32,658 bases of DNA. It comes from Candidatus Methanovorans sp. (GTDB lineage Archaea; Halobacteriota; Methanosarcinia; Methanosarcinales; Methanosarcinaceae). Each line of letters begins with the position of its first letter. The first letter of the stretch is position 1. The notes under the pieces were generated by a model that saw nothing but the letters and a program-made list of their open reading frames with translations, was not told where the DNA came from and did no database searches. Location of the stretch: positions 1 through 32,658 of the forward strand of contig DQIP01000219.1 of NCBI GenBank assembly GCA_020793565.1. Direction: 5' to 3'. Positions 1-32,658 of this stretch are shown in pieces. The position numbers were made by a program, and so were the translations under genes.

Positions 1-68
1 GCCGTATGCGGTGAAAGTCGCACGTACGGTTCTTAGAAGAGGGAGAGCGAGTAATCGCTCTTTCTTAT
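1..68 (+). mobile_element. Group II intron 3' end (domains V and VI)
   Basis: The first 32 bases read like the catalytic domain V hairpin of bacterial/archaeal group II introns: GCCGTATGCG, a GTGAAAGT-type loop, then CGCACGTACGGTTC closing the stem with a two-base bulge. A second hairpin follows (GGGAGAGCGA, GTAA, TCGCTCTTTC), as expected for domain VI, and the intron would end at the TTAT near base 68. The rest of the ribozyme and any reverse transcriptase must lie left of the window. The sequence just right of the end is copy 1 of a dispersed repeat, so the intron sits in or beside that repeat. This is a pattern match from memory of the domain V consensus; the exact 3' splice site is an inference. 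Confidence 0.8.
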
Positions 69-73
69 TCGGC

Positions 74-270
74 GTCCATTATATCTGCACCTCGTATCGA
101 TTCTGGAACACCACGCCAGCGCGCGCCAATCCATGAATCAAATCCCCCACATCCACCTCTGCGTACCTCTGCGTCCTCTGCGGTTGTCAAATTGTCCCAC
201 CGCACTGACCATAACCCCCACAATAAAAATATCGCCGTGCCCACCCAAAGCACAAAATGCCGACCGCGCA
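74..270. repeat. Dispersed intergenic repeat A, copy 1
   Basis: This block closely matches 1267-1462. Both begin GTCCATTATATCTGCACCTC and share blocks through CGCCGTGCCC. A shorter third copy lies at 1082-1195. No reading frame is conserved between copies. It includes the CTCTGCG...CTCTGCGGTT motif, which I recall as a short repeat scattered through many environmental genomes. Confidence 0.75.
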
Positions 271-301
271 GAACATGTTCAAAGACGGTACATTATGAAC
301 A

Positions 302-568
302 TTATTTAAATCTTTTAAGCATCTCTTTGTAAACACGTTTATGTTTATCCACAATTATTAGCCATATTGTTGTGCCCTTTAGCACGTAGATAAGTCTAAA
401 GTTACTAAATCTTACACGAAAACATTCAGAAAAACCTTTAAGTGGCTTAAACCTATGCGGGTTATCTTTAATCCTTTTAAGCAATTCTTCAAGATGTCAC
501 TTATCGATATTGCTTAATTTCTTTAAGTCGCCCTCAAAACGTGGGTGTGCCTTTAATGTCCACGCCAT
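302..568 (-). pseudogene. RelE/ParE-family toxin, interrupted by an in-frame TGA
   Basis: The ORF track shows only the C-terminal 60 residues. The same frame continues upstream to an ATG at 566-568, giving an N-terminus MAWTLKAHPRFEGDLKKLSN, and is broken once by a TGA at 497-499. Reading across it gives a product of about 88 aa, the usual RelE/ParE size. It keeps the FKPLKG, FRVRFSNFRLIY and IIVDKHKRVYKEM segments typical of this mRNA-interferase family. The ATG lies four bases after the stop of the upstream antitoxin gene, with AAGGATG inside the antitoxin end serving as ribosome site. The simplest reading is a nonsense mutation disarming the toxin. A fragment restarting at the TTG at 482-484 would lack the first helix and is unlikely to fold. 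A sequencing error is the other option. Confidence 0.75.
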
Positions 569-572
569 ATGT

Positions 573-821
573 TCATCCTTTTAGAAGAGCAAAAATTTTA
601 TCCTCGTTGATGCCAGCTACCTTTCCACTCTCCACCTCATCAACCCGCAGGGAAACTTCCCTCATAAAATCAGGGTCTGTGATTGTCTCTAATTCATCAA
701 GTTTATCTTCGATTTCCATTATCAGATTTCTTAAAAGTGTCCTGTCAACCAAAACCAGGTCATCCTCAATTTTTGTGGGAATATTATAATTGCGTTTTTT
801 TAAATTTGTTAATTCAGTCAT
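573..821 (-). CDS. Antitoxin partner of the RelE-like toxin
   Basis: This is an 82-aa acidic, largely helical protein that starts at ATG (MTELTNLKKRNYNIP) and ends four bases before the toxin start, so the two are co-transcribed. I do not recognise a named DNA-binding fold. The size, the position directly before a RelE-type toxin, and the run of helices rich in Asp and Glu (residues 20-70) fit a type II antitoxin, which would neutralise the toxin and repress the operon. A weak TATA-like ACTTATGT lies about 35 bases upstream of the start. The frame is intact although the toxin is broken, as expected if the antitoxin is harmless on its own or still silences related toxins elsewhere. Family assignment rests on context. 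Confidence 0.65.
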   Translation of the reverse strand: MTELTNLKKRNYNIPTKIEDDLVLVDRTLLRNLIMEIEDKLDELETITDPDFMREVSLRVDEVESGKVAGINEDKIFALLKG

Positions 822-1081
822 AATCTATAATCATTTATTGTAGGAGAAACATAAGTAGTTTTCGAACTCCCATTCACACATTTTTTTAAAAAAAGCGCGT
901 TCACCTGCAGTTAATACTGAAACAAAACAATGGACAATAAGTGGATTTGCACAATATTAAACGCGCGCGAACCCCTTTACAATCCCTCACAAAGTCACAT
1001 CTGAGGTTAAATCTGAAATGTACATTTAACAACTAACTGGAAAGTCCCAACCACTAAGAACACATAGTTTATGTACAATTT
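822..1081. other. Intergenic region without a gene
   Basis: I see no coding frame or RNA gene. A TTTTTTTAAAAAAA palindrome near 882-896 could act as a weak terminator or simply be AT-rich spacer. The remainder up to repeat A copy 3 shows no recognisable structure. Confidence 0.4.
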
Positions 1082-1195
1082 CACCTCCGCGCCCCCTGCG
1101 ATTTTTCAATTCTCCCACACCATGTATCATGAGATCACAATCCCCACAATAAAACAATTGCTGCGCCCGCACAAAGCGCAAAGTGCCGACTGCAT
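1082..1195. repeat. Dispersed intergenic repeat A, copy 3 (partial)
   Basis: This is a shorter, more diverged version of the right half of repeat A. It shares the CTGCG, CCCCACAATAAAA, GCGCCCGCACAAAGCGCAAA and TGCCGAC blocks in the same order and orientation as copies 1 and 2. It runs straight into a second short repeat, CAGACAGGATTTACGGGA near 1215. Confidence 0.6.
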
Positions 1196-1209
1196 GCGAT
1201 TATACTGTA

Positions 1210-1250
1210 AATTCCAGACAGGATTTACGGGATGGACAGGATTTGAATGT
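1210..1250. repeat. Short CAGGATTTACAGGATG-type motif, first of two
   Basis: The block AATTCCAGACAGGATTTACG...GGACAGGATTTG recurs near 1492-1528 as TTTCAGACCGGATTTACAGG...CACAGGATTTG. Both lie next to repeat A copies, so the two repeats seem to travel or accumulate together. Confidence 0.6.
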
Positions 1251-1266
1251 TGGTTTGTGGCATCCT

Positions 1267-1462
1267 GTCCATTATATCTGCACCTCGTATCGATTCTGGA
1301 ACACCACACCAGCACGCGCCAAGCCACTAACCAAACCCCCCACATCCACCTCTGCGCACTCAGCGTTTTCTGCGGTTTTAAAATTGTTCCACCCCACTGG
1401 TCATAACTCCACAATAAAAACATCGCCGTGCCCGCCCAAAACGCAAAATCCCGACCACACCC
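1267..1462. repeat. Dispersed intergenic repeat A, copy 2
   Basis: This is a long direct match to bases 74-270. ORF-track frames across it are not conserved between copies, which argues against coding. It is followed by the second short CAGGATTTACAGGATG block at about 1492-1528. Confidence 0.75.
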
Positions 1463-1529
1463 CGATCTCTGCACGCAATTATCCTGTTAATTTCAGACCG
1501 GATTTACAGGATGCACAGGATTTGTCAGG

Positions 1530-1888
1530 AAAAACCTGTGCTTATCAAAATATAAGAATATGTTGAATGATCATCTGAATGTCTTCCAATGCTACAATTA
1601 TTTTATTCGGACTAAATCAGCATTGACGATCAAAACTCCCAAAGGAACAAAAAAAATGCCGAGAGAATACTGTGTATGGCAGAAGGAATTACGGAATATC
1701 CGTAGACATGGAATGAATTTTTAATGTATAAGTGTGTAGGTAATATAACATAGGACCTGGCCAAAAACCCAGTACTGAATAATTATGCTCGTACTTCACA
1801 ATTAATCGACATGTTTAAATATGGTTGTATTAGTGCCTTAATATACTAAATCAAATATAACTCTCAATAAGACCCTAAATATATAGCG
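1530..1888. other. Gene-free leader region before the Yip1-like gene
   Basis: No coding frame, RNA gene or repeat was recognised in most of this stretch. Two TATA-like blocks, TTTAAATATGG near 1815 and CTTAATATAC near 1838, lie 60-85 bases upstream of the first gene of the plus-strand operon and are the likely promoter region. Confidence 0.4.
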
Positions 1889-1897
1889 GTGGTGAAA

Positions 1898-2512
1898 ATG
1901 CTAGAAATTCTTACAAACCCGGACAGTTTCTTTGAAAAAAAGATGAATGAAGAAATCAGTTTCAAAGTACCCCTGATAATTATTTTCGTTGTCGGAGTCA
2001 TCGGAGCTGTAAATACAATGTCAATGATGCAAGCGATCTTTGCTGAACTTTCAAGTGATGCGGCACAGTTTGCATCGTATGGTTCCATATTTGCCGCAGT
2101 AGTCGCGATAATAAGCGTTTTTATTATGTGGGTAATGTACGCTCTGGTATTCTATGCGATATCACTGGCCTTAAAGGGACAAGGCGAACTAAAACGTGTA
2201 CTTGAGTTTGTTGGATACGGTTTTATTCCTTCGATCGCAAGCAGTATCATTGGACTGGTTGTAATGAGAACAGTCCTCCCAACGATCGAATTCTCGATAG
2301 AAAATCCTGAACTGATGCAGCAGTCGATGTTGTCAAATCCGATAATACAGGCATCAACCATAATAGGTGTCATTTTTACAATATGGAGTGCAAATATATG
2401 GATATTCGGACTCATGCATTCCCGCAACCTGTCAACTAAAAATGCTATTATCACAGTTGGCATTCCGATTGGATTGTACATAATATATACATTATACAGC
2501 GTATTTGGTTGA
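1898..2512 (+). CDS. Yip1-domain integral membrane protein
   Basis: This membrane protein of about 204 aa has five predicted transmembrane segments (near residues 25-45, 60-88, 100-125, 145-170 and 182-203). The short N-terminal lead LTNPDSFF and the overall pattern fit the Yip1/YIF1-like family found in archaea and bacteria, whose molecular role is not established. The ORF track starts at GTG 1889. I prefer ATG 1898, because the GTGGTG codons are better read as a Shine-Dalgarno sequence (GGTGGTGA) just before it. The stop codon overlaps the next reading frame, so it is the first gene of an operon with an exported surface protein and an ABC exporter. It may be a membrane partner of that exporter; this is inference from position only. 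Confidence 0.75.
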   Translation: MLEILTNPDSFFEKKMNEEISFKVPLIIIFVVGVIGAVNTMSMMQAIFAELSSDAAQFASYGSIFAAVVAIISVFIMWVMYALVFYAISLALKGQGELKRVLEFVGYGFIPSIASSIIGLVVMRTVLPTIEFSIENPELMQQSMLSNPIIQASTIIGVIFTIWSANIWIFGLMHSRNLSTKNAIITVGIPIGLYIIYTLYSVFG

Positions 2513-2517
2513 TCATC

Positions 2518-3738
2518 GTGGCAACGAATCGTATATCAGGCATAACAATTGCAATCTTGCTACTACTGGCAATTTTCGCAATTCCTGCATCCGGGGACAC
2601 CGACGTAAGACCGACCGTTGCCCTTAACTATCAGGTTGAACCAGCCGTTCTCATGCCAGGGGATTCGGGCACGGTCACAATATCGCTTAATAACATGGCA
2701 ACTGGTGAGATATACGTTAGTGAGGACGATAAGACGTTCGACATGAATGCATATATCCTGAGTGCGACACTTGGTGGAAATTCTAATATTGATATACTGG
2801 ATAGCACTTATACGAATGTAGGTCTAATAGGACCCGGGGACACATTGCAATTGACATTTAACATCAAGGCAAAAAAAGATATACAGAACAGCGTGCATTT
2901 CCTGAACTTCGAACTGGTTGGTGGAAGCAACATGTATGATCTCAATTACAAGATACCTGTCAAGGTCTATGACAGGGACTTGAAACTCATTGTGTCAAAC
3001 CTGCCTTCAACTGTGATAAATGAAGTCTCTATCATTAGTCTTGATATTATTAATACGCGTGCAATTGGCGTGTCTTCTGTCATTGTAATACCTGTTGGGG
3101 ATGATGTGGTCTTCACACCTCCGGAGGTCTTTGTCGGAACCATTCAGGCAGGGAATAGGTCTACTGCGACGTTTACTCTTAATACAATGGCTTCCAGTCC
3201 GGGAATTAAGGACGTCTCATTTTCGGCATCATATTTCAATGGTGATAACCTGCACCAATCTGCAGGTGTGAACACCACGATAAATGTTGTTGAACAGTCA
3301 TCCCTTCTCCTGACAGCAATTGAGATCAAGGACGTCGGAACAAAATATACGATTACAGGGGACATCAATAATGTGGGAATAACTGATGCTAAGAACGTCA
3401 TGTTATCGATAGTCGAATCCGATGATGTCGAACCTGTACAGCCGTATGCTAACTATTTCATAGGTACTCTTGAAGCAGATGATTTCAGCAGTTTTGAATT
3501 GTCGGCACGTTTATCATCCGGTGATATCACAAGTGTTCCGGTCCTTATTGAATTCAGGAACACTGATAATGCATATACTTCGATCACCGAATCGATCGAC
3601 CTGGATAAGAATTCAATTATAGGCTCAGGCAGCGGTGATGGCATGTCGCCTATTGTCATAGGTGCTATTGTAATATCCGGGATTGTAATTATTGTTATAA
3701 TAGGCTATTCATGGAAAAAGCGCAAGGAAAGTGCTTGA
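2518..3738 (+). CDS. Exported surface protein with tandem Ig-like (CARDB/COG1361-type) domains
   Basis: This protein of about 406 aa has an N-terminal signal or anchor segment (residues ~8-26, [18 protein letters not shown]) and a long beta-rich ectodomain made of repeated Ig-like modules. Each carries the [11 protein letters not shown]- or [11 protein letters not shown]-type turn typical of CARDB/COG1361 proteins. A C-terminal transmembrane helix (~380-400) ends in KKRKE, so the protein should be displayed outside and anchored at its C-terminus. The ORF track starts at TTG 2509. GTG 2518 is preferred because GGTTGATC sits four bases before it. Genes of this type often precede MacB/LolD-like ABC genes in methanogens, as here. 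It may deliver or receive substrate for that transporter. No catalytic motif is visible. Confidence 0.75.
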
Positions 3739-3758
3739 TCTGATGTCGTGGTGTCATC

Positions 3759-4445
3759 ATGTCGGATCCGATCGTTGAATTGCAGAATGTTACCAAGAAG
3801 TATATTCTTGGTTCAAATGAAATATACGCACTCAATAAGGTAACCCTGTCGATAAATAAAGGTGATTTTGCAACCATTATGGGCCCGTCAGGCTCTGGGA
3901 AATCCACTCTTCTTAATATGGTCGGCTGTCTTGACCTGCCTACCGAAGGTATTGTAAAGATTAACGGGATCGACATCTCAACCCTGGATGATGATGAACT
4001 GACAGCAATACGCAGGAATAATATCGGGTTCATTTTCCAGCAGTTCAATTTGATACAGGCATTGACCGCGATCGAGAATGTGGAGATGCCGATGATCTTT
4101 AACAATGCACCTGCCGATTTAAGAAGGGAAAAGGCACTTTTAATGTTTGCGCGTGCAAATCTTGAACCCGAATATGCAGACCATAAACCAAACGAACTGT
4201 CAGGCGGGCAACAGCAGAGAGTGGCGATCGCGCGTGCTCTTGCAAATGACCCCCCGATAATCCTTGCGGATGAACCGACAGGTAACCTTGATACTAAAAC
4301 CGGCAAAAGTGTGATGGACCTGTTAAGTGATCTTAATGCGAAGGGTACAACTGTTATCGTGGTAACGCATGACCAAAAACTTGCGGAATATTCAAATATG
4401 AATATCAGGCTCAGGGACGGGGAGGTATGTCATGGACCTGGCTAA
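3759..4445 (+). CDS. ABC transporter ATP-binding protein, LolD/MacB type
   Basis: This 228-aa nucleotide-binding subunit is complete. The Walker A motif GPSGSGKST is at residues 42-50, the Q-loop lies in FIFQQFNLI near 93, the signature LSGGQQQR is near 147, the Walker B plus D-loop [11 protein letters not shown] is near 165-177, and the switch His is in VVTHD. The strongly conserved [16 protein letters not shown] and PTGNLDT segments place it in the LolD/MacB/FtsE group (COG1136). These are mechanotransmission exporters rather than importers. It starts at ATG, 20 bases after the surface protein stop, and its end overlaps the permease start by 14 bases, indicating translational coupling. The substrate is unknown. 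Confidence 0.92.
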
Positions 4446-5595
4446 AAGCCTCAGGAGTAATATGTATGTTGAACTTGCCAGGCGAAACCTTACTAGGCAT
4501 ACTGTCCGCACGGCTCTTGCAGCGATCGGGATCATCATCGGAGTTATCGCTATTTCATCAATGGGGATACTTGGGAACAGCCTGAAGTTGTCGGTATCTG
4601 AATCACTGGGTGATGTGGGGAATGAGCTTATTGTGTATCCGGCGTATGGTGAGGAGACGATTACGGAAAAACAGCTCGGCCAATTGGAGAAGGTGAGTGG
4701 TGTCGAATATGTTATTCCCGTACTGGCAAGTACCGGAAAGGTTGAATATAAAGGCGAAGCCACGTATGGAAATATTTACGGCATTGAGAAAGACAATGTT
4801 TTGCAGTTGGTTGAGGTGGAAGATGGGAAGATATTCAGGGCAGGTTCTTCTGATTGTGTGGTCGGTGCAAATCTAGTAAAGCATTTTGGGATCAAGGTCG
4901 GCGGCAAGATCACGTTGAAGGATTCACAGTTTCGTGTGGTCGGGATACTTGGGGAGGCAGGATTTGGTTTCGGGATAAGTCCGGATCAGGCGGTGTTTAT
5001 TTCTCCGCAGGCGTATGAGAAGATATACGAAGACCAGGCAGATGGGTACAACAATGTTATCATGAAAGTCAAGAGCGTGGATGATGTTGAGATCGTAAAG
5101 ACCGCGATCGAAGACAGGCTCAATAAAAGGGAGGAGGTTGTACACGTACTTGCAACTAATTCGATTTTGGACAGCATTGATGATATTTTCAATTCGATCT
5201 CGCTGTTCCTTATGGGGATCGGTTCGATCTCGCTTCTTGTCGCAGGTGTCAGCATCCTGAATGTGATGCTCATGTCCACAATGGAGCGAACCAAGGAGAT
5301 CGGCATCATGAAAGCCGTCGGAGCTTCACGAAAAGATGTCCTGAAAATGTTCATGCTGGAGGCGCTGTTCTTAGGAATTGCAGCCAGTCTTATCGGCGGT
5401 GTCTTGAGTTTAGGCGGCGGGTTCGTGGTGAATATATTGATACTAAAGGAGAGTTCCTACTTTTTCGCGCCGTCCAACTTTTTGTATATCATTGCAGGCG
5501 TGTTGTTCGGGATTGTTACAAGTCTTGTTGGCGGGATGTATCCTGCGTGGAAGGCTGCGAATATGCGGCCTCTGGATGCTTTGCGGTATGAGTGA
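4432..5595 (+). CDS. ABC transporter permease, MacB/FtsX family
   Basis: This 387-aa permease has the standard MacB layout. Its first transmembrane helix is at residues ~24-48 (VRTALAAIGIIIGVIAISSMGIL), followed by a large extracytoplasmic MacB_PCD-type domain (~50-255). Three C-terminal helices form the FtsX domain (~265-292, 315-345, 352-378), with the conserved NVMLMSTMERTKEIGIMKAVGAS coupling segment and the closing PAWKAANMRPLDALRYE. It overlaps the ATPase gene by 14 bases. With a dimeric ATPase it would form an ATP-driven complex working on surface or envelope substrates, plausibly together with the Yip1-like and Ig-like proteins encoded just before it. Length and motifs are normal for the family; the substrate is unknown. 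Confidence 0.92.
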   Translation: MDLAKSLRSNMYVELARRNLTRHTVRTALAAIGIIIGVIAISSMGILGNSLKLSVSESLGDVGNELIVYPAYGEETITEKQLGQLEKVSGVEYVIPVLASTGKVEYKGEATYGNIYGIEKDNVLQLVEVEDGKIFRAGSSDCVVGANLVKHFGIKVGGKITLKDSQFRVVGILGEAGFGFGISPDQAVFISPQAYEKIYEDQADGYNNVIMKVKSVDDVEIVKTAIEDRLNKREEVVHVLATNSILDSIDDIFNSISLFLMGIGSISLLVAGVSILNVMLMSTMERTKEIGIMKAVGASRKDVLKMFMLEALFLGIAASLIGGVLSLGGGFVVNILILKESSYFFAPSNFLYIIAGVLFGIVTSLVGGMYPAWKAANMRPLDALRYE

Positions 5596-5615
5596 AAAGT
5601 TGTGAGGTATGCTCA

Positions 5616-5639
5616 TTTAATTGCTCGCGCACAATTAAA
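5616..5639. terminator. Hairpin between convergent genes
   Basis: TTTAATTG and CAATTAAA form an 8-bp stem around CTCGCGCA, 20 bases after the permease stop and 33 bases after the stop of the gene on the opposite strand. It could end transcripts from both sides. AT-rich stem ends give short T-runs on each strand. Confidence 0.4.
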
Positions 5640-5671
5640 ATGTGCGTGCTCATTCAATTTAAAATATATTG

Positions 5672-6322
5672 TTATGTGAAACCCCAGCTCACAGCAGCGA
5701 TTATCAACCCAATGATAACACCCACACCAATATTTCTCAAATCCAGCAACCTACTTTCTTTCTTCTTTTTAGAATCATATTCTGCAAGTGCATCTACACT
5801 ATCTTTTATTTTTTGTCTGATATCACTTAAATCTTTTACAATTTGAGTGTATTCAGACAGAGCATCATTATTTATAGAAGCTATGTCTTTTCCGGCCCGG
5901 AGTGCTGTAATACGTCTTTCATATTGAGGAAGCGCAGGTCTTATTTCTTTGTAATAAGTTGGCAAAACCTCTTTAATGGCTTCATGAGAAAAGGATCTCA
6001 AATCTTCTTTAACGTCCTGTGTTATGTTTATACTCAACCAGTCCAGAGCATCATAACATGCTCTATAGATATGACCAAGTGCTTTGTCTAATGTTTTGAT
6101 CGAGTAATCATCGGCCAGTTTTTCAGTTATTTCCAATTTATCAGCTAAAACCCGATTGAAATGATCGTAGGCATTTTTCAGTTCATTAATAATTTGTGGG
6201 AATGTATAACTATCAGGATCTATGATTTCGTTATAGATCAACAGTTCTTTGACAAAAATATACAACTCAACTGTCTCTCTAATCTTTGCTGTTTCCTGCT
6301 CATTGAACGAAATGGTATTCAT
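5672..6322 (-). CDS. Tail-anchored helical protein of unknown function
   Basis: This 216-aa protein starts at ATG. Residues 1-185 are predicted to be almost entirely helical and charged, with coiled-coil-like stretches around 140-185 (IVKDLSDIRQKIKDSVDALAEYDSKKKKE). A single C-terminal transmembrane segment (~195-214, IGVGVIIGLIIAAVSWGF) would anchor it with the bulk in the cytoplasm. I do not recognise the family and see no catalytic motif. It lies 34 bases downstream of another small unknown gene on the same strand, so the two may be co-transcribed. It is convergent with the ABC operon. Codon use and coherent amphipathic helices support a real gene. Confidence 0.65.
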   Translation of the reverse strand: MNTISFNEQETAKIRETVELYIFVKELLIYNEIIDPDSYTFPQIINELKNAYDHFNRVLADKLEITEKLADDYSIKTLDKALGHIYRACYDALDWLSINITQDVKEDLRSFSHEAIKEVLPTYYKEIRPALPQYERRITALRAGKDIASINNDALSEYTQIVKDLSDIRQKIKDSVDALAEYDSKKKKESRLLDLRNIGVGVIIGLIIAAVSWGFT

Positions 6323-6356
6323 GTTGTATCTTTAAAATCGATATAGCTAACAACGT

Positions 6357-6566
6357 TCAAGGCAAAGGTTCTTTGAAGATTTTCTTTTTTCTGACTTCAA
6401 ACTCTTCTTCAGTGTAATATTTCCCGCTGGAGAGTCGTACACTACCCCTATGTCTTAATGAGAATTTCTTTACCTGTTCTCGATCAATCCGCATGGGGCC
6501 AAAATTAGCCTCTACAATGTTCCGATCTTTCACAAAAATGCCACTTTTCGGGAGTTTTAATACCAA
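6357..6566 (-). CDS. Small basic protein of unknown function
   Basis: This 69-aa protein (…FGPMRIDREQVKKFSLRHRGSVRLSSGKYYTEEEFE…) is rich in Lys and Arg and probably forms a compact alpha/beta fold. The predicted start is a TTG at 6564-6566. This is supported by GGTGAG placed five bases upstream, a strong archaeal Shine-Dalgarno match; no better ATG is available except an internal one at 6494. It sits just upstream of the tail-anchored protein gene on the same strand. I do not recognise the family. It could be a small nucleic-acid-binding protein by charge, but that is only a guess. Confidence 0.55.
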   Translation of the reverse strand: MVLKLPKSGIFVKDRNIVEANFGPMRIDREQVKKFSLRHRGSVRLSSGKYYTEEEFEVRKKKIFKEPLP

Positions 6567-6730
6567 TTATCTCACCTTAATTACATATCTTAAATCAATT
6601 CAAAATTATATATGTTTTCCGCTTGCCACTCATAACTTACTCAGGCCAGTGATAGGCTGCAAATGTATAAAGTTCTTTTAGAAGCTCAGATGTGGATTTG
6701 ATCTTATTACCCGGGAGCAGCATGACTCGT

Positions 6731-6955
6731 TCATGAAAACACTGGTTGACAGTAAAGGAAAACAGCCGATGAACTAACAAGAACCGAGAAGCAGCAAAAA
6801 AACAAAGCACACATGCCCCCATCTAAAATCACAAACTCCACGCCGGGTAACCCACATCAAATAAATCTAATCTCCGACCTCAACGAAGAAAAACATCTCG
6901 AATTCGCAGGCATGTGCGGTTGAGCATGATGGGGCAATGCATGGGGGGCGACAAA
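6731..6955. repeat. Direct repeat B, copy 1 (upstream of repeat-flanked ATPase)
   Basis: This copy runs from TTCATGAAAA to just past CGGTTGAGCATGATGGGGCA. It matches 8506-8735 in the same orientation, with strong identity in CACGCCGGGT, ACCCACATCAAATAAATCTA and CATGTGCGGTTGAGCATGAT. The left part is more diverged. The surrounding 6567-7024 stretch holds no gene I can support. Confidence 0.75.
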
Positions 6956-7024
6956 TATGCGACCTCTGCGGTTATTTTTTTGCATGACTGTTTGTTCCAA
7001 CTGCCCACGGCCTGATATAATCAT

Positions 7025-8416
7025 TCATTTCATCTTTTTCAATAATTCTGCCAGATCCCATCCTTCGATCTTATTATCATCCATGAAATCTTTGGCACTC
7101 TTTGTAAATCCTGCTTTTGACATCATCAGGAATTGTTCCTCTCGTTCATCGTTGTACCAGTCTACAAGAATGCGCTTATCCAGCAATTTTTTGATATCCT
7201 TTACCCCAAGAGGCCTGCTGTTCCATTTTACCTCGCCCAGAAGTACCCTGTAAGGCTTTTCTCCGATTACTGCAATATCGATCTCATCGCCCCTGCGGTT
7301 CCACCACGCACCCATCTTTACCGGTGAAAAAGGCAGGTTATCAAACACTATATCTCTTGCAATTTGTTCAAAAACAGGGCCTATAAAGGATGAAAGTGAC
7401 GTTTTTATCCTGTCAAAAACCATGTCATACTTGCCTGATTCAGTAAAAGACATATTTGGATTTATAAATCTGAACCAGAAATGCACCATCTGGTCTTTTA
7501 TTGCATATCTTCCCATTTTCGTTCCTTTTATAATGGGCGCTCTGCGTTCGAGAATCTCATAAGTGTTCACAAGGTCATACAGGTAACGGCTGAGACTCTT
7601 CATTTCGATACCTGTTGTATCGGATATCTCTTTTAGTGTGCCCTTGCCGAACGATACTGCTTCGAGTATGGAAAAATATGTTGTGTAGTTGTTCCCGAAT
7701 TCGCTTATCAGTATTTGCTTTACTTCATCTTTTAAAATGGCATTCTCACTTAAGATGAGAGTTCTTATCACATCTTCGTAGGCGGTAAGTCCGTAGTCCT
7801 CGATCAATTGGTAATATCTGGGAACGCCTCCAAAGGTTGCATAGAGTGCAATAATTTCTTCTTCATCCGTAAATCCCAGATCCCGACAAATCGTTCTGAT
7901 ATATTTATATGAAAGGGGTTTTAGGTCAATACGTGAAGTCGCCCTGCCGTAGAGTGGTTCTTTTGCGTTTATGAATATCTTTTTCATAAGTCCAATATAT
8001 GATCCTACAAAGACCAACAATATTGGAGTATCAACATGATACATGTCCCAGTATTTCTGGAATATGGAAAAGATCGCAGGGTCAACATATGTGAAGTTCT
8101 GGAATTCATCGAATACGATCTTGAGATGATTTTCTTTTGAATATTCGAACAGGAATCTCACAAGATCGTCCCAGTTTGAGAATTCGGGTACAAACCCGCT
8201 CAATTCGGTTTTTAATATATCGGAATATTCCCGAAGAAGCAGTGAACTTGTTTTCTTGTCTACAAAAAAGTAGATGGAATTCATTGATTCAATTATAAGC
8301 CTGGTTTTGCCCACGCGCCGTCTGCCAAACATCACAAGCATGTGAGCATGCTTTTCACTGAGTTGCTCAAGGTTTCTGATCGCCTGTAGTTCGTTTGTTC
8401 GGTTTTGAAATTCCAT
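7025..8416 (-). CDS. Archaeal AAA ATPase with DUF234 nuclease-like C-terminus
   Basis: This ATPase of about 463 aa is of the archaeal ATP_bin/PF01637 family. A P-loop GRRRVGKTRL lies near residue 31 and a Walker B LKIVFDEFQNF near 98. The STAND/Cdc6-like middle region has a winged-helix segment (~245-285). The C-terminal DUF234 part carries EIDIAVIGEKPYRVLLGEVKW, matching the E/D-x-D...E-x-K spacing of a PD-(D/E)xK nuclease fold. The ORF track starts at a TTG; the ATG at 8414-8416 is preferred, with a TATACTATAAAAT box close upstream suggesting a short leader. Such ATPases are multicopy, often mobile and of unknown role in archaea. Here the gene is enclosed by two direct ~225-bp repeats, which suggests it arrived or duplicated with them. 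Confidence 0.85.
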   Translation of the reverse strand: MEFQNRTNELQAIRNLEQLSEKHAHMLVMFGRRRVGKTRLIIESMNSIYFFVDKKTSSLLLREYSDILKTELSGFVPEFSNWDDLVRFLFEYSKENHLKIVFDEFQNFTYVDPAIFSIFQKYWDMYHVDTPILLVFVGSYIGLMKKIFINAKEPLYGRATSRIDLKPLSYKYIRTICRDLGFTDEEEIIALYATFGGVPRYYQLIEDYGLTAYEDVIRTLILSENAILKDEVKQILISEFGNNYTTYFSILEAVSFGKGTLKEISDTTGIEMKSLSRYLYDLVNTYEILERRAPIIKGTKMGRYAIKDQMVHFWFRFINPNMSFTESGKYDMVFDRIKTSLSSFIGPVFEQIARDIVFDNLPFSPVKMGAWWNRRGDEIDIAVIGEKPYRVLLGEVKWNSRPLGVKDIKKLLDKRILVDWYNDEREEQFLMMSKAGFTKSAKDFMDDNKIEGWDLAELLKKMK

Positions 8417-8505
8417 AGTATGCAATTCTATTTTATAGTATAATACTGTTTTGTAGAATTATACTCTGATGTGATCTGCCCCAACGCCACAATTTCAACT
8501 TTCTA

Positions 8506-8735
8506 TTTTCATGAAAAACTGGCTAACAGGAAAGGAAAAACGACCGATCAACTAACAAGATCGGTGCGGAACAGGGGCATAGGGTACATGCCGGTATCTA
8601 AAATTGATGAATCCACGCCGGGTGACCCACATCAAATAAATCTAATCCCCGACCTACCTCACCGAAAAAAAACATCTCAAACTCACAGCATGTGCGGTTG
8701 AGCATGATGGGGCAATGCATGGGAAGCCACCATCA
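8506..8735. repeat. Direct repeat B, copy 2
   Basis: This is the second copy of the repeat at 6731-6955, in the same orientation, starting about 90 bases upstream of the ATPase start codon. The ORF-track frame 8471-8701 across it is not convincingly conserved in copy 1, because indels shift the frame, so I treat it as non-coding. Confidence 0.75.
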
Positions 8736-8760
8736 TGCAAACTCACTATGGATGAACGTG

Positions 8761-9720
8761 TTAGGAAGACAACAAGGATTTTAACTCCTCACGGATTTCA
8801 ACAGGTATATACGCGACCTTGAACTTTCTATCACCGAATACCATTTTTCCAACAACCATCAATCCTTTCTGCCTGAGCATGCCAATTGTGGATACGGTTT
8901 TTTCCCCCTCCCAGAAGAAATCCATGTCATCATCGTAGTTTTTAAGCTTACCATATTTCACAACGCCACCCTGCTCAACACAAAGAGCTAGCGCTTCCTT
9001 AGACTTTTCCGGTAATTTTAAGATGATCGGAGGCAGGTCATTTACAATTTTATCGTCAATCCTCCGGACTTTATCCTTTTTAAGCCCCCCTTTCAAGTCA
9101 TAATGCGTACACATCCAATCAATCCAATGAGCCGGATATTTATTTAAGATTGACTTTAGAGAAGAACTTCGGCGTAATGGAATGCTTTCAATCTTCTTAA
9201 GTTTGTCATTTTCATAGGCACCAAAAAGAACATCAGGATCCAGTATAAGTGGAGATGTAGACATTTGATAGACACCAGAAAAACGGTAATGGTTGCCGGA
9301 TGGATGAATTCTACCAGTTATCGCAGAGTTTGGAGATATGGGTGTTGGAGCATGTAATTTTACGTTATAAACATCACCGCTTTTTCTATCTTTGATCTTT
9401 AAAAACAAACCCTTTTTTGAAATGACGATGAAATTTGAGCGGAGAACATTTTTCATCTGTAGAACATTCTTTTCCATTTCAGGACTCAATTCAGGAGTGT
9501 TTTCCGCAAATTCCTCTGCTATGGTCTTGCCTGTTTTGGGAAGTACTTTTTCAAAAAAAAGCCATGCAAGGAAATTATTCCGCCATATCTCATCAGGCAT
9601 TTCCACGTCTTTTTCGGGAAATTCATCAACATACCGATCGAACAGTTCCTGTGATTGGTTGCCATACTTATCATTTGCATATTCAAAAATTGCCTGGTTT
9701 ACGTTCTCTTCGTCAATCAT
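8761..9720 (-). CDS. Hypothetical protein with a winged-helix-like C-terminus
   Basis: This protein is about 319 aa. The N-terminal third is acidic and helical, with a striking IWRNNFLAWLFFEKVLP...GKTIAEEFAE segment that recalls SEC-C/UPF0149-associated proteins of archaea. The centre (~100-160) is beta-rich and contains ITGRIHPSGNHYRFSG. The last 80 residues (KEALALCVEQGGVVKYGKL...STIGMLRQKGLMVVGK...KVAYIPVEIREEL) look like a winged helix. I do not recognise a characterised family. The GTG at 9729 is the longest start, but ATG 9720 has GTGATT five bases ahead and is preferred. The gene stands alone, just after repeat B, so it belongs to the accessory stretch. Confidence 0.65.
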   Translation of the reverse strand: MIDEENVNQAIFEYANDKYGNQSQELFDRYVDEFPEKDVEMPDEIWRNNFLAWLFFEKVLPKTGKTIAEEFAENTPELSPEMEKNVLQMKNVLRSNFIVISKKGLFLKIKDRKSGDVYNVKLHAPTPISPNSAITGRIHPSGNHYRFSGVYQMSTSPLILDPDVLFGAYENDKLKKIESIPLRRSSSLKSILNKYPAHWIDWMCTHYDLKGGLKKDKVRRIDDKIVNDLPPIILKLPEKSKEALALCVEQGGVVKYGKLKNYDDDMDFFWEGEKTVSTIGMLRQKGLMVVGKMVFGDRKFKVAYIPVEIREELKSLLSS

Positions 9721-9925
9721 ATTAATCACAATGCCCTTTTCGCTAATTAATAGTTCGTTGATTTCTAAAAGAAATCAAGACAAAACTTAAATTCAACTTT
9801 TAAATTGGAAAAACGCTGTTATCATCTCGATTCTTCATGTAAATATATCGATATAAATGTGTTTAACCATCTTCAAATGTCTTGCTGCGCTATTATATGT
9901 TGCTACATTACTGTAATTTAATCAA

Positions 9926-10051
9926 TCATCCGTTCTTTGTCATATCACCTGGCATGATTTTGCCGTCAGGTCCTTTTCGCCATGATGTTAATCCCATGTT
10001 TGGCTTGTTGCTCACGGCTCGTTCGGCTATTATTTCCGCGGCTTGGTACAT
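9926..10051 (-). pseudogene. RhuM-family fragment
   Basis: A 41-codon frame too short for the ORF track reads AAEIIAERAVSNKPNMGLTSWRKGPDGKI. This closely resembles the conserved AAEII..RAD..KPNMGLT-W...GKI block of the RhuM (virulence RhuM) family as I remember it. The family usually continues with a DV..AKNYL segment; here the frame changes to MPGDMTKNG and stops. Everything upstream of the block is missing: its first codons overlap the last codons of the methyltransferase gene in another frame. It is therefore a fossil of a larger gene, left by deletion or by insertion of the neighbour. RhuM genes are often near restriction or toxin modules. Confidence 0.6.
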
Positions 10052-10743
10052 ATGTAAACTGCTATAAAACCACCATTATAATCGACTTCATCTATGGAGA
10101 AACCTGCTTTTTTAAGCAAATCTTCCATAATCCAGCTAAAAGTTGAATATTCCTCTCGAATTGCAACCACAGAATCATTTGCCATATCTTCCCCTGCAAT
10201 CTCCCTTATTTTGTCAACCTGGTTGTTAAAGAAACTGCTGTGTTCCTCAATACCAAAAGAGTAAACAGTGTCCCGTAAGTATAATTTTCCCCCATCTTTA
10301 AGCATTCCAAACACACGCCTCAACGCAATCATTTTCCAAAAATCCGGCAGGTGATGTAAAGCCAGTTGTGATACAACCGCATCCAGTGGTTCCCCACGAT
10401 GCTCATAGGTCAGGAATCCGGCATGGTGGTATTCAATATTTTTCACACCCTGCATTGCCGCTTTTTTCTTTGCAAAATCCAGCATTACATGTGAGACATC
10501 AACGGCAATGACCTTCCCGCAATGTTTTGCAGCTTCTGTTGCAAAATCTCCCGTCCCGGTCCCAAACTCGAGAATTGAATGGCCTTCAATGATATCCAGG
10601 CAACTGAGAATGTTTTTAATTTCTTCCTTAATGTTCCTTAATTTTTGCATTCTGCTGTCATAGGCTACAACTTCGGAAATATCGGTATAATCAGTACCAG
10701 TTTGCTGCATCTCGTTATATTGCCACTCTGGATATGTGTCCAA
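10030..10743 (-). CDS. Class I SAM-dependent methyltransferase
   Basis: This 237-aa protein has a Rossmann methyltransferase core. Motif I ILEFGTGTGDFATEAAKHC is near residue 58 and the motif II acidic loop is VIAVDVSHVMLDFAKKKA. A conserved post-II region AVVSQLALHHLPDFWKMIALRRVFGMLKDGGKLYLRD matches UbiE/Methyltransf_11-type enzymes. The substrate cannot be read from the sequence. The start is a TTG at 10741-10743, strongly supported by GGGGTGA three to four bases upstream. The gene is monocistronic, with its own AT-rich upstream region (10744-10970, no gene seen). Its final codons overlap the RhuM fragment, so the extreme C-terminus (ICTKPRK) may be altered from the ancestral sequence. Confidence 0.85.
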   Translation of the reverse strand: MDTYPEWQYNEMQQTGTDYTDISEVVAYDSRMQKLRNIKEEIKNILSCLDIIEGHSILEFGTGTGDFATEAAKHCGKVIAVDVSHVMLDFAKKKAAMQGVKNIEYHHAGFLTYEHRGEPLDAVVSQLALHHLPDFWKMIALRRVFGMLKDGGKLYLRDTVYSFGIEEHSSFFNNQVDKIREIAGEDMANDSVVAIREEYSTFSWIMEDLLKKAGFSIDEVDYNGGFIAVYICTKPRK

Positions 10744-10970
10744 ATTTTCACCCCATATTTGATTCTCATTAAAATCCGTTTTAAGCCAATATCTGCAGAT
10801 ATCACATGCTTTATTACTCTATATTATATGAATTTGCAGATATGCTAATGATGCTGGAATGTGCCATATGCAGCGGGTTGTATAATTTGCGTTAAAATCA
10901 ACAAACAAATACCAAAAATATCCTGGCATAAAAATATGTATTTTATAGTGCGTAAAATTGATCTTTTAGA

Positions 10971-11888
10971 TTATTTCTTTCCATTATTTCCTGCCCGGAT
11001 GGTGCGCATCGTTTCCCTGTGGAGCGAAACAATAAGATCACTGAGCACCCCTAAAACAAACATCTGGAATCCGGCAATGATGAGCAGTGCTGTTAACATT
11101 GTCATAGGTATGCGGGTTACGTCGTGCATCCATTCAGTCACAACAAAAACACCAACACCAGAACCTATGATCATGAATATAGCACCAAGTACCCCAAAAT
11201 ATAAAAGCGGATTGTGCATCTTTGCCAGTTTGTATATTGTCATTCCGATCTTAAAACCATCCTTTGCAGGATTTAATTTAGTTACAGCCTTTGAATGTCT
11301 TGCCAAATACGTAATAGGCACTTCAATGATCTTCAAATCCTTTTTGATACTCTCAACCGTTATTTCGGTTTCTGTTTCAAAACCCATCTTATTAAGTTCA
11401 AGTGATCTCACAGCATCAAGCGTAAATGCCCTGTATCCTGTAAGGATATCATTTAACCACTCGCCGTATGTGAACCCGAATATCTTGTTAATAACGCGGT
11501 TCCCAAAAAGGTTCAAACGTGTAAACGCAGCAGGCTCATAATTTGCTAACCTGTTGCCCATAACATGATCTGCATCCCCCCTGCGCACGGGTCCAAGCAC
11601 TGCATGCACATCACTTGCAAGATATGTGCCGTCCCCATCGATCATCACGATGTAATCGCTATCAATGAGATGAAATGCTTCCTGGAGGGCCTGTCCCTTA
11701 CCCTTGCCACTCTGGACAACGATCTTTGCACCCTGTGCTTCTGCTAATTCGATTGTCTTATCGGTGCTGTGACCATCGATAACCAGTATGTTGTCAAATC
11801 CCTCTGTTCTAAAATCATTTATCAGCTGCCCGATAGTAGCAGCCTCATTGAGGGTAGGTATCAGGATACAGACATCTTCATTTGGCAA
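10971..11888 (-). CDS. aglJ: Dolichyl-phosphate-type glycosyltransferase, AglJ-like
   Basis: This 305-aa protein has an N-terminal GT2 fold (ILIPTLNEAATIGQLI near residue 8, and metal-binding DGDGT near 87). The GYRAF, NKMGFETETEIT and PITYLARHSKAVTKLNP segments are characteristic of archaeal DPM1-like enzymes. Two C-terminal transmembrane helices follow (~235-262 and 265-292). This architecture matches the AglJ group, which adds the first sugar to dolichol phosphate for S-layer N-glycosylation in haloarchaea; the sugar used here is unknown. It would act at the cytoplasmic face of the membrane. The start is TTG, with GGAAGG about seven bases upstream. It lies downstream of tbp on the same strand but has its own TATA-like box (CTATAATATAATAAG), so it is probably transcribed separately. 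Confidence 0.75.
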   Translation of the reverse strand: MPNEDVCILIPTLNEAATIGQLINDFRTEGFDNILVIDGHSTDKTIELAEAQGAKIVVQSGKGKGQALQEAFHLIDSDYIVMIDGDGTYLASDVHAVLGPVRRGDADHVMGNRLANYEPAAFTRLNLFGNRVINKIFGFTYGEWLNDILTGYRAFTLDAVRSLELNKMGFETETEITVESIKKDLKIIEVPITYLARHSKAVTKLNPAKDGFKIGMTIYKLAKMHNPLLYFGVLGAIFMIIGSGVGVFVVTEWMHDVTRIPMTMLTALLIIAGFQMFVLGVLSDLIVSLHRETMRTIRAGNNGKK

Positions 11889-11934
11889 AATATACCTTCC
11901 TTTGTGATTGTTTATTGCTTATTATATTATAGTG

Positions 11935-11960
11935 ATGGATCCGATGAATATCGGATCCAT
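11935..11960. promoter_or_regulatory. Perfect 11-bp hairpin/palindrome between tbp and aglJ
   Basis: ATGGATCCGAT and ATCGGATCCAT form a perfect 11-bp inverted repeat around a GAAT loop. On the minus strand it lies after tbp and just before the CTATAATATAATAAG box of aglJ. It could terminate tbp transcripts or be an operator for aglJ. It has no clear T-run, so a protein-binding site is equally possible. Confidence 0.45.
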
Positions 11961-12021
11961 ACGACACAGGCATTCTGCCGTTTCAGGGTTACAGCCGCCT
12001 GAAAAAAACAACTTCTATTAT

Positions 12022-12573
12022 TTATAAAAGTCCCATGCTGTCAAGTTGCTGTCTTACGACTTCAACTCCACCGTCACAATCCTTAGGTGATTTACCGCCT
12101 GTGACAACCAGTTTTCCTGAACTGAAAATAAGCACGACCACCTTTGGTTCAGCAATGCGGTAAACAAGTCCGGGGAACTGTTCAGGTTCGTATTCGATAT
12201 TCTCAAGGCCAAGTCCGATCGCAATTGCATTAAGGTTCAATACTGCATGAAGATCAGCTGATGCTACGATGTTCTGGACAGTAATATCAGGTTCATCAAG
12301 CGTCTCCTGACCAATTCCATTAAGTTTTTGTCCCAGGTTCCCTATGACAGTGTGCACATCTGCAACATTCTTTGCACCGGTGCATACCACTTTCCCGGAT
12401 GTGAAAATAAGGAACGCTGCTTTTGGATCAGTGACCCTGTAAACAAGTCCGGGGAACTTTTTTTTATTATATTCTGCACCTTCAAACTCAGATTCGATCT
12501 TTATCAGATCAAACTCTTCTGCAAGTTTGGTAGATGCTACTACATTCTCGATCTTGATATTATATTCTGTCAT
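12022..12573 (-). CDS. tbp: TATA-box-binding protein
   Basis: This 183-aa general transcription factor binds the archaeal TATA box and recruits TFB and RNA polymerase. It consists of two imperfect direct repeats of about 90 residues. Repeat one has [10 protein letters not shown]...[29 protein letters not shown]; repeat two has [10 protein letters not shown]...[29 protein letters not shown]. The paired Phe residues that kink DNA are present in both. ATG 12573 is preferred over the TTG at 12594 used in the ORF track, because the protein family begins with this Met and GAGGAT precedes it. Length is normal, without a long acidic tail. Several TATA-like boxes lie upstream, so autoregulation is possible. 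Confidence 0.97.
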
Positions 12574-12636
12574 TGTAAATCCTCGGTGATTCAATCATTT
12601 AATAATTCAATTAATGTACTATATCTATAATTGGCA

Positions 12637-12647
12637 CTATTTAAAGC
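12637..12647 (-). promoter_or_regulatory. Candidate TATA box of tbp
   Basis: On the minus strand GCTTTAAATAG lies about 65 bases before the tbp ATG, implying a leader of roughly 40 bases. Two further AT boxes (TATATATAAGG and ATATATAAG, near 12670-12700) lie farther upstream. Inferred from the archaeal box consensus only. Confidence 0.4.
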
Positions 12648-12699
12648 AAAGGTTATATTCGCAATTCCTTATATATACTTATACCCACAAACTTATATA

Positions 12700-13097
12700 T
12701 CAATTTAAAACATCTACTAAAAACCATGATTTTACATCACTTATTCAAAATTTATGAGTATGTTATTTGACCTGATGATGGATTTACAAAGTAACTTATG
12801 TGTCATCCGAACCCACCAACCAACCAGCAGAACCCACCAACCAGCCGAACCGATTTACCTGAGGCGACAATATACTTGTAATGCAAACACTGCTTGTTAG
12901 GAAAAGAAAAGCAGTAGCAGCCGAACAATGCAGGGAGTTATCAAAAATGAAAACGATTCCCCCGATTGTTCAACCACGGGAATAGTAATATGTCCTGGTT
13001 CCTCTGGACATTTTAGAAGAAATTGAATATTCCGGATTCAATTGCCTAACTGAGAGATGTGAAAGCAATTTTGATGATGAAGCGTGAATAACGCCTC
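12700..13097. other. Gene-free region between tbp and scpB
   Basis: No convincing coding frame or RNA gene is seen. ACCCACCAACCA and ACCCACCAACCA-GC-type blocks repeat at 12811-12845, and a short piece near 12885-12930 (AAACACTGCTTG...GGAAAAG...CAGCCG) weakly resembles the left part of repeat B. The stretch downstream of scpB could hold its terminator, but none is clear. Confidence 0.35.
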
Positions 13098-14201
13098 TCA
13101 ATTTTCAAGTTCTTTCAATCCATCGATGATCGAATCATATTTCTGGCAGACCCTCCCGATCAGGTCGGCTTTAAGGTTCTTATGCGTCGGAACAAGAATA
13201 TCCGCATCCTTCCCCACCTCAACACCCTCACTTGATGTTTCATAATCAGGTGCGATAAGCACGCCGTTTGCAGACACACCGATCCGCAGGTCATTTACGA
13301 TCCTTGCTATCATATCAGTTGCAGGCTGTACCTTCTTGCTAATCACAAGTGCCTTTGAGGCATACTTCTCCTTCAACTCTTTCAGGTGTTCGATACACTC
13401 CTGCGCTTTTGACTTATCGCATACACCTTCAAGGGCTCCTATTGCCTCGATCAGGTCATTGAATGTAGTAGAACTGACCTCGATTATTTCGCCGTCATAA
13501 TTCTTGCGAACCCTCTCTGCGTATCCTTTTGAGATCACCATCTTATACACATCTGCAAGTTTATCGATCTCCTCTTCTGTAGGATCATAGGCGCTGATAA
13601 CCCTGTACTCGTCGATCCCGCACATTTCCATCAGGGATTCATACATTGGAGTAACTGCCACAACCTTCCTGCCAAGCCACCTGTCAAGTCCGCTCTGACC
13701 GCTTTGCTGGCGTGAAAGATCAACGATCTTTTTCTTAATTGACTCAGGATCATTAGATCCAAGTTCGAAATAATCGGCAAACATCGGTGTTGTCCGGAGC
13801 AGTTTTGTCCTGCCGTGTGCAACAGCTGCAATAAATCCACGCTCCTTCAACTCCCGTATGTGGTCATATGCTGCATTGCCGCGCATATCAACAAGATCGG
13901 ATTGTATCACAGGCTGGTGATATGCGATCATCGAAAGTGTCCGCAGCATCGGGGCACCCACCTCCTTTGGTGCGAGCGGGCGTACAAGGTCAGTGTATTG
14001 GGGTTTAACCTGCATCACGTATCGATCACCAAGATCGATGATCTCCAGTCCGCACTCGCGTCCCTTGTATTCCCTTATAAGCGATTGAACAATTGGATCT
14101 ACCCGTTTTTTCGGCTTATTGATGATCTTTGAGAGTGTCAGGACATCCAATGCTCTCCCTGCAGCAAACAATGAAGCTTCGATCGTTTCTTTATCAATCA
14201 T
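13098..14201 (-). CDS. scpB: Segregation/condensation protein ScpB, C-terminally extended
   Basis: This 367-aa protein starts at ATG, 16 bases after scpA. Residues 1-~185 are the winged-helix ScpB core (IEASLFAAGRALDVLTLSKII; APMLRTLSMIAYHQPVIQSDLVDMRGNAAYDHIRELKERGFI), which bridges the SMC-ScpA complex. A usual ScpB ends near 180-200 residues. Here another ~180 residues follow, with a mixed alpha/beta region (LGRKVVAVTPMYESLMEMCGIDEYRVIS...) and a long helical stretch (CIEHLKELKEKYASKALVISKK). I do not recognise this extension; it may be a lineage-specific domain. The frame is uninterrupted and codon use does not visibly change, so it is not an obvious recent fusion. It is the last gene of the smc operon. 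Confidence 0.88.
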   Translation of the reverse strand: MIDKETIEASLFAAGRALDVLTLSKIINKPKKRVDPIVQSLIREYKGRECGLEIIDLGDRYVMQVKPQYTDLVRPLAPKEVGAPMLRTLSMIAYHQPVIQSDLVDMRGNAAYDHIRELKERGFIAAVAHGRTKLLRTTPMFADYFELGSNDPESIKKKIVDLSRQQSGQSGLDRWLGRKVVAVTPMYESLMEMCGIDEYRVISAYDPTEEEIDKLADVYKMVISKGYAERVRKNYDGEIIEVSSTTFNDLIEAIGALEGVCDKSKAQECIEHLKELKEKYASKALVISKKVQPATDMIARIVNDLRIGVSANGVLIAPDYETSSEGVEVGKDADILVPTHKNLKADLIGRVCQKYDSIIDGLKELEN

Positions 14202-14217
14202 TTACGTATTTTCCTTT

Positions 14218-15060
14218 TCAAGTATCATCAACCAGACTACCACCTGGGTGAATATACAGTTCCCCGAACAGTTCCTTTTGGGCAAGCATGATCTTTTTAT
14301 CAGTAGCAAGGAACAGCAATGTGAGGTACGTCAAAATTTTTTCCGACCTGTCCCCGTTAACAATATCCGAAAATTGCACACAAGTCCTGTCCTTGAACAG
14401 GTCAATAAGCTGGTCGCCCAGAAGTGTAACACGTTCCATAATGTTTTCCTCATGCGCGATACCAAGGACCTCATCGGTTGTAGCGGCTTCCATCTCAATG
14501 ACCTTGCGGATACGCAGTCTTTCACTGCGTTTAAATTCCACATTCTCCGCCTTCTTAAGTTCAATGATCAGTTCCTGCAGGGTTACAGGCCTGGTCGCAA
14601 CGCGCCGTATTGGAAGTTTTGGGACCGGATAATCTTCAATATCATAAAAATCCATTCCATCATCGAATCCGAAATCATCATCTTCCTCATCTTCCACAAC
14701 AATCCCTGTCGATTTCATGCGAAGCAGGATCGCTGCATACAGGAGTGTCCTGCCGGATATCCGCAGGTCCATCATTTTCATATCTTCAATATGTGCAAAA
14801 AATCTGTCGGTGATGTATACAATATCGACATCCCATGGATTGACATCATCACTTTTCACAAGGTTGAGCAAAATCTCGACCGGTTCATTGAGCACATTTT
14901 CCGACATCTCAAGTTGTTCTCCTTCAACACCAAGGGAACGAAGCATATCAATAAAATCAGGATCAAGTGAATTCATGGCTGGTGCTGGAATCGTTTCTCC
15001 GAATATATCATGTGATGTCTGGCCTGCTTCCACAACTTTCATACTTTCAATAATTTCCAT
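14218..15060 (-). CDS. scpA: Segregation/condensation protein ScpA (kleisin)
   Basis: This kleisin of about 280 aa closes the SMC ring by bridging its ATPase heads. The conserved PVEILLNLVKSDDVNPWDVDIVYITDRFF segment (N-terminal SMC-binding domain) is near residues 60-90. RISGRTLLYAAILLRMKS follows, then a very acidic linker (EDEEDDDFGFDDGMDFYDIEDYP) and a C-terminal winged-helix region (FSDIVNGDRSEKILTYLTLLFLATDKKIMLAQKELFGELYI). The ORF track starts at ATG 15075, but ATG 15060 has GGTG six bases upstream and is more likely. The acidic linker resembles flexible kleisin centres. The gene lies between smc and scpB on the same strand. Confidence 0.92.
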   Translation of the reverse strand: MEIIESMKVVEAGQTSHDIFGETIPAPAMNSLDPDFIDMLRSLGVEGEQLEMSENVLNEPVEILLNLVKSDDVNPWDVDIVYITDRFFAHIEDMKMMDLRISGRTLLYAAILLRMKSTGIVVEDEEDDDFGFDDGMDFYDIEDYPVPKLPIRRVATRPVTLQELIIELKKAENVEFKRSERLRIRKVIEMEAATTDEVLGIAHEENIMERVTLLGDQLIDLFKDRTCVQFSDIVNGDRSEKILTYLTLLFLATDKKIMLAQKELFGELYIHPGGSLVDDT

Positions 15061-15096
15061 ATTTTTCACCGCCATTGCACCAATATTATCATTATT

Positions 15097-15160
15097 AACA
15101 TCAATATTATTAACATCAATATTATTAACATCAACATAAATATTATTATTATTATTATTA
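15097..15160. repeat. 15-bp tandem repeat plus ATT microsatellite
   Basis: AACATCAATATTATT occurs twice perfectly (15097-15111 and 15112-15126) and a third time with changes, then runs into (ATT)n up to 15160. It fills the spacer between the smc stop and the scpA start, within the operon leader of scpA. Such slippage-prone DNA could vary in length between strains. Confidence 0.85.
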
Positions 15161-15192
15161 GCACGTTATTATTAATATTGCTCAGTAATTGC

Positions 15193-18100
15193 TCAATATA
15201 ATTTTACACCTGTGATACTTGTAATATTGTTCTCCTGCATTGCCACCCCTATTGTCCGCTCGGCAGCCTCGATCATAGGTTTTCGGAGAGATACGACAAT
15301 GAACTGCGCCTTTTTCCTGGACGACTTCACACGCTTTGCCACTCTCTCGGCATTCACACCATCAAGGAACATATCGATCTCATCAAATGCATAGAAGGGT
15401 GCAGGCCGATATTGCTGGATCGCAAACACGAACGCAAGCGCTGTCAAACTCTTTTCTCCCCCTGACATTGCTTCAAGACGCTGCAGGGTCTTATCCTTTG
15501 GTTGTGCTTTCAATGTCATGCCGCCTGCAAAAGGATCCTCATAATTATCCAGCACAAGTTCACCGGTCCCGTCTGAGAGCTCGTTGAAAATGACCTTGAA
15601 GTGCTCGTTGATACCATTGAAAGTTTCCATGAACACATCTTTCTTGAGTTTTTCATATTGCCCGATACGCTCAAGTATCTGCTCGCGTTCACTGACAAGT
15701 ATATCCCGCTTTGTCTTAAGGTCGGTAAGCCTTATCTCAACCGTATCATACTCATCGATCGCACGCATATTGACAGGTTCCAGGCGTTCCATGGCACGTT
15801 CAATGGATTCGATCCTTGTGCGCACGGTCTCATAGTTTGGCACCTCTTCGCTCTCCTCAATGCCGCGCCTCTCAAGTTCTTCTGTCAGTTCCGTTATCTG
15901 TTCAAGCAGTGCGCTGCGGGTTGCATCAAGCGCGGTCATGTGCCTGTTACCGTCCTCGAATTTCTGTTTAATAGAATCGAACTGTGTCTTAACGGCTCCA
16001 TGTTCAGCCTGCTTGCGGATACGATCCTGCTGAAGTTCCTTGAGTTCTTCTGCCAGTTCCTGCTCACGTTCCTGTTTCTTTACAAGTGCCTCCTCAAGTT
16101 CAGCGATCTTTTCCTTAAGGGCAGAAACACGATCCTTGTGCGTGGATTTTTTCACATCCATCTCCTTGATAAGCTCGCGATTCTCTTCCATCCTTGCAGT
16201 CGCGTATTCATGATCAAGGTTCAGTGCATTTAACCCGCCTTCAATATCACGCACGCGCCCTTCGAGATGCCTGATCTCCTCATCAATGGTCTCTGCCTGT
16301 TCATTGAGTTGTGGAACCTCGGAACCGGATAATTTCTCATCAAGCACTGCAATATTTTTCTCAAGTTCCCGGCTGAGTTCATCCTCCTTATCCTTTTGCA
16401 CGACAATCCGATCCATCTCCTCACGAAGTTTAACCCGAGTTTCCTCAATTTCAACCCGCTCGGCATTCTTGGATTCCACAAGTATTACAAGCCGTTCGCC
16501 ACGCCCCTTGATCTCTTCAAGCTGCATCTCTTTTCTGGATATCTCCTTCTCACACTCTGTGATCTCCCGATTAATTTCAGATATATGACCTTCAACAGCA
16601 TCCAGTTTCTTGATAGCAGAGCTGCGCCTTGAATCAAATTCAGTTACTTTTTCTGCGATCCGTATCAATTTATCCTTCTCTGCTGCAGCAAATGAGAGAG
16701 TTGAACGTCCTTTTGACCCGCCTGTCATAGCACCGCTCTTTTCAACAACTTCCCCATCAAGCGTAACCATCCGAATGCCGCCCATAAGTTTTCTTGCATT
16801 TGTCAGATCGTCAACGATCAGTGTATCCCTGAACACGTACCAGAATGCCGCCTCGAAGCGATGGTCAAAATCAATAAGATCGATCGCATACCCGATAACG
16901 CCATCCCTGTCTGACAGGTTCTTGTAAGGTCTGCGTGAATCCATTTTGTTAAGCGGTAAGAATGTTGCTCTTCCCCCGCGCTGCTGTTTAAGGAACGTGA
17001 TGGCACGTGATGCGTCTTCGTCGGTCTCAACAACAAGTCCCTGCATCCGCCCGCCAGCAGCAATTCCAAGTGCAGTTGCATGTTCCTGGTCTACGCTGCC
17101 AAGTTCTGCAATGGTTCCGTAGATGCCAGGCAGGCCATGTCGTTTTTTTTCATTAAGCACCATCTCCACAGCCCTCGAATAACCACTGTTATCCTCAGTG
17201 GCACGCACGCGTGCATCCAGAATGGCATATTCCTGCTGGTATTTGCGGAGTGTGACCTCAAGGTCTAATATCACACTTTTGATCTGGGAGCGATTGCTTT
17301 CAAGGTCATCGATATCCTTTGTAAGCGAATTGATGTTTTCAGTCAGTTTTTCAATATCATAATTTGCAGACCTGGTATCGCTCTCAGATGATTCGACATT
17401 TGCTTTTGATTCCTCGATCTCATTTTCGATATCCCTTACTTCAGCCGACTTTCGCCGCAGCGAATCAAGCAACCTGTCTTCCTGGCGCATGAGTTCGTTC
17501 TTATCGTTCTTTGTATTCTCAAGTTCGGATTTGAGAGTTGAGAGTTCATCACGCGTCTGTGCAAACTTTTCATCCACATCAGCGATCTTGCTCTGGAGTA
17601 CCATGCGCCGGGTCTTGCGGCCACTTATCTCAACAAGAATGCCGTCCTTACGTAATTTTTCCTCGTTGACCTGTGAATCCAGTTCCTCTATTTTGCTTTT
17701 GATCTCATCGATCTCGACAAATGCCTTGCGCCGTCTTGCATCAACATCTTCGATCTCATTGTCGGCAAGTTCAATACTGTCAACGCATCTTGAGATCTCA
17801 CCCTTTATCTCCTCAATATCTTTCTTGGTCCGGATCTGTTCATCCTCACCCATCTTCTGTATTTCAGATGTAATATCCTCAAGTTCACATCCAAGTTCGT
17901 CAAGTTTCCTCCGCTTCTCGTCCATTGACTGCGAAAGACCATCGAGAACCTCTTTTTTCGCTTCAATGTCAATATTTACGGATTCAAGCTCAATCCTTGC
18001 ATCCTTGAGTTTTGCAAGAAGCACAAAACCCTCGAATTTCATCTTCTCTTCTTTGAGTGCCTGGTACTTTATAGCCTGGTTCCGCTCAAGTTTGAGTTTT

Positions 18101-18714
18101 TCAAGTTGTCCGCCTACTTCTTCAACGATGATGTCAACCCTTTCAACACGCTCAAGAACAATGTCAAGTTCATTAATTGCCCGGTCTTTCTTATTGTCAA
18201 ATTCGGCAACACCCGCGATCTCGTCAATGATCTTGCGACGCTCGCCAGGTGTCATGGTAAATATACGGGTAACATCCCCCTGCATAACAACATTGTAACC
18301 TTCAGGCGTAACCCGTGCTTTTGCAAGGTATGTGTGGATCTCTGTCAGACTCACTGCCTTACCATTGAAATAAAAATAACTATAATATCCCGAATCTGTC
18401 CGCCTGATCTTGCGGCTGATGGTAATCTCATCACTATCTACCGGCATCTCGCGGTCTATATTATTGAATTTGATGGTGACCTGTGCAAAATCCGGTTTTT
18501 TCGCTTTATCCCCATTATAGATCAGGTCAGTAAGTTTTTCCGCACGCATTGTTCTTGAACTGGAAAGCCCTAGCACAAAGAGGATACCATCTATTATATT
18601 GGATTTTCCACTTCCGTTAGGACCGGATATTGTGGTAAAATCGTCAAAAAAAGGTATCTTTACCTTTTTTCCAAATGATTTGAAATTTATAAATTCAATT
18701 TCCTTTATGTACAC
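15193..18714 (-). CDS. smc: Chromosome segregation ATPase SMC
   Basis: This 1173-aa SMC protein is complete. The N-terminal head has Walker A GPNGSGKSN near residue 32. A first long coiled coil (~165-500) leads to a hinge (~515-665, GIYGTIAELGSVDQEHATALGIAAGGRMQGLVV through GAMTGGSKGR), and a second coiled coil (~680-1020) leads back. The C-terminal head has the signature LEAMSGGEKSLTALAFVFAIQ and Walker B PFYAFDEIDMFLDG near 1075-1120. The start is GTG (MYIKEIEFINFKSFGKK, the canonical SMC beginning), with GGAG eight bases upstream. It condenses and organises the chromosome with ScpA and ScpB, encoded just downstream, and follows a coiled-coil gene by 20 bases. Confidence 0.98.
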   Translation of the reverse strand: MYIKEIEFINFKSFGKKVKIPFFDDFTTISGPNGSGKSNIIDGILFVLGLSSSRTMRAEKLTDLIYNGDKAKKPDFAQVTIKFNNIDREMPVDSDEITISRKIRRTDSGYYSYFYFNGKAVSLTEIHTYLAKARVTPEGYNVVMQGDVTRIFTMTPGERRKIIDEIAGVAEFDNKKDRAINELDIVLERVERVDIIVEEVGGQLEKLKLERNQAIKYQALKEEKMKFEGFVLLAKLKDARIELESVNIDIEAKKEVLDGLSQSMDEKRRKLDELGCELEDITSEIQKMGEDEQIRTKKDIEEIKGEISRCVDSIELADNEIEDVDARRRKAFVEIDEIKSKIEELDSQVNEEKLRKDGILVEISGRKTRRMVLQSKIADVDEKFAQTRDELSTLKSELENTKNDKNELMRQEDRLLDSLRRKSAEVRDIENEIEESKANVESSESDTRSANYDIEKLTENINSLTKDIDDLESNRSQIKSVILDLEVTLRKYQQEYAILDARVRATEDNSGYSRAVEMVLNEKKRHGLPGIYGTIAELGSVDQEHATALGIAAGGRMQGLVVETDEDASRAITFLKQQRGGRATFLPLNKMDSRRPYKNLSDRDGVIGYAIDLIDFDHRFEAAFWYVFRDTLIVDDLTNARKLMGGIRMVTLDGEVVEKSGAMTGGSKGRSTLSFAAAEKDKLIRIAEKVTEFDSRRSSAIKKLDAVEGHISEINREITECEKEISRKEMQLEEIKGRGERLVILVESKNAERVEIEETRVKLREEMDRIVVQKDKEDELSRELEKNIAVLDEKLSGSEVPQLNEQAETIDEEIRHLEGRVRDIEGGLNALNLDHEYATARMEENRELIKEMDVKKSTHKDRVSALKEKIAELEEALVKKQEREQELAEELKELQQDRIRKQAEHGAVKTQFDSIKQKFEDGNRHMTALDATRSALLEQITELTEELERRGIEESEEVPNYETVRTRIESIERAMERLEPVNMRAIDEYDTVEIRLTDLKTKRDILVSEREQILERIGQYEKLKKDVFMETFNGINEHFKVIFNELSDGTGELVLDNYEDPFAGGMTLKAQPKDKTLQRLEAMSGGEKSLTALAFVFAIQQYRPAPFYAFDEIDMFLDGVNAERVAKRVKSSRKKAQFIVVSLRKPMIEAAERTIGVAMQENNITSITGVKLY

Positions 18715-18734
18715 GCGGAGACTCCGGGTTTAGC

Positions 18735-19469
18735 TTACAAACCTGATTTTTTGCGAGTGGTGATTATTTCCACGTCTTCACTGTTACGTTTCTCAACGGT
18801 CTCAACACCATCTTCTATTTGGGAATCACGCCGCACAACTTTTTTATCCTCTGCAACGATATATTCAGGTCGGTTGCTTTTTGTCGGGGATCGATTGTTG
18901 CGGGTGCTGTGTACAGGATGAACATTTCCACTCTCGGCAATGATATATTCTGTTTTTGGTTCAGGTTCTGGGATTTCAGGTTCTGGCTCTTTTTTTTCTA
19001 TATTGCGTATATTGACCTGTGCCTTGTTTTGGTTGCGTGCTGCTGCATGATTTGATTGCGACGTGGCAGGATTAACCGGCGCAAGCGTTCGAGCAGGAGT
19101 TTTAGTAATATATGGCTGGGTAACGACAGGCCCAGGGACAGGATTCGATCCTGAAGATATTATACTATTTTTTTTGACACTGTTTATGCCAGTGTTTTTT
19201 TGCCCAATCGTATTCCTTATTGAACGAAGTTCGGATTTCTGGTCCAGAAGTTCGTCCATCATACCGTTCAATGTGTTTGACAACTCCGATACTTTCTGCT
19301 CGATCTTTATTATGCGGTTGTTAATGTCAAGATCGTCTTTAAGTTCCCTCCGCAATTCGCTCATGATCGAGTCCCGAAGTGTGATTTTTAGTTCTTCAAA
19401 CTCATGTTCCTTATCCAGTAGCTGACGCTCAAGGCGTTCAATTATGAAATCCCTATTTTCAACGCTCAT
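18735..19469 (-). CDS. Coiled-coil protein at the head of the smc operon
   Basis: This protein is about 244 aa if started at ATG 19469 (MSVENRDFIIERLERQ), which has GAGGGAT upstream; the ORF-track start 100 bases earlier lacks support. Residues 5-95 form a coiled coil (LLDKEHEFEELKITLRDSIMSELRRELKDD...IIKIEQKVSELSNTLNGMMDELLDQKSELRSI). A long low-complexity linker rich in Pro, Asn, Lys and Glu follows (EKKEPEPEIPEPEPKTEYIIAE), with two similar YI(I/V)AE motifs (TEYIIAESGN and PEYIVAEDKK). No enzyme domain is visible. Position 20 bases before smc on the same strand suggests a partner or regulator of the SMC complex. I believe small coiled-coil genes precede smc in other Euryarchaeota, but I cannot name a family. 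Confidence 0.75.
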   Translation of the reverse strand: MSVENRDFIIERLERQLLDKEHEFEELKITLRDSIMSELRRELKDDLDINNRIIKIEQKVSELSNTLNGMMDELLDQKSELRSIRNTIGQKNTGINSVKKNSIISSGSNPVPGPVVTQPYITKTPARTLAPVNPATSQSNHAAARNQNKAQVNIRNIEKKEPEPEIPEPEPKTEYIIAESGNVHPVHSTRNNRSPTKSNRPEYIVAEDKKVVRRDSQIEDGVETVEKRNSEDVEIITTRKKSGL

Positions 19470-19559
19470 GTAATCCCTCGCAAAAACATTCAAGCCCTCA
19501 TTTTTAGTATAGTTAATACTATTATTTAAATATATGATAAAAAGTATAATATAACTTAT

Positions 19560-19828
19560 GGTTGTCATTCCTGTTTGCGTATCTATTCATCCAATTCACC
19601 ATGATAAATGATGATAATTGGATACAATACTCATATATTTCTCAACAAGAATAGCACAAAATCATACTAATAAAAGACATGTAGGATTAGTTCAGGTGTG
19701 TTTTCCCTGATATTTATGGGGAAGTGTCCATTCTTCGTAAGTTAATCTTAATCGTTATACCTCATATCCCTGCTGCGGTTGGAACAAGATATGGTCAATG
19801 CAAGCTCAGTAGTCTGAGATATGACAAT
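19560..19828. other. Gene-free spacer
   Basis: No gene or RNA was recognised between the coiled-coil gene and the IS200/IS605-like end. The AT-rich part at 19500-19680 presumably carries the promoter of the smc operon. AATACTATTATTTAAATATATG at about 19520-19545 offers a TATA box (read on the minus strand as CATATATTTAAATAA). Confidence 0.4.
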
Positions 19829-19860
19829 ATCCCACAGCGCTCTGCTGTGGGATTTTCACC
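19775..19860 (+). mobile_element. Possible solo IS200/IS605-type right end (omega-RNA-like 3' segment)
   Basis: ATCCCACAGC-GCTCT-GCTGTGGGAT (19829-19853) is a perfect 10-bp hairpin followed by TTTCACC. This layout resembles the right end of IS200/IS605 and TnpB-only elements, where a hairpin near TTCA(C) also forms the 3' part of the TnpB guide RNA. The preceding ~50 bases (GGTTGGAACAAG...CAGTAGTCTGAGATATGAC) also look like such an end. No tnpA or tnpB gene is left. It could alternatively be an ordinary terminator. Confidence 0.4.
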
Positions 19861-19918
19861 AAACTGAAGGTATAAAATGATACGTTCCCCGGGGTTTTCC
19901 GAATTATTCCAGAAGACG

Positions 19919-20098
19919 AGGAAATCTTCGCTAACTCTCAGATTGACTCGGACTACATAATTCTATAAATTATATACAACGAGGAAATCCCCTGCGGTCG
20001 GATTAACTTGGACTACATAACCTTATGGCTATATAGTACGAGAAATCCTCGATATACTCGAATTGACTCGGACTACATATATAGTGTATATATAGTGT
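19919..20098. repeat. Three tandem copies of 60-bp structured repeat C
   Basis: The core CGGACTACAT recurs at exactly 60-bp spacing (TTGGACTACAT in copy 2; GACTACATAA or GACTACATAT at 19951, 20011 and 20071). Each copy has an AATCY...RGATT-type stem before the core (clear in copies 1 and 2, altered in copy 3) and an AT-rich palindrome after it. Paired substitutions preserve the stems (see findings). Two further single copies lie at 23783-23845 (opposite strand) and 26452-26516. No coding frame is shared. Confidence 0.85.
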
Positions 20099-20145
20099 AC
20101 ACTATAATATAATCTCCAGAAAGTACAACATAATACATTCAAGTA

Positions 20146-21375
20146 TCATTTGGACTTATAAGCGAAATCGATATCATTTACTATAATATCCTTAAATAAT
20201 ATCCTCAAATCCCATAGTAGTTTCTTGTTCGCCTTATAAAGGGCATACAGAAGGTTGAAAAGGCTCATGCTGCTGAAATTCACATCTTTCAGGGAATATG
20301 CAAGTGAATTAAGTTCATCATCTGTGAATTTGACGAATGTCTCCTTGACTATGAGACTGCCATCAATCTCACGTCCGATCGTTTTACGCCATCTTGTTTC
20401 ATATTCTTGCAGCATGTTTGTTGACACGTCTCCTGCCGCAATAGATTCAATGGCAACTTTTCCTGCGATCTTTCCCGCATCCATTGCATTAATGATACCA
20501 CCCCCTGTGATGGGATCGGACTGCCTTGCAGCATCACCTACAAGCATGAGTCCGTTTGCAATTGTACACTCAATTGTACCGCTAACCGGCACACCTCCAA
20601 CAACCATCTCGATAATCTTCCCGTCAGGCATGTGTTTATTGATAAAATCTGTAAGTAGGGTCACTGCTCTTTTTTTACCTTTACCGGATTTACTACCCAA
20701 CATGCCTATGCCCACATTAGCCTGGTTCTTGCCTTTTGGGAATATCCATATGTACCCTGCCGGCGCGATCTCAGTTCCAAGGTAAAAGTCGCAATAATTC
20801 TGGTCAATTTCAATGCCTGCTACCAAAAACTGGACACACGTCTCTATATCTGAAGGCTTAATGGACGTATCAATACCTGCCCACCTACCCACTTTAGACT
20901 CTATCCCGTCGGCACCGATCACGATCTTTGAGCGTATGGTGTATTCCTCACCAAGATGCATTAACTTTACGCCACAAACAAAATCGTCTTCAATGATAAG
21001 TCCGGTTGCACGTGTTTTGACCATTATGTCCGCACCGGCAGATGCGGCATCGTTGACAAGTGCCCTGTCAAACAGTTTGCGTTCAAGTACGTATCCCACT
21101 TCCCCACCAGATATTTCTTCTGCCATCTCTATTTTTGTTCCGTCAGGCGAGAAGATACGGGATCCCTTTACATCAGCACATATCCAGCGTGGGTCAGGTT
21201 CAATGTGCTGTCGCAAATGGAATTTTCCGACACCTTCTCCGCATCGGACCGGATCGCCGATCTCCTGGCGCTTTTCAATTAGCAGCACATCAAGTCCCGC
21301 ATAGGCAACTGTTTTTGCCACAATTGACCCGGCAGGACCAGCTCCTACAATAATCACATCATATCGGTCTTTCAT
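20146..21375 (-). CDS. Geranylgeranyl reductase (archaeal lipid saturation)
   Basis: This 409-aa flavoprotein reduces the geranylgeranyl chains of archaeal ether lipids to phytanyl chains. The N-terminal FAD dinucleotide fold has [22 protein letters not shown] and the acidic LLIEKR end, followed by the family motif [11 protein letters not shown] near residue 42. GYIWIFPKG (substrate pocket) and the second FAD motif [21 protein letters not shown]-like segment are also present. Length is standard. The start ATG overlaps the stop of a small ferredoxin gene (ATGA), so the two are translationally coupled. In Methanosarcina the neighbouring ferredoxin is the electron donor for this enzyme, which fits the arrangement here. 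It probably acts at the cytoplasmic membrane surface. Confidence 0.92.
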
Positions 21376-21545
21376 CTGTTCACCTCAATAGCACCAACAG
21401 GACATATCTTTGCACAGGTCCCACAACTCAGGCATGTTTCATCAGCTTCGATCCAGGTTTCAATGAGTTCAAGTGCACCTGTTGGACAAACCCCAACGCA
21501 TGCACCGCAATATCCGCATTTGTAACGATTAACATCAATGGTCAA
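21372..21545 (-). CDS. 2[4Fe-4S] ferredoxin, partner of geranylgeranyl reductase
   Basis: This 57-aa protein is missed by the ORF track. It reads [27 protein letters not shown]... and ...[22 protein letters not shown], carrying two complete CxxCxxCxxxCP motifs for two [4Fe-4S] clusters. It is a low-potential electron carrier. The start is a TTG at 21543-21545 with GGTGATC five bases upstream; a TTG one codon earlier is possible. Its TGA overlaps the ATG of the reductase gene by four bases, so both are made from one message. The family context (a ferredoxin immediately before geranylgeranyl reductase in Methanosarcinales) indicates that it delivers electrons to that enzyme. A TATA-like box is 30 bases upstream. 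Confidence 0.93.
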
Positions 21546-21573
21546 CAATGATCACCCACAATATAAAATGTAA

Positions 21574-21584
21574 TAAATATTAAA
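21574..21584 (-). promoter_or_regulatory. Candidate TATA box for the ferredoxin-reductase operon
   Basis: On the minus strand CTTTAATATTTATTA lies about 30-40 bases before the ferredoxin start, giving a short leader with room for GGTGATC. The remaining spacer to the cofC stop (21585-21840) shows no gene or repeat. Confidence 0.4.
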
Positions 21585-21840
21585 GCACTCCAGTTTAGAT
21601 AAATGTTATGTTGATGGAGTGATACACCATATACATTCCAGTTTTGGTCAAACTATATGGTATTTTGATCGTATGTAATTTACATACCGGTTTGGGATTG
21701 TCGAAAATATAAGCATTTCCGATTGTCTTTACCACAACATTTAATTTTTCAATAGTAATTGCCGTTGGATCAATCTATATTTGTGCAGTGATTAATCATG
21801 TACAATAGTATCAAAACCATTCCACCACATGCGAAATTAA

Positions 21841-22470
21841 TCACACAATATGCGAAAGTTTAATTCTCCCGTTGCTAATATCAATACCAAACTTTTGCTC
21901 AACATAATCCTTTGACATTCCATGCCCATGCACTAAGAGTTCAACAATATCCTGTGGCTCATCAATATCAGTGCTTGCTAAAAAAGAATCATAGACAAAC
22001 ACTGATTGTGACATCTCTTTTGCGATATCACAATGGGTTTTGTAACTTGAACCATAGTATTTGACAGAGAACCGTGCAGGTTTCTTTATGTAGAGGATAT
22101 TCGTACCCCCGCCTTTGCCAGGCACGATTGTAATATCCTTATCCGATGTTGTGATCTCACAGATATGTTGTGGGGTAACAAGCGGCATGTCTGCCATTAT
22201 TATCAGGACCGGTTCATTTGTTTTTTTAAGATACGTATTAAGCACTTCATTCAATCCCAATTCACTAACAATGACATTCGCTTCAATATCATCAGGCACA
22301 CTATAGATTGATGTTGTGAGAATATCAATTTCATCAACACCGGCTTTAGAAAGAGTATCAACCACGTCTTTTAGCATAAGTTCAACAAACTTCTCACGTT
22401 CTCCGAGTGTTAATACAGGAGAAAGCCTGGACTTTGCATTTTCTTTTTTATATGGTATCACTGCTCTCAT
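21841..22470 (-). CDS. cofC: 2-phospho-L-lactate guanylyltransferase CofC
   Basis: This enzyme of about 209 aa activates 2-phospholactate (or phosphoenolpyruvate in some lineages) with GTP for coenzyme F420 assembly. Diagnostic segments are [33 protein letters not shown] at the N-terminus, [16 protein letters not shown] near residue 100, and the loop [11 protein letters not shown] followed by [17 protein letters not shown]. The ORF track begins 17 codons earlier inside cofH; the ATG at 22468-22470 matches the family start and has CGGAG upstream. It begins one base after the cofH stop, so the genes are co-transcribed and FO synthesis and side-chain activation are linked. Confidence 0.93.
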
Positions 22471-22471
22471 A

Positions 22472-23563
22472 TCATAAACTCCGGTATATAGTAGTTCGCT
22501 GTTTTGGATCTCTTCCGGCACCCCGGATCAGCCATTCGAATTCTTTCGGAGACATATATTCACCATGAGTTGCACCTGCGGACTTTGATATTTTCTCTTC
22601 CATGAGTGTGCCCCCAAGGTCATTGGCACCGCAATTAAGCGCGAATTGGGCGAGTTTTTTCCCGAGTTTTACCCAGCTTGCCTGAATATTATTTACATGC
22701 GTATGAAGGAGAACACGTGCTATTGCATGCAATTGCAGGTCTTCAAGTCCGGTTGTGCTGAACTTACCTGATCTTAACACTTCTTCACCGAGATTGTTGT
22801 TATAAGGCATGAACGGCAGTGGTACAAATTCCGTAAATCCACCTGTTTTTTTCTGGATATTTCGTATAGTCAGGATATGGTCGATCCGCTCCCCTATGGT
22901 TTCAATATGCCCGTACATGATCGTTGCAGTAGTTGGTATTCCGGTCTTGTGGGCAAGCGTGACAACGTCTACCCATTCGGCAGTTTTGAGTTTTCCCGGA
23001 CAGATCAATTTCCGCACGCGGTCAGAAAGTACCTCAGCAGCAGTGCCTGGCATTGTATCAAGCCCGCTTTTTTTCAGTTCAACCAATGTGTCCTTGATCG
23101 TCATATCACTCAAACGTGCTGCGTGATATACTTCCATGGGAGAAAATGCATGTATGTGCATTTTGGGATATTCTGCTTTTATCAGTTCAAGTATGTTCTG
23201 GTAAAAATCAACTTCAACGTATGGAAGAAGTCCTCCCTGGATGCATACCTCTGTTGAACCGCTTTGATCGGCTCCCCTCACTTTTTCCATGATCTCAGGA
23301 GTGGTCAAACGATATCCATTATCACTATTATCCTTAAATGCGCAGAACCTGCAGGTTCCCACACACATGTTTGTGAAATTTATATTCCTGTTGACGATGT
23401 ATGTCACTGTATTCCCGACAGAATCCTTTCGCAACTCATTTGCAAGTGAAAAAAGTTCAAGTGGTTCCACATCAAGTAGTTGCAGGGCATCTTCTTTTGT
23501 ACATTCCCCAACAAGTGAGCGTTGAATTATGTCATCCGGTATATTTGAATTTATGAGTGCCAT
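22472..23563 (-). CDS. cofH: FO synthase subunit 2, CofH (radical SAM)
   Basis: This 363-aa radical SAM enzyme joins tyrosine-derived radicals to the flavin precursor in FO (deazaflavin) synthesis. The cluster-binding motif is C67-x3-C71-x2-C74 ([12 protein letters not shown]). Further family markers are [24 protein letters not shown], the [13 protein letters not shown] stretch, [10 protein letters not shown] and [11 protein letters not shown]. Length is typical. The start is ATG with only a weak ribosome site. It is followed directly by cofC; cofG lies 306 bases upstream on the same strand with a repeat C copy between, so the operon may be split into two transcripts. Confidence 0.95.
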
Positions 23564-23782
23564 TTCCGATCATATCCATTTGTTTACCTGCCATTTAATA
23601 GTCAAGAACATAATGTCTTTGATACATATCCTGAACACTTTGCGCTCTTGGCATCCCGCACACCCGCAGGCGTAGCAGTACTCAACTCCGTAGGAGATGT
23701 CCTTTTCAGTAGTATGATCCAGGTCACCGCAAAGAGCACGAAGCCCGCAAAGATAGTTTAAATTGTTTGTTTTTTGATAGTA

Positions 23783-23845
23783 TATAGTATATGATCTATA
23801 AGATTATGTAGTCCGGGTTAATCCGACCGTAGGGAGGATTTTATC
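23783..23845 (-). repeat. Repeat C, single copy between cofG and cofH
   Basis: On the minus strand it reads AAATCCTCCC...GGTCGGATTAACCCGGACTACATAATCTTATAGATCAT, the same order as the tandem copies at 19919-20098. It sits just downstream of the cofG stop. The rest of the 23564-23869 spacer contains a CTTTGCGG-type short motif (rc of 23735-23757) but no supported gene. Confidence 0.8.
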
Positions 23846-23869
23846 GTTCTGTAATACAGCATGTTATGT

Positions 23870-24868
23870 TTAAGCCTTGCGATATCCATCTTCATCAGCT
23901 AACGTTTCTATTAGCCTTTTAACACCACTGCCATACCATCCTTTTTCGATATATTGCGGATATATGGGCAATCTCTCACGTAAGTGTACACTGCGCATCA
24001 TCTTTTGCAGTTTTGAAACACCGGGCCATTCCGCTTCAGGATTAATCCAATCAATAGTTGTCGGCGATATGCCGCCCAGGTCAGATGCACCGGACCGGAC
24101 CAGAAGATAAGGGTCAATAAGGTTTGGAGCAACCTGAACCGCAATATCGCAGGGCAGGATATCGCGTGCAAGTGAAACCGCCTGTATCATTTCCTGTTTT
24201 GTCGGTGGCTTGTGCTGGCTCATAGTTGTGCCGGATTTTGGCATGAAGTTCTGGATAATAACTTCCTGAATGTGCCCGTATGTTTCATGGATATTTGCGA
24301 TAGCCTGCAATGAGTCTATCCTGTCATCCACAGTTTCCCCTATGCCGACCAGGATACCTGTTGTAAACGGGATATTAAGTTTTCCTGCCGCTTTTATAGC
24401 ATCAAGCCGCACAGCAGGATGCTTTCCTGCACAATTATGGTGTGCGCCGCCATCTGCATCAAGTTTTGCAGTGGTCTCAAGCATAAGCCCGAGACTTGCG
24501 TTCAAAGGTTTCAGGACTTTTAGCTGGGAACTATCAAGGATACCTGCATTGGTATGTGGCAACAGACCAATATCGATCGCTGTTTTGCACAATTCAGCCA
24601 CATATTCTACTGTTGTTGAATATCCGAGTTCGTTGAGCCATTCCCGATATTCCACAATCTCTTCGGCATATTCCCCAAACGTAAAAAGAACTTCAGTACA
24701 TCCTGCCTTTTTTCCATTTTTAAGAATGGGAATGATGTCCCAAAGAGGCATAAGATGTGCATCATTGTCACCCGGGTCGCGCCTGAACCCACAGTATCCG
24801 CACCTGTTCCTGCAGATGTTGGTCACAGGTATGAATACGTTGCGACAATATGTAACAAAGTCTGGCAT
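23870..24868 (-). CDS. cofG: FO synthase subunit 1, CofG (radical SAM)
   Basis: This 332-aa radical SAM enzyme is the partner of CofH in making FO, the redox chromophore of coenzyme F420. The cluster motif is C19-x3-C23-x2-C26 (NICRNRCGYCGFRR), immediately after the family lead YCRNVFIPVT. GKKAGCTEVLFTFGE, NAGILDSSQL, the GLMLETTAKL stretch, TTGILVGIGET and VIIQNFMPKSGTTM are further CofG hallmarks. Length is typical. The start is ATG without a clear ribosome site, so the message may be leaderless. The 24869-25157 spacer upstream holds no gene that I can support. Confidence 0.95.
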   Translation of the reverse strand: MPDFVTYCRNVFIPVTNICRNRCGYCGFRRDPGDNDAHLMPLWDIIPILKNGKKAGCTEVLFTFGEYAEEIVEYREWLNELGYSTTVEYVAELCKTAIDIGLLPHTNAGILDSSQLKVLKPLNASLGLMLETTAKLDADGGAHHNCAGKHPAVRLDAIKAAGKLNIPFTTGILVGIGETVDDRIDSLQAIANIHETYGHIQEVIIQNFMPKSGTTMSQHKPPTKQEMIQAVSLARDILPCDIAVQVAPNLIDPYLLVRSGASDLGGISPTTIDWINPEAEWPGVSKLQKMMRSVHLRERLPIYPQYIEKGWYGSGVKRLIETLADEDGYRKA

Positions 24869-25157
24869 AGTAATTGGATTAATGAAAGAACCACTACATA
24901 AGTTTAGTCAAATAAGTACGGCGAATGTTGTGCCATAATTTCCAACAGCCAGTCCCAAAATAAATTAGCATTGCGTAAATGAACGATATTTGGTCGCAAT
25001 CAGGTAATTATTCATAAAATTAAAATATTTTCACATATATGGGACATAATGTCTGATTTGTGTACATGATTTGGTTTTTGGAACCTTGACTCTGCTTTTC
25101 AGGGAATATACCAGATCCAATTGAAACTGATATGGTCCTGTGAAATGGTTTTTCCGA

Positions 25158-25307
25158 TTACTTCTTTATTTTAAGCGAAACTTCGCTCCAGCCATCACCA
25201 ACACCGTGCAGTGGCTCAACTGCCCCGCTGACTATGTTGCCAAGTATCTTCTGTACAAAATCGTTCATAACTATCTTTTCACCATCAATTACCAGTTCAA
25301 TTTCCAT
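25158..25307 (-). CDS. Small conserved-looking protein downstream of moaA
   Basis: This 49-aa protein is below the ORF-track cutoff: MEIELVIDGEKIVMNDFVQKI, then LGNIVSGAVEPLHGV, ending WSEVSLKIKK. Its ATG has an excellent ribosome site (AAGGTGATCAATC, GGTGAT six bases away). It follows moaA by 20 bases on the same strand, so the two are co-transcribed. I recall similar ~50-aa proteins with IDG...MNDFVQKILG...VGAV in methanogens but cannot name a function. The alternating hydrophobic ends suggest a small beta-rich fold, possibly an assembly or regulatory partner. The ribosome site and coherent sequence make it a credible gene. Confidence 0.75.
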   Translation of the reverse strand: MEIELVIDGEKIVMNDFVQKILGNIVSGAVEPLHGVGDGWSEVSLKIKK

Positions 25308-25327
25308 GATTGATCACCTTTTCCATA

Positions 25328-26251
25328 TCAATTTCTACAATACGGCACGCGCCGACTGACTGCAAGTTTTAACATCCCTGGCATGTCTTCCGGTGGCGTG
25401 CTACTTACATCAATAAGATCGTCATTGACCAAAAGACATCCTTTAAGTTTTCCATCTGCCGTAACCCGCAACCTGTTACAGTTGGCACAGAACTCTGAAT
25501 TATCGACCGGACGGACAAGTTCTACTTCCGCACCATCAATGATATATTTTTTCCTGCGATGCATTGTCCTGACCCTGATCTCATCTGCGTGCGATCTTAA
25601 GTCTTTTTCAACAGAATTTACATCTATCTGGTAGCGGGATACGTCATTGAAATCCATGAGTTCAATGAGTTGTAAGATCACCTGGCCATTATATGTCCGT
25701 GTAAAATCAAGCATTTCGTATATTTCATTATCATTTATCCCTTTAAGGAGCACCATATTCAGTTTCACAGGCGTGAGCCCTGCGTCTACTGCGTTGTGGA
25801 TGCCATCAAGAACAATGTTTAATGCATTCGAATTGCTGTTTGTGATGAAACGATACATTTGCGGGTCAAGTGAATCAAGGCTGATATTTACACGGTCAAG
25901 CCCTGCATCTTTCAAATCCTGTGCCCGTCCTTTTAAGAATGTGCCATTCGTTGTTGCCGATACATCCCGCAGTTTTGGAAGTGAGGACAGGATATCTTCA
26001 AAATCCTTGCGCATAAACGGCTCACCGCCAGAGAACTTCACCTTATCGACTCCCATACCTGATGCAGCGTGCACGATATTTGATATGGTTTCCACAGGAA
26101 TTTCACCTTTGCTGTCTGTGTCGCCCTCATGATGGCAGTAGATACAATCATAATTGCAGCGATTCGTAATGGATATTCGAAGACTTGTGACCGTACGTCC
26201 GAATGGGTCGGTAAGTGAATCCGATGTTTGGGCTACCAGGGGTGAGTTCAT
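25328..26251 (-). CDS. moaA: GTP 3',8-cyclase MoaA (molybdenum cofactor)
   Basis: This radical SAM enzyme of about 307 aa catalyses the first step of molybdopterin synthesis, rearranging GTP toward cyclic pyranopterin. The N-terminal cluster motif is C32-x3-C36-x2-C39 (NRCNYDCIYCHHEGD), followed by VKFSGGEPFMRKDFEDIL and ATTNGTFL, and RVNISLDSLDPQMYRFIT. The C-terminal cluster, which holds GTP, is FCANCNRLRVTADGKLKGCLL. The final residues (SRRVPYCRN) are a variant of the usual GGxS/T tail. The ATG at 26249-26251 is preferred over the GTG four codons earlier; neither has a strong ribosome site. Its presence implies tungsten- or molybdenum-dependent enzymes such as formylmethanofuran dehydrogenase. 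Confidence 0.93.
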   Translation of the reverse strand: MNSPLVAQTSDSLTDPFGRTVTSLRISITNRCNYDCIYCHHEGDTDSKGEIPVETISNIVHAASGMGVDKVKFSGGEPFMRKDFEDILSSLPKLRDVSATTNGTFLKGRAQDLKDAGLDRVNISLDSLDPQMYRFITNSNSNALNIVLDGIHNAVDAGLTPVKLNMVLLKGINDNEIYEMLDFTRTYNGQVILQLIELMDFNDVSRYQIDVNSVEKDLRSHADEIRVRTMHRRKKYIIDGAEVELVRPVDNSEFCANCNRLRVTADGKLKGCLLVNDDLIDVSSTPPEDMPGMLKLAVSRRVPYCRN

Positions 26252-26345
26252 ACCTGTGTACACACGCGGTGTTTATTTAACTATTTTGAATCTGGCATTT
26301 GCCATGGAAATAGCAGTTTCATATGCCTTCGGTTAAGAATAATAT

Positions 26346-26400
26346 TGTGATAGAACACGGATTTCACAGATGACACGGATGCGTACGGATTAATACCATC
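26346..26400. repeat. Short ACACGGATTTCACAGATGACACGGAT-type motif
   Basis: The internally repetitive phrase ACACGGATTTCACAGATGAC, then ACGGATGCGTACGGATTAA, resembles another short repeat common in environmental archaeal and bacterial genomes. It lies in the 26252-26641 spacer, which otherwise holds only repeat C. Confidence 0.5.
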
Positions 26401-26451
26401 CGTTGAAATGCGTTGAATTCATGTCATTTGTATTCGATTTGAATTGCAGAT

Positions 26452-26516
26452 CGAGAAAATCTTCGCTGACGCTCCGATTAACTCGGACTACATAATCTTA
26501 TAGATTATATACAACA
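26452..26516 (+). repeat. Repeat C, single copy upstream of moaA
   Basis: Reads AAAATCTTCGCTGACGCTCC, GATTAACTCGGACTACATAA, TCTTATAGATTATATACAA. It is almost the same as tandem copy 1 at 19919, on the same strand. The AT palindrome here is perfect (ATAATCT-TAT-AGATTAT). Confidence 0.85.
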
Positions 26517-26641
26517 AGAAATATATTATCTTTTAAAATTTGAAAAACGATATATGTTGGATCATTAAAACCCCTTTGGTCGATGGGCAATGAATGTAAA
26601 TTAAGATACAAATAATACGATTTGCTCACGCCTACCTTATA

Positions 26642-26984
26642 TCACTGAATCATTTCCTTTAGATATTGAAGCACATCCTCAATAAAAACTTCGGGCGACT
26701 CAAAAGGTTTTGCAACATTTTGATCATGTGCATGATATGGAAATGTTTTTATGTTTTTCCAGTGGGGAGCATTGTCCCACCTCCTGACCTCCTTTTTGCA
26801 AGTGATACGAATATCGCCTAAAATCGATGCCAATACTTTCGGTTACCTGTAAAACATAACCTTTTTTTAGAATCGATTTCACTCTCAATGATTGTACAGG
26901 AGGTTCAATGTTTATGTCAAGAATTTTTATATCCACTACAAGGTCACTGGACGAAAGATCAGCAAGAATATGTGCTACTGTCAT
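26642..26984 (-). pseudogene. TumE/DUF6516-type toxin, frameshifted
   Basis: Two overlapping ORF-track frames are halves of one gene. Frame 1 (ATG 26984) reads MTVAHILADL...GIDFRRYSYHLQK. Frame 2 supplies EVRRWDNAPHWKNIKTFPYHAHDQNVAKPFESPEVFIEDVLQYLKEMIQ. They join at an A5 run near 26795; one base less would restore a continuous product of about 113 aa. The YSYHLQ..EVRRWDNAPHW...TFPYHAH pattern is that of the TumE/DUF6516 toxin group. The start ATG overlaps the antitoxin stop (ATGA). The likeliest reading is slippage inactivation of a toxin; programmed frameshifting or a sequencing error in the A-run are alternatives. Confidence 0.75.
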
Positions 26985-27280
26985 GCCAACTTTTTCCAGT
27001 ACTGGCGCGATTTAATGTAACTTTCCCACAATATGAAATCATCCCATTCCCCAAAGGATTCATCACCAGTTTTTGCGTCGATATTTTGTTCGAAATCGGA
27101 AAAATTCATCATGTATTTTTTTTCCATTTCGCCTATTTTCTTTGTATAATAATCCACCTTATGTGTCGCCTGATCATGCACAAGACTGCGGAGAGCTTCG
27201 CGTTCGTTCTTGTACAAGCCAATTTTAACCATATCTCTTATTGGCTTAAAGATATCACGCGATACTTTTACATATTCCAT
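26981..27280 (-). CDS. Antitoxin partner of the TumE-like toxin
   Basis: This 99-aa protein begins MEYVKVSRDIFKPIRDMVKIGLYKNEREALRSLVHDQATHK, which looks like a short ribbon-helix-helix-type DNA-binding segment. An acidic tail follows (FSDFEQNIDAKTGDESFGEWDDFILWESY). That tail type is common in small genes placed before DUF6516 toxins in archaea. Its stop overlaps the toxin start by four bases. The start has GAGATGAT upstream, and 13 bases beyond the start codon begins the inverted repeat of an insertion element, so the native promoter has been displaced. It would bind the toxin and repress its own operon. Confidence 0.7.
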   Translation of the reverse strand: MEYVKVSRDIFKPIRDMVKIGLYKNEREALRSLVHDQATHKVDYYTKKIGEMEKKYMMNFSDFEQNIDAKTGDESFGEWDDFILWESYIKSRQYWKKLA

Positions 27281-27322
27281 AATATCATCTCGTATATCAA
27301 TACCTTCGCCAAATAATCAGCA

Positions 27323-28243
27323 CTAACCACTGTTAATACTTCCGATTTTCGTTATTCGGCTAAATATCTGCTGAATTAAAATTCGCTCTGGTTTTTGCGG
27401 TAGCAATTTTAATATTTCATCAACATATTTGCTACCTCTGAAGTATGCCTTAAGATCTTGGATGCCAAAGTTGGAATCATCCTTCTGAACATTGTGAATT
27501 AATGCCTGAGAAACATTCACCATGAAAAAAGCTAAGTTTGCAGCGTTAGTTACGGGAATCTCCTTGACATTCATAAAATCTTCTAGACCCCAATATTGTT
27601 TTGCATCTCGGAAGTTAAACTCAATCTGAAAACGTAGTTTGTAATAATCGACTAATTTGTCATAGGCTAGCTTTATATCACTGCTGAACAAAATCACATG
27701 ACTCCGTGCATGTGTTTTGAGATTAGTTTTAACGATAATAACCACATTTAGCTTTTTAGCAAAAAGCTTGTGCAGCATAGCCATTTGATAAATCTCAATT
27801 TGAACTGACTTTTCAGTAGTGGTTTCTTTCAAATAATTGGATGGGATGCAACTATAGTCAATTTTATCACCATATTTTTTATGTGCACCACATCCACAAT
27901 ATGCACCTTCATACGGGAAATAGAGTGCAGAATTATATTGTAATTTTGAAATAATGTGCAATTTACATTGTCTGGCCATTTGTAAAGCATTATTATGCCC
28001 AAATGCACCATCAAGTACAATATATGTGATGGGAATGGTGAAACCAATTAGCTTTAACACTTTCTTAATAATACTCTGAATGGTACATAGATATGATGAT
28101 AGTTCGACATCCTCCTTGTTTTTATTTTTACTGCCTTTTGGCCGACCACTTCCTCTTTTTGTAGTGGATTTACTTTTTTGTCGTTTTTTTTATCTTCATA
28201 AGCAACTATTTAAACACGATAAAATAGTCAAAATGTCAAACAT
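27323..28243 (-). pseudogene. IS4-family transposase, internally deleted
   Basis: The ORF-track frame (245 aa) is the C-terminal part of a DDE transposase. It contains the second catalytic Asp in YIVLDGAFGHNNAL and the Y-x2-R-x3-E-x6-K signature in YKLRFQIEFNFRDAKQYW. The frame continues upstream as KRGSGRPKGSKNKNKEDVELSSYL without an ATG. An ATG at 28241-28243 then opens MFDILTILSCLN, which matches the usual N-terminus of this transposase group. The roughly 100 or more codons between, including the first Asp, are gone, and the two parts are in different frames. The protein cannot be active, though a full copy elsewhere could still mobilise the ends. Confidence 0.8.
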
Positions 28244-28323
28244 GGTACCTCTTTAACATAACATATTTAAGTTATTTTTTCAAATAATTTGCTAGTATGG
28301 ATCTTGTTAAAAACTGTTTTCCG

Positions 28324-28752
28324 TTAAGTGTATTGGGGCGATTGCTTCAGCTTTACCATAATCCTCAAAACGTGCATTTCAGAATGCTCAACACCAAATT
28401 GCTCTTTGATTAGCTTGCGAACTTCTTTTAATTTCCAGTCATCTTTGTGTTTGAGCAGGTTCTTTAATGTCTCAATTTCCTCTTCGCTAAGTTTTGGTTT
28501 TGGACCTCCGTTGAAGTTTGGAACAAGTCCGCCATATCCCGATTTATTCCACCGTTTGAGCCATTCATAAGCAGTCGGCATGGTAATTCCGAGATTTTCA
28601 CTTGCTTCTTCTATAACGCATCCTTGATAGAGAAAACGTATGAAATAAAGCCTTTTCAGTACGCGAAGTTCCTTTTCTTTTCCTTTGATTGTTTTTTCCA
28701 AATCACCAAAACTTATTTTTTTGGCGACGTGATATTCCCTATTCCGACCCAT
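28324..28752 (-). pseudogene. IS630-family transposase, N-terminal helix-turn-helix part only
   Basis: A 142-aa frame starts at ATG (MGRNREYHVAKK). It has a helix-turn-helix (VIEEASENLGITMPTAYEWLKRWNKSGYGGLVPNFNGGPKPKLSEEEIETL), then the second DNA-binding segment (EVRKLIKEQFGVEHSEMHVLRIMVKL), as in OrfA or the N-terminus of IS630 transposases. The downstream DDE domain is absent. The last residues (QSPQYT) and the stop codon appear to come from the adjoining IS4 end (ACACTTAAC). It could still bind the element's ends but cannot cut DNA. Confidence 0.75.
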
Positions 28753-28880
28753 AAGGTGTTGTATGCACTCATATGTTAAAAAAGTTTGGTTAATGGACGA
28801 AAAAAATCACTGGATTTTGGGATGACTATGTAACAAAAACTATATTATATCACAACGAATGTGGCGAAGGTATTGATATA

Positions 28881-29043
28881 TGCACCTATTTTATTCGAAG
28901 AACAATAAATAGTATTCGCTTATATCATCCTGCATTAAGTTGAATATATCTTATTTTGAAATACCAAAAGCTTCAATACTATTTACTCTACTACTGTACA
29001 TCCATTATATATCGATCAGACCAGCCTCAACAATGTGAGCAAT
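28881..29043. other. cfbB upstream region
   Basis: No gene is seen. CATTATATATCG near 28992-29004 is a good archaeal TATA-box candidate for cfbB, about 40 bases before its ATG. Any promoter that once drove the TumE-type pair may also lie here, now cut off by the insertion element. Confidence 0.4.
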
Positions 29044-30369
29044 ATGACAAAAGCAATACTCATAGCAGGAACACATAGCGGTGTCGGAAAAACCACAGTA
29101 GCCATGGGGATCATGGCAGCTCTTACAAACCGTAAATACCGGGTCCAGCCCTACAAAGTCGGACCGGACTACATTGACCCGACCCACCACACAGCTATCT
29201 GCGGCACACATTCGCAAAACCTTGATACTTATATGATGGGAGTTGACGATATACGGAAAATATTCGCGCGCACATCAGTTGATGCGGATATCTCGGTGAT
29301 CGAAGGTGCGATGGGACTGTTCGACGGCGTGGACTCCACTGAAATTGCCAGTTCTGCACATGTTGCGAAAACACTGGATATCCCAGTAATACTTGTGGTC
29401 AATGTCCACGGAATGTCGCGAAGTGCCGCTGCAATCGTTAAGGGATTCTCGGAATATGACAGGCAAGTCAATGTTGCAGGCGTCATCTTAAACCAGGTTG
29501 GAAGCGAACGTCACGCGCGTCTTTTAAGGGATGCACTCACTGACATACCAATTATCGGAACCCTGCCGCGAAATAAGGATATCACGGTCCCATCGCGCCA
29601 CCTGGGACTCCATATGGCATCCGAGCAGGAGTATGATATCAAGACCCTTGCGGGGTTCATTGAGGCGAACATTGACCTTGATGCTGTGATATCGGTCGCT
29701 GATACCTATCACGCGCCCGAACCCGCGCAGCAGCCAAATTCCATTGTCGAACCGGATATGAAGATCGGTGTGGCGCTTGACAGTGCCTTTTGTTTTTATT
29801 ACCAGGATATGTTCGATTCCATCAAGCAGCACGGTGCACAAATTGAGTTCTTCAGCCCGCTCAAAGGCGAACTGCCTGATGTTGACGGCATCTATTTCGG
29901 TGGCGGATACCCCGAACTCCACATTGCACAACTCGAAAAGTCAAGAACCACGCGCGCCCTAAAGCAACTTGCTGCTGATGGCATGCCGATGTATGGCGAA
30001 TGCGGCGGACTACAGTATCTTTGCAGTTCATACGAGATAGAAGGTGTGACGTACCGCATGGCTGACGTGTTTTCCGCACAAACCAGGCAGACAAACAGAT
30101 TACAGGCGCTCGGGTACACTGAAGCACGCGCGCGGGATGGTATGACGTTTGCCAGTGGCACGATCCTGGGACACGAATTCCATTATTCACTCACGGAATG
30201 CGCGCGGGACAGCAAGTTTGCATACGAAATGGTGCGCGGGAAAGGGATAGGGAACGGGATGGACGGTATTGTCGAACATAATTCCATGGCAAGTTATATG
30301 CATGCGCACCCGGCTACATTTCCGGTTGGGAATTTTATTGGTATGTGCAGAAAATACGGACGCCGGTGA
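29044..30369 (+). CDS. cfbB: Ni-sirohydrochlorin a,c-diamide synthase / cobyrinate a,c-diamide synthase
   Basis: This amidotransferase of about 441 aa uses glutamine and ATP to amidate the a and c acetate side chains of a tetrapyrrole. In methanogens and ANME the CfbB form acts on Ni-sirohydrochlorin in coenzyme F430 synthesis; the close CbiA form acts in B12 synthesis, and sequence alone does not separate them here. The N-terminal synthetase domain has a P-loop ILIAGTHSGVGKTT, YKVGPDYIDPTHH and VIEGAMGLFDGVD. The C-terminal GATase domain has GIYFGGGYPELH, the nucleophile Cys in MYGECGGLQYL, and EFHYS. ATG 29044 is preferred over GTG 29035, which lies inside a GTGAG ribosome site. It is monocistronic. 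Confidence 0.85.
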   Translation: MTKAILIAGTHSGVGKTTVAMGIMAALTNRKYRVQPYKVGPDYIDPTHHTAICGTHSQNLDTYMMGVDDIRKIFARTSVDADISVIEGAMGLFDGVDSTEIASSAHVAKTLDIPVILVVNVHGMSRSAAAIVKGFSEYDRQVNVAGVILNQVGSERHARLLRDALTDIPIIGTLPRNKDITVPSRHLGLHMASEQEYDIKTLAGFIEANIDLDAVISVADTYHAPEPAQQPNSIVEPDMKIGVALDSAFCFYYQDMFDSIKQHGAQIEFFSPLKGELPDVDGIYFGGGYPELHIAQLEKSRTTRALKQLAADGMPMYGECGGLQYLCSSYEIEGVTYRMADVFSAQTRQTNRLQALGYTEARARDGMTFASGTILGHEFHYSLTECARDSKFAYEMVRGKGIGNGMDGIVEHNSMASYMHAHPATFPVGNFIGMCRKYGRR

Positions 30370-30499
30370 GATTATAACTAATTTATCTACCAGGTATATT
30401 CGCTGAACTTTTCATGTCACGCATGTATATGCTACTGGTTTCGAAACAACGAAAAACAGTATCCGCTTCAAATCTAATGGAAACTGTATTTTTTAGATG

Positions 30500-30769
30500 C
30501 TAGTGTCGTGTCAACAATGCAATGTAGTTAAATGCAAGGAGTTACTACAGATGCGAAAAACGGCGCAACCACCCGTGTGCAGCGCGGCATGTTCCAACAC
30601 CATAATATGAAATACAATACTCTTTTCAAACGGCGTCGTATTTGCAGATCTTAGAATTGGATCGTGGGTTTGGCAGCAGTAGAATTTGCTGCCTGCGGCG
30701 GGAACTGATGCTCCGATCTCTTCAGTTTCGGTTAAATAATCCGATACTTGATAGTTGATACGACACTAG
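30500..30769. mobile_element. MITE-like element with 16-bp terminal inverted repeats
   Basis: CTAGTGTCGTGTCAAC (30500-30515) and GTTGATACGACACTAG (30754-30769) are inverted repeats matching at 15 of 16 positions. A TA lies near each end, as for TA-targeting IS630/Tc1-type elements. The 270-bp element has no coding frame. It contains a hairpin GGCAGCA...TGCTGCC (30672-30693). It is likely a non-autonomous element mobilised by a transposase encoded elsewhere. Confidence 0.7.
30556..30597. repeat. ~40-bp inverted repeat arm inside the MITE
   Basis: AAAACGGCGCAACCACCC...GTGTGCAGCGCGGC is matched in inverse orientation by GCCGCGCTACACGCGTGTGG...GACGCCGTTT at 30987-31020, with several mismatches. 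One arm lies in the MITE and the other 220 bases beyond it. The rest of the 30370-31070 gap shows no gene. Confidence 0.5.
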
Positions 30770-30986
30770 AACAAGAGTAGAAACTGCTGAGGCTGAATTG
30801 TTGCTAAAATCGGCCTAATATATTCTTTGCATAGTTGGGCTTTATCACCTTTTAAACGGATGGAATGGGCAAGGTGGTCCAATAAATTCAGCAGATGTTA
30901 GGTTGATTAGACCTGCATGACATTGACAATATAATTCCTGTGTTCGCTGGTGGGAATAATATAAAAACAACTTGAGTGGTGATGAA

Positions 30987-31020
30987 CTGCGCCGCGCTAC
31001 ACGCGTGTGGTGACGCCGTT
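30987..31020. repeat. Second arm of the ~40-bp inverted repeat
   Basis: Partner of 30556-30597. It lies 50 bases downstream of the metallopeptidase stop codon. The match suggests a second, degraded repeat element here. Confidence 0.5.
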
Positions 31021-31070
31021 TAGTTTCAAGTAGTTGAACTGCCTGCGTTCAGCCTCGGTTGAATGTATTT

Positions 31071-31787
31071 TTAGTAACTCCAGATTTCATGGCTCAGCAT
31101 TGAACGATTCAGTTCATCTTTGAAAATATGCCATTGGGGCATGAATTTGTCCATGCAGACTGCGAAACGTTTGGTGTGGTTGCGCTCTATCAAGTGTACC
31201 ATTTCGTGTACAATAATGTATTCAAGACAGTGTTCCGGCTTTTTTGCTAATTCAAGATTCAACCAAATTCGATGGGGTGCAATCGTGCAGGTGCCCCATT
31301 TAGTTTTCATCTTCTTAATACCCCACTCCTTCACATCCACCCCGATGATCTTTTGCCATTTATCGATCAGGGGAGGTATTTGATCTTTAAGTTGCCTGCG
31401 ATACCATTCAGTGAGCACTTTTTCACGCTGCTCTCTGGTGCTGCCAACTCTTACGTAAAGGTCAATATAGGTCTTATTGCAAATATCCACTTTGGGAGCA
31501 GCGTTGTGATAAATAACATTTAATCGATAACGATTGCCCCTGTAATAATGGCTTTCACCCGACACGAATCTGCGTTCTGATTGGCGTTCTTGATCTTCGA
31601 ACTTTAATTTCTGTTTTTTTATCCATTCCATTTTTGAGATGGCGAAAAGACGAACTGCTTCATCATCGATTTTCAGCGGTGATGCAATGCGCACCCTGCC
31701 GTTAGGTGGATATACTCCAAGATGAAGATTTTTAATATCTTTTCTTACCACATCTATTGAGATGCTGCCTACCGTGATTTTCTGCAT
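31071..31787 (-). CDS. YgjP-like (DUF45) zinc metallopeptidase
   Basis: This 238-aa protein of the YgjP/DUF45 family has a C-terminal gluzincin-type site HEMVHLIERNHTKRF (HExxH plus a downstream His) near residues 193-208. The family segments MKTKWGTCTIAPHRIWLNLELAKKPEHCLEYIIVHE are also present. The N-terminal beta-rich part (IDVVRKDIKNLHLGVYPPNGRVRIASP) is standard. Its substrate is not established. It starts at ATG one base after the stop of the HsdR C-terminal gene. This pairing of a YgjP-like peptidase with a type I restriction subunit is frequent, suggesting an accessory role in restriction control. This gene itself looks intact. Confidence 0.88.
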   Translation of the reverse strand: MQKITVGSISIDVVRKDIKNLHLGVYPPNGRVRIASPLKIDDEAVRLFAISKMEWIKKQKLKFEDQERQSERRFVSGESHYYRGNRYRLNVIYHNAAPKVDICNKTYIDLYVRVGSTREQREKVLTEWYRRQLKDQIPPLIDKWQKIIGVDVKEWGIKKMKTKWGTCTIAPHRIWLNLELAKKPEHCLEYIIVHEMVHLIERNHTKRFAVCMDKFMPQWHIFKDELNRSMLSHEIWSY

Positions 31788-31788
31788 A

Positions 31789-32616
31789 TTAATATTCGCT
31801 CTGATTTTTCACTAATTCAAAAATACGTTCTACTTCTCCATCATCTTGAATATGGTTTCTTATCGCATATTTAACTTCACGTTCCTTTATTTTATTGCCT
31901 CGCCATCCATCTTTTTTAGTGTTGCAAATTTCATGATCTAAAGATATCGTAAGTTTTTCATCATTATTTAAATTGTCAAATAAGGCTCTTTTGGCATTTG
32001 AATTTAGGCTTTTTGGATAGGAAGAAGATTTAGCGGGGTTTTCCATGTTTTTACATAATTCTATAATTTTAGATAAATATTCTTCATAACTTTTGGCTTC
32101 TTCTTTTCGTTCTTTAATTAATTCATCCAGAAGAGTGGACATGTTCTCGTAATATTTCGGATTAGTAGGGGTTTCATCGATTATCAATCTGCGCATATTG
32201 TTTTCAATCGTTTCCGCTACGGCTTCCTTGTTTCGGCGTATGCCTTCAGGCAATGCGTTTACAGCATCCTCCCCACGTTCTACAATCAGCTCAATCAATG
32301 TCATATCATCAAAAACAGAGATCGTTTCACTGTCTTTGGCTCCAATATATGTATCTATCAAATGACGCATATCAGGCTCATGGGCTTTCAGGTCAATAGC
32401 ATCACCACTTGCGATTTTTATTTCGCCTCTCACATATTCGTAGTGTTTAACATCTGTTTTTATCTGCTCAATTTCTCCTGGTGAATAACTCGCTTGCCGC
32501 ATTTCGTTTGCAATGTCGGCATAGGCTCTAATCAACGCTACTGTATGTTTGTATAATGCGGCACAATTCCATAATCTAGTGATTTTCCACTTTTTACGCC
32601 AAACATACCCCCTTAA
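31789..32616 (-). pseudogene. hsdR: Type I restriction HsdR subunit, C-terminal remnant
   Basis: Only the last ~260 residues of HsdR are present. The segments ALIRAYADIANEMRQASYSPGEIEQI, DLKAHEPDMRHLIDTYIGA, ISVFDDMTLIELIVERG and LPEGIRRNKEAVAETIENNMRR are characteristic of the helical C-terminal domain that contacts the methylase core. The nuclease and helicase motor domains are missing. HsdR-like sequence can be followed back to about LWNCAALYKHTVAL. It then gives way to unrelated sequence with an in-frame TGA at 32617-32619 and a TAG further up. No ATG start exists in the open part. The gene was probably truncated by an insertion or deletion near 32580-32620; the window ends too soon to see what is beyond. 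Confidence 0.75.
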
Positions 32617-32658
32617 TCAGCTAAATACTGTTTTCCAATCACTTATGATTTTCTAAAA

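Follow-up and report, generated by a model that had tools for sequence, protein, structure and literature searches.

Among described systems, the closest to the gene considered here are the archaeal ATPases that combine the Pfam ATPase_2 and DUF234 domains: it shares with them both domains, the Walker A and B motifs, a conserved E-I-D...E-x-K motif and a multi-copy occurrence. The two repeats that flank this gene parallel the degenerate dispersed repeats and pseudogene fragments of archaea and bacteria in being dispersed, decaying, variably truncated, restricted to one genus and free of covarying RNA structure, and the overall arrangement, direct repeats around a single gene, recalls insertion sequences and integrating elements with att-type repeats. 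We studied the locus in a window of 32,658 nucleotides (the whole stretch of DNA analysed), which is contig C90 of G000, an assembly of 2,450,789 bases in 236 contigs; the genus comprises methane-eating, ANME-3-like Methanosarcinaceae and is represented by seven genomes, G000 to G006. Our preferred reading, to which we assign a probability of roughly 0.68, is that two independent layers are superposed here: worn copies of a dispersed repeat flank a gene that belongs to a relocating family of DUF234 ATPases.

Self-comparison of the window places repeat copy A at 6730-6966 and copy B at 8507-8744, both on the plus strand, with 77.7% identity over 242 columns (E about 1e-46), a likeness far beyond chance. 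Each is ~237 bp long, slightly more than the ~225 bp given in the initial annotation, which was right to describe them as direct, same-orientation repeats and to place exactly one gene between them: a single long minus-strand ORF (7025..8425) lies there. Both copies are decayed members of one genus-restricted dispersed repeat. Copy A corresponds to codons 46-117 of a 117-codon frame followed by a 3′ tail of ~45 bp, with one frameshift and an in-frame stop relative to the frame as it stands open in a sister genome; copy B corresponds to codons 55-117 plus the tail, with three frameshifting gaps relative to the same frame. In the repeat tree A and B are each other’s nearest relatives (support 0.97), as a local duplication would give, and local duplication or conversion in the G000 lineage is possible.

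A search of 60 relatives recovered the repeat in five of them, all of the same genus, namely G000 (three copies), G001, G002, G004 and G005; it was absent from G003, G006 and every other genus covered. A protein-level search of 150 relatives returned 21 places, again in these five genomes only. Most of these approximately 21 copies, spread over five of the seven genus genomes, have no ATPase adjoining them, which supplies the solo repeats that the initial annotation had proposed to look for. The copies align to the 3′ half of the 117-codon frame (MIQMTYTCPDCNMTYEVAPKWCGC...IADLTEEEYLEFAGMCG, followed by a stop), which carries a CxxC..CxC motif and is open in two copies only (G001:C27 and G004:C171); nearly all copies are truncated, and most have frameshifts or stops. 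Differences from the open copy fall almost evenly on the three codon positions (209/179/240), and even the two open copies, with 12 differing sites between them and a dN/dS of 0.78, give no clear sign of selection for coding. The frame had no match in Pfam, NCBIfam or PHROG. A real small gene was rejected as the identity of the repeat on account of there being only two open copies, their dN/dS and the near-uniform codon-position differences elsewhere; a structured RNA element was rejected too, with no Rfam match at E<=1 and 0 compensatory pairs in the consensus fold, as was a viral origin, with no relative found among viral contigs. We conclude that the repeat is a decaying, genus-restricted dispersed element, mostly non-coding, with a probable origin in a small gene, the 3′ half of which then spread by copying.

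The copies keep one orientation within each contig and are clustered in few contigs. In G001 and G004 they bracket other genes, e.g., one that by eye is phosphofructokinase-like, and three copies from these genomes (L23d, L22c and L22d) look like exchanged halves of one another, which points to junctions at repeats elsewhere too. The tails of both open copies run into a fragment that by eye resembles the C-terminus of a MacB/FtsX permease; such fragments turn up at scattered points close to repeats and ATPases in several of the genomes (L023 282-457 and 1965-2154; L027 7473-7627; the repeat-copy tails). The window also holds very abundant dispersed repeats of ~60-110 bp (19916-20019, 26452-26521, 19741-19851 and 23783-23847), which have dozens of copies across the genus genomes and at which synteny blocks tend to stop.

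The enclosed ORF encodes, on the minus strand, a protein of 466 aa from a TTG or 463 aa from the ATG at 8416, the latter being the likely start, as in the sister genomes. Its architecture is ATPase_2 (PF01637, 8.4e-15), a winged helix-turn-helix recognized by eye and DUF234 (PF03008, 1.6e-22), with both Pfam matches well above the curated cut-offs. Across 58 DUF234 ATPases of the genus, Walker A (G-R-R-R-x-G-K-T) and Walker B (D106-E107) are intact and essentially invariant, and the residues E381, D383, E398 and K400 of the E-I-D...E-x-K motif are conserved at 98-100%. The DUF234 domain can be predicted from these residues to be a nuclease with a PD-(D/E)XK-like active site, in agreement with the nuclease-like look that the initial annotation had ascribed to the C-terminus. 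With a dN/dS of 0.08-0.10 against the sister genomes, the ATPase, unlike the repeats, is intact and under selection. Most of its length is also covered by a match (1e-39) to PDC-S27, a candidate defence family of PADLOC; defence genes often shift position, and this match allows a mobile defence gene as one reading.

A conserved nuclease-like active site beside a pair of repeats invites the idea, also raised in the initial annotation, that the ATPase-nuclease binds or cuts the repeat, and the proximity of the two in four genomes speaks for it. Against it, none of the other DUF234 genes of the genus, about 60 in number, lies near a copy, DUF234 matches occur also in G003 and G006, which lack the repeat, and the copies decay as neutral sequence does. 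As nothing ties the nuclease to the repeat, we consider this very improbable.

The junctions of the two copies bear on how the flanking pair arose. Copy A has positional counterparts in two other genomes, where window 5651-6921 aligns with G001:C19 at 87% and window 6534-6921 with G002:C280 at 78%; no DUF234 gene was found on either contig. The homology to both stops at 6921, inside copy A, and the 3′ tail of A from which synteny breaks off (6922..6966, plus strand) would be a recombination or insertion junction. G004 has the same junction between copy B and the ATPase (window 7519-8625, 90%), and at the outer edge of B (8731..8760) the gene beyond it, at 8761-9729, has an 86% homologue on contig C201 of G006, a genome without the repeat, the homology stopping at 8731. 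Since A and B thus border rearrangement junctions, the flanking pair probably arose by genome shuffling.

The initial annotation had instead suggested a mobile cassette moved by recombination between the repeats; in such a scheme, a circle of the ATPase and one repeat would be excised and would reintegrate at another copy. The direct orientation, the single gene inside, the sister relation of A and B, the linkage of ATPase and repeat common to G004 and the repeats near the gene in four genomes would all suit such a cassette. However, reintegration predicts that the sequence downstream of A’s counterparts in G001 and G002 should follow copy B, and it was not found there in the window, copy B abutting instead the gene that stands without a repeat in G006; nor was an empty site, with a single repeat joining both outer flanks, met among A’s counterparts and B’s outer neighbour. 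Moreover, repeats with only 78% identity would today undergo homologous recombination inefficiently, and the orthologues of this ATPase in G001 and G005 have no repeat at their edges. The search that the initial annotation had proposed, for further DUF234 ATPase genes bordered by this repeat, likewise gave none among the about 60 others in the genus. We regard a repeat-bounded cassette as improbable.

A further possibility is that the direct repeat was made when the ATPase inserted, as a segmental or target duplication, and has decayed since. Here the sister position of A and B in the tree is to the point, as is the finding that direct flanking repeats of 40-240 bp accompany 10 of 57 ATPase loci versus eight of 143 other ORFs (p = 0.013), a modest excess in which inverted repeats have no part (none at ATPase loci, one at other ORFs). 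On the other hand, A has counterparts at a site without the ATPase and the B-ATPase junction is common to G004, so that A and B have separate histories, and ~240 bp exceeds any usual target-site duplication. We think this unlikely.

Under the two-layer reading, the junction shared with G004 shows that the ATPase already adjoined copy B when G000 and G004 diverged, and the synteny breaks suggest that a rearrangement with its breakpoint in the repeat carried copy A to the far side of the gene; the repeats would then be at most passive homology for rearrangement. Several observations count against this reading: repeats lie within 0.1-2.4 kb of the ATPase in all four genomes that carry it, a clustering that pure accident leaves unexplained unless the neighbourhood was inherited; A and B are sisters in the tree; direct flanking repeats are commoner at ATPase loci than at other ORFs; and in fragmented genomes some of the junctions could be misassemblies. 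The initial annotation had held that copies widespread without any link to such ATPase genes would speak against a connection, and that is mostly, but given these four genomes not wholly, what we see.

The gene itself is found at other addresses. Its orthologues on G001:C27 and G005:C5 lie elsewhere, and homology with the window breaks off at ~7008-7022 on one side and ~8461 on the other, immediately beyond the gene. The unit conserved among the relocated orthologues at 89-91% DNA identity (7022..8461, minus strand) comprises the gene and ~36-80 bp upstream and ends 3-17 bp past the stop codon. On G001:C27 the ATPase sits between pieces of a degraded ftsX, a gene of which G002:C66 and the window have unbroken counterparts; the junctions are ragged. 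At the upstream end of the unit, a 39-bp imperfect palindrome (AATTCTATTTTATAGTATAATACTGTTTTGTAGAATT, 8423..8461) overlaps the presumed ATPase promoter and is conserved in four orthologues. A solo copy of this palindrome occurs beside a repeat copy in G002 (L027, G002:C6, 8089-8127), which has no close orthologue of this ATPase; the edge of this solo copy lies within a few bp of a break in synteny.

We found this behaviour throughout the family. DUF234 ATPase matches number 6-20 per genus genome, G006 excepted, and about 60 of the loci were taken with up to 4 kb on each side. Among the 69 pairs with at least 80% DNA identity (mostly 84-93%) and at least 1 kb of comparable flank, 44 have no shared flank of 200 bp or more, and 25 keep a flank, often for kilobases. 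In 27 pairs examined in detail, most without a shared flank and a few with one further out, homology extends by a median of 39 bp ahead of the start and 4 bp beyond the stop, and in 22 it ends within 10 bp of the stop codon. Ordinary window genes, including those for ScpA/B-SMC and cofactor genes, served as a control and, across these genomes, retain synteny in blocks of 2-6.5 kb at 80-88% identity. The assemblies within the genus are fragmented metagenome-assembled genomes, in which some junctions could be misassemblies; nevertheless, the complete genome of another genus (G009) has two copies 95% identical over 1438 bp with no flanks in common, so the lost flanks are not only an artefact of metagenome assembly. 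No shared termini or target-site duplications emerged across about 60 compared DUF234 edges, and searches with joined flanks for empty sites mostly hit dispersed repeats. What we do find, homologous genes that occupy non-orthologous sites and whose homology gives out at the gene edges, is the mark of a single-gene mobile unit, and from these alignments we infer that the family changes address between species as a gene-sized unit made of a promoter motif (~40-80 bp) and the ORF up to its stop codon. The mobility proposed in the initial annotation survives in this form: members of the ATPase family change place as gene-sized units, and repeats are where rearrangement junctions lie, but the repeats do not delimit a cassette.

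These relocations might also be purely passive, the outcome of ordinary rearrangement in a plastic genome, with homology confined to the gene edges since intergenic DNA is short and fast-evolving. Such an account competes with the mobility layer of our reading and not with the repeat layer. The genus genomes are indeed full of dispersed repeats and gene fragments, and some junctions are ragged: on G000:C181 the gene, which interrupts a segment unbroken in six other genomes, has lost its last ~20 bp, and the C-terminus of its product runs on into the target sequence. Yet ordinary genes at the same divergence keep their neighbours, about a third of the ATPase pairs keep a flank at the same identity as those that do not, the breakpoints pile up next to the stop codon, and the pattern recurs in the complete genome of the other genus. 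We give passive relocation a substantial, if somewhat less than even, chance. If the nuclease takes part, as we infer, nuclease-stimulated copying or insertion would be a plausible route, given the conserved AAA+ and PD-(D/E)XK-like active sites. It is a more doubtful proposition that DUF234 ATPases are autonomous single-gene mobile elements, copying themselves to new sites by means of their AAA+ ATPase and PD-(D/E)XK nuclease, and equally tentative that the self-copying unit would then consist of the gene and a palindromic or tandem-repeat motif at its promoter, with the stop codon as its end.

In many family members the promoter does carry a palindrome or tandem repeat that is specific to the group. 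Upstream palindromes occur in 11 of 27 (41%) as against 17% of 60 controls; with so modest an enrichment, which operators would explain equally well, we rejected them as an element end. Examples of the group-specific motifs, ~60 bp upstream of the DUF234 start, are two ATACTTCAAAGTAT, two ATACTAATTAGTAT and ACTTACTGNNNAGTAAGT, at loci L112 (G001:C4), L122 (G002:C13), L123 (G002:C58), L144 (G003:C258) and L150 (G004:C212); on G003:C258 and G004:C212 the motif recurs directly after the stop codon. A MITE-like inverted repeat, GGGCTTTGTGTATAAAGTC...GACTTTATACACAAAGCCC, which has many copies in the genus, abuts the promoter of one ATPase group at L100 (G000:C232), L126 (G002:C135) and L117 (G001:C43).

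The repeat pair itself is, on our reading, an ordinary product of a plastic genome, but testing it exposed a large DUF234 family in ANME-3-like archaea whose members seem to relocate as gene-sized units, the breakpoints lying at promoter and stop codon. The literature that we searched held no description of mobility for DUF234/ATPase_2 genes. If confirmed in closed genomes, mobility would offer a reason why these ATPase-nucleases have multiplied, so far without explanation, in archaea and in some bacteria, and would give the putative nuclease domain a testable role; autonomous mobility, should it hold, would explain the expansion of the DUF234 ATPases in archaea.

Set against the known systems, the locus departs from each in a distinct way. 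Insertion sequences and integrating elements differ from it in that no transposase or integrase is present here, the repeats do not travel with the gene, and no common terminal inverted repeats or target duplications were found; an insertion sequence was rejected, since the sole enclosed gene is a non-transposase and about 60 copies have no shared termini or duplication. The degenerate dispersed repeats and pseudogene fragments of other archaea and bacteria differ from the copies here, which lie in one orientation per contig and cluster in few contigs. The PDC-S27 match brings likeness to a family that is itself only a candidate for defence. The ATPase_2 and DUF234 proteins remain the nearest relatives, and what sets the present copies apart from them is that they appear to relocate between species as bare gene units.
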